A stretch of 64,000 nucleotides of DNA, taken from NCBI RefSeq assembly GCF_900109575.1, contig NZ_FOAF01000002.1, positions 310,001 through 374,000 on the forward strand. Direction: 5' to 3'. This document shows, piece after piece, positions 1 through 64,000 of the stretch. The notes beneath the pieces were generated by a model. It was not told the origin of the DNA, did no database searches, and worked only from the letters and a program-made list of their open reading frames with translations. Origin of the DNA: Olivibacter domesticus (GTDB lineage Bacteria; Bacteroidota; Bacteroidia; Sphingobacteriales; Sphingobacteriaceae). Position 1 is the stretch's first letter, and the number at the start of each line of letters is the position of its first letter. The position numbers were made by a program, and so were the translations under genes.

Positions 1-799
1 AGAACATGCGGTGGATCCAGACAAAAGAAGATATGCCAATGAATATGAAGCTGCCAGACATTATATGGATGTTGATGCCTATGGTATAGTACCCTTCGAC
101 AGCATTCCTAAACATTGGAGAGATGCTGTAAGTAAATACTCAGAAGACACATTGAATAGTAGAGGTATTGTTCCTTGGCAGATTGAGCGTAGTTATAAAC
201 AGTTAATTAAGGCTTTTGAATTATTAGATATTCAAAAAATATTGAGATATTCGGCAGATCTTGGGCATTATATTGCTGATGCAAATGTACCGCTACATAC
301 TACCCACAACTATAACGGGCAACTTACAAATCAGGTAGGGATACATGCCTTTTGGGAAAGCAGACTACCGGAACTTTTTTCTATTAATTATGACTTTATA
401 GTCGGAAGAGCCACTTACATTTCCGATCCCTTAGAGGAGGCTTGGAATATGGTAAAAAACAGTTTCAGTCAAGTCGATACGCTGTTAAAAATTGAGGCCG
501 CTCTTAGTAATCAATATCCTAAAGAAAAAAAATACACCTACGAGTATCGTTTACAGACTATTGACAGGGTCTATTCAAAAAATTACTCAGCAGTATATCA
601 CCAACAATTAAATGGTATGGTAGAGCAGCAAATGAAAAAATCCATAAAAGATGTAGGCAATTTTTGGTACTCCGCTTGGGTAGATGCCGGGCAGCCTGAC
701 GTCACTAAGCTCCTGGGTAATAAAAGTTTTATTCAAGAAACCTTACCCGATAGCATACCGATAAAAAGCAGGGCTTTAGGAAGAGAAGAATGGCAGTAA
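1..799 (+). CDS. Zinc-dependent phospholipase C / S1-P1 nuclease-like protein, 5' truncated
   Basis: The reading frame is open to the left edge (codons for E-H-A precede the first GTG at 11), so the start lies outside the window and GTG 11 is probably internal. The visible part is about 265 residues. Histidine/aspartate-rich motifs such as RHYMDVD, SADLGHYIADANVPLH and GIHAFWESRLPELF match the trinuclear-zinc helical fold of phospholipase C / S1-P1 nuclease-like proteins that are common in Bacteroidota and usually exported. The signal peptide, if present, is outside the window. Substrate (phospholipid or nucleic acid) cannot be told from sequence. A TonB-dependent receptor with its own candidate promoter follows 78 bases later, so shared transcription is possible but not required. 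Confidence 0.75.
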   Translation, partial: EHAVDPDKRRYANEYEAARHYMDVDAYGIVPFDSIPKHWRDAVSKYSEDTLNSRGIVPWQIERSYKQLIKAFELLDIQKILRYSADLGHYIADANVPLHTTHNYNGQLTNQVGIHAFWESRLPELFSINYDFIVGRATYISDPLEEAWNMVKNSFSQVDTLLKIEAALSNQYPKEKKYTYEYRLQTIDRVYSKNYSAVYHQQLNGMVEQQMKKSIKDVGNFWYSAWVDAGQPDVTKLLGNKSFIQETLPDSIPIKSRALGREEWQ

Positions 800-824
800 A
801 TACCGGACTACCTGAAATATCAAA

Positions 825-863
825 ACCGGAACCTACCCGGTACCCTAGTAACGCTTATTTTTG
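825..863 (+). promoter_or_regulatory. Candidate promoter and inverted repeat before the TonB receptor gene
   Basis: A perfect Bacteroidota -7 box, TATTTTTG, lies at 856-863, fifteen bases before the ATG at 878, which would give a very short leader. No clear TTG -33 element is present. Just upstream, ACCGG (825-829) and CCGGT (837-841) form a short inverted repeat that could be an operator or the end of the preceding transcript. Confidence 0.4.
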
Positions 864-877
864 CGAAAATTTAATTC

Positions 878-2761
878 ATGATAAAAATTTTTACCATTAG
901 TGCATGTATACTCTATACCGGCTTTCAGAGTGTCGGACAAACAATATCTGCTGATCAGTCAACAGCTATTGACACCACGTATAAACCTTTAAATGAGGTA
1001 ATTATTAACGAAAACAGACTGCAAACGCCTTTTACCGAGCAAAACAGAAATATCAATATTATTTCCCGTGAGCAGATCAATGCGCTACCTGCTCGTTCAG
1101 TAAACGAACTGCTCACCTACGTTGCTGGTGTTGACGTACGTCAACGTGGCCCTTGGGGAGCCCAGGCAGACATTAGCATTGATGGGGGTACTTTCGAGCA
1201 AACAACTATCTTGGTGAATGGTATCAAAGTAAATGATCCTCAAACTGCTCATCATTCTATGAATATTCCTGTGCCGCTGGGTGCAATTGAGCGTATTGAA
1301 ATAATCAAGGGTCCTGCTGCCCGTATTTATGGTGTGAATAGCTTAACAGGCGCTATTAACATTATTACGCGCACACCTGCCAATGATAATTTTCAGGTAT
1401 CTGTGAATGCGGCGTCTAGCCTCAAATCAAAGGAAAATGGAAAAGGTATCTACAATGCGCGCGGCATTCAAATTGGAAAGGGCTTTGCCAATGCCCATTC
1501 CAACCATCTACTATATGGTGGCCATGAATCTGGCAATGGTTACAGATATAACACCCCTTTTAACAACAACAAACTATTCTACCAAGGCAATATAGTAACA
1601 GATAAAACAGGCTTATGGAGTTTTATGGCCGGTTATACGTTCAATGATTTTGGAGCAAATGGATATTATGCAGCGCCGAACGATAAGGAGTCTAAAGAAA
1701 TTGTCCAAACGGGTATCTTTTCCGTTGGGTACAAAAAGCAGTTATCGAAATGGAGCATCAGTCCACGTATCAGTTACCGCTACAACCATGACGATTATCG
1801 CTACAACCAATATGATTTAAGCTTATTTCGTAATCTTCATCATTCGCATGTTATCAATACCGAAGTTAACTCAACCTATAAAAGCGCCTACGGATCGATT
1901 GGCCTTGGGCTGGAAATGCGCAATGAATTTCTCCTAAGTACTAATATGGGGGATAGGGATAGAAGTAATTATGGCTTCTATGCAGAATATAAAACAGATC
2001 TTATCAAAAGGTTGTCACTTAATATGGGTGCTTATTTAAACTATAATAGCCGTTTTGGTTGGCAGGTTTATCCAGGTTTAGATATAGGTTATAACGTATT
2101 GGGTAACTGGAAAATATATGTAAACACAGGGTCTGGGCAACGCATACCTTCTTTTACTGATCTGTATACTACGGGTGGAGGAAATGTTGGCAATCCCAAT
2201 TTAAAAGCCGAGAACGCCTGGTATGCCGAAGGCGGAATAAAATATAACGACGAAAAATGGTTTTTGAACGCCAGTTATTTCTATCGGAGAATAAATGATT
2301 TTATTGATTGGACAAGGCCGTCCACCAATGAAAGCTGGCAGGCAAATAATTTCATGCGCAATCAAGTTCAAGGGCTTAGTCTCACAACACAGTATAAAAT
2401 AAATACAGAACAGGAATACCATTGGTTGGCTGGCGTTTCGTATACTTATTTAAATCCAAAAGTAACGAATGCTTCGTCGGAAAGTATGTTGTCTAAATAT
2501 GCCATCGAGAGCTTAAAACATCAACTTATAGGACATCTAATATTCCGTACTGATAACTTCTCGATCAGTGCAGCTCAACGCTTCGTAGAGCGAATAAGCT
2601 ACAAAAATTATTTTTTAACGGATTTAAAGTTCGGCTATAAATGGAAAAATTATGGTGTGAATTTAGATGCAAACAATCTTTTTGATGTTACATACATTGA
2701 AGCAGCTGCTATACCCCTACCTGGAAGGTGGTTTAATGTAGGCATTAACTGTTCCATATAA
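878..2761 (+). CDS. TonB-dependent outer-membrane receptor (BtuB-like size)
   Basis: A 627-residue outer-membrane receptor with a signal peptide (about 1-20, ending near GQT), a TonB-plug domain (about residues 40-160, with LPARSVNELLTYVAGVDV and IERIEIIKGPAARIYG) and a 22-strand-type beta-barrel. It lacks the CarboxypepD_reg-like N-terminal extension and the SusC signature, so it belongs with siderophore/cobalamin/metal receptors rather than glycan importers. The length is close to that of BtuB, but no cobalamin riboswitch is visible in the 78-base upstream gap, so the substrate stays open. It ends in a bidirectional hairpin terminator shared with the convergent isomerase gene. Confidence 0.85.
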   Translation: MIKIFTISACILYTGFQSVGQTISADQSTAIDTTYKPLNEVIINENRLQTPFTEQNRNINIISREQINALPARSVNELLTYVAGVDVRQRGPWGAQADISIDGGTFEQTTILVNGIKVNDPQTAHHSMNIPVPLGAIERIEIIKGPAARIYGVNSLTGAINIITRTPANDNFQVSVNAASSLKSKENGKGIYNARGIQIGKGFANAHSNHLLYGGHESGNGYRYNTPFNNNKLFYQGNIVTDKTGLWSFMAGYTFNDFGANGYYAAPNDKESKEIVQTGIFSVGYKKQLSKWSISPRISYRYNHDDYRYNQYDLSLFRNLHHSHVINTEVNSTYKSAYGSIGLGLEMRNEFLLSTNMGDRDRSNYGFYAEYKTDLIKRLSLNMGAYLNYNSRFGWQVYPGLDIGYNVLGNWKIYVNTGSGQRIPSFTDLYTTGGGNVGNPNLKAENAWYAEGGIKYNDEKWFLNASYFYRRINDFIDWTRPSTNESWQANNFMRNQVQGLSLTTQYKINTEQEYHWLAGVSYTYLNPKVTNASSESMLSKYAIESLKHQLIGHLIFRTDNFSISAAQRFVERISYKNYFLTDLKFGYKWKNYGVNLDANNLFDVTYIEAAAIPLPGRWFNVGINCSI

Positions 2762-2763
2762 AT

Positions 2764-2804
2764 AAAAACGGCAGCAATTGATTGATTTAATTGCTGCCGT
2801 TTTT
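2764..2804. terminator. Bidirectional intrinsic terminator
   Basis: A 16-bp perfect stem (AAAAACGGCAGCAATT at 2764-2779 and its complement at 2789-2804) with a 9-base loop. The A-rich and T-rich ends give a U-tract in either direction, fitting its place between two convergent genes. Confidence 0.9.
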
Positions 2805-2814
2805 ATTATTAAGT

Positions 2815-3867
2815 TTACAACCCTAATATTGCTTTATTTAATTGCTCATCAACACCCGATGAAGCAAAATCATCAAAGGTCTTATCCGTTACCCGTATGA
2901 TATGATCTTTAATAAAAATTGCTCCTTCTTTCGCACCATCCTCCGGATGTTTTAAGGCACATTCCCATTCCATTACGGCCCATCCTTTAAAATCATAAGC
3001 AGTTAACTTACTGAATACAGATTTAAAATCTACCTGTCCATCACCTAAAGATCGAAACCTACCAGCTCGCTCTACCCAACCTTGATAACCTCCATATACT
3101 CCTTGCTTTCCTGATGGGTTAAATTCAGCATCCTTCACATGAAACATTCTTATTCGCTCATGATAATGGTCAATATATGCTAGGTAATCCAAGCATTGTA
3201 ACACAAAATGAGAGGGATCATAAAGCAAACAAGCTCTTTGATGATTATTTACCTTTTCAAGGAACATTTCATAGCTAATACCATCATGTAAATCCTCACC
3301 TGGATGAATCTCATAACATACATCTACCCCTACTTCATCGAAAGCATCTAAAATTGGGAGCCACCTGTTTGCCAGTTCTTTAAAACCATCGTCAACCAGT
3401 CCTGCGGGGCGTTGTGGCCACGGGTATACGGTGTGCCAAAGTAAGGAGCCGCTGAAAGTAGCATGCGCATCTAAGCCCAAATGCTGGGACGCCCTAGCAG
3501 CATATTTTAATTGTTGTACAGCCCATTCCGTTCTTGCCTTTGGATTGTTATGATAGGCTTCTGGTGCAAAACCATCAAACAATTTATCATAGGCAGGGTT
3601 AACAGCAATTAACTGGCCTTGTAAATGTGTAGAAAGTTCCGTTATTTCCAGTCCGTGACTATTCACGATGCCTTTTATTTCGTCGGCATACGTTTTACTT
3701 TCAGCTGCTTTTTGCAAATCAAAATAAGATGTCGCCCATGTAGGTATCTGTACCCCTTTAAAGCCTAATCCTTTAGCCCATCCACAGATGGCATCCAAGC
3801 TGTTAAAGGGTGCCGTATCACCCAAGAATTGTGCAAGAAATATTCCTGGTCCTTTTAGTGTTCTCAT
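2815..3867 (-). CDS. Cytoplasmic sugar phosphate isomerase/epimerase-like TIM barrel
   Basis: A 350-residue xylose-isomerase-like TIM-barrel protein (AP_endonuc_2 family). Candidate metal ligands sit in CYEIHPGED, LLYDPSHF, FHVKDAEF and VMEWE, the usual Glu/Asp/His/Glu pattern. Unlike the two paralogs at 9987-10928 and 23889-24791 it has no signal peptide, so it should act in the cytoplasm, on a sugar released by the neighbouring DUF1080/oxidoreductase genes (inference). A strong terminator at 3966-3998 separates it from the upstream DUF1080 gene, so it needs its own promoter in 3868-3965; no TAnnTTTG box is clear there. The exact substrate cannot be assigned. Confidence 0.85.
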   Translation of the reverse strand: MRTLKGPGIFLAQFLGDTAPFNSLDAICGWAKGLGFKGVQIPTWATSYFDLQKAAESKTYADEIKGIVNSHGLEITELSTHLQGQLIAVNPAYDKLFDGFAPEAYHNNPKARTEWAVQQLKYAARASQHLGLDAHATFSGSLLWHTVYPWPQRPAGLVDDGFKELANRWLPILDAFDEVGVDVCYEIHPGEDLHDGISYEMFLEKVNNHQRACLLYDPSHFVLQCLDYLAYIDHYHERIRMFHVKDAEFNPSGKQGVYGGYQGWVERAGRFRSLGDGQVDFKSVFSKLTAYDFKGWAVMEWECALKHPEDGAKEGAIFIKDHIIRVTDKTFDDFASSGVDEQLNKAILGL

Positions 3868-3965
3868 TTGTATAATAATTTATTTAAGTTTTAACATCTT
3901 ATCTCTTCTAGCCGTTTAAGATATCATTTATTTTAAAAAACTCAAAACACAATGTTAATGGACCT

Positions 3966-3998
3966 AAAAAAATAAACCCGGCATTTGGGGATGCCGGG
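3966..3998 (-). terminator. Intrinsic terminator of the DUF1080/oxidoreductase operon
   Basis: CCCGGCAT (3977-3984) and ATGCCGGG (3991-3998) form an 8-bp GC-rich stem with a 6-base loop. On the minus strand it is followed by TTTATTTTTTT (3966-3976), a good U-tract. It lies about 125 bases beyond the stop of the DUF1080 lipoprotein gene. The rest of 3868-4123 shows no gene. Confidence 0.85.
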
Positions 3999-4123
3999 GA
4001 AAAACTTATGTTTTTTTAATCAACCTAAACCTGACACTATAACAAGTGTTTTAGTACATTGTTTTAAGTTTTTTATTTTTTTTCAAATTTTTAGAAAATG
4101 TTTCTACCCATTTATAAATGGTG

Positions 4124-4882
4124 TTACAATGCCTTGACCCGTATATTTCTAAACCAAACACCATCGCCATGATCTTGAAGGGCAATTTTACCACTATTGT
4201 TTTTTTTGTAATCTGGATAGTCTTTCCATTTACCTTCCGACTTTTCCTTCTTCCACTCCTCCGTACCTTCCTGGAAATCTACCACCTTTTTACCATTTAG
4301 CCAATGTTCAACATGTCCATTGTTGTAAACAATTCTACTTGTATTCCATTCACCAACTGGTTTTAACTCTTTCTGACTATCATCGGCAGGAGTCATGGCA
4401 TAATTGGCACCAGTTTTCTGCCAATCTTCAATTTTCCCAGGAAAACCTATGTCGTCCAGCATTTGATATTCAGGCCCTGTTTCATAGGGTGCTTTGTATT
4501 TAGCATCTTCTACCACATGATACATCAACCCCGAATTTCCGGCCTTGGCAATTTTCCATTCCCACTCCAATTCAAAATTGCCAAATTCTTTATCACTTAC
4601 TAAATCACCGCCAAAATCTTCTTTATTTCCTTTGCCTGTACAGGCCAGCGCTCCGTCCTGCACCTCCCAATTCTTAACCGGCTCTTTTTTATTGTATCCA
4701 TGCCAGCCCGCTAATGACTTTCCATCAAATAATTCTACCCATTCTCCTGCAGTAGTATCAGTAGCCATTGCTGTGGTTTCAGTACTATCACTAGCGCCCT
4801 CACTTTTACTAGAATTTGAATTACAAGCGGTTAAGCTCACGGCTAATGCTGCCGCGGCAGCTACTTTTAGTGTGTTTTTCAT
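4124..4882 (-). CDS. DUF1080 (3-keto-disaccharide hydrolase family) lipoprotein
   Basis: A 252-residue protein with a type II signal (MKNTLKVAAAAALAVSLTAC, Cys at 20), a Ser/Thr/Glu linker and one DUF1080 beta-sandwich domain (about 55-252: ELFDGKSLAGWHGY near the start, IALQDHGDGVWFRNIRVKAL at the end). The in-frame ATG at 4921 would put 13 residues before the signal, so the ATG at 4882 is preferred. The family is annotated as 3-keto-disaccharide hydrolase/lyase, acting on glycosides oxidised at C3. As a lipoprotein it should be membrane-anchored outside the cytoplasm. It is the last gene before the strong terminator at 3966-3998. Confidence 0.9.
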   Translation of the reverse strand: MKNTLKVAAAAALAVSLTACNSNSSKSEGASDSTETTAMATDTTAGEWVELFDGKSLAGWHGYNKKEPVKNWEVQDGALACTGKGNKEDFGGDLVSDKEFGNFELEWEWKIAKAGNSGLMYHVVEDAKYKAPYETGPEYQMLDDIGFPGKIEDWQKTGANYAMTPADDSQKELKPVGEWNTSRIVYNNGHVEHWLNGKKVVDFQEGTEEWKKEKSEGKWKDYPDYKKNNSGKIALQDHGDGVWFRNIRVKAL

Positions 4883-4995
4883 TTTAATAATTGGTTGTTT
4901 GTTATTGGTTATTAGTATCAAGACATAAGTAGCAAGTACTAAGACTTTACATACTGCCTAATATACTATACATACATCTTGATACTTATAGTTAA

Positions 4996-7900
4996 TTACA
5001 ACCTCTTCACCCTTATATTTTTAAAATGCACCTCAGAGCCGTGTCCCAAAAAGGCTAGATAGCCACTTTTACGTTTAATGCCTGGATGTTCTTTGCCATC
5101 CAGTGTTCCATTTTTTGAAGCTTCGGCAAGATCTCCATCTAAAATGACGGTTCCATTTAGGGTAACTTTTATTTTATTTCCCTTTACAAATATTTCTTCT
5201 TCATTCCATTCACCCAATGGTTTAAGGTACCCTCGTTTTGCGGGTATTGTACCATAGACAGATCCATGATATTGATATTTTTTTAAATCTTTATATACAG
5301 CTGCATCATTGTCCAGCACTTGAATTTCCATGCCTGAATAAGCAACATCCCCAGCCATTGGTGCCCGTATTCCGATACCGTTATTAGCGCCTGGTGTTAA
5401 GCGGAAGCTGAAACGATAAATAAAATCACCATATTCTTCTTTAGAATATAAGTTACCACCTGACCCTTTATCTGGATAGATTGCCAAAGTGCCTTCATCG
5501 CTAACGGTGTATGCTGTCGTATTTCCTGTCCACGAATCGAGATTAGTGCCATCAAATAATACTTGGAATCCTTCATTTTTCTCCTGCGTACTTAACTGAA
5601 AAACCTCTTTTCTTGGTAGCTCTTTGATATAAATATCTCGATAGGCTACTTCCGTACCATGCGCCTGTAATTCAATCTGCTCGACAGGAAATATGGACTG
5701 ATTTTTATCCCAATAATTTTCAAGCGTTACATTATCGGTAACCAATTGTCCATTGAGATATACCGTCACTTTATCGCCCTTCATAAGAATTCTAAAAGTA
5801 TTCCATTCTCCAAGCGCATTATCAGCAACTTTTATAGGTTTGCTTTCATTCTTCTGATTGTTATATAGACCGCCAGATCCCACCTGAGCACCTACATTCA
5901 CACGGGAAGTATCCCAAATTTGTACTTGCGGTGTTCCACGTAAATAAATCCCTGCATCACCTTCTTTACTAATAGGACTCAACTTCCAATCAACAAGCAT
6001 TTCAAAATCACCATATTGCTTTGTAGTAGCAATATTATCCCCTTTACCGTTGAAATACAATACACCGTCCTTTACATACCAACCGGCCCGCATCTGCTCA
6101 TCAGCTTTTGCTTGTGCCGTAGTTAGCTCCTTTGCGCTCATTTTAGATCGTTTGATCGGATTTTCTACCAAGCCCTTCCACCCAGCTAAATCTTTGCCAT
6201 TAAAAAGGGAAACGAAGCCTTGTCCGGTAGGAAGCTCTGCTATATGTTTTAAAAGCGCTTGTTTTAAATAATCGCTGTCCTGACCACTTAAAGCCTCCAC
6301 TGTTTTATCCAATATAGCCCTTACATCCGGACCATATAAAGTGGGGTTAGAAAGTGCAATGTTCAATACCGCCATCGCAGCAGCCGATTTAAGTGCAGGA
6401 TTATCAAGAAACTGGCCTGCAAAAATCAGCGCATTATATGTTTTATTTGCCTCAAGTGCTCCGAGTATACCCTTCTGTTGGGGAACTGTTTTAGCAACGG
6501 TCATGACATCTCTTAACAGCAATACTTTCTGTTCAGCAGGAAACTCCGATTGAGCTGTTAATCGAACAATACCTTTAATTACAGCGTCTAACTCATCAGC
6601 ATCTGTAGTTGTCCGACTCAACTTAATCAGTTCAGGTAACGCTTCGGTATCATTCCAATTTGCTAGCGCCAATACGGCGGCTCCCTTCAAGGGCTGATCT
6701 GTCCCTGAAAGTGCCTTAACTACTGGCTGAAGTACCTCTTGCCCTCCTATACCTGAAAAAACATTTAGGTATAATGCCTTTTGCTCGGGAGATACGGTTT
6801 CATATTTACTTAGCAGCGATGCAATTACCTGCTCCTTTTGCGTACTACCGCTAACAGCGGTTACAATAGCTTGTTGAGTGGCTTCCCTTTCGTCCGCATT
6901 TTTTGCTTCTGCTAATATAGTGGTCAATGCCATTAAATTTTCTTCCTTCGCAATAGCGGGCAACGTCTGGTATGCAGCATTACTAACATCAGCATTTTCA
7001 CTCTTTAGCAAAGAACTTACTGCAGCAAAACTCTCATTAGCTCCCCTATTCGCTAAAATCTCCATAATGGTAATTTGATCAGCAGCCGAAGCTTTTGGAA
7101 GTACCCCCACTAGCTGACTCAAGAATCCTTCACCGTGCATAGTGAAAAAAGCTTCTTTAATGGCTTTCCTTTCGGTCTGATTGGATGGCGCTAATAAAGC
7201 TAATAATTCAGGGGTAGCTTTTACACCATTTAATTTTGAATAGGCTTTAATAGCCGTGGCTTTAACCAAGGTATCGTTGCTTTCTAACGCTTTTTCAACG
7301 TAGACTGTAGCCGATGGATCTTTGGTATTAGCAAGGGCATTTAAAATGGCTGCTTGTGTTGCTGGCTCAGCCTTCTTTAAACCTTTTCCCCAATTACTAA
7401 TGCCTTGCCCTTTCAGATAGGGAATGCCTAATTTTACTGCAGCAATACTGTAGGCTGGATTCTCATCTCTTGCAGCTTTCACTAATTTAGGCACATATTC
7501 TTCACCATAGATATGGGATAAAATGTTTAATCCGGCTATACGTGTAGGGGTATGTTCGTCGCCTACTTTAAGTAACGATTTGGCTATTTTCTCTGCCAAA
7601 TCCTTTTCTCCTTTTAGCACGAGCTTATTTGCATAATTGATATAAGAAGCGGTAGCATTTGATTCATCATATCCAAAGGATACCTCTTCAGCAGCCTTTT
7701 TTAACACTTCTTCAGACGAAGGAACCGCCAATCTTGCTAATGTATAATAAGCAGTTTTCCTTACCGGCAACTCACTGGAAGTAGCGAACGGAATCACCGC
7801 TTTCTCTCCCTCCGCATAGTCTGCATCTCCAATGGCTTCCAAGATGTAAACGATATTACGTCCTTTGGCATTCGGTAAAGCATCGGCTAAGGCTTTTCCG

Positions 7901-8388
7901 GCTGGTTGGCTCTTTATCCTGGCTAATGTACGTGCTGCCCTATCACCTAAATAATCGTCTTGTAAATAACCCGCTAATGCCGGTACGGCCTCATCTTTTC
8001 CAGCGTTTATTAAAAGATTCAACACATAGCCCTTATTATCTTTATCCGTAAGCTTGGTCAACGCCTGTAAAGCACCTTGAACAAATTTGGCTCTCTGAGT
8101 CTCTTTTCCAGGCTGCATTACATAGTAAGCATAGCTATTTGTCGCATATTCTATTTTCGCGTTGTCGCCACCCTGAGGCTTTAATTGCTGTAAAAGATTA
8201 CTGATATCTTCAGCAGTAAAACCTTCCAGTTGCATCATTGCAGCAGACAACTTATCCGCATTTTGGGCAGGTTGTGTAGCAAGTAAATCAGCAATTTTAG
8301 TAGTAGTGGTACGCTTGTCATCCTGCTGGGCCATCATTGGGTTTGACAGCATAAACGCCAGGACAGAAGCATATATATAATTCTTCAT
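4996..8388 (-). CDS. Exported HEAT-repeat protein with two C-terminal DUF1080 domains
   Basis: A 1130-residue protein. Residues 1-20 are a Sec signal peptide (cleavage near MMAQ). Residues about 30-715 are alpha-helical HEAT/armadillo-type repeats (recurring A-x-x-A-L helices such as KGAAVLALANWNDTEALPEL). Two DUF1080 domains follow, about 727-918 (SLFNGKDLAGWKGL...IYIKELPR) and 940-1130 (VLFDGTNLDSWTG...FKNIRVKRL). DUF1080 beta-sandwiches act on 3-keto glycosides; the HEAT solenoid may scaffold partners or polysaccharide (inference). It lies 44 bases downstream of the Gfo/Idh/MocA gene, so the two probably share a transcript. The two DUF1080 copies are diverged, so one could be a binding rather than a catalytic unit. 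Confidence 0.88.
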   Translation of the reverse strand: MKNYIYASVLAFMLSNPMMAQQDDKRTTTTKIADLLATQPAQNADKLSAAMMQLEGFTAEDISNLLQQLKPQGGDNAKIEYATNSYAYYVMQPGKETQRAKFVQGALQALTKLTDKDNKGYVLNLLINAGKDEAVPALAGYLQDDYLGDRAARTLARIKSQPAGKALADALPNAKGRNIVYILEAIGDADYAEGEKAVIPFATSSELPVRKTAYYTLARLAVPSSEEVLKKAAEEVSFGYDESNATASYINYANKLVLKGEKDLAEKIAKSLLKVGDEHTPTRIAGLNILSHIYGEEYVPKLVKAARDENPAYSIAAVKLGIPYLKGQGISNWGKGLKKAEPATQAAILNALANTKDPSATVYVEKALESNDTLVKATAIKAYSKLNGVKATPELLALLAPSNQTERKAIKEAFFTMHGEGFLSQLVGVLPKASAADQITIMEILANRGANESFAAVSSLLKSENADVSNAAYQTLPAIAKEENLMALTTILAEAKNADEREATQQAIVTAVSGSTQKEQVIASLLSKYETVSPEQKALYLNVFSGIGGQEVLQPVVKALSGTDQPLKGAAVLALANWNDTEALPELIKLSRTTTDADELDAVIKGIVRLTAQSEFPAEQKVLLLRDVMTVAKTVPQQKGILGALEANKTYNALIFAGQFLDNPALKSAAAMAVLNIALSNPTLYGPDVRAILDKTVEALSGQDSDYLKQALLKHIAELPTGQGFVSLFNGKDLAGWKGLVENPIKRSKMSAKELTTAQAKADEQMRAGWYVKDGVLYFNGKGDNIATTKQYGDFEMLVDWKLSPISKEGDAGIYLRGTPQVQIWDTSRVNVGAQVGSGGLYNNQKNESKPIKVADNALGEWNTFRILMKGDKVTVYLNGQLVTDNVTLENYWDKNQSIFPVEQIELQAHGTEVAYRDIYIKELPRKEVFQLSTQEKNEGFQVLFDGTNLDSWTGNTTAYTVSDEGTLAIYPDKGSGGNLYSKEEYGDFIYRFSFRLTPGANNGIGIRAPMAGDVAYSGMEIQVLDNDAAVYKDLKKYQYHGSVYGTIPAKRGYLKPLGEWNEEEIFVKGNKIKVTLNGTVILDGDLAEASKNGTLDGKEHPGIKRKSGYLAFLGHGSEVHFKNIRVKRL

Positions 8389-8432
8389 ATTGGTTTTATA
8401 GTTCGTGATGGTTTAATTTATAGCGTTAATAA

Positions 8433-9704
8433 TTAAATGGTCCAAGGTCCTCTCATTGGCTGATCTATTAACCTATTTGCAGCTTCGTCATTCATAAAAA
8501 ACTGCTTATCTGGATCAAATTTCAACGATCGCCCTAGACGTACAGCTGCTAAGCCCATATTCACCAACGTGCAGGAGCGGTAACCGTTTTCCTCATTTAA
8601 CGCAAATTTCTGCCTCTTTTTTACCGCTTCTACAAAATCCGTCACCTGCTCATCTGGTTCAGGGAATGCCGCAAGCTTACGTTCCATGTCTGGTATGTCC
8701 GACTTAAATCCAGGATATAATTTTCCTTTTGGCCCATCAATATACGGTACATCTTTATCTCTTCCTTCGCCATCCAGAATAATCTTACAGCCATCAGCAT
8801 AAGTGTATTCTATTCGACGCCATGTACCTACCGCATCACTATGCTGTTGTGGGGCATCCACCTCAACCGAAACCGGGCTTTCGTTATCTTTCCCTAAAAA
8901 GTATTGAATAGGATCTAAATAATGCTGTCCCATATCACCTAAACCACCGCCATCATAATCCCAATACCCTCTAAAAGTTTGATGTACGCGATGTGCATTA
9001 TAAGGTTTGTATTGCGCAGGCCCCAACCACATATCATAATCTAATTCGGCAGGTGCTTGCTCTGGAACGAGATTTTCTTTACCAACCCAATAAAACTTCC
9101 AGTCAAAGCCTGTATGACGACTCACGGTTACCTTTAAAGGCCAGCCCAACATACCCGTATCCACCAGTTTCTTGATCTTTTTCACGGGCACTGCCATGCC
9201 ATAAAAGTTATCTTTAAACCTAAACCAGGTGTTCAATCTAAAAATACGACCGTGTTGTTGAACAGCCTCTTTTACACGTTTTCCCTCTCCGATGGTTCTT
9301 GTCATTGGTTTTTCACACCAAATATCTTTCCCCGCACGCGCCGCTTCTGCCGCCATAATACCATGCCAGTGGGGAGGTGTGGCAATATGCACAATATCTA
9401 CCTCAGGTAACTGTATCAAATCTCGGTAATCAGACAATTGTTTAACGCCTGTATCACCCAAGGTTTTTATCGCAACGGCAAGATGGCGTTTATCTACATC
9501 ACAGATCGCCACCGTTTTAGTACCGGCATATTCAAAGTGTCCACGCCCCATTGCTCCTACACCAATAATGCCCTTGGTAAGATGATCACTTGGTGCGAGG
9601 TATCCTTGGCCACCCAAAACAAATCGGGGTACAATGCTAAATGCAGCTGCTGCAAACGCTGATTTTTTGATAAAATCACGTCTGGAGGTTGTTTTTTCTT
9701 TCAT
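8433..9704 (-). CDS. Tat-exported Gfo/Idh/MocA family oxidoreductase
   Basis: A 423-residue NAD(P)-dependent oxidoreductase. A twin-arginine signal (TSRRDFIKKSAF, residues 6-17) precedes a Rossmann domain with the dinucleotide loop GVGAMG (48-53), the EKP motif (131-133) and a C-terminal catalytic domain with GDMGQHYLD (256-264; Asp257 and His261 are candidate catalytic residues). Members with this architecture oxidise or isomerise sugars and glycosides, often at C3. A Tat signal implies folding with tightly bound cofactor before export, as in glucose-fructose oxidoreductase. Next to DUF1080 proteins it is the likely 3-dehydrogenase that creates the keto-glycoside (inference). The 282-base upstream gap holds a candidate promoter and structured leader. 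Confidence 0.9.
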   Translation of the reverse strand: MKEKTTSRRDFIKKSAFAAAAFSIVPRFVLGGQGYLAPSDHLTKGIIGVGAMGRGHFEYAGTKTVAICDVDKRHLAVAIKTLGDTGVKQLSDYRDLIQLPEVDIVHIATPPHWHGIMAAEAARAGKDIWCEKPMTRTIGEGKRVKEAVQQHGRIFRLNTWFRFKDNFYGMAVPVKKIKKLVDTGMLGWPLKVTVSRHTGFDWKFYWVGKENLVPEQAPAELDYDMWLGPAQYKPYNAHRVHQTFRGYWDYDGGGLGDMGQHYLDPIQYFLGKDNESPVSVEVDAPQQHSDAVGTWRRIEYTYADGCKIILDGEGRDKDVPYIDGPKGKLYPGFKSDIPDMERKLAAFPEPDEQVTDFVEAVKKRQKFALNEENGYRSCTLVNMGLAAVRLGRSLKFDPDKQFFMNDEAANRLIDQPMRGPWTI

Positions 9705-9768
9705 TAGTAACTGTTTGTTTTTATTTGAGTATATTTTTCCTTCTGCTCAACCTTTCGCTTAAACGAAT

Positions 9769-9837
9769 ATAGAAGAGTTAAATCAAATCGCTCCTTTGCA
9801 TCCCTTTCACTATCTCTCTTCTATGGGACGATTTGAT
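9769..9837 (-). promoter_or_regulatory. Structured leader with interleaved inverted repeats (possible pseudoknot or switch)
   Basis: Two 9-bp perfect inverted repeats are interleaved: ATAGAAGAG (9769-9777) pairs with CTCTTCTAT (9816-9824), and ATCAAATCG (9782-9790) pairs with CGATTTGAT (9829-9837). The order is a-b-a'-b', so an RNA could form a pseudoknot or two mutually exclusive hairpins. It would lie in the 5' leader of the oxidoreductase gene, 65 bases before its ATG. Neighbouring pairs are a small hairpin at 9754-9767 and a 10-bp inverted repeat at 9877-9886/9906-9915. Confidence 0.5.
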
Positions 9838-9954
9838 CTAGGAATAATTGTTTTAGTATTGACTAGTTTACAAAAATTGGAGATAATGCTATTGTATGTG
9901 AACGTTTATCTCCAAAAAGTGGAGGTCAATTTAATAATAATTTAATGGTATTAC

Positions 9955-9983
9955 CAAATTTACCTCTACGCAAACGGTTGCGT
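9955..9983 (-). promoter_or_regulatory. Candidate promoter with LacI-like palindrome for the oxidoreductase operon
   Basis: On the minus strand, TAAATTTG (9955-9962) matches the -7 box TAnnTTTG; no good TTG lies at the usual distance. A near-perfect 16-bp palindrome, ACGCAAACGGTTGCGT (9968-9983), sits directly upstream of it, where a repressor would block RNA polymerase, and resembles LacI-family operators. It could instead be a short terminator hairpin of the isomerase gene that stops at 9987. The rest of 9705-9986 holds the leader described separately. Confidence 0.4.
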
Positions 9984-9986
9984 TAA

Positions 9987-10928
9987 TTAGAAAGCTTCTT
10001 TTAAAACCTGGAAGCTTTTTGGAACGGCCGTTAGTGGGTCTTCTTTACCCTCCATCTCCAATGAAACGTAACCCTTAAAGTTTGCCTTTTTCAATATATT
10101 GGCGATTCTTACATAATCAAGATCCAATGTATACCATTCGCCACCTCCATAATAAGTTTTTGCCTGCACAATTGTAGCAAATGGCGCAAGTTGTTCAAAT
10201 TGGTCATAAGGGTCTCCCGCGAAATTTCCAGTATCTAAATTCAATCCCATAGCGGGCGAACTTTTCAGTGCATTATAGATGCGTAGTAGTCCTTCCACTT
10301 GAGTGGTTAAACCCCAGTGATTTTCTATTGCCAAGATAACCCCTGCCTGCTCCGCTTTTACCAAACATTCTCCCGTTGCATCAATCACCCAATTGAAGGC
10401 ATCGTCGTCGGTATAACCTTTTATCGGCTCCTCTTTACCTTTTACTGCCATCAGTTCATCAAAGGTACCTGCAGTATTCCACCTTCCAGAATTAAGCCGA
10501 ACACAGGGAATTCCCATCTGAACAGCCAGATCTATGCAGTGTTTAGTATGCTCAATATTTTTCTTCCTATCTGCTTTATCTGGCGACACAAAGTCTTGGT
10601 GAATAGACAACATTGGTAATGCTAAGCCATTTTCAAAGGCCAGCCTTTTTAGCTTATTCATATATGGAATCGTCTCATTGTCCATCTGCCTATGTAGGAT
10701 TTCTACCCCATCAAAACCGATACTAGCTGCGTGTAAGATTACTTTTTCTATCGGAAATTTTAACTTCTTAAAATGCCAGTAAGAATAGGTTGAAACGCTG
10801 ATTGGCGTTTTTTTTCCTTGGCCTTCTTCTATCTTATTGACCTTTGCCTCTAAACTTGGAGCAATTAATGCCCCCATTCCTGCTAAGGAGGCTTTTTTCA
10901 AAAAAGTTCTTCTATTGTTATCCATCAT
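9987..10928 (-). CDS. Exported sugar phosphate isomerase/epimerase-like TIM barrel
   Basis: A 313-residue xylose-isomerase-like TIM barrel with a twin-arginine-type leader ([25 protein letters not shown]). Candidate metal-binding positions are in [24 protein letters not shown] and VSLEMEG. Proteins of this fold next to Gfo/Idh/MocA and DUF1080 genes are thought to act as epimerases or hydratases on keto-sugar intermediates (family knowledge; exact reaction unknown). It follows SusD by 81 bases containing a hairpin, so it is likely an operon member with reduced readthrough. Start choice: MMDNN has two adjacent ATGs; either is possible. Confidence 0.86.
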
Positions 10929-10970
10929 AATTAAGATCTATTAATGTTTAAATTGTATTTTCTAATAAAT

Positions 10971-11001
10971 AAAGGGGCCGTTCCTACGAGCGGCTCCCTT
11001 T
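10971..11001 (-). terminator. Intercistronic hairpin between susD and the isomerase gene
   Basis: AAAGGGGCCG (10971-10980) pairs with CGGCTCCCTTT (10991-11001), a 10-bp stem with one bulged base. On the minus strand it is followed only by ATTTATTAGAAAA, a weak U-tract, so partial termination or RNA stabilisation is more likely than a full stop. Confidence 0.55.
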
Positions 11002-11009
11002 GGATATTA

Positions 11010-12671
11010 CTAATTTTGTTTTAACACATCTGCTCCCATGATATCAATTTGAGCCTGTGGAATTGGGAAATATTCATTTTTCCCTTTTGTGAAAGTGGCT
11101 CCTTGTAAATATGTCCTTTTTACTTGTTCCTTCGTAAGATAGGTATTTAAGGTTTCCGCAGCCACATCCCAGCGCACGAGGTCAAAAAAGCGATGCCCTT
11201 CAAGCGCAAGTTCTAATCTCCTTTCAAAGCGAACGGCTCTTCGGGCATAATCTTGACTAGGAAATGACGCATATTCCTTTACAACATATGTTGCAGCGGG
11301 GGTGCCATCCTCTTTCGTTACCACCTCATTTGCAGCTCTCCTTCTTATCTGATTTACAATATCCAAAGCCATCGCCAAATCACCCTCTTCCACCGCAACT
11401 TCCGCACGCATAAGTAAAACGTCAGCATAACGAAGTGCCCGGTAATTATTGGAATTAGCTCTTGGAGATTCTGCTCCTGCATTGTCACCATCAGCGGCAA
11501 AAAACTTCTTAAATGTATAAGGGCCAGCAAAACTTTGATCTCTTATCCAGTTCCTTCCTGGATGATCACCCCAATTAAGAAAAGGAATACCGCGTCTACC
11601 TACAGTCCAATCTAAACGGGGATCAAGATTTCCGGTATAGGGCTCAAAGGGGTCGGAGGATGCTAAACCTTCATCATTTTTAACATCTTCATCATTGAAA
11701 TTATCTAACAATGGTAAGCCATCGGCGTCGGTTTTAAAAGCATTCACTAAATTTTGCGAAGGTTGAAAAAAACCGCAGCAACCGCCCGGGCCAGAACCAT
11801 AAGGAAAGTTTAAATTATCTCCCCAAAAACCGTTCTGGCCACTGCCGCCATCGCCTACCGACATTTGAACCTCTAGAATGGATTCAATATTATTTTCTGT
11901 AGCTACTTTGAAGTTATCGTGGAAATTGTCGACTAAAGCAAAGGGCCCATTATTAATAATATCGTCTAGCAACGGTTTGGCTGACTGGTAATCACGCTGA
12001 AACATATGTACTTTTGCAAGTACTGCTTTGGCCGTCCATTGGCTTGCTCTACCCACATCGGCTTTTGTTGGCGAAAGGTTATCTACAGCAAACTGCAGAT
12101 CTGCTTCAATCATAGGCCAGATATCTTGATCATTAGGCAAGTTAAGGAAATCTGTTACATTATCGTCTACATAAGGTACCATATTCCATATTTTCTTTGC
12201 CTCAAAATGGTACCATGCACGTAAAAACCGTGCTTCTGCTGTTGCTTGTGCAACCTCGGCTTCCGACATGTCTGTGGTCTTTTTAATTAATTTCAGCACA
12301 TCATTTGCGCGCGATACACCGTCATAAACAGTGACCCATTTTTCATTGAACACGGCGATATCAGGCTGATTCACATAGCGCTCAATAGTTGTTATTTGCG
12401 CTTGATCTCCCACATCGCTTCCTTTGTAGGCATCGTCGGAAGCAACGGATCCATAAATCCAATTGCTGGCCGATGAAGAAAATGTAAAACCAGATCCTAC
12501 ACCGTCTAACAAACTATATGCACCAATTAGTACAGCATCTACGCCAGATTTTGTAGCTAGCAACTCTTCGTTACCCAGTCCTAATGGTTTCTTTTCCAAA
12601 AAGCTTTTACCACAACCTTGTAGTGTTAATAGCACTATTATTATATATTGAATTAGATTTAACCGCTTCAT
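11010..12671 (-). CDS. SusD/RagB family glycan-binding lipoprotein
   Basis: A 553-residue surface lipoprotein with a type II signal ending LLTLQGC (Cys20). The TPR-like SusD fold is shown by EARFLRAWYHF, the RYADVLLMRAEVAVEEG helix and the C-terminal RFERRLELALEGHRFFDLVRW motif. It should cap the SusC transporter encoded 19 bases upstream and bind glycan at the cell surface. It is clearly paralogous to SusD at 28135-29853: both share CCGFFQPS and the DPRLD-TVGRRG segment. The CC pair is notable in an exported protein. Confidence 0.95.
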   Translation of the reverse strand: MKRLNLIQYIIIVLLTLQGCGKSFLEKKPLGLGNEELLATKSGVDAVLIGAYSLLDGVGSGFTFSSSASNWIYGSVASDDAYKGSDVGDQAQITTIERYVNQPDIAVFNEKWVTVYDGVSRANDVLKLIKKTTDMSEAEVAQATAEARFLRAWYHFEAKKIWNMVPYVDDNVTDFLNLPNDQDIWPMIEADLQFAVDNLSPTKADVGRASQWTAKAVLAKVHMFQRDYQSAKPLLDDIINNGPFALVDNFHDNFKVATENNIESILEVQMSVGDGGSGQNGFWGDNLNFPYGSGPGGCCGFFQPSQNLVNAFKTDADGLPLLDNFNDEDVKNDEGLASSDPFEPYTGNLDPRLDWTVGRRGIPFLNWGDHPGRNWIRDQSFAGPYTFKKFFAADGDNAGAESPRANSNNYRALRYADVLLMRAEVAVEEGDLAMALDIVNQIRRRAANEVVTKEDGTPAATYVVKEYASFPSQDYARRAVRFERRLELALEGHRFFDLVRWDVAAETLNTYLTKEQVKRTYLQGATFTKGKNEYFPIPQAQIDIMGADVLKQN

Positions 12672-12690
12672 AATAAATATCTTTAAATTT

Positions 12691-15600
12691 TTACAGCCCT
12701 ATGTTTATTCCTAATTGATAGGTTTTTGCCAATGGATAATTTCCCTGATCAACGCCTAAAGTGGTAGTTCCCGGCGTAGAACCTACTGATGTAATTTCTG
12801 GGTCAATACCACTGTAATCCGTTACAGTGAATAGATTTTGTCCCTGAATATATATCCTGGCGCTCTGCAAACCAATCTTTTCTAACAAATTAGCTGGCAA
12901 GGTATAACCGATCGTCAAATTCTTAAGTCTGAAATAAGATCCGTTCTCAATAAAATAAGAAGAGGGTTGCTGACTGCGGCTATCATTTGCATCCAATATA
13001 GGTAACACGGCATCAGGATTGTCTGGTGTCCAAGAATCATTCAGCATAGTTAAACTTCTATTCCCTGCTTGATTATTAAAATCTGTCCAACGTTTTACCA
13101 TATTTAAGATTTCATTTCCTTGTACACCCTGGAAGAATGCGGAGAGATCAAAATTCTTATAACCTAAATTAATATTAAGACCGTAGGTAAAATCTGGATG
13201 AGGGTTTCCAATAAATGTACGATCGTTATCGGTTATTACGCCGTCATTATCTAAGTCCTTATATTTATATTTACCAACCGCGGCATAACCCGGATATTGG
13301 GGTCCGTCCGCAAGATCTGCTTCATTCTGGTAGATACCATCGATTACATGTCCATAAAAGGAATACAAGGGCATACCTACTGTAGAACGGGTCCAGGTAT
13401 AACTTCTAATATTAGGTCCTAATAAAATAGTTGTTTCTTCGCCACTCAACTTTACTACCTTGTTTTTGTAAGCAGATATATTTGCGCTGATTCCATAAGT
13501 AAAATCTTTGCCTTTGTTATTTTGAAAATTCACAGCAAAGTCAATCCCCTTGTTGTTCATTTCACCAACATTTACAAAAGGTACAGTCGCTGTTCCCTGA
13601 GTAGCTGGTAATGTTAGTTGATAAAGCATATCCGAAGTAGTACGGTTATAGACATCGAGATTAAACCCTAACATTCCCTTCAGTATGGTCATATCTAAAC
13701 CTATGTTCGTTTGCGTAGTAGTTTCCCATTTAGCATCAGGGTTACCAAAGGCATCTGTATCAAATCCTGGTTTAACCGCATTGTTCGAACCATCTATGGC
13801 ATATGACGACTGATTAAGTGTAGAACGATAGGTATTGAACCCATTGTAATTTCCAATCTCCTGATTTCCGGTTTGCCCCCATCCGGCACGGATCATCAGG
13901 TTGTCCAACCATTTCAAGTTAGACATAAAGCTTTCTTGCGATATTCTCCAGCCACCGCTGAAAGCAGGAAATGTGCCATAGCGATTATTGCTACCAAATC
14001 TACTTGAGCCATCCCTTCTTACTGTTGCTTCTAATAGATATTTGTCTTTTAGGCTGTAATTAACTTTTCCAAAAATGGAGAATAAGGCCCATTCATATCG
14101 ACTACCGGTATTGTTAATGCCTGCAGTTCCAGAGTTAAGGTCCATAAAATCCGGGTCTTCAGAGAAATAAGTGGTGCGGACGGCAGAGAAATCTTCTCCA
14201 AAACCTTTAATAGCTTCAGTACCGGCTAACACACTAATACTATGTATTTCATTGAACACCTTTTTATAGTTCAAGGTATTCGTCCACGTGAGATTGATAT
14301 CATTAACATTTGCTTTGGTCATGGAGTTAGCAGCTTCAATTTCTGCTTCTTCTCTATCCATCAACACATAGTTAACGCGATTTGTATTTGTATAGTCAAA
14401 ACCAACACTCGAACGCCCGGTAAGCCCTTCAATGATATCTACTTCCGCAAAGACGTTACCGAAGGCTCTTAACGTTTTTGCCTGATTATCTTTGGTACGA
14501 TATAGCTGGGCAACTGGATTAGTTGCGGGCCCAAGTCCGGCAGCGCGTGTTGCGGCAAAGTTACCCATGATATCATATACTGGAATAATAGAAGGTATCC
14601 GATACCCATTACCTATTGGATTTCCATCCTGGTTATTGGTGCTACTTACTGTTCCATTATTGTAGTAATAGCCCTTATTCTGTGTATAACTCAATTCCAT
14701 ATTCTCGCCCAGTCGTATTCGTTTTTTTATATTAAATTCTGTATTCGACCTTATTGAATAACGATCAAAAGAGGTGTGTTCTAAGACACCTTCCTGATTT
14801 AAATAGTTTAAAGACAATGCATATCTACCTTTATCAGAGCCTCCTGTTGCACCCAAATTATATTCTTGAACTAATCCAGGTCTCAATATCTCATCGTACC
14901 AATCGGTTCCTTCTTTGTTTGCACGAACAATCTGGTAAAAGGCATTAGGATCTCTATTGTATAGCGAAGGATCCACTCTTGGATCTCCTTCAAAAAGCCC
15001 ATAACTAGAACCCGCCAAAATATAATCAGGCACCACCGGATTAGGACCATTTCCAAATTGTTGATGAGAAGGATTTCCGTTTGTTAAAATACCAGCATTA
15101 CGACGTTGTGTCCAAAGAAGTTGGCCAAATTGAAGTGGATCTTTAATTAAACCCAAATTCACATGCCCCGTTTGAACACCTACCCTTGTATCGAAAGTAA
15201 TACGCGAATCGCCTGCGCTTCCTTTCTTTGTTGTTATAATGATAACACCATTCGCGGCACGCGACCCATAGATAGAAGTCGACGAGGCATCTTTTAGCAC
15301 TTGCATTGATTCTATATTGTTGGGGTTTATACTATTTAAACCGCCCTTTGTAGGCACACCGTCAATAATGTATAGCGGGTCATTATTATTAATGGTGCTG
15401 AAGCCTCTCACGCGCACGGTGGCTTCTCCCCCGGGTGTGTTATTTGAGGTTACCGTTACCCCTGCAGCTCTACCCTGTAATTGTTGTGCAACGTTAGGCG
15501 CCTGTACTTTGGTAAGTTCTTTTACATCAACTACCGATACTGCTCCCGTAATATCTTTCTTTACCTGTGTGGAATAACCTGTTAACACCACTTCTTCCAA

Positions 15601-15963
15601 GGTATTGAGATCTTGATTGAGTGTTACATTGAGCGTTGTTTGCGCGGCTATTACCACCTCTCTTGCAACATATCCTATCGAGGTAAACACGAGCACATCA
15701 CCTTTTTTAACGGGCAGGCTAAAGAGGCCATTCGCATCCGTTGAAGTAGCCTTGCTACTTCCTTTAATTCGGATGCTAACACCCGGTATCGGGTTTGGCG
15801 TTTCTGCATTATCTTTAACAGTTCCTTTAATTGTAACATCTTGAATTGTCTTTATAGGAGTACCTTTTGCATAACTTAAACTAAAATTTAATAGGCAGCA
15901 AAAGAAGAAAGCTCTCGTTATTCCAAGCAAGAGCTTATGTAAGCATAATGGAATTTTGTTCAT
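12691..15963 (-). CDS. SusC/RagA family TonB-linked outer-membrane transporter
   Basis: A 1090-residue TonB-dependent glycan importer: signal peptide (about 1-33), CarboxypepD_reg-like domain (about 43-120), the plug with the SusC signature (VRGFSTINNNDPLYIIDGVP, then SMQVLKDASSTSIYGSRAANG), and a large barrel ending in LGINIGL. It has no STN domain, so it should not signal through an anti-sigma factor, unlike its paralog at 29864-33379. A well-formed promoter lies 350 bases upstream (16315-16345), with palindromes around it. It pairs with the SusD gene that follows. Confidence 0.95.
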   Translation of the reverse strand: MNKIPLCLHKLLLGITRAFFFCCLLNFSLSYAKGTPIKTIQDVTIKGTVKDNAETPNPIPGVSIRIKGSSKATSTDANGLFSLPVKKGDVLVFTSIGYVAREVVIAAQTTLNVTLNQDLNTLEEVVLTGYSTQVKKDITGAVSVVDVKELTKVQAPNVAQQLQGRAAGVTVTSNNTPGGEATVRVRGFSTINNNDPLYIIDGVPTKGGLNSINPNNIESMQVLKDASSTSIYGSRAANGVIIITTKKGSAGDSRITFDTRVGVQTGHVNLGLIKDPLQFGQLLWTQRRNAGILTNGNPSHQQFGNGPNPVVPDYILAGSSYGLFEGDPRVDPSLYNRDPNAFYQIVRANKEGTDWYDEILRPGLVQEYNLGATGGSDKGRYALSLNYLNQEGVLEHTSFDRYSIRSNTEFNIKKRIRLGENMELSYTQNKGYYYNNGTVSSTNNQDGNPIGNGYRIPSIIPVYDIMGNFAATRAAGLGPATNPVAQLYRTKDNQAKTLRAFGNVFAEVDIIEGLTGRSSVGFDYTNTNRVNYVLMDREEAEIEAANSMTKANVNDINLTWTNTLNYKKVFNEIHSISVLAGTEAIKGFGEDFSAVRTTYFSEDPDFMDLNSGTAGINNTGSRYEWALFSIFGKVNYSLKDKYLLEATVRRDGSSRFGSNNRYGTFPAFSGGWRISQESFMSNLKWLDNLMIRAGWGQTGNQEIGNYNGFNTYRSTLNQSSYAIDGSNNAVKPGFDTDAFGNPDAKWETTTQTNIGLDMTILKGMLGFNLDVYNRTTSDMLYQLTLPATQGTATVPFVNVGEMNNKGIDFAVNFQNNKGKDFTYGISANISAYKNKVVKLSGEETTILLGPNIRSYTWTRSTVGMPLYSFYGHVIDGIYQNEADLADGPQYPGYAAVGKYKYKDLDNDGVITDNDRTFIGNPHPDFTYGLNINLGYKNFDLSAFFQGVQGNEILNMVKRWTDFNNQAGNRSLTMLNDSWTPDNPDAVLPILDANDSRSQQPSSYFIENGSYFRLKNLTIGYTLPANLLEKIGLQSARIYIQGQNLFTVTDYSGIDPEITSVGSTPGTTTLGVDQGNYPLAKTYQLGINIGL

Positions 15964-16308
15964 GAAGTTTTAGCTTATAAGTGATAAAATGTTTGATTAT
16001 CTTGTTTTGGTGTACGTATATTGCTTATGGATTAATTAAAGCAGACCTCCTTTCTTTTTGTTATATTATTGTTAATAAAAATTAATCTATTACGATTATT
16101 GTTAACATTTTTACACAAAACACGCGAACAAGTTTTTCCCACTTCGAAGCTTAGGGCTTCAAGAAATAATACACATGGCGATTATTTCAAACTTGCAATT
16201 CTCACAAAATTCTTGTTAACCGCTACATTAAAGTCCCTTGGATTCAACACAGCACATTCCCGAAGTTTATTAAGGAGATAATTGGTTATATCAGTTAGAA
16301 TCTGACGA
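15964..16308 (-). promoter_or_regulatory. Long 5' leader of susC with small hairpins
   Basis: If transcription starts near 16308, the leader is about 345 bases. It holds GAAGC/GCTTC (16146-16150/16156-16160) and GAAATAAT/ATTATTTC (16163-16170/16181-16188). A short open frame on the opposite strand has no supporting features. No known riboswitch class was recognised. Confidence 0.35.
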
Positions 16309-16314
16309 CGGAGG

Positions 16315-16345
16315 CAAACTTAGATAAATTTCCTTTTTTTCACAA
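16315..16345 (-). promoter_or_regulatory. Promoter of the susC/susD operon at 11-16 kb
   Basis: On the minus strand TTG (16343-16345) and TAAGTTTG (16315-16322) are separated by exactly 20 bases, matching the Bacteroidota TTG-N19..23-TAnnTTTG pattern. The predicted start site is near 16308. Confidence 0.65.
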
Positions 16346-16432
16346 GTGTTTATTTTTGGTGTTCAAGCTTCCGCCATTTTATGGCGGAGGTATATGCAAT
16401 ATAATAGCGTCGCATATAAAAGGAAATTTGTC
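16323..16432. repeat. Nested inverted repeats overlapping and upstream of the susC promoter
   Basis: AAATTTCCTTTT (16326-16337) and its complement (16418-16429) enclose two inner inverted repeats: a 10-bp stem around CCGCCATTTTATGGCGG (16368-16390) and TATATGC/GCATATA (16391-16397/16412-16418). As plus-strand RNA the outer stem extends to 15 bp with one G-U pair. The left arm lies inside the promoter spacer. The rest of 16433-16577 shows no gene. Confidence 0.6.
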
Positions 16433-16577
16433 GGTCTCTCCTCTGCCATTTGGAGCTTATTTTATAAAGGAAATATAATAATTTTATCAATTTGGCCAAG
16501 AACTAAAACATTTTAACCTAGCTAACCTTTCTATTCGTTTATTAGGCAATGATTTCAAATGTTGTTTTATAATGATT

Positions 16578-16618
16578 GGTTTTATTAAGCCTGAACCGTA
16601 ATCCAGGCCTAATAAACC
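16578..16618 (-). terminator. Probable terminator of the susD gene at 16624
   Basis: An imperfect hairpin pairs GGTTTTATTAAGCCTG (16578-16593) with CAGGCCTAATAAACC (about 16604-16618) directly after the SusD stop codon. The U-tract after it on the minus strand is poor. Confidence 0.6.
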
Positions 16619-16623
16619 AAGGT

Positions 16624-18282
16624 TTACCATCCAGGATTTTGCCCTAGATTTGGATTTCTATCTATCTGAGGTTGCGGAACCGGCCATAGATAATTCTTTG
16701 GATCTTCAAAACGCCGATTCCATTGTGCCTGTAAATATCCTTCAGGACTAATCCTAAACGAGGAGCCCTCCAACTCTGGAAACCAAGACGCTTTTACACC
16801 TTCTATCGGTTTGCCCAAACGTTCCCCCTCCTTCCAACGCCTTACATCAAAATACCGCTGCCCTTCTAAAACCAGTTCAACCCTGCGTTCGCGTCTTATT
16901 TCGGCACGCACATCCATATGATGTAGGGCTAAAAAATTCAGATCCATGCGCACCATACCCACTCTGTCACGCAGTAAATTGATGGAGATATCCAAGTCTT
17001 GCTGCGTGAGTTTACCCTGTTCCAAACGCGCCTCCGCATATGTTAAAAGCACTTCCGCATAACGAATCAGGTGAATATCATTATCGTCTCTGTTATACGT
17101 TGGAACAGCACCAGGATCGACATATTTTTTATAATAATAGCCAGTCGTCGTAACACTGCCTCTTCCATCCTGACTAAATTTAGGTTTTATAAAAACCGTT
17201 GGATCTGGGTTTTGACTCACAGGTCTACCATCATACCTTCCTCCCCAGGTATCTCCGGGTACCACTACCGTTTGTGTTAATCTCGGATCTCGATTCTCAA
17301 AAATAGCTTCGTAAGTAGCTTCACTATAGAGCGGCGATTTTTCCACAGGTAAACCATCGGCACATAGATAAGAATCCATAAGGGATTTCGTTGGGACAAA
17401 ACGTGCAAATTGATCTGGTACCTGAATTTCCCTACTAAGGTTATGCATGATGATGTCTAACTTGTGCATACGGGCTAAAATAGTTTCCTGATTTCTACCG
17501 GTAGCAAGCTTACCGGCATCAGTAAACAATTCCCAATAGCTGGTTTTAGGGTTTCCACTCGAATATAATTTATAAACACCTAAGTCCATTACAGCCTTTG
17601 CCGCCTCTTCCGCTAGCTCGTAACGCCCTTCTGCCAAAGCTATCCTAGCTTTTAATGCCAAGGCAGCTCCTTTACTGATCCTACCAAGGTTCTCTCCAGT
17701 AGGTATTGCTTCGGGAAGACTACTTGCAGCCTGGTCCAGTTCCGCCAGCATAAAATCAACGATCTCGCTTCTTGGCGTACGTGGCCCATAAATTTGTTCA
17801 TCATCCGTTTCTAGCGGCTCTGTTATTAAGGGTACATCTCCGTAAAAAGATACCAGAAAACTGTAAGCTAAGGCACGGAGCGTTCGCACTTCTGCTGCTA
17901 GCCGTTCTTTAGCACCTGGCTCATTCTCCGTAGCATTATGATAGTTTTTTAAGAAAGTATTCGCCTCTCTCACGTCACGGTACATATTACGCCACTCGTC
18001 ATCTACTGTAGGTTGCGTAACCGGAAACACACCCGATCCAATATCTTTATATTGATTCGATGTCGGCCACATCGTATTTTCCGCTAAATTTTCCATATCT
18101 ACGGTATTTTTAGCTTTTACGCGCGAATAGATAGCCGTTGCAGCCATTTCCAGTTGTTCTTGATTCTTCCAAAAGGTTTCATCTGCAATAGCATCTATAG
18201 GCACCCTATCCAGATAGTCCTTACACCTGTTGAAAGTAAGCGATATAATCAGTGCCGTAATAAAAAGCAGTCTCTGTTTCAT
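16624..18282 (-). CDS. SusD/RagB family glycan-binding lipoprotein
   Basis: A 552-residue lipoprotein with a type II signal (LIISLTFNRC, Cys20). SusD hallmarks include AEVRTLRALAYSFLVSFYGDVPLI, IRYAEVLLTYAEARLEQG and RRERRVELVLEGQRYFDVRRW, ending with a NPNLGQNPGW tail. It lies 22 bases after its SusC partner and is the last gene of the sigma-FecR-SusC-SusD cassette. It is not closely similar to the other SusD proteins in the window, so a different glycan is expected. Confidence 0.95.
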   Translation of the reverse strand: MKQRLLFITALIISLTFNRCKDYLDRVPIDAIADETFWKNQEQLEMAATAIYSRVKAKNTVDMENLAENTMWPTSNQYKDIGSGVFPVTQPTVDDEWRNMYRDVREANTFLKNYHNATENEPGAKERLAAEVRTLRALAYSFLVSFYGDVPLITEPLETDDEQIYGPRTPRSEIVDFMLAELDQAASSLPEAIPTGENLGRISKGAALALKARIALAEGRYELAEEAAKAVMDLGVYKLYSSGNPKTSYWELFTDAGKLATGRNQETILARMHKLDIIMHNLSREIQVPDQFARFVPTKSLMDSYLCADGLPVEKSPLYSEATYEAIFENRDPRLTQTVVVPGDTWGGRYDGRPVSQNPDPTVFIKPKFSQDGRGSVTTTGYYYKKYVDPGAVPTYNRDDNDIHLIRYAEVLLTYAEARLEQGKLTQQDLDISINLLRDRVGMVRMDLNFLALHHMDVRAEIRRERRVELVLEGQRYFDVRRWKEGERLGKPIEGVKASWFPELEGSSFRISPEGYLQAQWNRRFEDPKNYLWPVPQPQIDRNPNLGQNPGW

Positions 18283-18304
18283 TATCGATATTTCTTATTG
18301 TTGA

Positions 18305-21300
18305 TTATTTAAAAGTTACTTGTACCCCAACTGAAAAAGTTTTCATTTGTGGATAATAATTGGCCGTCTGTCCTACAGGCGCTTCTGGATCATATCCATA
18401 AAAGAAATCGGTCAATGTAAATAAATTTTCTGCTGACGCGTATATCCGAAGATTACTTGCTCTGAATTTTTCTATTATTCGGCTCGGAAAGGTATATCCC
18501 AATTGGACGTTTTTAAGACGGAGATACGCCGCATTTTCTATCCAAAAGGAAGAAAGGCGCGTATTATGGGTACGTAAATAAACAAATCTAGGATAAGTCG
18601 CATCGGTATTTTCCGGCGTCCATCGATCGAGATGCACCTCCTGTGGCATAGCGCTATTATCAATAAATGGATGCCGTGCGGAACCTTTTAACCAACCATC
18701 AGCCTTTCCTACTCCTTGTAAAAAGAAGTTAAAATCTATTCCCTTCCAAGCGATATCTCCCCGGAAGCCAAAGGTGTAACGTGGTATATCGCTTCCTAAA
18801 ATATGCCTATCTTTACCTACTGTAATTGCTTCATCATCTGGATTTGCAGGCTGATAAATTAAATCACCAGGGCCTACTAAATCTCCTGCCTGATAAGGAA
18901 ACTTCGGAATATATTCACCGTCTACTAAATCAAAATCACTATATTGAGCAATGCCGGTGGCAATAAACCCATATAATGCATCGATCGGATAGCCCTCTAA
19001 GCGAACTCTATCACTCAAATTAGTGGCAAAATTCTCCAATTTCGTTATCTTATTCCTAACGTCTGATACGTTTACATTTATTCCATATTTCACTTCCCCT
19101 ATTTTATCCTGCCAAGCCAGATTAAGCTCCCATCCCTTATTCTGTACCGAACCTGAATTCTGAGGAGGGTAACCTGTACCCACTCCGATTACGTCGGGAA
19201 GTGGAGGAGTTAAGAGGATATCGTTGGTATTATTTATATAATAGTCCGCCGTAACGCCCAAACGATTATTTAATAGACTAAGATCTACCCCCACATTAAA
19301 TTTTTCTGCCGTTTCCCAGGTCAATCCTTTATTGGGTATAAGTGTTTGACGAAAACCGACCTGCGGCATATCTCCAATAGGGTTATTGCTTCCTATTTGA
19401 ACTGGATTTAAGATCGCCTGATAAGCATAATATATTGGGATAGGATTGTTAGGATCGGATGTGTTCACAATTCTGTCGTTTCCTTGTGTACCATACGATA
19501 CCCTTAATTTTGCAGAGGGTATCACGTCTCTCAGTCCTGCGAAGAAATCCTCTTCTGAAAACACCCAGCCTAAAGAAGCCGATCCAAACCAATTCCAACG
19601 TACATCTGGTGCAAAACGGGAAGATCCATCGTACCTAAAATTTGCTTCGGCCAAATATTTATTTTTAAAACCGTAATTAACTCTACCAAAAAATGATTGT
19701 AAAGCAAATTGACGGCCACCGCTATTATTTAGCGGATTCTCGGTTCCTAAGTTTAGGGAGGGTACGTCCTCAGTTGGCAAATTTTGACGGGTTGCACTGA
19801 AGTCAGATGCCACATCTTCTTCTTGTGAAACACCTAGTAAGGCTGTCAACTCATGCTTCTCCTGAAAGGTCTTGTGGTAATTAACGGTCCCGATGAATGT
19901 TTGATATAGTCCAGTATAGTCCGTTACACCTATCCTGTTAGGGAAATTTGTCTGATAAATTAATTGGTTGTCATCAGGACTGTAATAATTGATAGTTTTA
20001 TCTAATACGGTACGTTTAGAGTTATAACGAACCAACCCATATTGCCCTTTGATATCTAAACCGTCAATGATATTTAAGGTTGCACCAATATTAGCCGTTA
20101 CTTCCTGCGAGCCAAAGTCATTGAAACCACCATCATTTGCAATCGCTACTGGATTACTTTGTCCACCATGGTATCCCCAACTACCATTCGTGAAACGAAT
20201 AGGCACTAACGGTCTAATACTAGTTGCAGATGATAAAAGATCCCTTCCACCATTCCCTCCCGAATTACTGTTCACATCTCGATCTACGTATCCTACAATT
20301 GCGTCGAGCTTTAAACGGTCAATCAGCGTAGTATTTAAGCGCATTCTTACATTATGCCGACCAGCTTTAAAATTATCGCCTACCACTAAACCACCTTCAC
20401 CCAAATAACCATATGAGAGATAATAATTCATATTGTCGCCACCTCCATTTATACTCAGATTATGGCCATGTTGTGGAGCAAAATCTTTATACACTTCTTT
20501 CACCCAATTGGTGTTTGCAAAATAATTGGGATCTGAACCATTACGCGCTATTTCTATCTGTTCGGGTGTGTATACCGGTGTCTGACCAGCATTGATGGAA
20601 GCCTCATTCTGCAAGGCCATAAAGTCTGTTGAACCAAGAAATTTAGGTAAGGCAGTGGGTGTTTGCCTTCCATAATAACTATTCAAGGTTATCGTGGGCT
20701 GGGTTCCTTTTTTTCCTTGTTTCGTAGTTACCAAAATAACACCATTCGCACCGCGCACACCATAAATAGAAGAAGAAGCCGCATCTTTTAACACCGATAT
20801 ACTCTCCACATCATCTGGGTTCAAGATGTTTAAATCCCCCCCGGGAATACCATCTATCACAATGAGCGGATTGGCATCACCCCATGTTCCGACTCCACGT
20901 ATCCTTATCGAGGGAGCGTTACCACCCGGAACATTGTTATTATTTTTTACCGTTACGCCTGGCATTAACCCTTGAAGCCCCCTTCCCAGATTAGTGATGG
21001 GTCTTGAAGCAAGATCTTTTTGCGTGATCACACTAACGGCGCCGGTTAGATTGATTTTTTTCTGTGCACCATAGCCCACAACCACTACTTCATCCAAAGA
21101 GGCAACATCCTCCTCTAAAAAAACGTTAAAGCTTTCATTAAGACTATTGACTCTCCGTTCTACAGGAATATATCCGACAGATGAAAACATTAATAAATCA
21201 CCCTTTTTTACGCGAAGGGAAAAGCTACCATCTTCCTTTGTTGAAGTGCCCGACGATGCCGCTTTTACACGAACATAAGCTCCCGGCAATGGCTTGGCAG

Positions 21301-21745
21301 GTTCGTGTGTATCATAAACGATGCCTCTTATTGTGATCAAAGAATCTTGTTTCGCTACCAATAAATCCTGCTGTTTCCTAGACCTAGTCTTTTTTATGGT
21401 AATCTGATTACCCGAAATACTATAGTCGAGGAAATTATTAGGCAACACTTCATCTAATATTAAGGAGAAATCTTTATCCTTAGCGGTAATCGTTACTTGT
21501 TTACCAGCCACCAGTTTGTCACTATAAAAAACAGAAAACTTAGTTTGTTGCTGAATCTCTTGAAAAAGATCTTTTAATTCTCTATTTTTTAGTTGAATAC
21601 TGATTTTACTTTGGGAGTAAGTATTAGCGTACACACCAACCATGTTGATGCACACTATAAATACTGTTAACTTCAACATCCGAAAAATTTTTGAGATGAA
21701 ACCTGCGCATATAACAGGGCATTGGCAGGTGTAAAAAAAATTCAT
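18305..21745 (-). CDS. SusC/RagA transporter with STN signalling domain
   Basis: A 1146-residue TonB-linked transporter. A long positively charged N-terminus leads into a signal helix (about 22-45), then an STN (secretin/TonB short N-terminal) domain (about 50-120, KDLFQEIQQQTKFSVFYSDK), a CarboxypepD_reg-like domain (about 135-215), the plug (NNVPGGNAPSIRIRGVGTWG, SISVLKDAASSSIYG) and a barrel ending VGVQVTFK. The STN domain contacts the periplasmic part of FecR, so substrate import should release the ECF sigma factor encoded upstream. The pre-signal extension is usual in this subfamily, so the first ATG is kept. Confidence 0.95.
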   Translation of the reverse strand: MNFFYTCQCPVICAGFISKIFRMLKLTVFIVCINMVGVYANTYSQSKISIQLKNRELKDLFQEIQQQTKFSVFYSDKLVAGKQVTITAKDKDFSLILDEVLPNNFLDYSISGNQITIKKTRSRKQQDLLVAKQDSLITIRGIVYDTHEPAKPLPGAYVRVKAASSGTSTKEDGSFSLRVKKGDLLMFSSVGYIPVERRVNSLNESFNVFLEEDVASLDEVVVVGYGAQKKINLTGAVSVITQKDLASRPITNLGRGLQGLMPGVTVKNNNNVPGGNAPSIRIRGVGTWGDANPLIVIDGIPGGDLNILNPDDVESISVLKDAASSSIYGVRGANGVILVTTKQGKKGTQPTITLNSYYGRQTPTALPKFLGSTDFMALQNEASINAGQTPVYTPEQIEIARNGSDPNYFANTNWVKEVYKDFAPQHGHNLSINGGGDNMNYYLSYGYLGEGGLVVGDNFKAGRHNVRMRLNTTLIDRLKLDAIVGYVDRDVNSNSGGNGGRDLLSSATSIRPLVPIRFTNGSWGYHGGQSNPVAIANDGGFNDFGSQEVTANIGATLNIIDGLDIKGQYGLVRYNSKRTVLDKTINYYSPDDNQLIYQTNFPNRIGVTDYTGLYQTFIGTVNYHKTFQEKHELTALLGVSQEEDVASDFSATRQNLPTEDVPSLNLGTENPLNNSGGRQFALQSFFGRVNYGFKNKYLAEANFRYDGSSRFAPDVRWNWFGSASLGWVFSEEDFFAGLRDVIPSAKLRVSYGTQGNDRIVNTSDPNNPIPIYYAYQAILNPVQIGSNNPIGDMPQVGFRQTLIPNKGLTWETAEKFNVGVDLSLLNNRLGVTADYYINNTNDILLTPPLPDVIGVGTGYPPQNSGSVQNKGWELNLAWQDKIGEVKYGINVNVSDVRNKITKLENFATNLSDRVRLEGYPIDALYGFIATGIAQYSDFDLVDGEYIPKFPYQAGDLVGPGDLIYQPANPDDEAITVGKDRHILGSDIPRYTFGFRGDIAWKGIDFNFFLQGVGKADGWLKGSARHPFIDNSAMPQEVHLDRWTPENTDATYPRFVYLRTHNTRLSSFWIENAAYLRLKNVQLGYTFPSRIIEKFRASNLRIYASAENLFTLTDFFYGYDPEAPVGQTANYYPQMKTFSVGVQVTFK

Positions 21746-21791
21746 ACTTTAGTACATAATTAATTAATTATTCCAGTTAATTAGTTTCATT

Positions 21792-21818
21792 GAGGAAGGT
21801 GTTGCAGCACCTTTCCTC
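21792..21818 (-). terminator. Hairpin between fecR-like and susC genes
   Basis: GAGGAAGGTG (21792-21801) pairs with CACCTTTCCTC (21808-21818) with one bulge. There is no U-tract on the minus strand after it, so it may be an RNA stabiliser or partial attenuator between the anti-sigma gene and susC. A comparable hairpin pair occupies the same place in the cassette at 33.4 kb. Confidence 0.4.
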
Positions 21819-21833
21819 TTTTATTTTACTGTT

Positions 21834-22967
21834 TTAGTTGGTTTGTTTTCTTTGTATATACAGCCTCCTTTCTGCCTGTTTTATGGAATATGTTGATGTA
21901 TCATAGATATTTCTTAATACTTGCGGTAGGGTTTGTGTCAAATCTAAGCTACCTGAAAAAGTTTCGCTTGATAATAATCCGGAAGCGTCCTCAATTTTTG
22001 TATTATAAAACCGCTCTAACTTCTTAATTATTTCGTTTAAATGCGTTTCATCTAATAACAATCGGCGTTTGGTCCAGGAAATAGAGCCATCTCCTAAGGT
22101 TCGGTTCACCGTTAATGTTTTTCGTTTTTTATCAATTTTTGCTTCCATCCCCTCTTTCAATACCTTTCTTTCAAAATTCGCGTCTCCATTGGCTTGAACA
22201 GCAATGCTTCCCGTTAAAAGTATGGCTGAGACATAATCATCATCCGAATAAGTGCTTATATTGAAACTTGTACCCAAAACCTCAATATTTAGATATTCCG
22301 ATACAACCGAAAAAGGACTATTTGCATTAGGTGCTACTTCAAAGTATCCTTCTCCTTCTAAATAAACTGTACGGTGATCCTCATCAAACTTTTCGGGGAA
22401 TGTTAATATGGATCCTGCATTTAGCCAAACTTTAGTGCCATCTTCTAATACAATTTCGCTCCGTTTGCCATAAGGCACACCTATCGAACTATAATGCATC
22501 CCCTGTAACCCCGAGCCCAACATTATGCCTTTTTTCTGTCTTAAATCTTGATAGTTGAATGCCGTATCTGTCGGAAGACTGAATGATTGTTTAGCAGCAT
22601 TTAAAAGCTGTACTTCTTTTGATTTTGCCAGGTATGTTTTATTGATTTTTGCCGCCTGCTCAAGAGGTATTTCCCGATGCCAAGCGTTAAAAATAAGTAT
22701 AAGAGAGCTAATGAATAAGATACATATCCCAGCTGCTAATGAGCGCCACCAAGCAGTGTTAGATTTATTGGCTTTGCTGACAGAAGAGGTTCGATCAATA
22801 ATAGCCGCCCACAAAGCTTCTCTTTCGGCTACCGTTAACGAACTTTTTTTACTTTCTAAGAGTGTTTGTTTAATAGCTATTGCTAATTTTTCCTGATCAT
22901 TTAATTGATCATACGGCTTATTAATAGCTATTTCATCACATAGAATATCTTCTACCTTCTTTTTCAT
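21834..22967 (-). CDS. FecR-family anti-sigma factor
   Basis: A 377-residue inner-membrane anti-sigma factor. An N-terminal cytoplasmic segment (1-75) binds the sigma factor, a single transmembrane helix (about 78-98, SLAAGICILFISSLILIFNAW) follows, and the periplasmic FecR domain (about 140-300, YGKRSEIVLEDGTKVWLNAGS, VYLEGEGYFEVAPN) precedes a DUF4974-type C-terminal domain. It lies between the ECF sigma gene (23048-23671) and STN-SusC, the standard trans-envelope signalling order. Confidence 0.93.
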   Translation of the reverse strand: MKKKVEDILCDEIAINKPYDQLNDQEKLAIAIKQTLLESKKSSLTVAEREALWAAIIDRTSSVSKANKSNTAWWRSLAAGICILFISSLILIFNAWHREIPLEQAAKINKTYLAKSKEVQLLNAAKQSFSLPTDTAFNYQDLRQKKGIMLGSGLQGMHYSSIGVPYGKRSEIVLEDGTKVWLNAGSILTFPEKFDEDHRTVYLEGEGYFEVAPNANSPFSVVSEYLNIEVLGTSFNISTYSDDDYVSAILLTGSIAVQANGDANFERKVLKEGMEAKIDKKRKTLTVNRTLGDGSISWTKRRLLLDETHLNEIIKKLERFYNTKIEDASGLLSSETFSGSLDLTQTLPQVLRNIYDTSTYSIKQAERRLYIQRKQTN

Positions 22968-23047
22968 TAAAAAGTAATTAGTGCTTTTATAGGTAAGAGT
23001 ACATTACACTATTTTTATAGACTCGTTTTCACTTTTTTTTAAAAAAA

Positions 23048-23671
23048 TTAGAGCGAGGGTCTCTTAAAGACCAGGTACAGGAGATGGGCTAGCGGAACAT
23101 GCTCAATATTTTCTCTTAATTGTTTAATGGCGCGGTATATTAATGTACGACAGGTAGGTATAGAAATATTCAATATTTCAGCAATCTCCTCATAACGCAG
23201 CTCTTCATTAAATTTCAGGTAAATAATCTCTTGCTGGCGTGCGGGTAGACGTCTAATTAACTGTTGAAGTTTGTTAATAAGCAGTTTATCTTCTTCTTTT
23301 TTAATCCATGTGGTTTCGGAGCTCCACTCTAGCATAAATAAGGGATCAATCTCATATGCCAATCCTTGTTCCCTGTTTTCCTTTCGTACTTTAGCCAAGA
23401 TGTTATTTCTTAATGCAGCAAACAGGTAAAAAAGTGGATTGGCGTCCGGATTTAAGTTAGTCCGGTAGGAATAAACATTAACGAAAACATCCTGTAAACA
23501 ATCTTGTATGAGATCTCTATTGGTATTATATTTTAAACCAAAAGAAAAAAGTCGGTCTATATAAAGGCGATAAATCTCTTCAAAAGCAGCATCGTTGCCA
23601 TTGACGAATGCTCTCCAACATGTACGTCCCTGTAGATTATCCATTAATAAATTACCTAAAGTTATTGGCAC
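23048..23671 (-). CDS. ECF RNA polymerase sigma factor
   Basis: A 207-residue sigma-70 family ECF factor with region 2 (YRLYIDRLFSFGLKYN...IQDCLQDVFVNVYSYR, about 33-70) and region 4 with a helix-turn-helix (LPARQQEIIYLKFNEELRYEEIAEILNISIPTCRTLIYRAIKQL, about 142-185). It should drive the downstream fecR/susC/susD cassette when released by FecR. An alternative start is the ATG nine codons in (23644). No clear TAnnTTTG box is seen upstream. Confidence 0.92.
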   Translation of the reverse strand: MPITLGNLLMDNLQGRTCWRAFVNGNDAAFEEIYRLYIDRLFSFGLKYNTNRDLIQDCLQDVFVNVYSYRTNLNPDANPLFYLFAALRNNILAKVRKENREQGLAYEIDPLFMLEWSSETTWIKKEEDKLLINKLQQLIRRLPARQQEIIYLKFNEELRYEEIAEILNISIPTCRTLIYRAIKQLRENIEHVPLAHLLYLVFKRPSL

Positions 23672-23780
23672 GAATTTTTACATAAGCACGTGCGAAAATA
23701 GCTAACAAATGTCCTCAGAATATTACGTTAAGGTTATGTTTATATTAATTGGTTTATTAAACCATAGTCTATTCCCAAAT

Positions 23781-23810
23781 AAAACCCCTAGCTGTACAAC
23801 TAGGGGTTTT
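23781..23810. terminator. Bidirectional intrinsic terminator
   Basis: AAAACCCCTAG (23781-23791) and CTAGGGGTTTT (23800-23810) form an 11-bp stem with an 8-base loop and U-tract-like ends. It lies downstream of the TIM-barrel gene (stop at 23889) and upstream of the sigma gene, insulating the two. A small palindrome, GGTTTATTAAACC, is at 23751-23763. Confidence 0.85.
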
Positions 23811-23888
23811 ATCCAAAACTATAGATACTTACTGGATTTATCAAGAAAAAGATAATGCACAGTAAAATTTTAACACATCCGAGGGCAA

Positions 23889-24791
23889 TTAACCTAATGC
23901 TGCGCCTACTTTTTCTAATAAAAGTTTCGTCTTTTTTATTCCTTCTTCTTCGCTCAATTTCTCTCCTTCATATTCTATCCCTACATAACCTTTATAACCC
24001 GCATCTTTCACAATCGTCATCATTTTTAAATAATCTACTTGGGTTTCATTTCCACTCCCATCAAAATCATGGGTTTTTGCACTTACTCCTTTTGCATAGG
24101 GCATTAAGTCAGTTACTCCTTGATAACGGTCATATTCATAAAAGTTACCAAAATCTGGTAAGCTACCGCAATTTTTCATGCCTACTTGCTTCAATACACT
24201 GCTTAACCATTGACCGTCTGACGAAATACCGCCATGATTTTCAACTATTACACCAATTTTATGCTTAGCAGCAAACTCACTCAGCTTACCTAATCCTTGA
24301 ACGGCAGCATTCTTTACTTCTTCTTTCGTGCCCTCACCCCTTGCATTTACCCTAATAGAATGACAACCTAAAAATTTGGCTGCCTCCACCCATTTATAAT
24401 GGTTTTCAACTGCTTTATTTCGTACTGTATCATTCAAATCACCTAAATCCCCTTCTCCATCAATCATAACCAATACATTTTTAACGCCATTGTCTTTTGC
24501 ACGTTTATTCATTTCCTGAAGATAGGTCTTATCATTTGCTTTGTCTTTAAAGAACTGATTAACATATTCCACTGCGTAAATTCCATACTTTTTGGCGGCT
24601 GTTTCAGCGAAATCGAGGTTATCTAATTGTTTCGCAAACAGCGTCTTGTGTAGCGACCATTGTGCTAAAGATATGTCAAAGAAAAATTTTTTGTTGGTGG
24701 ATGCAAATGCATCTAAAGGCAAATTTGGTAATGCGGAAAGACCCACAGCTCCCACCCCCAATTGCTTTAAGAATTCTCTTCTATTGTTCAT
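23889..24791 (-). CDS. Exported sugar phosphate isomerase/epimerase-like TIM barrel
   Basis: A 300-residue xylose-isomerase-like TIM-barrel protein with a twin-arginine-type leader ([30 protein letters not shown]). The ATG at 24791 is chosen because the upstream in-frame ATG (24857) would add 22 residues before this leader. Likely metal-site segments are [24 protein letters not shown] and VGIEYEG. It is monocistronic, with a terminator on its 3' side. It is the third such protein in the window and the second exported one; the reaction is unknown. Confidence 0.86.
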
Positions 24792-24955
24792 GATTTTATG
24801 GTTTGTATTAGCTTGCAATTTAGAAAAAAAATTGGGAATGAAAATAGCAAGAAACAAGATTTAGGTAACAAGATCAGCGCAAAAAGAAGAACAAATGACG
24901 AAGAATTTATTTACAAAGTTTTATATTGTTATCTTGCTTTGCACGAATAGCTAAT

Positions 24956-24980
24956 AACGAATAACTAACAACAAATAACC
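24956..24980. repeat. Short repeat unit AACGAATAACTAAC
   Basis: The 14-mer AACGAATAACTAAC (24956-24969) followed by AACAAATAACC (24970-24980) matches the tandem array at 34809-34871 exactly over the first unit. Both copies sit just past the stop codon of a minus-strand gene. No gene is seen in 24792-24986. Confidence 0.7.
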
Positions 24981-24986
24981 AAAGAT

Positions 24987-25715
24987 TTACACGTTCCCCC
25001 ATCCATGAGCCAAAACGTCTGCTAAGTGCATCGTTTTTATGGGGAGATTTTGCTTATCGATATATGCCTGTAAATGGAGTAAACAGGACGCATCAGTAGA
25101 GATAATATATTCTGCACCTACAGCAAGCGCATTATTAACTTTTTGCTCGGCCATTGCACTCGATATGCCACTGAATTTAACGGCAAATGTACCTCCAAAA
25201 CCACAGCAGACATCGGTATCACGCATCTCCAATAATTCCAAACCATCTACATTTGCCAACAACTGCCTTGGTTCATCCTTTATCCGGCACTCCCTAAGCG
25301 CAGAACAAGAATCATGGTAAACAGCTTTACCTTCTAACTCTGCACCGAAGTAGTCTTTCTTAAGGATATTTACCAAAAACTCAGAAAGTTCATGAATATT
25401 AGATTGTATCGTACGACATTGGTTGTGCACCATTGAGTTGGTAAACAAATCATTGTAAGCATTTTTCACCATGCCGGTACAAGAAGCAGAAGGAGAAACA
25501 ATATATTTAGCTTGAGAAAAATCATCCAAAAATTTACTGCCAATGATTTTTGCTTCATCCCAAAACCCCGCATTATAGGCGGGTTGACCGCAACAGGTTT
25601 GTTCAGGATTATAACTTACCTTACACCCTGCTTTCTCCAATACTTTTATCGTATTAAAAGCTGTACTAGGATATAGTTGATCAATGAAACAAGGTATGAA
25701 TAAGTCTACTTGCAT
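24987..25715 (-). CDS. LutA/YkgE-like (Fe-S)-binding oxidoreductase subunit
   Basis: A 242-residue protein with two cysteine-rich CCG domains (YNPEQTCCGQPAYNAGFWDEA near 40-55 and DTDVCCGFGGTFAVKFS near 165-180), as in LutA of the LutABC L-lactate oxidation complex and in heterodisulfide-reductase subunits. The length matches LutA (about 240). The partners LutB and LutC are not adjacent: the neighbours are an MFS transporter and a TIM-barrel gene. It is therefore either an orphan or works with subunits encoded elsewhere. Confidence 0.85.
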   Translation of the reverse strand: MQVDLFIPCFIDQLYPSTAFNTIKVLEKAGCKVSYNPEQTCCGQPAYNAGFWDEAKIIGSKFLDDFSQAKYIVSPSASCTGMVKNAYNDLFTNSMVHNQCRTIQSNIHELSEFLVNILKKDYFGAELEGKAVYHDSCSALRECRIKDEPRQLLANVDGLELLEMRDTDVCCGFGGTFAVKFSGISSAMAEQKVNNALAVGAEYIISTDASCLLHLQAYIDKQNLPIKTMHLADVLAHGWGNV

Positions 25716-25779
25716 TAAATTTCCTCTCTATTTCTTCTTTACAAAATTGGATACTTTATTCCAGGAAGTACAACATAAA

Positions 25780-27093
25780 TTATACCACATGTTTTAACGA
25801 ATCTTTTTCTTTATTATGCTGCATCCATATCCGTCCCAAGAAAAATAAACCTAAAATAAAAAACAAAGCTAAACATAAAGCTGAATATCTAATATTTCCT
25901 GTAAGTTCTTCTATAAAAGCAAATGAAAACAATCCTATTACAATGGCTAACTTTTCGGTAACGTCATAAAAACTAAAAAAGGCAGTCGTATCTTTTTCAT
26001 GAGTTGGAATGAGCTTAGAATACGTAGAACGGGATAAGGATTGTATACCTCCCATAACAAGTCCAACTACAGCGGCCAAGACATAAAACTGACTTGCTGT
26101 GCTGATATAATAGGCACTTACGCAGACACCAATCCAAACAATAACCACCATAAATAACACCTGAATATTCCCCATGCGCTTTGCCAATGACGACATCAGG
26201 AAGGCTCCTAATATAGCAACCAATTGAATAATCAATATGGTAATAATTAGTTTTGGAGCACCTAAATGCAAAATTTTCTCACCAAAGGCCGCTGCTACCA
26301 ACATAGTGGTTTGCACCCCCATGGCATAAAAAAAATAAGCTCCTAAAAATCTTTTTAAGTTTCTCAACTGCTTAATTTTCTCCCAAACAGACTTTAGCTC
26401 GTTGAAACCACTTCTTAATATTTGTTTATCTATTTTTTTGCCATTTGCTTTTCCGGCAGGAAGTTTAGAAAAAGGAATTTGCGAAAAACCGATCCACCAC
26501 AAGCCTACTAGCAGGAAGGATAAACGTGGAGCAAAGGAAGGATCAATAATACCAAACCATTCTGGTTTCAACACAAAAACGAAGCAAATAATCTGGAGTA
26601 GCACACTACCAATGTATCCATAAGCGAAGCCTTGGGCACTTACACGATCTTGCTCTTCAATGGTGGCAATTTCCGGCAAATAAGAATTATTAAACAACAC
26701 TCCTCCGATATATCCCATTGCGGCTAGCGTACTGCAGATGATACCCCATTCTAATGTACTTAATTTAAAAAAGAACAAACCCATACAGGCGATGGCCCCT
26801 AGATAAGTAAAAGCCTTCATGAAGGCTTTTTTATTACCTCTGTTATCAGCTATTGCTGAAAGTACGGGTAATATAAGTGCCATTATCAAATAAGCAACGG
26901 CCAGCGAATAATTTGCCAAAGCCGTATTGATAAACTGGAGCCCAAAAAAACTTACTTGGTCACCTCCTTGATCACTTGTTGTAATCGCTGTATAATAAGC
27001 GGGAAATATGGTGGAAGTAATAACAAGGTTATAAGCCGAATTAGACCAATCGAACATGGCCCAGGCGCGTATGGTTGATTTATCGTTTTTCAT
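25780..27093 (-). CDS. MFS transporter of the UMF1 (Atg22-like) family
   Basis: A 437-residue inner-membrane protein with about 12 transmembrane helices. The opening WAMFDWSNSAYNLVITSTIFPAYY is the family signature. Its ATG overlaps the stop codon of the RES toxin gene by ATGA (27090-27093), so its translation is coupled to the toxin-antitoxin transcript. Substrate unknown; bacterial UMF1 members are often annotated only as efflux/MFS proteins. The LutA-like gene follows after 64 bases and may be cotranscribed. Confidence 0.88.
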   Translation of the reverse strand: MKNDKSTIRAWAMFDWSNSAYNLVITSTIFPAYYTAITTSDQGGDQVSFFGLQFINTALANYSLAVAYLIMALILPVLSAIADNRGNKKAFMKAFTYLGAIACMGLFFFKLSTLEWGIICSTLAAMGYIGGVLFNNSYLPEIATIEEQDRVSAQGFAYGYIGSVLLQIICFVFVLKPEWFGIIDPSFAPRLSFLLVGLWWIGFSQIPFSKLPAGKANGKKIDKQILRSGFNELKSVWEKIKQLRNLKRFLGAYFFYAMGVQTTMLVAAAFGEKILHLGAPKLIITILIIQLVAILGAFLMSSLAKRMGNIQVLFMVVIVWIGVCVSAYYISTASQFYVLAAVVGLVMGGIQSLSRSTYSKLIPTHEKDTTAFFSFYDVTEKLAIVIGLFSFAFIEELTGNIRYSALCLALFFILGLFFLGRIWMQHNKEKDSLKHVV

Positions 27094-27557
27094 GACGAAT
27101 GTTGAAATAAGCGTTTATCAAAAATAAAAGGGTTGCTTTCTAATATTTTGATATCATGAAAAGCAGTATGATTAGGATTAATAAGTACTATAAAATCTTC
27201 GCGGACTACCGCAGAAGGTACTTGCAGTACTAAGTATGCTGCTTCTTTGATAAATTCATCACCTATTCGTTGTGTAGTACTCATAGGAGGGTAGTGATAC
27301 CATGCGGATGGTAATTTCGAAGGCGGAATTACCTTCATTCCTGCTTCATCTGGCACATATAGTGTTAATAAAACATAATCATCAGGTAAAATACCTAAAG
27401 GAATATGTACAGCAACTTCCGTCATTGCTAAAGCCCTGGATTGACAGGCATACAACATCGGTGTTCCAATACTATTCCAACGACCGCCACAAAGCTCAGC
27501 TCCTTTGCCCGAGATGTCATGGCTATAACGCGCCTTTACTAAGCGATATACAATCAT
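27090..27557 (-). CDS. RES-domain toxin (NAD+-degrading family)
   Basis: A 155-residue RES-family protein. The family's conserved segment is present: GGRWNSIGTPMLYACQSRALAMTEVAVH, with Arg26, Tyr36 and Glu47 as candidate catalytic residues; a late Ser/Asn stretch (VVREDFIVLINPNH) is also typical. Characterised RES toxins deplete NAD+ by phosphorolysis or hydrolysis. The gene overlaps its antitoxin by ATGA at 27554-27557 and the MFS gene by ATGA at 27090-27093. Length is normal for the family. Confidence 0.9.
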   Translation of the reverse strand: MIVYRLVKARYSHDISGKGAELCGGRWNSIGTPMLYACQSRALAMTEVAVHIPLGILPDDYVLLTLYVPDEAGMKVIPPSKLPSAWYHYPPMSTTQRIGDEFIKEAAYLVLQVPSAVVREDFIVLINPNHTAFHDIKILESNPFIFDKRLFQHSS

Positions 27558-27985
27558 GCAGGGATACCATTTTCGATCCGCATTAGGGTATTTCGCAACA
27601 TGGTAATGCCAAAAGTACTATCTAAAAGGGTTTTAGGTATTACTCCACCAAGACCTACATTTGGGGTTTCCAGCCAAAGATTAAAATTCGTTGCGTTACC
27701 TAATGTATCTATACCTTTATCATAGAGTAAAGCAATCTCTAGAATTTTTTCAGTATGAATGGGATCAAACGGTTTATTTTCCTTTTTATAACGTTGTATT
27801 GTTCTTTCTGAAAGGTGAAGAAATGACGACCAATCATCAATTGAGAAAGGTGTTTGCGCCGCTATCTTCATAAACTCTACGTACAGCAAGCCCTTTCTGG
27901 CTGTATTAACCAGGTATACCATATCCCGTTCTTTGGCAATACCAGGGATAATGCTCCCTCCTGTTTGGTAAGTCTTTGTTTTCAT
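27554..27985 (-). CDS. Xre/MbcA/ParS-family antitoxin with DUF2384 domain
   Basis: A 143-residue antitoxin of the RES-Xre type. It has an Xre-like helical N-terminus (ISxxDWSSFLHLSERTIQRYKKENK, a helix-turn-helix) and the C-terminal DUF2384 toxin-binding part ending GITMLRNTLMRIENGIPA. The open frame could begin at 28009, but that lies inside the promoter's -7 box (28007-28014), upstream of the predicted start of transcription, so the ATG at 27985 is chosen. It should neutralise the RES toxin and repress its own operon. Confidence 0.9.
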   Translation of the reverse strand: MKTKTYQTGGSIIPGIAKERDMVYLVNTARKGLLYVEFMKIAAQTPFSIDDWSSFLHLSERTIQRYKKENKPFDPIHTEKILEIALLYDKGIDTLGNATNFNLWLETPNVGLGGVIPKTLLDSTFGITMLRNTLMRIENGIPA

Positions 27986-28006
27986 TTTATGAGTTATTGC
28001 TTTACA

Positions 28007-28038
28007 CAAATGTAATATTTCTTTTTTAAAACGACAAA
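28007..28038 (-). promoter_or_regulatory. Promoter/operator of the Xre-RES operon
   Basis: On the minus strand TTTG (28035-28038) and TACATTTG (28007-28014) are 20 bases apart, an excellent Bacteroidota promoter. Both boxes lie within ACATTTGT-like words (GACATTTGTC and ACATTTGTGT), a direct repeat that is a candidate autoregulatory operator for the antitoxin. Confidence 0.7.
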
Positions 28039-28060
28039 TGTCTTAAATTGATTTTAGTAT

Positions 28061-28105
28061 TAAACCAAACAGGCTGGAGTAAATTACTCCAGCCTGTTTG
28101 GTTTA
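28061..28105 (-). terminator. Long palindromic terminator after susD
   Basis: A perfect 22-bp inverted repeat (28061-28082 and 28084-28105, core AACAGGCTGGAGTAA) with a single central base. In RNA it would be a hairpin of about 19 bp with a 7-base loop. It follows the SusD stop codon (28135) and shields the toxin-antitoxin promoter. Confidence 0.75.
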
Positions 28106-28134
28106 ATGATTCCTACGATGTATTAAGCTAAAAT

Positions 28135-29853
28135 TTAGTAGCCTGAATTTTGCTTCAATGCACCTCCGCTCCTATCAATTTCATCTTGAGGAATCGGATA
28201 ATATTCATTCTGTGGCTGGAAGACAACATTCCTCGATATACTTAAGTACGTTCCTTCGAAACCGGAATAACTTTCCAATACTTGTTTAGCAGTCCCCCAT
28301 CTAACCAAATCATAAAAGCGGTGTCCTTCTAAGGCTAATTCCAATCGCCGTTCAAAACGAACAGCATTCCTGGCATATTCCGCATTCGGAAATGCTGCAT
28401 AAGGTTTTACATTGTAGGCCGCGACGGCTTCACCGCTCACTTGTTTAGGTGCTAATAATGCTGCCCGTTCTCTAATAGCGTTTACTAACTCAAGTGCAGC
28501 ACCTAAATTACCCGTTTCAACCTGACATTCCGCCGCCATTAAATAAACATCTGCTAAGCGAATGATATTCACATTTAACCCCGTAATCTGCTGAGCACCT
28601 GCAACTGTATTAGAAGCAAATTGAGATTGTTCGATCGTATGTTTCATACCCACGAAAGGACCTGCAAAACCAGGATCACGTATCCACGCATCTCCCTGCA
28701 TGTTGCCCCAATCACGGAAAGGCACTCCTCGTCGTCCAACGGTATAATCTAAGCGAGGATCGATAGCCAAAGTTTTATCGACCGCATAATTCGTCTTGGC
28801 CGTACCGGTTAAACCGAAATCCGATAAATAAGGGTCATCGCGATAAGAACCGTCCAGCATTGGCAATCCATCAGCCGTCACTCTAAAAGAATTTACTAAG
28901 TCAAAGGAAGGTTGAAAAAATCCGCAACATGATATCGGCGCACTACCATAGAAAAAGTTAAGCATATCACCAACGTTTCCGTTATCACCTGTGCCATCTG
29001 GACTGATAGCGTGCTGCGCCGCAAAAATACTTTCCGGACCGTTCTCTTCTGCTATATCAAAGTTATCTGTAAAAGGTAGAGACGTGATATTAGGCTTACT
29101 ATCTATCACAGCTTGAAGCAAAGGCAATGCTTCGGCATAACGATCTTGATACAAGAGAAATTTCCCTAAATAAGCTTGCGCGGCAGCTTTATCCGCCCTT
29201 CCTTCTTCACCATTGTATTTATCACTTAAATTCTCTACCGCAAATTTCAAGTCCTCCTCAATTTTTGGATTAACATCGGCATCATTCGGAAGTGTTGTTG
29301 CATCTGCTGGTGCAATAGTTTCATCCACATAGGGAACATTTACAAAAGCTCGCTTCAGTAAAAAATAATAGTGTGCGCGTAAAAAGCGAGCTTCTCCTTG
29401 AATTTGAACCGCCCTTGCATCGTCAAATTTATCTCCACTTCCTGCTTGCAACTGCGCCAGTACCCTCAAGGTATTATTACATCTGATGATACCATCGTAA
29501 GAGCGGTCCCATAGCACTTGCAAATTATCATTTGTACTGGTTGGCTTATGCTGCTCAATTAAGTTCATGTTCGGCTGGTCACCATTATTACTTCCTTTAT
29601 GCGCATTGTCAGCCGCTACTTCTCCCAACAACCATTGACTGGGAGCTGATGCATAATTACCCCAAGTACCGTCTACATTTCCATTGAGCAAAGCGTATGC
29701 TCCTACCAGTAGACCATCTACACCTTCTTTACTCTCAATTTGTGGGTAAGTAAGCTCGGCCTGTGGATTACGTTCCAAAAAGCTTTTACTACAAGAGATC
29801 ACCGAAAGTACGAGCACCCCATATACTATATATATTAATCTTCTTTTCTTCAT
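28135..29853 (-). CDS. SusD/RagB family glycan-binding lipoprotein
   Basis: A lipoprotein of about 572 residues with a type II signal (MKKRRLIYIVYGVLVLSVISC, Cys21). The ATG at 29853 is preferred over 29877 because it opens directly on the signal and avoids overlap with the SusC stop at 29864. SusD motifs: QGEARFLRAHYYFLLKRAF, IRLADVYLMAAECQVETG and RFERRLELALEGHRFYDLVRW. It shares CCGFFQPS and DPRLDYTVGRRG with the SusD at 11010-12671, so the two are paralogs and may bind related glycans. Confidence 0.95.
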   Translation of the reverse strand: MKKRRLIYIVYGVLVLSVISCSKSFLERNPQAELTYPQIESKEGVDGLLVGAYALLNGNVDGTWGNYASAPSQWLLGEVAADNAHKGSNNGDQPNMNLIEQHKPTSTNDNLQVLWDRSYDGIIRCNNTLRVLAQLQAGSGDKFDDARAVQIQGEARFLRAHYYFLLKRAFVNVPYVDETIAPADATTLPNDADVNPKIEEDLKFAVENLSDKYNGEEGRADKAAAQAYLGKFLLYQDRYAEALPLLQAVIDSKPNITSLPFTDNFDIAEENGPESIFAAQHAISPDGTGDNGNVGDMLNFFYGSAPISCCGFFQPSFDLVNSFRVTADGLPMLDGSYRDDPYLSDFGLTGTAKTNYAVDKTLAIDPRLDYTVGRRGVPFRDWGNMQGDAWIRDPGFAGPFVGMKHTIEQSQFASNTVAGAQQITGLNVNIIRLADVYLMAAECQVETGNLGAALELVNAIRERAALLAPKQVSGEAVAAYNVKPYAAFPNAEYARNAVRFERRLELALEGHRFYDLVRWGTAKQVLESYSGFEGTYLSISRNVVFQPQNEYYPIPQDEIDRSGGALKQNSGY

Positions 29854-29863
29854 GATCATAAAA

Positions 29864-32800
29864 TTAAAAGCCAACATTTAAACCAATAATAAATTGTCTT
29901 GACACCGGATAAATTCCTCGATCTACTCCTAGCACTGGAAAGGTACTATCCTCTTGACTTATTTCTGGATCCAACCCCGTATAGTCGGTTATGGTAAATA
30001 GATTTGTAGCGCCTAAATAAACACGCATCTTGGATATTGCTTTGCCAAATAACTGTTCTGTAGGAAAACTATAACCAATCTGAAGATTTTTCATTCTGAA
30101 GAAACTACCATCCTGTACATAATAACTGGAAGAAGCATATTCAAAATCAGATGCACCACGGTAAAGGGAAGGAATCATACTACCGGTATTGGTTGGACTC
30201 CAAGCATCCAACAATCTCGTGCTTAATGCACCATCAAAAGTGGTAAAATCAGTAAAATAACGAGTAGCTTCATATAGGTCGTTTCCTTGCGAACCATTAA
30301 AGAACATCGCTATATCAAAATTCTTGTACGAAGCATTTAGGCTTAGTGAATAAATGAAGTCTGGATGTGGATTTCCGATGACCGTTCTGTCTTCGGGTCC
30401 GATTGATCCGTTACCATCTATATCAGCATATTTAAGTCCACCAACACGTGCATTGGTATAAGTTGGCGAATTGGCTAGATCTTCTTCGCTTTGATAAATA
30501 CCAGCTACCTGATAACCATAGAACGAACCAAACGGTTCACCGGCTTTCAGTACCGTAGTGCTTATACTTCTGAAATTACCATAAATTTGCTGTGCAACTC
30601 CTGGAGCTAGGCGGACTACTTTATTCACATTTCGCGAAATGTTTACACCGACGTCAAACTTAAATGGCTTGTTGTCTTCTCTTCCATAATGATAACCAAG
30701 CGTTAGCTCGATACCTTTATTCTGCATATCACCAATATTCACAAAAGGCGAGGCGCCTCTCCCTACAGAAACCGACGGCAAAGGCACCGGATAAAGCATA
30801 TCGCTTGTTTTCTTGTTATACCAATCAAAAGTACCATCGAATTTACCATTTAACAAGGTAAAATCCAGACCAATGTTTAGTGAATTTACCTCTTCCCATT
30901 TTACCGCTTCGTTCTTGAATGCATTCTGCCGAACACCTGTTACCAATCCGCTTCCATCAACTATTGGATAGGATGACGACGCTAAAGATGACTGTAAACG
31001 ATCTAGGTATTGAAAAGCAGGAATTCGCTGGTTACCGGTGATACCATATCCTGCTCTAATTTTTAAGTCGGTTAGCCACTCAGTGCCTTGCATGAACTCT
31101 TCTTGGGATAACCGCCAAGCTACACTTCCAGCGGGGAACACACCATATTGATTTTCTGATCCAAAATTGGAAGAACCATCACGGCGAACGGTTGCGCTTA
31201 ATAGGTAACGATCTTTAAAGGAATAGTCAGCTTTTCCAAAGATGGAAAATAAAGATCCTACAACTCCCGTACTAGCATTTGTGATATTGCTCGTTCCTGG
31301 ATTCAAATAATAATAATCTAGATTACCAAGGATAAAATAACCGTTTCTTCCACCATCTAATTGCCTCTCCCTACTACGTATGGCTTCAGTACCCACTAAT
31401 ACATTTAAATTATGTTCTTCATTAAAGTTTTTCTTGTAATTCAAGGTATTGGTCCATGTCCACTCTGTTCTATAACCCTGATTTTCTCTTATTCCATTCG
31501 CATTACTTCCTTCTGAGAATTCTAGGTTAGGATAGATAATTTCGATGCCATTATAATTTTCATAGCGTATACCGAAGCTGGTACGCGCAGTCAAACCTTC
31601 AATCACATCCACTTCTCCGAAGATATTACCAAGGAAAAAGTTGCTTTTATTCTTATTGTCCTTCGCACGATAGAGCATTGCTAACGGGTTCTGAGCATTT
31701 CCTAAAGCGCCTCCTTTTGATCCTGCAAAATTGCCCATGATATCATATACCGGGATGATAGTGGGTATACGGTAAGCAAATCCCAAAGCACTACCCTCAT
31801 CCTGATAGGTTCCGGGTGTATTTACGTTACTTCCAAAACCATAATTTTCGGAATAGCTGTATTGCGCATTCTCGCCAAAACGAAACTTGTTATTGAAAGC
31901 TGAAATCTGTGTGTTTGACCGGAAGTTGAACCGATCAAAACCAGTATGCTTAATAGTACCTTTTTGACCGAAATAACCTGCAGACATGGCGTAGGTAGCA
32001 TTTTCACCTCCACCAGTTGCTCCTAATTGATACGATTGCAGGGGTGCGTTTTCGGTGATCTCATCAAACCAATTGGTTCCTGCTTGATTGGCCTTTGTAA
32101 TTTGATAAAAGGTGCTATTATCCCGTGTATAGTTATAAAGACTAGGATCTGCATCCGCAGCGGTTACATCCAATCCAACTTTCGATCCCGCCAACAAGTA
32201 TTCAGGTAACACAGGAGTTGCCCCGCTTCCATATAACCTGGTAAAGGAAGAACCCGGATCAGCGCCCGCATTTTGAAAAGACCGCAATAAATTCTCCGCA
32301 TATTGCGCCGGATTCATCATTTCTGGAAAAGCTCCGTTTCGCGGACGTTGTGAACCATAGTATGCATCCAATGTTATATTCGGTTTTCCAACGGTTCCTT
32401 TTTTAGTTGTCACAATAACAACACCATTATTTGCCCGCGATCCATATATAGACGCTGCAGAAGCATCTTTTAGGACTTGCATACTCTCAATATCAGCCTG
32501 ATTCAGCCAACTTAATTTTCCTTCATAAGGCACTCCGTCAATCACATATAGAGGGTCATTATTATTAATCGTACTATAACCTCTGATACGGATCTGAGGG
32601 GTTGAAGCAGGAGCACCATCGCTGATGATCTGCACACCAGTTGCCTTTCCCTGCAAGGCCTCAACAGCACTAGCAGCTGGCTGGCTTTTTAACTGTCCAA
32701 TATCGACTACCGCCACAGCTCCTGTTAAATCCTTTTTCCGTTGAGAGGAATAGCCTGTTACTACTACTTCTTCCAAATCACTCGTGGTTGCATTCAGACT

Positions 32801-33379
32801 TACGTTGTAAGTTGTTTGCCCACTTGATACCCGTACCTCCTGAGTTGTATAGCCAATATAGGAAATTACCAAAATGTCGTTTGTCTTTACATTTAGGGTA
32901 AACTGACCTTGGTTATCTGTTAAAATACCATTGCTACTTCCTTTCACTAATACGCTTACGCCTGGCAAGGGTGAATTATCTGTAGCATCCGTAATTTTAC
33001 CAACTATCTTCAATTCCTGACGGTTCTGGATAAGTAAAATTTTATCATTTTCAACCTTATAGCTAATATCAATAGGCGCTAACACTTCATCTAAAACATT
33101 TTCTAGATTACTTTCTAAAACCCCTACTTCTACCATCCTATGGGTTTTTAATAAAGAAGGACTATAAACAAACTTCGCCTGAGCTTGCGTTTCTAGACTC
33201 TCAAGGAAATTTCTTAAGGTCATTTTCTTCTTTGTGATGCTTATCGTTTTTTTCAGTGCTCCCTGCGCCTCTGCAGTATGTGCGTACGTAGTTAAGGTAC
33301 CTACTGAGATGAGTAAAGCATGAATAAAAGTTATTCTCATCGCTGTTTTTGTTAGAGCAATAATTCGTTCTTTTTTCAT
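29864..33379 (-). CDS. SusC/RagA transporter with STN signalling domain
   Basis: A 1171-residue TonB-linked transporter: signal peptide (to about residue 38), STN domain (about 50-120, LRNFLESLETQAQAKFVYSPS), CarboxypepD_reg-like domain (about 128-205), plug (IRIRGYSTINNNDPLYVIDGVP, SMQVLKDASAASIYGSRANNG) and barrel ending IIGLNVGF. The body is closely similar to the SusC at 12691-15963 (shared runs such as IPVYDIMGNFA and FYQI-AN-AGT), but this copy carries STN and a sigma/FecR pair while the other has neither. Confidence 0.95.
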   Translation of the reverse strand: MKKERIIALTKTAMRITFIHALLISVGTLTTYAHTAEAQGALKKTISITKKKMTLRNFLESLETQAQAKFVYSPSLLKTHRMVEVGVLESNLENVLDEVLAPIDISYKVENDKILLIQNRQELKIVGKITDATDNSPLPGVSVLVKGSSNGILTDNQGQFTLNVKTNDILVISYIGYTTQEVRVSSGQTTYNVSLNATTSDLEEVVVTGYSSQRKKDLTGAVAVVDIGQLKSQPAASAVEALQGKATGVQIISDGAPASTPQIRIRGYSTINNNDPLYVIDGVPYEGKLSWLNQADIESMQVLKDASAASIYGSRANNGVVIVTTKKGTVGKPNITLDAYYGSQRPRNGAFPEMMNPAQYAENLLRSFQNAGADPGSSFTRLYGSGATPVLPEYLLAGSKVGLDVTAADADPSLYNYTRDNSTFYQITKANQAGTNWFDEITENAPLQSYQLGATGGGENATYAMSAGYFGQKGTIKHTGFDRFNFRSNTQISAFNNKFRFGENAQYSYSENYGFGSNVNTPGTYQDEGSALGFAYRIPTIIPVYDIMGNFAGSKGGALGNAQNPLAMLYRAKDNKNKSNFFLGNIFGEVDVIEGLTARTSFGIRYENYNGIEIIYPNLEFSEGSNANGIRENQGYRTEWTWTNTLNYKKNFNEEHNLNVLVGTEAIRSRERQLDGGRNGYFILGNLDYYYLNPGTSNITNASTGVVGSLFSIFGKADYSFKDRYLLSATVRRDGSSNFGSENQYGVFPAGSVAWRLSQEEFMQGTEWLTDLKIRAGYGITGNQRIPAFQYLDRLQSSLASSSYPIVDGSGLVTGVRQNAFKNEAVKWEEVNSLNIGLDFTLLNGKFDGTFDWYNKKTSDMLYPVPLPSVSVGRGASPFVNIGDMQNKGIELTLGYHYGREDNKPFKFDVGVNISRNVNKVVRLAPGVAQQIYGNFRSISTTVLKAGEPFGSFYGYQVAGIYQSEEDLANSPTYTNARVGGLKYADIDGNGSIGPEDRTVIGNPHPDFIYSLSLNASYKNFDIAMFFNGSQGNDLYEATRYFTDFTTFDGALSTRLLDAWSPTNTGSMIPSLYRGASDFEYASSSYYVQDGSFFRMKNLQIGYSFPTEQLFGKAISKMRVYLGATNLFTITDYTGLDPEISQEDSTFPVLGVDRGIYPVSRQFIIGLNVGF

Positions 33380-33405
33380 AAATTCGAAAAATTTTGGTTG
33401 GTGAA

Positions 33406-33475
33406 AGGTCAGCTAATCGGCTGACCTCTAATCATGATTTAATCTCCGACCGGCAATACCCCCATATTGTCGGTC
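33406..33475 (-). promoter_or_regulatory. Two hairpins between fecR-like and susC genes
   Basis: GACCGGCAATA (33448-33458) pairs with TATTGTCGGTC (33465-33475), and AGGTCAGC (33406-33413) with GCTGACCT (33420-33427). On the minus strand neither is followed by a U-tract. They lie in the 166-base gap between the anti-sigma gene and susC, as does the hairpin at 21792-21818 in the other cassette. Confidence 0.5.
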
Positions 33476-33545
33476 TTTTTGTTGGTGAGTTTAAGTTGTA
33501 TTCATAAGCATGTAAATTAAATTTGGTTAAATAATTGGTTAAAAT

Positions 33546-34571
33546 TTATTGGATAATAATACCTTTTCCTTCTATTTTATATTTAGTATCTGTTACATTA
33601 CAGATCATTCCTAATTGATTAAACAGTTCCAGATTACTGAGATCACCGGTGAAGGTGGTGTGTTTAACTTTAGGATCAACTTTGATAGGAATTCCATAGA
33701 TTTCACTTAGTTTTTCTGCTAGCTGAGGCAAACTGATTTCATTAAAACTTACATCATTTAGCAAGGTGCGTTTCGTTTCAATGGGTATAGGTTTTTCTGC
33801 TAATGTTTCGCTAAACGTATTTTGACGTTCATCTAAGACGACACGTTGATTAACGGTAAGATTTACCATCGCTGGATTTTCAACAATACGCTCCACAAGA
33901 TTTTTCTTTTTGCCTGAACGGATTACCTGCACTTTCCCAGAATATACTGTCACCTGATCAGTACCTGAACTACTCCCTGCAGTGATCTTAAAACAGGTCC
34001 CCAATACTTTCGTAATCATCTCATCATGAAATACCATAAATGGATTTTCCGGATTCGCTCTTACGTTAAACAATGCATCGCCACGTAAAGCAACCTCTCT
34101 TTTATTAAACCTTGTCGCATAGCTTACTTCTGCACCTTTAAATAATTTCACGTTAGACGAATCCGGTAAGGTAATTTCTAATGGTTCATCAGAAGAATTG
34201 CTTACAATTGTTATTTTTTGGGCACTGGCTCTGGTAAACTCAGGGTCAATAAGATAGGCGTCTAACCGCCATTTTACCCATATTGTGCCAATTAATAGAA
34301 AGATGATTGCCGCAGCGATGGATAGGTATCTGCTTCTCCTGGTGTTAATGCGATTTGCCAGGTCTTTTTTTTTGCCATCCTCATAATTGGTTTCTTCATT
34401 GATTTTATCCCATAAACGGACTTCTAGCTCTTCAAAATCCGCATCCTTTAATGCAAGATCTTGTTCGCTATCAAGCAGATCATACCATCGACGCACTATT
34501 TCTTGTTCTTCTGGAGAACATTTACCTTTTAAATATCGCTCTAATAGATTGTGAAATGCCTTGCGACTCAT
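33546..34571 (-). CDS. FecR-family anti-sigma factor
   Basis: A 341-residue anti-sigma factor: cytoplasmic sigma-binding region (1-80), one transmembrane helix (about 80-100, YLSIAAAIIFLLIGTIWVKW), a periplasmic FecR domain (about 120-235, PDSSNVKLFKGAEVSYATRFNKREVALRGDALFNV) and a C-terminal DUF4974 domain (about 270-341). It pairs with the sigma factor at 34874-35455 and the STN-SusC at 29864-33379. The 302-base gap from the sigma gene is longer than usual and is filled with repeats. Confidence 0.93.
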   Translation of the reverse strand: MSRKAFHNLLERYLKGKCSPEEQEIVRRWYDLLDSEQDLALKDADFEELEVRLWDKINEETNYEDGKKKDLANRINTRRSRYLSIAAAIIFLLIGTIWVKWRLDAYLIDPEFTRASAQKITIVSNSSDEPLEITLPDSSNVKLFKGAEVSYATRFNKREVALRGDALFNVRANPENPFMVFHDEMITKVLGTCFKITAGSSSGTDQVTVYSGKVQVIRSGKKKNLVERIVENPAMVNLTVNQRVVLDERQNTFSETLAEKPIPIETKRTLLNDVSFNEISLPQLAEKLSEIYGIPIKVDPKVKHTTFTGDLSNLELFNQLGMICNVTDTKYKIEGKGIIIQ

Positions 34572-34739
34572 AAAAATGGTTTTACAATTAGTGAAAGGTC
34601 TTTCGAATGCCTTTCATAATTAATAGTAAAACAACTAGCCCCAATCCCTAAGATTTTTTTTATTTTTTTTTGAAAGTAATTAAAGGAAAGCGCTGTTTAG
34701 TAATGAGTGATGATCTATGAGTAATGAATTTTAGCGCAG

Positions 34740-34873
34740 AGCGAAGTAGAAACCTTCATTCTGATTGTCATCGACCTCAATGAAATGGAGAGATCTCAAG
34801 CTTTGCTGAACGAATAACTAACAACGAATAACTAACAACGAATAACTAGCAACTAACAACAAATAACTAGCAA
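34740..34873. repeat. Repeat-rich intergenic segment with a tandem 14-mer array
   Basis: Units AACGAATAACTAAC (34809-34822), the same again (34823-34836), AACGAATAACTAGC (34837-34850), a half unit (34851-34857) and AACAAATAACTAGC (34858-34871). Before it, 34765-34800 looks like a degenerate copy of the widespread GTCAT..GA..GATCT dispersed bacterial repeat. The array runs up to the last codons of the sigma gene. The remaining 34572-34739 shows no gene. Confidence 0.7.
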
Positions 34874-35455
34874 CTAGTAACCAATCGCCAATAACATCAC
34901 AACAACAATCATATAATCTTTTAAGGCTATTCGCATAGCTTTTAATGATTGTGTAATATGGTATTCAACTGCTTTTTCGGATATTTTAAGAACTTGCGAA
35001 ATTTCTTTAACAGAACGGTATTCCATCCGGCTTAAAACAAATACTTCCCGTGTTTTACGTGGCAGCATTTCAATACCTTTTTCTATAGAAATCGATAAAT
35101 CTCGTGCTGCTAATTGTTCTTCTAGGTTATTACAACCAATATCAATACGTTGCTGTTGGTAATCGATATAATGATCAAATTGCAGCAAGGTTTTAAGGTG
35201 GTTAATGAAAGAATATCGAACAGCGGAAAGTAGATAAGAAGATAAATGAGTAATCTGTACAACAGCTCTTCTCTCCCATAATGATACAAATACGCGCTGG
35301 GTCAGCTCCTCTGCTAACTCTTTACTTCCTGACTTACGGAATAATTGTAAATAACACACTTTCCAATACCTTTTATAAATCTCTTTGAAAGCTTCGTGGT
35401 TATTTTCTTTTATTTTAATTAATAATTCAGCATCAGTAAAGTCACAATAGGCCAT
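34874..35455 (-). CDS. ECF RNA polymerase sigma factor
   Basis: A 193-residue ECF sigma factor with region 2 (FKEIYKRYWKVCYLQLFRK...ELTQRVFVSLWERR, about 18-60) and region 4 (LPRKTREVFVLSRMEYRSVKEISQVLKISEKAVEYHITQSLKAM, about 127-170). A hydrophobic C-terminal tail (MIVVVMLLAIGY) follows, a trait often seen in Bacteroidota ECF factors. The last four codons fall in the intergenic repeat array, so the tail may have been reshaped by it. A good promoter lies upstream. Expected targets are the fecR/susC/susD genes that follow. Confidence 0.92.
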   Translation of the reverse strand: MAYCDFTDAELLIKIKENNHEAFKEIYKRYWKVCYLQLFRKSGSKELAEELTQRVFVSLWERRAVVQITHLSSYLLSAVRYSFINHLKTLLQFDHYIDYQQQRIDIGCNNLEEQLAARDLSISIEKGIEMLPRKTREVFVLSRMEYRSVKEISQVLKISEKAVEYHITQSLKAMRIALKDYMIVVVMLLAIGY

Positions 35456-35476
35456 AGTGTTTATACGTGGTTATCG

Positions 35477-35506
35477 CAAATATAAACACTACATTCAATT
35501 AAGCAA
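35477..35506 (-). promoter_or_regulatory. Promoter of the ECF sigma gene
   Basis: On the minus strand TTG (35504-35506) and TATATTTG (35477-35484) are 19 bases apart. The predicted start near 35470 leaves a leader of about 15 bases before the ATG at 35455. Because it has a housekeeping form, the sigma gene is probably expressed at a basal level. Confidence 0.7.
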
Positions 35507-35570
35507 ATAGTGCACTATATATTGTAGCTTTTTGCACGTTTTTCACGCTTTATTTGTAACAAAAAAATTG

Positions 35571-37478
35571 CTAAACCCCATACTTCTCATTAATAAATTT
35601 TATTTTCCCAGTGTCTACAAGGTTTCGGATAAGTGTTATCCGCTCTTTTTCATTACCATTCTGTAATCTTTCTACCAATTCGTCCAGTCTGAGTGGTTCA
35701 ATGGCTAAAAGATTATTAATCTCTATAATTAACTTATCTTCAAGCTCCTCTTGTTTTGTCTTTTTATTGCTCCGTAAACAATAATCACATATTTCACAGT
35801 GTTTACTATTCTTTTCTCCAAAATAATAAAGCAGCTTTTGCGATCGACAGCCATCTCCCTTTAAATAGTTCAAAACAGCCTTTAACTGTTCTTCACCAAT
35901 TGCTTTTCTACTTTCGATATGCTGTCTATTGATGTTCAAGTGCTGGGAGTCACTCCGAGCTTGCAAAAATTGCAATTGTGGTTTATCCGTTTGGGGCAAA
36001 TAGGTGATTATTTGATAACGTTGCAATTCTTCCAAACGCTTAGTCACTTCACTGATTGGAAGGTTGGCTTTTTTTGCTAGATCTGATTCTCTAAAAGGCA
36101 CAAAATAGTCAAATGCACCACCATACGCTCTCAAAATAGTCTTAATAAATCCGTCAAGATTTGCATGTGCTACTTGAAAACTATATAAATCCTGTGAGTT
36201 AACGTCAAATCTAAGTCGGGAAGGAATGTATACATTCTCGCTAACGACCAGCCATTCATCTCTTTCCAAAAACTTTAAGGCACTTATCGTTTTCAAAGGC
36301 TCTAATTGATAACGATTGCAAAAATCACCTAGATCAAAATCAAAGCTGAGGTATTGACCTGCACCGTACGCTAATTGAAAATAGTTTCCCAGATGATAAT
36401 AAATCTGCACAATCTCTTTTACTGTTGGGAAACTCAACTCAAAGTTCTTTTGCAAGCGAGATTTATCTGCCTCATTATAAAGTAAAACAGCGTAAGATTT
36501 CTTTTCGTCGCGTCCCGCTCTACCGGCTTCCTGATAGTAGGCTTCCAACGTATCTGGTATATCTAAATGAACCACAAATCGCACATCTGCTTTATCGATT
36601 CCCATACCAAAAGCATTCGTGGCAACCATCACTTGCAATTCATTTTTCTTCCAGGCCTCTTGTTTTTTTGCTCTTTCGGGTGTTGAAAGTCCAGCATGAT
36701 AAAAATTTGCACTTATACCTGCTGCTATTAAAAACCTTGCAATCTCCTGCGTTTCCTTCCTATTCCTCACGTACACAATACCACTTCCACCGGTATTACG
36801 TATGATGTTGACTAACCGTCTCGTTTTATGCTCCTCTTCCAAGGCCATATAAGCTAGATTATCTCTTACAAAGCTCTTTACAAAGACAGCCCTGCTTCCA
36901 TCAGGTTTAGCTTTAAAGAGTAGTTTTTCCTGGATATCTAAGATAACTTTTTCAGTCGCCGTAGCAGTAAGCGCTAAAAAGGGTACCTCTGCGTGAAGGT
37001 CGCGTAGCTCAGCCAAATGTAGGTATGGAGGTCTAAAATCATAACCCCACTGCGAAATACAATGCGCCTCGTCGACCGCAAAAAGATTAACCTTCATATA
37101 GCGAATACGCTCCCGCACCAGCTCGCTCATTAGTCTTTCCGGTGAAAGATAAAGGAATTTTATCTTGCCATAAACACAATTGTCTAAACAGATATCAACC
37201 TCTCGCTTGCTCATCCCTGCAAATATCGCTACTGCTTCAATGCCTTTTGAACGCAAATTTTCTACCTGATCTTTCATCAATGCGATCAATGGTGTAACCA
37301 CAATACAGATGCCTTCTTTTGCAAGTGCCGGAACTTGAAAACAAATGGACTTTCCTCCACCCGTTGGCATTAAAGCGAGCGTATCATTTCCTTCGAGCAC
37401 GTGATTGATCACCTCCTCTTGTAAAGGCCTGAAATGTGGATAACGCCAATATTGTTGGAGTATTTCGTGAATAGACAT
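35571..37478 (-). CDS. recQ: RecQ family ATP-dependent DNA helicase
   Basis: A 635-residue superfamily 2 3'-5' DNA helicase. Walker A is MPTGGGKS (37-44), the DEAH box lies in FAVDEAHCISQWGYDFRP (about 133-150), and motif VI is in YQEAGRAGRDEKKS. A zinc-binding cysteine cluster (HCEICDYC, near 565) and a degenerate RQC-like C-terminus follow. The ATG at 37478 (MSIHEIL) is preferred over 37505, which would add nine residues and overlap comEC. It starts 11 bases after comEC ends and so looks like part of that cluster. Confidence 0.93.
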   Translation of the reverse strand: MSIHEILQQYWRYPHFRPLQEEVINHVLEGNDTLALMPTGGGKSICFQVPALAKEGICIVVTPLIALMKDQVENLRSKGIEAVAIFAGMSKREVDICLDNCVYGKIKFLYLSPERLMSELVRERIRYMKVNLFAVDEAHCISQWGYDFRPPYLHLAELRDLHAEVPFLALTATATEKVILDIQEKLLFKAKPDGSRAVFVKSFVRDNLAYMALEEEHKTRRLVNIIRNTGGSGIVYVRNRKETQEIARFLIAAGISANFYHAGLSTPERAKKQEAWKKNELQVMVATNAFGMGIDKADVRFVVHLDIPDTLEAYYQEAGRAGRDEKKSYAVLLYNEADKSRLQKNFELSFPTVKEIVQIYYHLGNYFQLAYGAGQYLSFDFDLGDFCNRYQLEPLKTISALKFLERDEWLVVSENVYIPSRLRFDVNSQDLYSFQVAHANLDGFIKTILRAYGGAFDYFVPFRESDLAKKANLPISEVTKRLEELQRYQIITYLPQTDKPQLQFLQARSDSQHLNINRQHIESRKAIGEEQLKAVLNYLKGDGCRSQKLLYYFGEKNSKHCEICDYCLRSNKKTKQEELEDKLIIEINNLLAIEPLRLDELVERLQNGNEKERITLIRNLVDTGKIKFINEKYGV

Positions 37479-37489
37479 TAGATTAACCC

Positions 37490-39595
37490 TTAATAAGCAT
37501 TCCAAACATAAGCAAAATTATCTTTTAGGATGTAAACTTGTATTCCTATTCGCTGAGCTTCTTCACAAAACCTTTCGATGGTTTTTTCATGATTAGAGCC
37601 ATCTAAAATCAATAACATCTCTTTCTTTATATTTCCGATCATTTCGGTTATCCTTCCTTGCGGATTATTTCTTATTAGAAGCCATTGAGGTGCATTGAAT
37701 CGGTACGGATTCGCTTTCTTTCCATCTGCTATTAGGAGATTGTGTTTTTTAAATTCAATAGTGCTCTCATGAATATGAATATCTTTATAACGGAAGATTT
37801 TATCGCTTTTTATCTCCTTCAGTTTGCTGATATCTGTATTCGCCTCAACGCTTGGAATCACCGAATATTGAATGGACTTATCCGAAATATCCAAATCACT
37901 ATAAATAAACGCTTTGTACTGATGAATAAGCCCTATAGCCAGGTTCTTTCGCATATTGAAAATAATTAGTTGATCTGTTCTTTGTTTTGTAAAGAAACGG
38001 CAGTTATAAAGAACGCATAATATAAAGAACGAAATTATTGACAGGTAGAGGACCTTTTTATGAGCGTATCGGCAGGCTATTATAAAAAAGAACATGAATA
38101 GGTAAATCAACAAACACTGGTAAAGAGTGATCCAAACACGGTTTATGGTCGATCCGGGCAAACGCTCAACGGCAAGCAGTCCCTTATTTACCAACAGGAT
38201 AAACTGTTCCAGGTAATGGGCTATCTTTTCGCTTATCGGATGAATTGGAAGCATCAGCAAAAAAAAACCCACATATATGATAATACTAACGGGAATCATA
38301 ATAAACAGATTAGCAGGGAGGAAATAAACGGGAAAAAGATGAAAATAATACAGCACCAGCGGGAACGTCGTTAATTGTGCAGAACAGGACAATATGATAC
38401 TATTATATATTTTGTTTAACATCGAATTAGAAAACTTCCATAATTTATTCAACATGGGCATGATCCATATAATGCCTATCACGGCTAAATAGGATAATTG
38501 AAAACCGATTTCAGCTAGGTATTTTGGATTGTATAAAAGCAAAAAAAATGCCGATGCAGCGATGTTGTTGGCTGTATTACGCTGTCTACTGAAGGTGTTG
38601 GCAATCATCACAAAGCTTATCATAATTGCTGCTCGTAAAACAGAGGCAGAAAAACCCGTAAGTAACGCAAAAATCCATATCGAAACGAAGAGAATCATGA
38701 AACGTAACATGCGTAGGTTCTTTGTATTCATCCAGCTTAAACCAATAGAAAGAAAGAGAAACACGATGCCTACATGCATTCCGGATACGGCTAGCACATG
38801 AATAGTGCCTGTTGTTGAAAATGCCTTTATAAGGGTTTGATCAAGATCAGCCCTGTAGCCTAATACAAGCGCAGAAACAATCGCTTTTGCATCTTTATTC
38901 TTAAAATATCTATTAAATTTATTGACCATCCGCTCTCTTGCAAGAAACGCATAGCGTACGAGGTAATTTCCCCTAGTTCTCCCTGTTTTTTTCCACTCAT
39001 GGTTATGCAAATACTGCTGATGCCATATATTTTTATTCGCTAAGTAAGCCTGGTAGTCAAATTCATGTGGATTGTAGGGAGCTGAAATCTTTTCAACGGC
39101 ACTTTTCAACACCAACTCGTCTCCATAGCTTATATGCAAATTCGTCGTATTTTTTATCCTTAATAGTAATTTCCCATTTGCCGCTATTACCTTCCCACTG
39201 TTTTCTTTGGCGCCGGTAACGCGAAATTCAGCCAACAAAAAGGAAGAAGTAACTTTTGGCTGATTTGCAATGAAACCATATAAGTAGGTTGTTGAATACC
39301 GACTAAAATGTCTATTGTTTACGGATGGATGACTTTCCCAGGTTAATACCCAAGCAACAAGCGACAGCATATAAATAAACAGCAAACCAAAAATTGGAAA
39401 TATACGATGATTTTTCTGCCTGCTGATTACGGATAAACCTATGAAGAAAAATACGCCGAGAAAGAGCAAAATAGAGAGAACACGATAGAGAAGAAGTGAT
39501 ATAGGAATAACATAGGCAAGTGTTATTCCTATAAGTAAAGCAATAACAAAATAAACAAATGGAATTCTTCCAAAATGCAAAGGGGAATCATTCAT
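37490..39595 (-). CDS. comEC: ComEC/Rec2-family DNA uptake channel
   Basis: A protein of about 701 residues: an N-terminal DUF4131-type membrane region (about 10-75), an OB-like periplasmic part (about 90-190), and the polytopic competence domain (about 225-520) with the signature ALVLGYRADLDQ...IHVLAVSGMHVGIVF. The C-terminal 170 residues lack the HxHxDH metallo-beta-lactamase motif of many ComEC proteins. ComEC moves single-stranded DNA across the inner membrane. The ATG at 39595 overlaps the HhH gene's TAA by one base, so translation is coupled. Confidence 0.9.
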   Translation of the reverse strand: MNDSPLHFGRIPFVYFVIALLIGITLAYVIPISLLLYRVLSILLFLGVFFFIGLSVISRQKNHRIFPIFGLLFIYMLSLVAWVLTWESHPSVNNRHFSRYSTTYLYGFIANQPKVTSSFLLAEFRVTGAKENSGKVIAANGKLLLRIKNTTNLHISYGDELVLKSAVEKISAPYNPHEFDYQAYLANKNIWHQQYLHNHEWKKTGRTRGNYLVRYAFLARERMVNKFNRYFKNKDAKAIVSALVLGYRADLDQTLIKAFSTTGTIHVLAVSGMHVGIVFLFLSIGLSWMNTKNLRMLRFMILFVSIWIFALLTGFSASVLRAAIMISFVMIANTFSRQRNTANNIAASAFFLLLYNPKYLAEIGFQLSYLAVIGIIWIMPMLNKLWKFSNSMLNKIYNSIILSCSAQLTTFPLVLYYFHLFPVYFLPANLFIMIPVSIIIYVGFFLLMLPIHPISEKIAHYLEQFILLVNKGLLAVERLPGSTINRVWITLYQCLLIYLFMFFFIIACRYAHKKVLYLSIISFFILCVLYNCRFFTKQRTDQLIIFNMRKNLAIGLIHQYKAFIYSDLDISDKSIQYSVIPSVEANTDISKLKEIKSDKIFRYKDIHIHESTIEFKKHNLLIADGKKANPYRFNAPQWLLIRNNPQGRITEMIGNIKKEMLLILDGSNHEKTIERFCEEAQRIGIQVYILKDNFAYVWNAY

Positions 39596-41628
39596 TAGAA
39601 CTGGCACCTCATTTGTAATTTCAGTTCAGATTTATACTTTCCGTCAATTCGCTCCAGTCCGGTGCCGATCTGATTAAGGTCTGGATAGATGAAGGATGCA
39701 TATCGACACCATAAATCTACCCCGCGTTTAAGCTTGTAACGTATATTGGCATAATAGCGAGCCCCTTTATTGCTATAAAAGGGAAAGGATGAAGCATATA
39801 ACACATCGTTTTCATAAGCATAAATTCTGGTATTGAATCCTGAGGTATTAAATAAAGCTAAACGGAAGTTTCCCGAAACTTTTCCCTTTAAAGGTTTATA
39901 TATTATATCTTGGTATAACATTACCCCTCTTTCTTTTTTATCGTGCTTGGCATAATGCGTAAATTCAGCACGATGGCGTAGCGCCAATGACGCATGAATT
40001 TTATGCTGCAGTTCTATCCTAATTTGCTGGCGCTTCACTTCTTGCAATACATGAGAAGTTATTATACTATCATCATTTTCAGATTTTTTACGATAACGGT
40101 ATCGAGCCAGGACCTTGGTATGGCGATTAGGTGAAAAAGTGAACTGAGAGAATAAGTCTAAACCATCTGATGGTGCATCTACACGATATTTTAGCCAGGG
40201 GAACTTAAAATAGTCACCATAGGTCACAATCTGTAGCTTTCTATTTGGCTGAAAGATTAAGCCGCTATAAAAACCATGTTCATTTTCAACATTACTACCT
40301 TCGGCCAGGGCCTGGTTAAAAAAGGAATGATAATCTTTTTGATAATTTCGCTGGTGAAGAACCAATGATAACTCATGAGATAGGGTAGCGATCATTCCAT
40401 TTGTATAGGCAATACCACTTCCAATGCTATGTGCCAATTCACCGAATAAGTACATATTTGCCAGATTATAATTATAATAAACGGTCGTATTCTGTAAATA
40501 ATCACCACTAAATTTATACTTGTTGTATAGCAAAGGTCTTGGCAATAACAAACCATCAAATTGAGTTTGATAGTAAGATCCGCCAAGTGTTAAACCATTT
40601 CTTTGGGATTGTATATTGGCTCCCCATACAAGCTGACCTAAGCTATGTCTGTTAGCAATTTCAGTAGGTGTTCTATGCAAGCCGCTTTCGAGTAACGAAC
40701 CATATATATGTTTGCCTTCTTCGTCACCCTGAAGAGAAGCACTTAGTTTACGATAAGAAAAAAAAGGAGTGACAGCAATATTTTTTATCATATAGGTGGC
40801 AGCTACCCCCCTAAAAAATAAAAACTCATTTGTGGAAGTATAAGGCCTTAAACCTATCCCCTGCCGAGCTACATGTTGAACCAATGCACCTTTTCCGAAA
40901 CTTAGGCCAGTCCATAAGGCCAAACCCTGACCAAACTGAAGGGAATAATCGCCGATTACCAATTGTTTCAAACGCTTTTGGTCTTTTACGTAAAGACTTC
41001 CGGAATAGAAGTCAAATCCGTAGCGTTGAGCACCGGAAAAGAAGGGTTCACCGGCGTCTTTTTCCATATTGAAAGAAAACTGTACATGCTGTTTTAACTG
41101 ATAGCGATAACGTACGAACAAACGATCAGGGCCGCCCAAGTACCTCGACCTTGTTGTGTCTGTAATACGATAGCCTTGCTGACGTTGAAGGATGCGAGCG
41201 TGCCGCAAGAGTAAATCATGTTTGCCTTCATTTAAGCTTAAGCCCTTCAAGGAAGATTTTTCATCAACTTTCACAAAGTGCAACAACAAGCGAGCAATCT
41301 CCAAATCCAAGCCTTCAACAGCTTGTAGCTCATTAACCGCCAAATAATCGCCACTTGTTTTTCGATGCTGAATGATACTGGCAATCTGAAGGGGTGAAAG
41401 AAATTGCAATTCACGTAGGTCTCTTCCGTCAGTTTTATTCAGATTGATTGGATGCTGCTGATAGAAGCTGAGTTTTTCCATTAGTTCCGTGTAATCCGTA
41501 TCCTCCGCTAATTCGTCAATCATCGATTCCACCAATTGCTCAATAAGTTGATCATTCACTTCCTGTGCGGAAATGCAGAATCTTAGTAATAGAAAAAAGA
41601 CAACTAATAAAATAAATCTAAAAGGCAT
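39595..41628 (-). CDS. Helix-hairpin-helix (ComEA-like) protein fused to an outer-membrane beta-barrel
   Basis: A 677-residue exported protein: signal peptide (1-21), acidic helix (22-50), tandem helix-hairpin-helix motifs (about 55-118: LNKTDGRDLRELQFLSPLQ, ELQAVEGLDLEIARLLLHF), then about 540 residues of alternating beta-strands with many Tyr/Arg and a terminal phenylalanine (KLQMRCQF), typical of an outer-membrane barrel. HhH motifs of this type bind DNA in ComEA. It lies directly upstream of and coupled to comEC and overlaps the preceding small outer-membrane gene by 11 bases. A role in DNA uptake across the outer membrane is inferred, not shown. Confidence 0.8.
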   Translation of the reverse strand: MPFRFILLVVFFLLLRFCISAQEVNDQLIEQLVESMIDELAEDTDYTELMEKLSFYQQHPINLNKTDGRDLRELQFLSPLQIASIIQHRKTSGDYLAVNELQAVEGLDLEIARLLLHFVKVDEKSSLKGLSLNEGKHDLLLRHARILQRQQGYRITDTTRSRYLGGPDRLFVRYRYQLKQHVQFSFNMEKDAGEPFFSGAQRYGFDFYSGSLYVKDQKRLKQLVIGDYSLQFGQGLALWTGLSFGKGALVQHVARQGIGLRPYTSTNEFLFFRGVAATYMIKNIAVTPFFSYRKLSASLQGDEEGKHIYGSLLESGLHRTPTEIANRHSLGQLVWGANIQSQRNGLTLGGSYYQTQFDGLLLPRPLLYNKYKFSGDYLQNTTVYYNYNLANMYLFGELAHSIGSGIAYTNGMIATLSHELSLVLHQRNYQKDYHSFFNQALAEGSNVENEHGFYSGLIFQPNRKLQIVTYGDYFKFPWLKYRVDAPSDGLDLFSQFTFSPNRHTKVLARYRYRKKSENDDSIITSHVLQEVKRQQIRIELQHKIHASLALRHRAEFTHYAKHDKKERGVMLYQDIIYKPLKGKVSGNFRLALFNTSGFNTRIYAYENDVLYASSFPFYSNKGARYYANIRYKLKRGVDLWCRYASFIYPDLNQIGTGLERIDGKYKSELKLQMRCQF

Positions 41629-42421
41629 AGGCGAGAAACATTTGTGGCGACAATCCTAATCTTGGATGTATAACAGTGGCCATATCGAGTAGCAGGTTAT
41701 TATAGAAAACGCCGAAACCACAAAACCTTTTTAAATCACGTATAGACAAACCTCCCCGAAAACTGAGCCAAGTGATCGGCCTGTATTCTAGCCCTGATCT
41801 TGCATCTACTCCCTTTGTGTTCCAGATTTGTTCGAAATCTGCTGTTACAAGCAAGTTTGTATGAACATTGTAACTCGTTCCAACCCTCAAATGCGTGGGG
41901 ATGATCGCATTAACGGTACGATCATAGGCGGTACGACCTAGATTAGCCCAGTGTGCCCCTATAAGCCAATAGGTTGTTATCAAATACTGTATACCTATAT
42001 CTACAGAATAAGCTTCGCTTCCGCCATACTTATCAATACGCAATTGATGATAATTAAGGGTTAAGGAGGTAGAAAAACACCTTCCAAATGGGCGGGCATA
42101 GGTCGCCCCCAATTTAAGGTCTCCGTAAGTTCCCGTAATGCCGTAACTTGATAAGTGCATGCCAAAAACGCCATATCTAGTAGGCAACGCAAAGAGGCCA
42201 CCCTGCGTACTAATGTCTGTATTTAATAGATGTTCTTGATAATAAAGGCCCGCTTGCGGCTTTTCTAAAGTTGTTATTCCCGCAGGATTACTGCTAAGTG
42301 CCGCTGCCCCCCGTAGCGCTGTTCCTGTATTACCCATACCACTAAATCGGGCAACTGGGTTTACCTGAGCGAATAAGGATGAGGAAAAAAATAATAATAA
42401 GGTTATAAGTTTAAGTAGCAT
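41618..42421 (-). CDS. PorV/PorQ-like outer-membrane beta-barrel protein
   Basis: A 267-residue protein with a Sec signal (MLLKLITLLLFFSSSLFAQ) and the opening VARFSGMGNTGTALRGAAALSSNPAGI, characteristic of PorV/PorQ and UPF0164 barrels of the FadL superfamily. It ends in a terminal phenylalanine (FLAYAF), as outer-membrane proteins do. PorV/PorQ proteins serve type IX secretion, but no other T9SS genes are here; the context is HhH-barrel/comEC/recQ. It may be a partner of the HhH barrel protein. Its 3' end overlaps that gene by 11 bases. Confidence 0.72.
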   Translation of the reverse strand: MLLKLITLLLFFSSSLFAQVNPVARFSGMGNTGTALRGAAALSSNPAGITTLEKPQAGLYYQEHLLNTDISTQGGLFALPTRYGVFGMHLSSYGITGTYGDLKLGATYARPFGRCFSTSLTLNYHQLRIDKYGGSEAYSVDIGIQYLITTYWLIGAHWANLGRTAYDRTVNAIIPTHLRVGTSYNVHTNLLVTADFEQIWNTKGVDARSGLEYRPITWLSFRGGLSIRDLKRFCGFGVFYNNLLLDMATVIHPRLGLSPQMFLAYAF

Positions 42422-42520
42422 TTCACCTTAAAATTACTTTTTATAGGTGTGGGATACTACTTGTTCAGCACAATGAACAAAATGAACAGAACTACCTGTA
42501 TTTAAATACGTTATGTAATT

Positions 42521-42994
42521 CTATTTTTTAGTCGATGCTAAATCGTTTTGTTTCAAAAATTCTTCAAGGGCGATTCGATCCGTTTTAAATGTTAGATCGT
42601 CTAGTTGTAGGTCGCTTAATTTAACCAGTCTAAATGATTGAAATATTTCTCCTTCCATTTCATCAAAATCAAACGCAATTGTTTTGAAGGGTAGATTTAA
42701 AGGCGTGATATTTCTTACTCTGTAATATACGGAAATGATCTGGCTGTTGTTAAAATAAGAATGCTCGTAAAAATCAGTTGTATAAATATGTTCTAATACG
42801 TCAACCTCTACAGAACATTCCTCCATATATTCTCGTTTTAAACCATCCCGTAAACCCTCACCATGTTCCAATCCTCCCCCCGGGAATTTACTGAATTGTT
42901 TACCATATTCCTGTTCATCACTGATCAGTATTTCGTTCTGCTCATTAACAAGTAAACCGTATACACGTACGTTAAAAGGATATAATATCTGCAT
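42521..42994 (-). CDS. NUDIX hydrolase
   Basis: A 157-residue NUDIX-fold protein. The Nudix box is present at 40-62 (GLEHGEGLRDGLKREYMEEC), with the metal-binding R54-E55 and E58-E59; the usual Gly near its end is Ser61. It should hydrolyse a nucleoside diphosphate linked to another moiety, substrate unknown. It follows the DUF1080 lipoprotein gene by 7 bases, so they probably form an operon. The 99-base gap downstream shows no clear terminator. Confidence 0.88.
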   Translation of the reverse strand: MQILYPFNVRVYGLLVNEQNEILISDEQEYGKQFSKFPGGGLEHGEGLRDGLKREYMEECSVEVDVLEHIYTTDFYEHSYFNNSQIISVYYRVRNITPLNLPFKTIAFDFDEMEGEIFQSFRLVKLSDLQLDDLTFKTDRIALEEFLKQNDLASTKK

Positions 42995-43001
42995 ATAATA
43001 T

Positions 43002-43820
43002 TTATTGTGAGTCTATCGACGAGAGATCTTTAATTTTAATATTGCGAAAATCTACAGGTTGCCCCTCACTTTGTAAGGCAATATATCCGTTTTTTAACAA
43101 TTTACCGTCGATTTTGATCTTAGGGTCATAACCGTTTGCTACATCTCCGCCAATCTGTGGTTTGGCATACTGTAAAACGGTATCACCTTCAATGATATGT
43201 GTAACGAGGGAATCACCTAACACAATTAGTTCAGCACTGACCCAACGGTCTCCATCATAAGTTTTTGAAGTGGAATTAAGACAGTGGGAATCAGCAATTT
43301 TCCCTTTATATACTACATTTGTTCCAGGCGAACACATATTTCCCGTTGGGCGAGGTTTCCCATCTCCTAAACCTCCCAGAAACTGCATTTCTACAGAAAT
43401 AGGCCAATCTTGTTCTTTTGGCATTGTACGTGGGTCTTGTGAATGGAACATTACACCACTGTTACGTAAAGTATAGGACGGAGCACCTTTTTGTAGCTCG
43501 CCGACAAAGCGATATTCTAGTTTAAGATGATAATAGGAATAAGGAACTTTATAGTATAAATGCCCGAATTGATCATTAAAATCGTCGTATTGGTCGTACC
43601 TCACTTGTATGGCGCTGTCTTTTACGCGAAAAGTATTCCCATAATTATCTCCAAATTCATGATGATGAATTTTCACCATCCAATCGTTCATATCTTTTCC
43701 GTTAAAAAGAGATACCCATTCTTTTTCCGAATTACTTCGGGACTTAGTATTCGAATTCCATGTACATCCCACCATCAGGAAAAGACCTAAAAATAGCAAG
43801 GGGAATATGATTTTTCTCAT
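43002..43820 (-). CDS. DUF1080 (3-keto-disaccharide hydrolase family) lipoprotein
   Basis: A 272-residue lipoprotein with a type II signal (MRKIIFPLLFLGLFLMVGC, Cys19) and one DUF1080 domain (about 34-265, SLFNGKDMNDWMVKIHHHEFGDNYGN at the start, VDFRNIKIKDL at the end). This form, with HHHEFGDN and SVEMQFLGG, is distinct from the two DUF1080 genes at 4-8 kb. It has no sugar oxidoreductase next to it but a NUDIX gene 7 bases downstream. Probably acts on an oxidised glycoside outside the cytoplasm. Confidence 0.88.
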   Translation of the reverse strand: MRKIIFPLLFLGLFLMVGCTWNSNTKSRSNSEKEWVSLFNGKDMNDWMVKIHHHEFGDNYGNTFRVKDSAIQVRYDQYDDFNDQFGHLYYKVPYSYYHLKLEYRFVGELQKGAPSYTLRNSGVMFHSQDPRTMPKEQDWPISVEMQFLGGLGDGKPRPTGNMCSPGTNVVYKGKIADSHCLNSTSKTYDGDRWVSAELIVLGDSLVTHIIEGDTVLQYAKPQIGGDVANGYDPKIKIDGKLLKNGYIALQSEGQPVDFRNIKIKDLSSIDSQ

Positions 43821-43963
43821 AGTTCAGCAAAATTGATGGGCTGAAAATACAAAATCTAAATATATTAGTGGTTATTATCATCGCAATTTCACCATTTTAA
43901 GCAGCCTAAATTATTTTCATATAAAATCCCTCACGGCCTCATAAACCTCTCGCATCTATTTCG

Positions 43964-43971
43964 TATCTTTG
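43964..43971 (+). promoter_or_regulatory. Candidate promoter -7 box upstream of the helicase gene
   Basis: TATCTTTG matches TAnnTTTG. The predicted start near 43978 gives a leader of about 200 bases before the helicase's TTG codon. No TTG is found at the usual -33 distance. Confidence 0.4.
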
Positions 43972-43981
43972 CCTTTTATAC

Positions 43982-44088
43982 TTCATGGGGATTTCAAGAT
44001 CTTTTTTTGAAAGACTTCTTCATGAATGGGTTTGTCATCAAGAACTTTTCCGCATGGAGCTTAACCAATGCCTGTGGTTGCAGATGAC
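43982..44088 (+). ncRNA. Candidate structured leader or small RNA before the helicase gene
   Basis: Two structures can be drawn: an imperfect long hairpin (TTCATGGGGA/TTTCAA at 43982-43997 with TTGAAA 44007-44012 and TCTTCATGAA 44017-44026) and a branched unit closed by GTCATC (44034-44039)/GATGAC (44083-44088) that holds TCC-GGA (44049-44058) and AACCA-TGGTT (44063-44067/44075-44079) stems. The same stretch also contains two overlapping short reading frames (43985-44110, 41 codons; 44022-44087, 21 codons), so it may be a leader peptide region instead. No known RNA family was recognised. Confidence 0.3.
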
Positions 44089-44178
44089 GCTAGTAATATG
44101 TTTTTTATAAACAAAAAGCATTTTAAAGCAAAAAAATTGAAGTAGCACATTATCCAATAAAAAAATAGCGAGGAAATT

Positions 44179-46458
44179 TTGGATTATTTACAAGGACTTA
44201 ACCTATCACAAAGGGCAGCAGTAGAACAAACAGAGGGACCTGTAATGATTGTTGCAGGTGCTGGATCAGGAAAAACAAGGGTAATTACTTACAGGGTAGC
44301 CCATCTCATACAAAAGGGGATTGACCCTTTCAATATATTAGTGTTAACATTTACCAACAAAGCCGCCAAAGAGATGCGCGAACGTATCACGAAAGTTGTT
44401 GGAAATGAAGCTAAAAATATTTGGATGGGAACTTTTCACTCCGTTTTCGCCAAAATTCTACGGGTAGAAGCACATCATATTGGTTATCCTAGTAATTTCA
44501 CTATTTATGATACCGATGATAGCAAGAGTTTGATTCGCTCCATTCTGAAAGAAATGCAGCTGGATGATAAACTTTATAATGCAAACTTTGTTTACAATCG
44601 CATCTCTTCTGCCAAAAATAATCTTATTTCTCCAGCTGAATATCAGAAAAATGCACAAATACAAGCGGAAGATCAATCTGGAGGTCGTGGTAATATGGCA
44701 CAAATTTATCAAACCTATGCCCAACGATGCTATAAAGCAGGAGCAATGGATTTTGATGACCTCCTTTTTAAAACAAATGTTTTGTTAAAAGACCATCCGG
44801 AGGTACTTTATAAATATCAGACCAAATTTAAATACCTGATGGTGGATGAGTATCAGGACACTAACTTTTCTCAATACCTGATTGTGAAGAGATTAGCCGC
44901 CGTAAACGAAAACATCTGTGTGGTAGGAGATGATGCACAAAGTATCTATGCCTTTAGAGGAGCTAATATTCAGAACATTCTAAATTTCGAAAAAGATTAC
45001 CCGGATTTGAATGTCTTTAAGTTAGAGCAGAACTATCGGTCTACCCAAAACATCGTTAATGCGGCTAACAGCATCATTTCGAACAATAAAAATCAGCTCA
45101 AGAAGGAGGTTTTTTCAGAGAACGAAATAGGCGACAAAATAAATGTTGTACGCGCATTTAGTGACAATGAAGAAGGTAAGATGGTGGCTGAAAGCATCCT
45201 GCAGGATCGCTCACTTCATGCACTGAATTTTAAAGACTTTGCAATTCTCTATCGTACCAACGCGCAATCTAGAGCGATGGAAGAAGCACTCAGAAAGTTA
45301 AACGTCCCTTATAAAATTTACGGTGGCACCTCTTTTTATCAAAGAAAGGAAATAAAAGATCTAATCGCTTATTTTAGATTAACTTTTAACCCCAACGATG
45401 AAGAGGCCCTGAAGCGGGTAATCAATTATCCCAGACGTGGTATTGGGGATACCTCCGTTGAGCGTATCTTTATTGCCGCCGACCAACAGCAAACAAGCAC
45501 TTGGAATGTCATTATCAATCCACAAAGCTTTTTAGATGGCCGGACAGCGGCTGTTGTTTATCCTTTTGGATCACTTATTCAGAGCTTTCAGGTTTTAGCC
45601 AAAAACAACAATGCTTATGATGTGGCGCTACACATTGCACAGCATTCAGGCCTTTTAAAGGATCTATATGAAGATAAGTCTGTAGAAGGGTTGAACAGGT
45701 ATGAAAACATTCAAGAACTATTAAACGGTATCAAAGAATTTAGTGAAAGGGAAGATATAGAAGAAAAAGGATTAGATGTTTTTATGCAAGACATCGCTCT
45801 TTTAACCAATGATGATAATGATAAAAACCCCAACGCGGATACGGTGTCACTAATGACAATCCACTCATCAAAAGGATTAGAGTTTTCGCAAGTTTATATT
45901 GTTGGTCTTGAAGAAAATTTATTCCCTTCTCAACTGTCGTTAAATTCGCGTACCGACTTGGAAGAAGAAAGAAGATTGTTTTATGTAGCAACTACCAGAG
46001 CAGAAAAAAAACTGACTTTATCCTATGCAACATCTAGATATCGTTGGGGCACACTCAATAATTGCGAACCCAGCAGGTTCATTGATGAAATAGATCCACG
46101 ATACTTAGCCCTTGATTTTAAAGCACCATCGGTAAAAACAAGTGCAAATGATCCATTTGCAAAAGAACGTAGCAATTGGTCGCAATCACAAGATGTGTTC
46201 ACAAAGCCCAAACCAAAAGTAATACCGAAAACTACTTCTATCCTTCCCAAAGCACACCAGCCAAGTCCTGGCTTTGCTCCCTCCGACACTAGCAACTTAC
46301 AAGTTGGCATGGAAGTGGAACATGAAAGGTTCGGTTTTGGCAAGGTAATTAACTTAGAAGGAACAAAACCAGAAATAAAAGCAACTATTTTCTTCAAAGA
46401 ATTAGGACAGAAGCAATTGTTGCTTAAATTTGCAAAACTTAGAATTGTTAACAATTAA
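44179..46458 (+). CDS. UvrD/PcrA-type superfamily 1 DNA helicase
   Basis: A 759-residue 3'-5' DNA helicase. Walker A is AGAGSGKT (26-33), motif II VDEYQDTN lies near 222-229, and motif IV-VI segments (QNYRSTQNI; VSLMTIHSSKGLEFSQVY; RLFYVATTRAEKKL) are all present. The C-terminus (about 700-755) carries the PcrA/UvrD Tudor-like tail (VEHERFGFGKVINLEG). The start is a TTG at 44179 preceded by AGCGAGGAAA; the frame meets a stop at 44158-44160 and contains no ATG or GTG before it. Acts in mismatch/excision repair and in clearing DNA of proteins. Confidence 0.95.
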   Translation: MDYLQGLNLSQRAAVEQTEGPVMIVAGAGSGKTRVITYRVAHLIQKGIDPFNILVLTFTNKAAKEMRERITKVVGNEAKNIWMGTFHSVFAKILRVEAHHIGYPSNFTIYDTDDSKSLIRSILKEMQLDDKLYNANFVYNRISSAKNNLISPAEYQKNAQIQAEDQSGGRGNMAQIYQTYAQRCYKAGAMDFDDLLFKTNVLLKDHPEVLYKYQTKFKYLMVDEYQDTNFSQYLIVKRLAAVNENICVVGDDAQSIYAFRGANIQNILNFEKDYPDLNVFKLEQNYRSTQNIVNAANSIISNNKNQLKKEVFSENEIGDKINVVRAFSDNEEGKMVAESILQDRSLHALNFKDFAILYRTNAQSRAMEEALRKLNVPYKIYGGTSFYQRKEIKDLIAYFRLTFNPNDEEALKRVINYPRRGIGDTSVERIFIAADQQQTSTWNVIINPQSFLDGRTAAVVYPFGSLIQSFQVLAKNNNAYDVALHIAQHSGLLKDLYEDKSVEGLNRYENIQELLNGIKEFSEREDIEEKGLDVFMQDIALLTNDDNDKNPNADTVSLMTIHSSKGLEFSQVYIVGLEENLFPSQLSLNSRTDLEEERRLFYVATTRAEKKLTLSYATSRYRWGTLNNCEPSRFIDEIDPRYLALDFKAPSVKTSANDPFAKERSNWSQSQDVFTKPKPKVIPKTTSILPKAHQPSPGFAPSDTSNLQVGMEVEHERFGFGKVINLEGTKPEIKATIFFKELGQKQLLLKFAKLRIVNN

Positions 46459-46547
46459 GTTGTGAGTTATGCGTTACGAGTTATCAGTGATATCTAATTC
46501 GATACCTTTTCACTTCTCGCAACTAACAACTAGTAAAAAAGAAAAAT

Positions 46548-47240
46548 ATGGAATTCGACTATAATAGTACCCGAAAAAAACTGATCCTAGCAGAGTACGG
46601 TCGTAATGTACAAAATATGGTTGCATATATTTGTACCCTCCCTACGCGTGAGGAACGTAACCGACATGCACAGGTTGTGATAGACCTAATGGGATTTTTA
46701 AATCCGCATTTAAGAGATGTGACCGACTTCAAACATAAGTTATGGGATCATCTTCACATTATTTCAGACTTTCAGATTGATGTGGATTCTCCTTATCCTA
46801 AACCAACCCCCGGAGCAATACATGCTAAGCCGGAAACATTAAATTATCCTCAGCATCGCATAAAGTATAAACATTATGGATACATTATCGAGTTGATGAT
46901 TGAAAGAGCCAAGAAAATAGAAGATACCGACCGTAAAAAAACCATGGTACAATCGATGGCTAATTTTATGAAGATGGCTTACGTTACTTGGAATAAGGAT
47001 TCAGTGACCGACGATCATATTATTGATGATTTGAAAGAACTGTCTCACGGACATCTTGAGTTGGATGAGGATATAAATCTAACTAAACTTGATTTCAAAA
47101 CACCTCCTCCGGGAAATCGACCAAAGAGTAACACAAATACTGGCCAACAACATAACAATGGTGGTGGTCAAAAACGTCAATACAAAAGCAATAATAATAA
47201 CAACAATAAAGGCGGTCAAAAACGTCAAAAACGTTATTAA
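46548..47240 (+). CDS. DUF4290 domain protein
   Basis: A 230-residue cytoplasmic protein of the Bacteroidota-specific DUF4290 family, function unknown. The conserved helical domain covers about 1-175 (YNSTRKKLILAEYGRNVQNMV, RNRHAQVVIDLMGFLNPHLRDV, KHYGYIIELMIERA). The tail (180-230) is low complexity, rich in Asn, Gly, Lys and Gln with two GGQKRQ copies, and is basic, suggesting contact with nucleic acid (inference). It lies between the helicase and murA genes, an order often kept in this phylum, and is followed by a hairpin terminator. Confidence 0.9.
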   Translation: MEFDYNSTRKKLILAEYGRNVQNMVAYICTLPTREERNRHAQVVIDLMGFLNPHLRDVTDFKHKLWDHLHIISDFQIDVDSPYPKPTPGAIHAKPETLNYPQHRIKYKHYGYIIELMIERAKKIEDTDRKKTMVQSMANFMKMAYVTWNKDSVTDDHIIDDLKELSHGHLELDEDINLTKLDFKTPPPGNRPKSNTNTGQQHNNGGGQKRQYKSNNNNNNKGGQKRQKRY

Positions 47241-47265
47241 GTCCCTCAAGAAATAATATTATCAG

Positions 47266-47316
47266 CCGGCCCTTATCATTTAATGTTCCTTTAGAACGTT
47301 ACACGATAAAGGCCGG
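47266..47316 (+). terminator. Hairpin terminator between the DUF4290 gene and murA
   Basis: CCGGCCCTTATC (47266-47277) pairs with GATAAAGGCCGG (47305-47316) with one mismatch, and an inner GTTC-CTTTA-GAAC hairpin extends it. The following TTTAATTTTT is a moderate U-tract. murA starts 27 bases later, so some readthrough is likely. Confidence 0.65.
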
Positions 47317-47342
47317 TTTAATTTTTAAGCAAATAGATTTAA

Positions 47343-48665
47343 ATGAACGCATTTGAAATTTACGGTGGTAAAAAATTAAAGGGAGAGATTGTTCCACAAG
47401 GAGCAAAAAATGAGGCCTTACAAATACTTTCTGCAGTTTTATTGACCTCAGAAAAAATGACTATCAGTAATATTCCTGATATTAAAGATGTTAATAAATT
47501 AATTGAACTGTTAGTCGAACTTGGTGTAAACGTAGCGCGTTTGAATAAGGATACCTATACTTTTCAAGCGAAAGATATTAATATCGACTATTTTCAATCG
47601 GCCGAATTCAAAACGAAAGGGGGCGGTCTACGCGGTTCAATTATGATTGTTGGTCCGCTACTTGCTCGATTCGGTAAAGCAGCTATTCCAAAACCAGGAG
47701 GTGATAAAATTGGTCGAAGGCGTTTAGATACGCACTTTATAGGCTTTGAGAAATTAGGTGCTAAATTTAATTATGATGCAGACAACCATTTTTTCCAAGT
47801 AGATGCTACCAACTTAAAGGGAAGCTATATTTTATTGGATGAAGCGTCTGTCACCGGAACCGCTAATATTGTAATGGCAGCCGTTTTAGCGAAGGGAACA
47901 ACAACTATCTATAATGCTGCTTGCGAACCTTATTTACAACAGTTGTGTAAGATGCTTAACCGAATGGGCGCCAATATTTCAGGTATCGGCTCTAACCTAC
48001 TAACAATAGAGGGAGTTGACAGCTTAAGTGGTACAACACATCGTATGCTTCCAGACATGATTGAGATCGGCTCCTTTATAGGACTTGCGGCTATGACGGG
48101 CTCTGAAATTACGATAAAGGATGTTCATTTTGAAGAGTTAGGTATTATCCCAACAGTTTTTTCCAGGTTAGGTATCAAGCTGGAACGTAGAGGGGATGAT
48201 ATTTATATCCCAGCCCAAGATTCTTACGAGATTGAAACCTTTATCGATGGCTCTATTTTAACGATATCTGATGCGCCTTGGCCAGGCTTTACACCCGATT
48301 TGCTTAGCATAGTATTAGTAGTAGCTACACAAGCCAAAGGAAATGTATTAATTCATCAAAAAATGTTCGAAAGCAGACTCTTTTTTGTCGATAAATTGAT
48401 AGATATGGGAGCGCAAATAATCTTATGTGACCCGCACCGTGCGACAGTGATAGGCCTCAACAATGCCTTTAAATTAAAAGGTATAGAGATGACCTCTCCA
48501 GACATACGCGCGGGCGTCTCCTTATTAATTGCTGCATTATCAGCCCAGGGAAGATCCGTTATTTATAATATCGAACAAATAGAACGAGGATATCAACATA
48601 TTGACGAACGTTTATTAGCTTTAGGAGCACAGATAAGAAGAATTGAGGGTAAGCCTTTGCATTAG
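47343..48665 (+). CDS. murA: UDP-N-acetylglucosamine 1-carboxyvinyltransferase MurA (Asp variant)
   Basis: A 440-residue EPSP-synthase-fold enzyme that transfers enolpyruvate from PEP to UDP-GlcNAc, the first committed step of peptidoglycan synthesis. Signatures: GAKNEALQILSAVLLT near 20-35, the substrate loop PKPGGDKIGRRRLDTHFIGFEKLGA (115-139) and DIRAGVSLLIAALSAQG near the end. The loop residue equivalent to E. coli Cys115 is Asp121 (codon 47703-47705). This Cys-to-Asp change is known to keep activity and give fosfomycin resistance in other bacteria. Length is slightly above the usual 420. Confidence 0.95.
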   Translation: MNAFEIYGGKKLKGEIVPQGAKNEALQILSAVLLTSEKMTISNIPDIKDVNKLIELLVELGVNVARLNKDTYTFQAKDINIDYFQSAEFKTKGGGLRGSIMIVGPLLARFGKAAIPKPGGDKIGRRRLDTHFIGFEKLGAKFNYDADNHFFQVDATNLKGSYILLDEASVTGTANIVMAAVLAKGTTTIYNAACEPYLQQLCKMLNRMGANISGIGSNLLTIEGVDSLSGTTHRMLPDMIEIGSFIGLAAMTGSEITIKDVHFEELGIIPTVFSRLGIKLERRGDDIYIPAQDSYEIETFIDGSILTISDAPWPGFTPDLLSIVLVVATQAKGNVLIHQKMFESRLFFVDKLIDMGAQIILCDPHRATVIGLNNAFKLKGIEMTSPDIRAGVSLLIAALSAQGRSVIYNIEQIERGYQHIDERLLALGAQIRRIEGKPLH

Positions 48666-48711
48666 TTAATTTGAAAGACAAGTCCGATTTCAATAAAGTT
48701 TAGCTTTTTAC

Positions 48712-48760
48712 GCCATCATTAGGTAAAAGTTTTTTTTATTACCTTTTACCTAATGATGGC
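48712..48760. terminator. Bidirectional terminator with an 18-bp stem and T-rich loop
   Basis: GCCATCATTAGGTAAAAG (48712-48729) pairs perfectly with its complement (48743-48760); the 13-base loop is nearly all T. TTTT follows on the plus strand. It lies between the convergent murA and cysteine/cystathionine synthase genes. Confidence 0.8.
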
Positions 48761-48762
48761 TT

Positions 48763-50124
48763 TTAACCTGATATAGCATTGATAATATCATATTGGGTTA
48801 TTATTTCTAATTTCCCTCCTTCATCTTCTACCAATACGGCATTATTATCTTTGTTAATTAGTGATGAGAGCCGATCAATTGATGTATTAAGATCAACAAA
48901 AGGAAAGGGCGCCGTCATGATATTTAATACTTTACCAGACTTCACACTTGGGCTTTCTAGCAATGCGTTCAATATATCCGCTTCGGTGACCTTGCCTACC
49001 ACTTTACCTTGTTGTGTAATCGGGATCTGTGAAATATTAAGCGTCTTCATTGTATTGAACGTTTCTATAACAGATTGCTCACAATCTACCGTCACAATAT
49101 CTTGCCGACCTCGTAAACTTAAGATGCGTTCTGCATTTAACTTGTTATCTTTTAAGAAACCGCGCTCACGTAACCAATCTTCATTAAACATTTTACCCAT
49201 ATAACGAGAACCATGGTCATGAAAAATGATGACTACAAGGTCTTCTCGCCTTAATTTATCTTTCAACTGCAACAGCCCAGCTACAGCCGCACCGGCAGAA
49301 TTACCGACAAATATTCCCTCTTTTCTTGCAATTTCGCGCGTCATGAGCGCAGCATCTTTGTCGGTTACTTTTTCAAAGTGATCAATTACATCAAAATCTA
49401 CATTCTTTGGTAAAAAGTCTTCCCCTATTCCTTCCGTTATATAAGGATAGATTTCATTTTTATCAAATTCACCGGTCTCTTTATATTTTTTAAAAACCGA
49501 TCCATAAGAGTCTATACCCCATACTTTAATAGCCGGATTTTTTTCCTTCAAATATTTACCCGCACCACTTATCGTACCTCCCGTGCCCACTCCTACTAGT
49601 AAATGCGTAATCTTACCCTCCGTCTGCTCCCAGATTTCGGGTCCTGTTTGCTCATAATGTGCCTGGCTATTTGATAAATTATCATATTGATTGGGCTTCC
49701 AAGCATTGGGAACTTCTCTCTCCAAGCGGCTTGACACTGAATAATAAGATCTCGGATCCTCAGGTTCTACATTTGTGGGGCAAACGATTACTTCTGCTCC
49801 AAAGGCTCTTAATGCATCAATTTTTTCTTTTGATTGTTTGTCGGTGGTAGTAAAAATACATTTATAACCTTTTATTACAGCTGCCATGGCTAAGCCCATA
49901 CCGGTATTACCGGATGTTCCTTCTATAATCGTTCCACCTGGCTTTAATAAACCCGATTGCTCAGCATCCTCAATCATTTTTATTGCCATCCTATCTTTGA
50001 TGGAATTACCCGGATTGGTCGTTTCTATTTTCGCGAGTACAGTAGCCTCAATACCCTTAGTCAGATTATTTAATTTAACCAAAGGGGTGTTTCCAATCGT
50101 CTCTAATATATTGTTATACCACAT
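48763..50124 (-). CDS. PLP-dependent cysteine/cystathionine beta-synthase with CBS pair
   Basis: A 453-residue enzyme of the fold-type II PLP family. The PLP lysine is in NPGNSIKDRMA (Lys43 from the chosen start); EGTSGNTGMG and GVGTGGTISG bind substrate and phosphate. A C-terminal pair of CBS domains (about 335-453) probably senses an adenosyl ligand. This architecture is that of cystathionine beta-synthase, but cysteine synthase activity cannot be excluded. The ATG at 50124 is chosen because it sits just before the conserved YNNILETIGNTPLV; 50133 is possible. Confidence 0.9.
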   Translation of the reverse strand: MWYNNILETIGNTPLVKLNNLTKGIEATVLAKIETTNPGNSIKDRMAIKMIEDAEQSGLLKPGGTIIEGTSGNTGMGLAMAAVIKGYKCIFTTTDKQSKEKIDALRAFGAEVIVCPTNVEPEDPRSYYSVSSRLEREVPNAWKPNQYDNLSNSQAHYEQTGPEIWEQTEGKITHLLVGVGTGGTISGAGKYLKEKNPAIKVWGIDSYGSVFKKYKETGEFDKNEIYPYITEGIGEDFLPKNVDFDVIDHFEKVTDKDAALMTREIARKEGIFVGNSAGAAVAGLLQLKDKLRREDLVVIIFHDHGSRYMGKMFNEDWLRERGFLKDNKLNAERILSLRGRQDIVTVDCEQSVIETFNTMKTLNISQIPITQQGKVVGKVTEADILNALLESPSVKSGKVLNIMTAPFPFVDLNTSIDRLSSLINKDNNAVLVEDEGGKLEIITQYDIINAISG

Positions 50125-50150
50125 TCTCGACAAATTTTATAGATTAAATA

Positions 50151-50181
50151 CAAACATATGTAAATTGCTTTTATAATGCAA
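50151..50181 (-). promoter_or_regulatory. Promoter of the cysteine/cystathionine synthase gene
   Basis: On the minus strand TTG (50179-50181) and TATGTTTG (50151-50158) are 20 bases apart. The predicted start near 50144 gives a leader of about 20 bases. Confidence 0.65.
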
Positions 50182-50203
50182 TTCTTCCATTTGATATCAA
50201 CTT

Positions 50204-51022
50204 TTAAAATTTCAGGTGCTTAACAGTCAAACCATTATTAATCAGCTGTTTCAATGAATCGATACCAATTTTTAAATGTGTTTCCACAAAATTGGTTGTT
50301 ACGGAAGAGTCGCTCTCCTGTGTTTTCACACCTTCTGGGATCATGGGTTGATCAGATATAAGCAACAGTGCTCCAGTCGGAATTTTGTTTGCAAAGCCCA
50401 CTGTAAAAATGGTGGCTGTTTCCATATCAATAGCCATTGCACGTAAAGACTTAATATATTTTTTAAATTCTTTATCATGTTCCCAAACCCTTCTGTTAGT
50501 AGTATAAACAGTACCCGTCCAATAGTCCAAACTATAGTCTCTTATAGTGGTTGAAATTGCCTTTTGAAGGGCAAAGGCCGGTAAAGCTGGAACCTCCGGA
50601 TGAAGGTAATCGTTAGAAGTCCCTTCCCCTCTGATAGCAGCAATTGGCAATACTAAATCACCAATATTATTCTTCTTTTTTAATCCTCCTGCCTTCCCTA
50701 AGAACAAAGCTGCCTTCGGTTGGATTGCTGACAAGAGGTCCATAATTGTTGCCGCAACAGGACTTCCCATACCAAAATTAATAATAGTTATACCTGCGGC
50801 AGTAACACTTTGCATCGGTTTATCTAAACCATATATCGGCGCATTATCATGCCATTCAGAGAATAACTTTAAATAGTGTGAAAAATTTGTTAGTAATATG
50901 TAGTCACCAAATTCTTCCAAAGGCCTACCGGTATATCTGGGCAACCAATTTTTAACGATATCTTCTTTATTTTTAAGTCCCGCCTTAACAGGCGATTCAA
51001 CTTCTTTTATTCTTTTTGTCAT
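50204..51022 (-). CDS. amn: AMP nucleosidase
   Basis: A 272-residue nucleoside phosphorylase-fold enzyme of the short AMP nucleosidase type found in Bacteroidota, which splits AMP into adenine and ribose 5-phosphate. Visible motifs are GITIINFGMGSPVAATIMDLL (about 77-97), ALFLGKAGGLK (phosphate-site region) and MAIDMETATIFTVGF (about 195-210), with the Glu that contacts ribose. The E. coli enzyme is much longer; this lacks its N-terminal regulatory domain. Downstream is the gene-end region of the synthase; upstream the clpX terminator. Confidence 0.85.
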   Translation of the reverse strand: MTKRIKEVESPVKAGLKNKEDIVKNWLPRYTGRPLEEFGDYILLTNFSHYLKLFSEWHDNAPIYGLDKPMQSVTAAGITIINFGMGSPVAATIMDLLSAIQPKAALFLGKAGGLKKKNNIGDLVLPIAAIRGEGTSNDYLHPEVPALPAFALQKAISTTIRDYSLDYWTGTVYTTNRRVWEHDKEFKKYIKSLRAMAIDMETATIFTVGFANKIPTGALLLISDQPMIPEGVKTQESDSSVTTNFVETHLKIGIDSLKQLINNGLTVKHLKF

Positions 51023-51079
51023 AGTTCTATTTTTAGGTGATATAGTTGAGTAGATGATTTAACAACTCAACAATATACA

Positions 51080-51110
51080 AAAAATCCCCCGTTTTTTGCG
51101 GGGGATTTTT
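51080..51110. terminator. Bidirectional intrinsic terminator after clpX
   Basis: AAAAATCCCCCG (51080-51091) and CGGGGGATTTTT (51099-51110) form a perfect 12-bp stem with a 7-base loop. It sits three bases past the clpX stop and ends clpX transcription before the AMP nucleosidase gene. Confidence 0.9.
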
Positions 51111-51112
51111 CT

Positions 51113-52357
51113 TTAAGCTGCATGAAGCTTTTTGAGATCTGACTTTTCGAATTTTTGTTTCGCATAATCTAAATTGATGTATAACTCTCCTCCATCGTCT
51201 TTTTCATGCGATGGGATCTCAAACATCGCGTCTAGCATTATTGCCTCGCAAATCGCTCTTAAACCCCTTGCCCCCAATTTAAACTCAGTAGCCTTGTCAA
51301 CAATGAATTCAAAAACTTCTGGATGAAACTGAAGTTTAATATGTTCATAATCAAATAATTTCTGATACTGTTTAACAAGTGCATTCTTTGGCTCCGTCAA
51401 AATATTCAATAGCGCTTGTCTATCTAACGGATTTAAATAAGTAATAACAGGCAAACGACCAATTAATTCCGGAATTAGCCCGAAAGCTTTTAGATCTTGC
51501 GGAGTAATATACTTATATAAATTATTTAAATCGATATCTGCATGATCTTGCTTCATTTTATATCCAACCGTTTGCGCCCGCATCCGATTAGCTATCTTTT
51601 TCTGTATTCCGTCAAAAGCACCGCCACAAATAAACAAGATATTACTCGTATTTACTGCTATCATTTTTTGGTCAGGATGTTTACGACCACCTTGTGGTGG
51701 AACGTTTACTACCGTTCCTTCTAAAATTTTCAACAATGCCTGTTGCACACCCTCTCCTGAAACATCTCTTGTGATAGATGGATTATCACTTTTACGTGCA
51801 ATTTTGTCAATCTCATCAATGTAAATAATCCCTCTTTCAGCAGAAGTTACATCGTAGTCGGCAGCTTGCAACAGCCTGGTAAGGATACTTTCAACATCCT
51901 CCCCCACATAACCAGCTTCTGTTAATACAGTAGCATCACAAATACAAAAAGGTACATTAAGTACTTTCGCAATAGTCTTTGCCAGCAAGGTCTTTCCTGT
52001 TCCTGTTTCTCCAACCATTATAATATTAGACTTCTCTATTTCTATCTCGTCTTTCTCAACTTTCTGGTTAAGTCTTTTATAATGATTATAAACGGCTACG
52101 GACAATACTTTTTTAGCATCATCCTGACCAATTACATATTGATCAAGATGTGTTTTTATCTCTGCCGGTTTTAATAATTTGAGGGCTGCCTGTACACTTT
52201 TATTTTTACGAAGTGTTAACTCTTCCGCTAAGATCTCATTTGCTTGAGCCACACATCGATCGCAAATATGCGCATCATTTCCAGCAATGAGCATAAGTGT
52301 TTCCGATTTTCGTAAACCACAGAACGAGCAAGTTACTTCTCTTGGGTTCTTTGCCAT
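51113..52357 (-). CDS. clpX: ATP-dependent Clp protease ATP-binding subunit ClpX
   Basis: A 414-residue AAA+ unfoldase. The N-terminal C4 zinc finger uses Cys10, Cys13, Cys32 and Cys35; Walker A is GETGTGKT (116-123), Walker B lies in IIYIDEIDK (about 180), and the pore and [22 protein letters not shown] motifs are intact. It feeds unfolded substrates to ClpP, encoded one base upstream on the same strand. Length and order (tig, clpP, clpX) are standard. Confidence 0.98.
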
Positions 52358-52358
52358 T

Positions 52359-53060
52359 TTATTTATCTTTCTTTCCTGTTAGCACTTCATCGATCATGCC
52401 ATTTTCTTTGGCTTCTGATGAAGACATCCAAAAATCGCGATCCGATGCTTTCTCAACCCACTCGTACGACTGACCTGAGTGATCAGCGATTATTTGGTAT
52501 AATTCTTTCTTTAATTTCAGCATTTCCCGAAGGTTGATCTCCATGTCAGCTGCTACCCCTTGTGCACCTCCTGAAGGCTGATGAATCATGACACGCGAAT
52601 GTTTTAATGCTGCGCGCTTACCTTTTGCTCCTGCAACCAAAAGCACAGCGCCCATCGATGCTGCCATTCCGGTACAGATCGTAGCAACATCTGGTGTTAT
52701 ATATTGCATCGTGTCATAAATGCCTAAACCTGCATAAACACTTCCACCTGGCGAATTGATGTAGATCTGAATATCGCGATGAGCATCAGCAGATTGCAAA
52801 AACAACAACTGTGCTTGAATAATGTTTGCTACCTGATCTGTCACGGCATCACCTAAAAAGATAATCCGATCCATCATTAGACGGGAGAACACGTCCATTT
52901 GTGCAACATTCAACTGACGTTCTTCAATAATATAAGGCGTAAGCGATACGGGGGTTTGATTTTCAACCCTATTAATAAAGCTATCTACATGTTGGCTTCC
53001 AATACCGTGATGTTTAACAGCGTATTTTCTAAATTCATTTTTATCTATATTCATATTCAT
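52359..53060 (-). CDS. clpP: ATP-dependent Clp protease proteolytic subunit ClpP
   Basis: A 233-residue serine peptidase. The catalytic Ser135 is in TGMAASMGA and His160 in RVMIHQP; the Asp lies in the conserved segment near 209-211. [19 protein letters not shown] is the oligomer/active-site strand. An N-terminal extension of about 30 residues compared with E. coli is probably processed. A promoter in the tig-clpP gap suggests clpPX can be made apart from tig. Confidence 0.97.
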
Positions 53061-53212
53061 TCCTTTTTTTCATAGCTAATATATAAGATTAATTCTAGAA
53101 TCTATAATGATAGCTTTTGCCGACAAAATTTTATATAGACTTCTCAAAGAATACGCCAAGGTATAATTTCACCCCATTATAGATAATTAACTGACAGAAT
53201 GCCTCAATTTCA

Positions 53213-53241
53213 CAAAAATAGCTGACATCTTTTACAAACAA
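53213..53241 (-). promoter_or_regulatory. Candidate promoter of clpP-clpX
   Basis: On the minus strand TTG (53239-53241) and TATTTTTG (53213-53220) are 18 bases apart. The -33 element is at the edge of the tig terminator, so tig termination and clpP initiation are interlocked. The leader would be about 146 bases; 53061-53212 shows no gene. Confidence 0.45.
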
Positions 53242-53270
53242 AAAGGCCATGCTCAGAAAGCACGGCCTTT
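53242..53270 (-). terminator. Intrinsic terminator of tig
   Basis: AAAGGCCATGCT (53242-53253) pairs with AGCACGGCCTTT (53259-53270) with a single mismatch and a CAGAA loop. On the minus strand it continues in TTTGTTTGT. It lies 19 bases after the tig stop codon. Confidence 0.8.
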
Positions 53271-53288
53271 GTATTGTTAAAGCTTAGA

Positions 53289-54632
53289 CTATTTAAGCTC
53301 AAGAAATTTATTATAATCGATCTCCTTTTTTGTCAGTTTCACAATACCTTTCAGGTAGTCAAAAACTTTTAGCGCCTTTACTTCCTCAAAAAGTCTATTT
53401 GCCTGTTCCTTATCTTGTAAAAATTGAACGGTGTATTGAGCTAACTGCTCCTCTCCTATCGGCTCCGGGCTGTACATCTTAAATTGGGCAGCAATGCGTT
53501 CTTTTGCTAACTTGAAAACTTCCTCGTATTTAATCTCAAGTTTATTCGCTGTAATAATCTTGTTTTCAATAAGCGTCCACTTTAGATTTTTCACAAAATC
53601 CTCATACCCTTCTACAAGTTCCTCATCTGTTAGTTTTTCATTGGTTGCTTTTAACCAACGCTTCAGGAATTCATCTGGAAATGCAACATTTACTTTCTCC
53701 ATTCCTAAATTGTAAAGATCATTTTGCAAACGTTGATCCGAATTTTGCACAAGCATCGCTTCTACTTCAGAACTAACACGTGCTCTAAATTCTTCTTCCG
53801 TTTTAACTTCTCCCTCACCAAATAACTTATTGAATAATTCTTCATTTAAATCGGCTTCCTCCAAACGATTCACGTTTTTCACAACCAGCTTAAAATTAGG
53901 CTCTGCTAGTGCATCCACTTCTTCCTGGGTAATATTTAATATTCTGGCGGCAGCCTCATTATCAAAAGCCTTTTTAAGATCAAACTTTACTTCGTCTTCT
54001 TTTTTAAGCCCTATCAGTGATTTCTTAATTTTCTTATCATTCACTAGATCGGTGCGTACAGAAGCAGTATTTTCAATTCCTCCCGCTAGCACATTTCCAT
54101 CTTTATCTAATTGTGTAAGTGTACTGTATAATACATCCCCATCTTCAGATACATCAGGATTAGTCATTTTACCATAACTCTTGCGAAGATTTTTGATTCT
54201 CGAAGCTAAGGTTTCTTCATCCACTTTAATATCGTATTGAGTCACTTTATCTTTCTCAGTGAAGGGCACTTCAAAAGCCGGTGCTAAACCAACTTCATAT
54301 TGAAATTTAAATTCGTCACTAAAATCCCACTTGTAATCGTCAGCCGTTCCTTCTTTTGGTAAAGGCTGCCCTAGTACCTCAATTTTATTCTCTGTTAGAT
54401 AGGTATTTAAACTATCGCTAACCAAGCGGTTTACTTCATCAAAAAGGATAGCTTTACCATAGGTCTTCTTAATATGCGAAGTTGGCACCATTCCAGGACG
54501 GAAACCAGGAAGCTTTGCTTTTTTTGCTTGTTCCTTTATTGCTTTATTTACACTTTCTGTGTAGTCTGCAGGGGTAATATCTACATTGATAACTGCGTTC
54601 AGGTCGTTTACTTTCTCCTGTGAAATGTTCAT
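53289..54632 (-). CDS. tig: Trigger factor
   Basis: A 447-residue ribosome-associated chaperone: N-terminal ribosome-binding domain (about 1-115, with AKLPGFRPGMVPTSHIKKTYG carrying the GFRxGxxP signature), a diverged PPIase/FKBP-like middle (about 150-230) and the helical C-terminal domain. The ATG at 54632 (MNISQEKV) is chosen; the upstream in-frame ATG at 54692 would run back through the tRNA terminator. No promoter is evident between that terminator and the start codon. Order tig-clpP-clpX is conserved widely. Confidence 0.95.
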   Translation of the reverse strand: MNISQEKVNDLNAVINVDITPADYTESVNKAIKEQAKKAKLPGFRPGMVPTSHIKKTYGKAILFDEVNRLVSDSLNTYLTENKIEVLGQPLPKEGTADDYKWDFSDEFKFQYEVGLAPAFEVPFTEKDKVTQYDIKVDEETLASRIKNLRKSYGKMTNPDVSEDGDVLYSTLTQLDKDGNVLAGGIENTASVRTDLVNDKKIKKSLIGLKKEDEVKFDLKKAFDNEAAARILNITQEEVDALAEPNFKLVVKNVNRLEEADLNEELFNKLFGEGEVKTEEEFRARVSSEVEAMLVQNSDQRLQNDLYNLGMEKVNVAFPDEFLKRWLKATNEKLTDEELVEGYEDFVKNLKWTLIENKIITANKLEIKYEEVFKLAKERIAAQFKMYSPEPIGEEQLAQYTVQFLQDKEQANRLFEEVKALKVFDYLKGIVKLTKKEIDYNKFLELK

Positions 54633-54658
54633 TCGTTGCGTTTTAATATGCTTAATAC

Positions 54659-54688
54659 AAAAATTCCCCCCGATGTTGTCGGGAGGAA
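54659..54688 (-). terminator. Intrinsic terminator of the tRNA-Leu transcript
   Basis: TTCC and CCCGA (54664-54673) pair with TCGGG and GGAA (54679-54688) around one mismatch and a TGTTG loop, followed on the minus strand by TTTTT (54659-54663). It lies only 27 bases before the tig start codon. Confidence 0.75.
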
Positions 54689-54693
54689 TCAAG

Positions 54694-54775
54694 TGCGGAA
54701 GAAGGGACTCGAACCCCCACGCCTCTCGGCGCCAGATCCTAAGTCTGGTGCGGCTACCAATTACGCCACTTCCGC
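54694..54775 (-). tRNA. tRNA-Leu (anticodon UAG)
   Basis: Reading the minus strand, the acceptor arm GCGGAAG pairs with CTTCCGC; the anticodon stem CCAGA/TCTGG encloses the loop CTTAGGA, giving anticodon UAG (Leu, codon CUA). A long variable arm (CGCCGAGAGGCG) marks a class II tRNA, as expected for leucine, and the TTCGAGT T-loop is present. The discriminator base is A and CCA is not encoded. Confidence 0.95.
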
Positions 54776-54799
54776 AGTACTTAGTGTTATTTTGGACTG

Positions 54800-54830
54800 C
54801 AAAACTAATACATTATGCTATTCCATCCAA
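54800..54830 (-). promoter_or_regulatory. Promoter of tRNA-Leu
   Basis: On the minus strand TTG (54828-54830) and TAGTTTTG (54800-54807) are 20 bases apart, giving a start about 18 bases before the mature tRNA. Confidence 0.75.
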
Positions 54831-54896
54831 ATATTTTTTAAACAAATTAACCAAAAAATCATAATCTGCTGATTATAGGAAGATTAATTTTTAATT

Positions 54897-55472
54897 TCAT
54901 GACAATCGCGAGCAATATGCTTTTAATTCATCATTGGAAAGTATTGAAACCACTGCGTCGGTAGCTATTGCCGCGCGTGGCATAATATCAACTTCTGCGT
55001 AGGATGGGTGTTGTACCAAAGTAATACCCCCGGATTTATATACAGCCCTTACACCTTCCGCTCCGTCTTTATTGGCTCCCGATAGTAATATGGCCACCAG
55101 ATGATGTTGGTATATTTCAGCTGCACTCTGCATGGTTACATCGATTGATGGACGACAGTAATTAACAGGTTCCGAAACATCTAAAGAAATAGTTTTGTCT
55201 TTTTCTATCAGTACATGATATCCTCCAGGCGCAAAGTATACCGTTCCCTGCTTGATACACTCCTTTTCTTCAGCCTGTTTTACATGCAATTTGCATCTTT
55301 GCTGGGCCATTTCTTCCAATGAACTGTGAAACCTGTCATTTCTATGTACTACTACTAGTACGGCAAATGTGGCATCCTCTTTTAACGACGCTAACAAATC
55401 TATTAAGACGACCATCCCTCCTGCCGAACAAGCTATAATCAATAAATCAACGCTTACCTCATTCTTGCTCAT
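54897..55472 (-). CDS. Stand-alone CheB-type methylesterase domain protein
   Basis: A 191-residue protein matching only the catalytic domain of CheB. The catalytic triad is Ser16 (ACSAGG), His43 (VVHRND) and Asp137 (SGANKDGAEG); their spacing (27 and 94) is close to that of E. coli CheB (26 and 96). There is no receiver domain and no CheR, chemoreceptor or histidine kinase nearby. It may act on protein glutamyl methyl esters outside chemotaxis, as orphan CheB/CheR proteins do in stress or sensory pathways (inference). Confidence 0.87.
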   Translation of the reverse strand: MSKNEVSVDLLIIACSAGGMVVLIDLLASLKEDATFAVLVVVHRNDRFHSSLEEMAQQRCKLHVKQAEEKECIKQGTVYFAPGGYHVLIEKDKTISLDVSEPVNYCRPSIDVTMQSAAEIYQHHLVAILLSGANKDGAEGVRAVYKSGGITLVQHPSYAEVDIMPRAAIATDAVVSILSNDELKAYCSRLS

Positions 55473-55760
55473 TATTTATTAGTTAAAGGTATCATATTAA
55501 CCTTAAAGTTATGATTATTATTTTTTAGAACCCATTAAGCTTCGTTTCAAATGCACTGACGAATTGCCAACGTTTCAATCAAAAAGAGACCAACGCGCCA
55601 TAGCAATAACAAGACACGATGAAATAAAGAATTTTATGAAAGAGAAAAAAGCAGGAAGACAGCGCCTGAGAAGCACCGATTTCAATCATTCGAAATAAAA
55701 TTACGGTATAAACACTTAACTATAATTTAACTAAAACCAACCTAATTTCCCTCAAAAACA

Positions 55761-55929
55761 TAGTTTTGTGTAAGAAAAACACCATTCGGTGTAAATTTCT
55801 CTTTTATTTTATTTAAAAGCCTTTAATTCGTATTAAGTTTTTATATCCATTAGGCATTTAGCACATTAGGTTAGGTTGATTAAAAAAACAGTAGTTTTAC
55901 CTCACTTCCCCAAAGTGAGGTTTTTTTTT
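55761..55929 (+). ncRNA. Candidate small RNA with promoter, 5' hairpin and 3' terminator
   Basis: TAGTTTTG (55761-55768) is a good -7 box (no TTG at -33). A transcript from about 55775 would begin with the hairpin ACACC-ATTC-GGTGT (55779-55792) and end with a strong intrinsic terminator, ACCTCACTT (55899-55907)/AAGTGAGGT (55913-55921) followed by a T run to 55929. There is no protein gene on this strand upstream for the terminator to serve. The product would be about 155 bases. It lies 290 bases before a susC gene; small RNAs next to such loci are known in Bacteroides. The rest of 55473-56265 shows no other feature. Confidence 0.5.
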
Positions 55930-56265
55930 GCCTTTTCTGAAGCAAATGCTGATTTAACATACAATTTCTCATCTATCTAAATCCCACACCCTTAACCGCT
56001 GTATGGATAGTATCCATTTCTGCAATCTCTTAAATTTACAGTTCATCCAACTAATCAACAGAAGTCTTAAAAATTTCTTTTTATCATTTTTATTTATTTA
56101 TTTTGCTAAACTAGCATAGACTAGTACAGAATAGAATACCCTAACCAATGATTATTTAAACATTAAAAACATTTTATATGTATAGTTCATCTTGACTTGG
56201 CTTTCACCTAACCGTGAATGCTTACTGATTATAACATATTCATCAAATTATTAAACCTGTTAAAC

Positions 56266-59200
56266 ATGATTTTTATTAAAAAAAGAGTGTATTGGCTTCC
56301 AAACATTCATTTTCTAAAATTGAAGACAGTTATTGCCTTCTTATTAATGTTTTATTCCACTTCTTCCATCGCGCAAGAGACAATGGTTACCGGAATAATA
56401 AGTGATAGTCTGACAAATGAAAACTTGCCAGGTGTATCAATAAAAGTGAAAAACACAAACATAGGAACCGTGTCAGATGCCAATGGAAAATATGCTATCG
56501 CTGTTTCCAATGAAGGTACTTTAGTCATTTCTTATCTAGGCTACAAAACAATTGAATTACCTGTAAATGGCAGCACATTGAATGTCCGTCTCCAATCGCA
56601 AGGTTTTGAATTGGAAGATGTAGTTGTAGTAGGCACACGTATAAAGAAGAGCGATCTAACTGGTGCCATTGGCAACATTTCATCTAAACAACTACAAGAG
56701 GTCCCCACTACCGACCTCACTACAGCTATGCAAGGAAAGGTTCCTGGCTTATATATTGCACGGTCTAATGCTAGTCCCGGCGAAGATGTAACGATCAAAG
56801 TACGTGGAACCAATTCGATTTCTTATGGCACCAATCCTGTTTATGTAATTGATGGTATTGTAGCCGAAGAAGGTATTCGGATGATTAACCCAGATGATAT
56901 CGCTTCTATTGACGTCTTGAAAGATGCCTCTTCAACGGCACTGTATGGTTCGAAAGCTTCTAACGGCGTCATTGTGATTACTACTAAAAAGGGACAACAG
57001 GGAGAAGGAAAAATAAGTTACAGTGGTTTTACAACCTTCAGCAATTATCAAAATCGTTTAAAAATGCTCGATGCCCGCCAATTGTATGATTTGAGGATCG
57101 ATGCTTATGCAAACGCTTATTTAGATGAAAACCCCGGTGCAGATCGGCAGTCTTATATAGATAACTTCTTAACAAAAACGGATATATCTGGAGCGATATT
57201 TTCTCCAGAGGAGTTATATAATGGCCAACATAATATTACTAATAACTGGTTGGACGAAATCACCCGGGCGGGGTTGGAACAAAACCATTCCTTAAATTTT
57301 TCGGGGGCAGATGATAAGTCTAACTATTTCCTGGGATTTTCTTACTCCAGCAATAAAGGGGTATTGGATATCTCGAAGTACGATCGAATTAGTGGCCGAT
57401 TTAATTATGAACGACAAATAAAACCTTGGTTAAAAGTGGGAACCAATACCAGCGTATCCCGTGGAAATAAAAATCGCTTGGATGGGAATGCCTATTCCAC
57501 CGCTTTAACAGCGAATCCTTTACAAAACATTGATACAGATAGATTGTACATGGAGTTTCAAGGAGTTCCGCAAATGGGTAATTACAATCCTATTCTAACC
57601 AAGCAGCTTCGTAGCCAAGAAATTCACAATAGAGTATTAACCACTAATTATGTGGAAGCAAAACCTATTGAGAATTTAAATATCCGAACGTCAATTTCCG
57701 CAGACATTTATAACAAACAAGATAATAGTTATATCCCAAGCAGTATTGGGCAGTCCATGCGTGACAGCTATAATGGAAAGGGCTGGTCATGGCGTGGGAT
57801 AACCGAATATTGGCAATGGGATAATTCGATCAGTTATGAAAAAAACTTCGGGAAGAATCGCCTCTTCGGTTTATTGAGTACCAGCATGTCCAAAACCAGA
57901 AGTAATTCAATAGATATGAATGGATACAACTTTCCTACTGACATACTAGGATATAAAGGAATGGGATTGGCAAGTAATCGGGATATGAATACTATTAATT
58001 CAGATTATGTTACCAATACGTTAGCTTCTGTCATTGCTCGTATCAATTACTCTTACGATGGCAGATATCTTTTAACTGCTACTGTCCGCCGTGACGGGAG
58101 TTCTAAATTCGGCAATGATAACAAATGGGGAACTTTTCCTTCTTTCTCGGCTGCATGGAACATGAACCAGGAATCTTTCTTAAAGGATGTAAACTGGTTA
58201 GATCAATTAAAATTAAGAGCTGGATTTGGCTTATTAGGCAATCAGAATATTCCAAATTATGCCTATATGACTATCTACCAACCAGCGTATTCCAATGGAA
58301 TCGTGGGCTTTACACCAGAGGACAGTCGTTACGGAAATCCCGATTTAAGATGGGAAAAACAAAAACAATATAATATTGGCTTTGATGCGAGTCTCTTAAA
58401 CAACCGCCTTTCCTTTACGGGTGATGTGTTTTATATGCGTAACACAGATCTTTTGATGAGAATGGCTTTATGGCCTTCTTTTGGATATAATTATCAGATA
58501 GCGAACGTAGGTGAGCTGGAAAATAAGGGCATTGAATTTAGTTTGAATGCATTGGTAGTTGACACCAGAGATTTCAAGTGGCGTATATCGGGCAATATCG
58601 CCCATGATAAAAACACCATCAAAAAATTAGCAAACGGTGTAGATGTGCTATGGAATGGTGGTAACATTATGTCGCGTGATGGCAATTTGTTTGTTGGGCA
58701 GTCACTTAACTCATTCTACACATTCCAAGCAGAGAAAATTGCACAAGAATCGGATATGAACCGTATCAATGGCATGACATTCTATAATGGTTACATCGTA
58801 AAACCTGGTGATATTTTACCTCGGGATCTTGATGGTGATGGAAAAATTACGCCTGAAAATGATATGGCTATTGTTGGCAAATCCGATCCAAAATTTTACG
58901 GCGGATTTACCACTAATTTCGCCTACAAAAATTTTTCGCTCAACGCCGTATTTACCTATTCATATGGAGCCAAGAAATTCAATGGGCAATATGACATGTT
59001 AATGGATGGCACAGGATCTTTTGGGCCAGCGAGCATTGATCAATTGGATCGCTGGACGCCAGAAAATACCAATACGGATGTACCGCGTGCATATCGCGGA
59101 AACAAATTTAACAGGTTTGGTTATGGCGCAACAGATTGGGCGATGCTGGATGCTTCATTTATTCGCTTATCAGCGTTAAATTTAACCTACAACTTTCCGA

Positions 59201-59355
59201 GTAAAAAAATCAATCCGATTTTAAGCAATCTAAGTATTTACGCATCCGGCAATAACCTCTTTTTAATCACGCCATATAAGGGCTACGATCCTGAAGCAGG
59301 TGAGGGTTATCCGTTAACCAAAAGCTTCACGCTCGGCGTAAACCTATCTTTCTAA
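56266..59355 (+). CDS. SusC/RagA family TonB-linked outer-membrane transporter
   Basis: A 1029-residue glycan importer: signal peptide ending SSIAQ, CarboxypepD_reg-like domain (about 38-115, TGIISDSLTNENLPGVSIKVKN), plug (VKVRGTNSISYGTNPVYVIDGI, SIDVLKDASSTALYGSKASNG) and barrel ending LGVNLSF. No STN domain, so regulation is not by sigma/anti-sigma; the GntR-type gene at the end of the locus is the likely regulator. The ATG at 56266 gives a compact signal peptide; the in-frame ATG at 56218 would add 16 residues. SusD follows after 32 bases. Confidence 0.94.
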   Translation: MIFIKKRVYWLPNIHFLKLKTVIAFLLMFYSTSSIAQETMVTGIISDSLTNENLPGVSIKVKNTNIGTVSDANGKYAIAVSNEGTLVISYLGYKTIELPVNGSTLNVRLQSQGFELEDVVVVGTRIKKSDLTGAIGNISSKQLQEVPTTDLTTAMQGKVPGLYIARSNASPGEDVTIKVRGTNSISYGTNPVYVIDGIVAEEGIRMINPDDIASIDVLKDASSTALYGSKASNGVIVITTKKGQQGEGKISYSGFTTFSNYQNRLKMLDARQLYDLRIDAYANAYLDENPGADRQSYIDNFLTKTDISGAIFSPEELYNGQHNITNNWLDEITRAGLEQNHSLNFSGADDKSNYFLGFSYSSNKGVLDISKYDRISGRFNYERQIKPWLKVGTNTSVSRGNKNRLDGNAYSTALTANPLQNIDTDRLYMEFQGVPQMGNYNPILTKQLRSQEIHNRVLTTNYVEAKPIENLNIRTSISADIYNKQDNSYIPSSIGQSMRDSYNGKGWSWRGITEYWQWDNSISYEKNFGKNRLFGLLSTSMSKTRSNSIDMNGYNFPTDILGYKGMGLASNRDMNTINSDYVTNTLASVIARINYSYDGRYLLTATVRRDGSSKFGNDNKWGTFPSFSAAWNMNQESFLKDVNWLDQLKLRAGFGLLGNQNIPNYAYMTIYQPAYSNGIVGFTPEDSRYGNPDLRWEKQKQYNIGFDASLLNNRLSFTGDVFYMRNTDLLMRMALWPSFGYNYQIANVGELENKGIEFSLNALVVDTRDFKWRISGNIAHDKNTIKKLANGVDVLWNGGNIMSRDGNLFVGQSLNSFYTFQAEKIAQESDMNRINGMTFYNGYIVKPGDILPRDLDGDGKITPENDMAIVGKSDPKFYGGFTTNFAYKNFSLNAVFTYSYGAKKFNGQYDMLMDGTGSFGPASIDQLDRWTPENTNTDVPRAYRGNKFNRFGYGATDWAMLDASFIRLSALNLTYNFPSKKINPILSNLSIYASGNNLFLITPYKGYDPEAGEGYPLTKSFTLGVNLSF

Positions 59356-59387
59356 TCAGTGATATGCACCCTTTAAATACAAAAGTG

Positions 59388-60986
59388 ATGAACAAAAATA
59401 AAATATTCGTAGGCATTTTAATAGCAGGATTGAGCTTGTTTAATGCTTCCTGCAATAAATTTTTAGAAGTGGATCCAGAATCAAAGATTCAAGATGATGC
59501 CATTTTTGACAATGAGGAGAATTTAAATGCCTACATGCTGGGTTTATATAAAGATTGGCGTGACGCACATAAAAACCGCATAGAAATGTATATAGGTACG
59601 GATGAAGCGAATGTTGGTGGTATTCAATGGCGCGATAATAACAACCGTAAAGGTTTGGATACCTACCTTGATGGAATGAATAGCACAAATGGTGGTATAC
59701 TTGACGTCTGGAAAAACCGTTTTCAAGTCGTTTCGCGTGCTTCTACCGCCATTTCGGCCATAGAACCGAATGAAAGCACGAATGATGCGCTATTTAATTT
59801 ACGACTAGGTGAAGCTTGTTTCTTGCGTGCTGTTAATAATTTTGAATTGGTACAAATGTTTGGTCCAATTCCGCTTACCGGCGCAAATCTTGGAGGCAAA
59901 AGACAGCCCTTAGACGTCGTTTATGGATTCATCGAGCGTGACTTATTGAAAGCTATTCAATATTTACCTGATCCTGCAGATCCAAACTATACCGATCTGC
60001 GAAGAGCCACTCGAGCGATAGCGCAAGCCATGCTAGGTAAACTATACCTCTACGCACCTGAATCTTCGGGTTTTCGTGATTATACCAAAGCAGCAGTCCA
60101 ATTTAAAACGGTATATAAAAATCCTTTCTTTGGGGGTACCGGGGCTTCTAATTACAGCACCATATATGATGCCCATCAGCAAAATTCAGCGGATTATAAA
60201 AAGGAAATGATTTATGCTTTCCAATTTAGTAACGTAAGCGGTGATCAAAGTAGTATTGAGTGGGATATGGGCTCTAGACCAGTAGCCAGCATGACGCCGA
60301 TAGAAGCAACAGCTTTATTTGCAGGATTTGATGGCTTATTGCCCAGCGAATATTGTTATAAGACGCAAGAGGAAGGGGGCCTATGGGAAGACGGCGATGT
60401 GCGTAAAAACGAAAGTATCCGCTATGATTTTACCTGGGAAGGAAAGCAACCCTCCATGACGGGTTTCGTATGGGGAGATGAGGTTGATCCTCACGTTAAA
60501 AAATATGAAGATGTCAGAACAGTTGAACAAGGATTGAGTTCTTATTATAGTGGAAAAAACCTACCCTTTATCCGTTTCAGTGACGTAATACTTTGTTATG
60601 CTGAATGTCTGTATAAAACTGGCAGACAACCTGAGGCGATTGACATGATTAATAACACAGTTCGTACACGCGCCTTCGGCGGATTTTTACCTAGCGATAA
60701 AAGATGGTCTGCCGGAATGGGCGAGCAGGAATTTATGAAGAACCTAATGGATGAACGCATGCGTGAACTATGTTTTGAGGGCTGGCGTAAATTAGATCTT
60801 CTAAGAACTGGCTTCTTAAAGGAATACGTACAAGACAGAAACCGTTGGGTTTCGGGTTTGTATAAAAACGATCGGATTAATGCGCCTGTAACCATTGAAG
60901 ATTTTCGCTTAACTTGGCCCATCCCATTAGATGAGCTTAGGCAAAATCCGGATTTATCGGATGCCGACCAAAACCCTGGATATTAA
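59388..60986 (+). CDS. SusD/RagB family glycan-binding lipoprotein
   Basis: A 532-residue surface lipoprotein with a type II signal (GLSLFNASC, Cys22). SusD features: GEACFLRAVNNFELVQMFGPIPL, IRFSDVILCYAECLYKTGRQPEA and MDERMRELCFEGWRKLDLLR, ending in a DADQNPGY tail. The ATG at 59388 is chosen; 59364 would add eight residues before the signal. It partners the SusC encoded upstream and is followed after 8 bases by the glycoside hydrolase gene. Confidence 0.95.
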   Translation: MNKNKIFVGILIAGLSLFNASCNKFLEVDPESKIQDDAIFDNEENLNAYMLGLYKDWRDAHKNRIEMYIGTDEANVGGIQWRDNNNRKGLDTYLDGMNSTNGGILDVWKNRFQVVSRASTAISAIEPNESTNDALFNLRLGEACFLRAVNNFELVQMFGPIPLTGANLGGKRQPLDVVYGFIERDLLKAIQYLPDPADPNYTDLRRATRAIAQAMLGKLYLYAPESSGFRDYTKAAVQFKTVYKNPFFGGTGASNYSTIYDAHQQNSADYKKEMIYAFQFSNVSGDQSSIEWDMGSRPVASMTPIEATALFAGFDGLLPSEYCYKTQEEGGLWEDGDVRKNESIRYDFTWEGKQPSMTGFVWGDEVDPHVKKYEDVRTVEQGLSSYYSGKNLPFIRFSDVILCYAECLYKTGRQPEAIDMINNTVRTRAFGGFLPSDKRWSAGMGEQEFMKNLMDERMRELCFEGWRKLDLLRTGFLKEYVQDRNRWVSGLYKNDRINAPVTIEDFRLTWPIPLDELRQNPDLSDADQNPGY

Positions 60987-60994
60987 AGAATTTA

Positions 60995-63049
60995 ATGAAA
61001 TCAAAGAATATGAAGTACTTAAAAATCGTTTCTCTTGCATCTTTGTTTATGTGTTGCACACTCAATTTGATAGCAAAAGAACCCAACCAACAAGTCATTA
61101 AATTCGGCAGGCAAAATGAGCTTGTGATTAACCTTGATAATGGGTTATTTACGATAAAAAACAAAGGCACTGAAGTAGTGGTCGACGCATCGGCCTCCTA
61201 TTCATCTAATGGAAGAAAGTATGGCAGCAAAGATTATCACAGCCGTAAATTAATAACAAATAAAAAGCAAGATAATCTTGGCCTCAGCACCCTGTATACA
61301 CTCATTTCTGACGGCAAAGATATGCCAACAATGCACCAGCACTTTATTTGCTATCCTGATCAGGAATTTATTTTAATTCAGCTGGAAATAGTAGGTCATG
61401 ATTTATCATCAAATTATATGGCTCCTTTAATTTCAAACAAAGCGGCCTTAGGTGAAGGCCACGATGTACGTACCCTATTCGTGCCTTTTGATAATGACAC
61501 CTTTATTAAATACAATGCAAAACCCTTAAGTACGCAACTAAATAAGAGTGCTGAAGTAGGAGCAATTTATGATAATGATTCTAGAAACGGGCTTCTATTA
61601 GGTTCGATCGATCACATGGATTGGAAAACAGGTATAGAAAGTGCAGGCGTTGGCAAAAGCATTCAACAACTAGCAATATTCGGTGGCTTCTCGGATGTTT
61701 CCATCACCAGAGATTCGATGGCGCATGGTTCACTTAAAGGCGATAAAATTGCTTCACCGCGGATGTTTATCGGTTATTTTTCTGATTGGCGGGATGGAAT
61801 GGAGCAATATGCTAAAATAACGCGAAAATTATCACCTCCATATCATAGCGCGTGGAAGGGCGCTACTCCTGTTGGCTGGAATAGCTGGGGTGTGATAAAG
61901 GAACATCTCACTTATGATAAAGCAATAAGTGTTGTAGATTTTTTCGACAAACAGCTTCCAGCATTCCGCAATGACGATGGAACGGCTTACATAGATCTGG
62001 ATTCTTTTTGGGACAACATGGTTCCTGGTGGTTTTTCAGGCGATTTTTCGAAACTTAAAGATTTTGTTAACTATTGTAAAGAAAGAAACTTGGAGCCCGG
62101 AGTTTATTGGGCCCCCTTCACAGATTGGGGATTCAAAGACACGAACGAACGGAAAGCAGAGGGAAGCGACTACAAATTCTCTGAAATGTGGACACGAACG
62201 AAAAATGGATACCACGATTTAGATGGTGGTAGAGCATTAGATCCCACTCACCCCGGAACACAGAAAAGAATCGCCTACATTATTGAAAAGCTTAAAAACT
62301 GCGGCTTTAAAATGATTAAAATTGATTTTCTAAGTCATGCAGCTATTGAATCTACACGTTTTTATGATAGTACTATTACCACCGGCATGCAAGCCTACAA
62401 GCTTGGCATGGAGTGTTTAAGCGATCATTTGGCAAATACGATGTTGGTATATGCTGCTATATCACCTTCAATGGCCACAGCACCGTATGCACATATGAGG
62501 CGAATTGCTTGCGATGCTTGGAAATCTATTGAAGACACCGAATATACGCTCAATAGCGTTAACTATGGCTGGTGGCAGACCTATTTATATGATTATATAG
62601 ATGCTGATCACCTCGTTTTTGAAAACGAGAACCAAGGAACCAATCGTGCCCGATTGATATCGGGATTGATCACCGGCCCAGTTGTTTTGGGAGATGACTA
62701 TTCAATACAGGCATCATGGCAAGAAGAAGTGAAGAAGTGGCTGCAACTTGATGCTGTTAAAGCACTTATCAAATCGGGTAAAGCATTCCAACCTATTGAA
62801 GGTAATACAGGTGAAAAAACCACGCAGATTTTTGTCCGCCAAGATGAAGATTGTACTTACTTAGCCGTTTTTAATTATCAAAAGGGGGCTGCTAAAATAA
62901 CCCTTGATGCCAATAGAATTGGCCTATCTGTTAAGAAAAAACATTTACTTACAGAATTATTAAGCAATGAACAGTTAACATTACAGCACAAGTTAACAGT
63001 AGCATTTAAACAAGAAGGTGCTTATATTTACCGCATCAGTAATAAGTAA
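60995..63049 (+). CDS. Clan GH-D (alpha-galactosidase-like) glycoside hydrolase
   Basis: A 684-residue exported enzyme: signal peptide (about 1-28), an N-terminal beta-sandwich (about 35-280), a TIM barrel (about 290-590) opening with TPVGWNSWG (292-299), and a C-terminal beta-domain. The likely nucleophile is Asp444 in IKIDFLSH, matching the K-x-D motif of GH27/GH36; the acid/base is probably Asp507 or Asp514 in RRIACDAWKSIED. Overall it resembles GH36-like alpha-galactosidases, but other alpha-glycosidases of this clan are possible. It is the only hydrolase in this locus, so an oligosaccharide with an alpha-linked galactose-type sugar is the simplest substrate guess. Confidence 0.78.
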   Translation: MKSKNMKYLKIVSLASLFMCCTLNLIAKEPNQQVIKFGRQNELVINLDNGLFTIKNKGTEVVVDASASYSSNGRKYGSKDYHSRKLITNKKQDNLGLSTLYTLISDGKDMPTMHQHFICYPDQEFILIQLEIVGHDLSSNYMAPLISNKAALGEGHDVRTLFVPFDNDTFIKYNAKPLSTQLNKSAEVGAIYDNDSRNGLLLGSIDHMDWKTGIESAGVGKSIQQLAIFGGFSDVSITRDSMAHGSLKGDKIASPRMFIGYFSDWRDGMEQYAKITRKLSPPYHSAWKGATPVGWNSWGVIKEHLTYDKAISVVDFFDKQLPAFRNDDGTAYIDLDSFWDNMVPGGFSGDFSKLKDFVNYCKERNLEPGVYWAPFTDWGFKDTNERKAEGSDYKFSEMWTRTKNGYHDLDGGRALDPTHPGTQKRIAYIIEKLKNCGFKMIKIDFLSHAAIESTRFYDSTITTGMQAYKLGMECLSDHLANTMLVYAAISPSMATAPYAHMRRIACDAWKSIEDTEYTLNSVNYGWWQTYLYDYIDADHLVFENENQGTNRARLISGLITGPVVLGDDYSIQASWQEEVKKWLQLDAVKALIKSGKAFQPIEGNTGEKTTQIFVRQDEDCTYLAVFNYQKGAAKITLDANRIGLSVKKKHLLTELLSNEQLTLQHKLTVAFKQEGAYIYRISNK

Positions 63050-63065
63050 TCAATTATAGGTTCCA

Positions 63066-64000
63066 ATGAATAACAAACCACACGATCAGTCTCTCATTTT
63101 TGAAAAAATCCGTTCACTGGAACATGTCCAATCACTTTCTAAACATGAACAGCTTGTGCAAGGAGTTTTGGATGCAATTGATGCAGGAAATCTTAATGCG
63201 AACGATGTTTTACCCTCTGTAAATAACATGGTAAAAGAACTCGGATATGCAAGGGAAACCATCGTAAAAGCTTATAAGGAACTTATAGAGCGTGGTGTGA
63301 TCGCATCAAAAAATCGAAAAGCCTATTTTGTAATCAGTGAAAACACCAAGCAACAACAGAAAGTGGCTTTGCTTATGTATGCCTTCGACACCTTTCAGGA
63401 AACACTGTATCAACATTTAAAGGAAAACCTGGGTAGCGATACACAGGTTGACCTTTACTTTCATCATAATAATCCTGAAGTATTCGAAGCGATATTTAAC
63501 CGAATAGTGGGGCACTATGGGTTATATATTGTTGCACCAATTCCTTCCGAAAGAATAAAAGAACTATTAATAAGTATCCCGCCATTTAAATTGTTGATTA
63601 TAGATCGATATATTAATTTGGGTACGGATTATTCTTACATCGTTCAGGAATTTGAGGATTCCTCTTATCAGATTTTTAACGAATTAAAAAACAAGCTTTC
63701 TAACTATAAAGAGATTATTTTTTTCTTTAGAAAGAATACGGCAGAACCACAGGAAATTGTCAAATCATTCAGAAAGTTCTTAAAGAAAACTGGTTTAAAT
63801 GGAAAAATCGAAACAAATTACAAACCCGGCACCATCAAAAAACATATTGTGTACTTTACCATACATAACCCTGAACTATATGCGATACTTAAAGACGTAA
63901 TGGACAAAAATTGGGAACTGGGAAAAGATCTAGCTGTTTTGGCCCATAATGATGATGTGATTAAGGAAATTTTGGCAGGCGGTATTACCACCTTTTCAAC
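63066..64000 (+). CDS. GntR-family regulator with LacI-type sensor domain, 3' truncated
   Basis: The frame starts at ATG 63066, 16 bases after the hydrolase stop, and runs off the window after 311 codons. Residues about 30-100 form a GntR winged helix (QLVQGVLDAIDAGNLNANDVL, then MVKELGYARETIVKAYKELIERG, with the paired VxAYxxLxxxG motif). From about 110 on, a periplasmic-binding-protein-like fold (KVALLMYAFDTFQETLY, LIIDRYINLG, LAVLAHNDDVIKEILAGGITTFS) resembles LacI/GalR sensors. Such hybrids regulate sugar-use genes in Bacteroidota (as AraR-type GntR proteins do). It probably controls the susC/susD/hydrolase operon in response to a sugar. Confidence 0.88.
   Translation, partial: MNNKPHDQSLIFEKIRSLEHVQSLSKHEQLVQGVLDAIDAGNLNANDVLPSVNNMVKELGYARETIVKAYKELIERGVIASKNRKAYFVISENTKQQQKVALLMYAFDTFQETLYQHLKENLGSDTQVDLYFHHNNPEVFEAIFNRIVGHYGLYIVAPIPSERIKELLISIPPFKLLIIDRYINLGTDYSYIVQEFEDSSYQIFNELKNKLSNYKEIIFFFRKNTAEPQEIVKSFRKFLKKTGLNGKIETNYKPGTIKKHIVYFTIHNPELYAILKDVMDKNWELGKDLAVLAHNDDVIKEILAGGITTFS

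Follow-up and report, generated by a model that had tools for sequence, protein, structure and literature searches.

We propose, with a probability of roughly one half, that the PorV-like and HhH-barrel genes preceding comEC in Olivibacter domesticus encode an outer-membrane DNA-uptake module for natural transformation, an alternative to the type found in Riemerella. The new observation is that the HhH-barrel avoids relatives of RA0C_RS04915/RS04920, the outer-membrane pair of Riemerella. The barrel is a concrete candidate for an outer-membrane DNA port in Bacteroidota and, if the proposal holds, would be needed for transformation in species without the Riemerella-type pair.

The genes lie in a window of 64,000 nucleotides, the whole stretch of DNA that was analysed, for which a preliminary description had listed a four-gene cluster with overlapping genes. 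The minus strand carries all four genes, PorV-like first, then HhH-barrel, comEC and recQ, with the junctions as described (Table 1): the PorV-like and HhH-barrel genes overlap by 11 bases (ATGCCTTTTAG), the HhH-barrel and comEC genes meet at TAATG, and a gap of 11 bases (GGGTTAATCTA) separates the comEC stop from the recQ ATG. The suggestion that the cluster is a possible DNA-uptake module survived in part: it gained from the predicted barrel, the linkage to comEC and dprA and the exclusion against the Riemerella pair, and lost its elements of HhH DNA binding and RecQ linkage. Adjoining recQ on the minus strand (29864-35455 of the window) are genes for an ECF sigma factor, an anti-sigma-like protein and a SusC-like receptor, which form a separate, ordinary regulatory set.

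Table 1. Location of the cluster genes in the window and of the separate ComEA-like gene in the Olivibacter domesticus genome
Feature	Position	Strand	Basis or remark
PorV-like, PorV/FadL-type 14-strand outer-membrane barrel (predicted), 267 aa	41618..42421	-	AF2, Foldseek, NCBIfam
HhH-barrel, 677 aa	39595..41628	-	Alignments A1/A2, AF2, Foldseek, FimD alignment
ComEC (DUF4131 + Competence), 701 aa counted from ATG	37490..39595	-	Pfam
RecQ-family helicase	35571..37478	-	Pfam, NCBIfam
Three-HhH ComEA-like gene	G000:C7:124634-125515		Outside the cluster

The 677-aa protein comprises a signal peptide (residues ~1-21, called from the sequence and the model only), an acidic helical HhH domain (~26-117) and a barrel (135-677). 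An AF2 model built on a 43-sequence alignment predicted ~24 antiparallel strands for the barrel domain (pLDDT 84.6, pTM 0.82), and the last residue is Phe; the protein thus combines the predicted signal peptide, antiparallel barrel and aromatic C-terminus of an outer-membrane beta-barrel, as had been surmised from its sequence. Foldseek and VIA-align placed the model among outer-membrane barrels, the best Foldseek match being 6r2q_B, a chain of the Mtr complex (E 1.8e-13), and the usher FimD superposed over ~365 residues at ~4 A. Similarity to the FimD/PapC ushers and to MtrB (6r2q_B) lies in a barrel with a similar number of strands, but identity is ~10%, the N-terminal domains are unrelated and the overall shape alone is in common; this modelled shape would indicate a barrel of about that size and says nothing on function. 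A comparison of the barrel profile with PDB sequences returned HhH matches only, for example ComE operon protein 1, and no solved barrel relative by sequence; no relatives of the barrel were found in viral contigs, and a literature search found no paper describing the HhH-barrel family. Among the 43 sequences the barrel domain is basic (net charge +10 to +34), and the alignment has highly conserved charged residues throughout the large barrel.

The N-terminal domain matches PF12836 (HHH_3) at residues 58-108 with an E value of 1.5e-5, just below the Pfam cut-off. The match recurs in 21/21 aligned relatives, and the profile of the domain also aligns with the final HhH of a distinct ComEA-like protein (probability 93%). 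These matches favour the view of the preliminary description that the barrel carries ComEA-like DNA-binding motifs and binds DNA at the outer membrane, as a ComEA fused to the port, which we nevertheless consider improbable. An HhH domain is indeed present, but the canonical GhG hairpins are not, being replaced by F-L-S and G-F-D, and the DNA-contacting glycines are substituted in nearly all orthologs (residue 76 is F in 37/43, residue 78 S in 32/43 and residue 108 D in 39/43). The domain is moreover acidic in 43/43 sequences, with net charges between -6 and -16, and a separate three-HhH protein was found in all of the 76 Bacteroidia tested. Because the hairpin glycines are lost and the domain is acidic, a role as plug or docking piece appears likelier than DNA binding.

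The separate ComEA-like protein differs from the HhH-barrel in having three HhH repeats, an N-terminal membrane anchor, a canonical GIG middle hairpin and no barrel, and it is related to it through its last HhH, the clear profile match given above. Its build corresponds to that of RA0C_RS02645, which is essential for transformation in Riemerella (PMC8459023). In several genomes of family f25 the three-HhH gene adjoins rpoB or lies within ~3 kb of it (L301 2105-3061; G089, G338).

The 267-aa protein was modelled as a 14-strand barrel with an N-terminal hatch (AF2 pLDDT 93.0), the fold of PorV and FadL. Its best Foldseek match was 8gl6_F, a chain of the type IX secretion system (T9SS) complex (query TM-score 0.79, E 1.8e-9), followed by FadL/TbuX, with FadL/TodX also ranking high. 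It scored 62 bits against NCBIfam PorV_fam, under the cut-off of 90, and 24.1 of 250 bits against the T9SS PorV equivalog NF033710. The combination of a large barrel and a partner of FadL/PorV fold recalls the T9SS SprA-PorV translocon, although the partner misses the PorV equivalog cut-off. SprA is far larger than the 677-aa barrel, and PorV is longer than its 267-aa partner.

By hand count, about 212 genomes out of 296 from Bacteroidota have homologs of the barrel (E < 1e-20); they include most of those sampled outside the class Bacteroidia and many within it. A set of 80 related loci, drawn almost entirely from the family of the window with a filter that missed at least one BLAST-visible copy, has the barrel directly before comEC in 70 cases, an order that exceeds chance, and a PorV-like gene upstream of the barrel in at least 49. 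Nearly all relatives within that family show the same operon-like order of barrel and comEC. Only this one family has the linkage to comEC, and in other families and classes the pair is also kept without that gene. In family f25, dprA lies within ~5-10 kb of the pair in four genomes out of six (G089, G144, G338, G344), and in three of these (G089, G338, G144) the pair is divergent from folD-queE-640aa-dprA. The neighbourhood of the pair in most lineages showed no competence gene. Orthologs of the barrel are absent from many ComEC-bearing genomes, and it is therefore not a universal competence gene. One copy (G373, L296 ~970-2910, plus strand) runs from its start through 14 TGA codons in frame, with neither TAA nor TAG before the TAG that lies near codon 696 of the stretch read; in-frame TGA is absent from the rpoB part of that genome, and the TGAs of the barrel gene would represent decay or recoding.

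The pair could instead be a device for protein export or surface assembly like the SprA-PorV translocon, in which case its linkage to comEC would be an incidental fusion of operons within a single family. The T9SS chain as best match of the PorV-like protein, the usher-like size of the barrel and the greater age and breadth of the pair relative to the comEC linkage fit such a role. We regard it as unlikely, since the pair is linked to competence genes in two separate ways (comEC and dprA), no conserved substrate gene was seen beside it and it shows mutual exclusion with an outer-membrane pair essential for transformation.

That pair consists of RA0C_RS04915 (PF13620) and RA0C_RS04920 (PF18942), deletion of which abolishes transformation of Riemerella anatipestifer (PMC8459023); no known component of a pilus or secretin is among the transformation genes found in Riemerella. 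The same pair of domains can be recognised across many Bacteroidia, where a DUF5689 gene comes after that for a barrel of ~850-980 aa. Both sets consist of two outer-membrane genes in comEC-bearing Bacteroidota and appear to fill the same slot, but the Riemerella-type set differs in its barrel family, its CarboxypepD_reg/Plug N-terminus, its DUF5689 partner and its Exo_endo_phos_3 nuclease neighbour. The pair of the window falls outside the Riemerella-type module (A4 family), with an hhalign probability of 1% for barrel against barrel, and the DUF5689 gene of O. domesticus itself adjoins a SusC/SusD-like pair, not a Riemerella-type barrel. In most of the loci read (L168-L176, L179, L181, L188), the Riemerella-type barrel gene has an Exo_endo_phos_3 (PF19580) gene as its neighbour; this neighbour may encode a secreted nuclease partner, which the available part of PMC8459023 does not name.

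The two sets rarely co-occur. In the class Bacteroidia (n=76), 25 genomes had the window type only, 41 the Riemerella type only, six both and four neither; the corresponding numbers for family f25 (n=96) were 38, 41, three and 14 (Fisher p 1.7e-11). Genomes carrying both modules number eight. Families f22 and f26, presumed kin of R. anatipestifer, carry the Riemerella-type pair without the window-type barrel. A correlated-evolution test in f25 favoured dependent over independent gain and loss (LR 23.4, 4 df, p 1e-4) on a quick rpoB tree with many weak branches, from which one long-branch row was dropped. Owing to this tree, to the clustering of the labels on it and to the few pairs available to independent-pairs tests on rpoB trees, the exclusion is good but not conclusive support.

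Clustering on the tree would also be expected if the pair were an outer-membrane transporter of nutrients or small molecules and the exclusion came from lifestyle or lineage, not from a common function, a reading to which the high rank of FadL/TodX for the small barrel lends itself. We give it little credence, given the strong conservation of charged residues along the large barrel, the linkage to both comEC and dprA and a dependence that stays significant after correction for the tree.

ComEC and DprA were present in 76/76 class Bacteroidia genomes, whichever outer-membrane module they carried. Four genomes (G018, G265, G312, G185) carry neither module although ComEC, DprA and the three-HhH protein are all present; these and possible protein export like that by SprA-PorV are the main weaknesses of the DNA-entry reading. 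Two of them (G265 and G312; L182, L183), from one genus of the window's family, have a comEC locus without PorV-like, barrel or Riemerella-type genes.

In the DNA-uptake model, the large barrel would be the port through which DNA crosses the outer membrane inwards, and the small FadL/PorV-type barrel its partner. On the periplasmic side, the acidic HhH domain may act as a plug or docking piece, either giving way to DNA or passing it on. DNA would next meet the membrane-anchored three-HhH ComEA-like protein, enter through ComEC and be received by DprA. The pair would then do the job of RA0C_RS04915/RS04920, lineages mostly carrying one or the other. More tentatively, Bacteroidota may possess two unrelated, interchangeable non-secretin outer-membrane DNA ports, the Riemerella-type pair and a basic barrel with an acidic HhH plug and a PorV-type partner.

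ComEC of the window matched PF03772 with 188 bits (cut-off 23) and DUF4131 with 85 bits. As had been noted beforehand, it lacks the metallo-beta-lactamase motif: scanning found no Lactamase_B match and no HxHxD. Its profile alignment covered no more than the beginning of the lactamase region and lacked GQGD, so that its C-terminal lactamase-like region is, as judged from sequence, degenerate or truncated; ComEC of other classes has a full C-terminal lactamase domain. Since DUF4131 + Competence is listed as the main ComEC type in Bacteroidetes (PMC6299819), the lactamase-less form is an ordinary state there, and the motif is not required for membership. RecQ matched DEAD, Helicase_C and RecQ_Zn_bind. 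Its place as a core component was marked down, as recQ directly follows comEC in only 20/80 related loci, a patchy adjacency within part of the window's family. In a different family (G055, L189 8123-11833), recQ lies directly upstream of comEC, the opposite order to that of the window.
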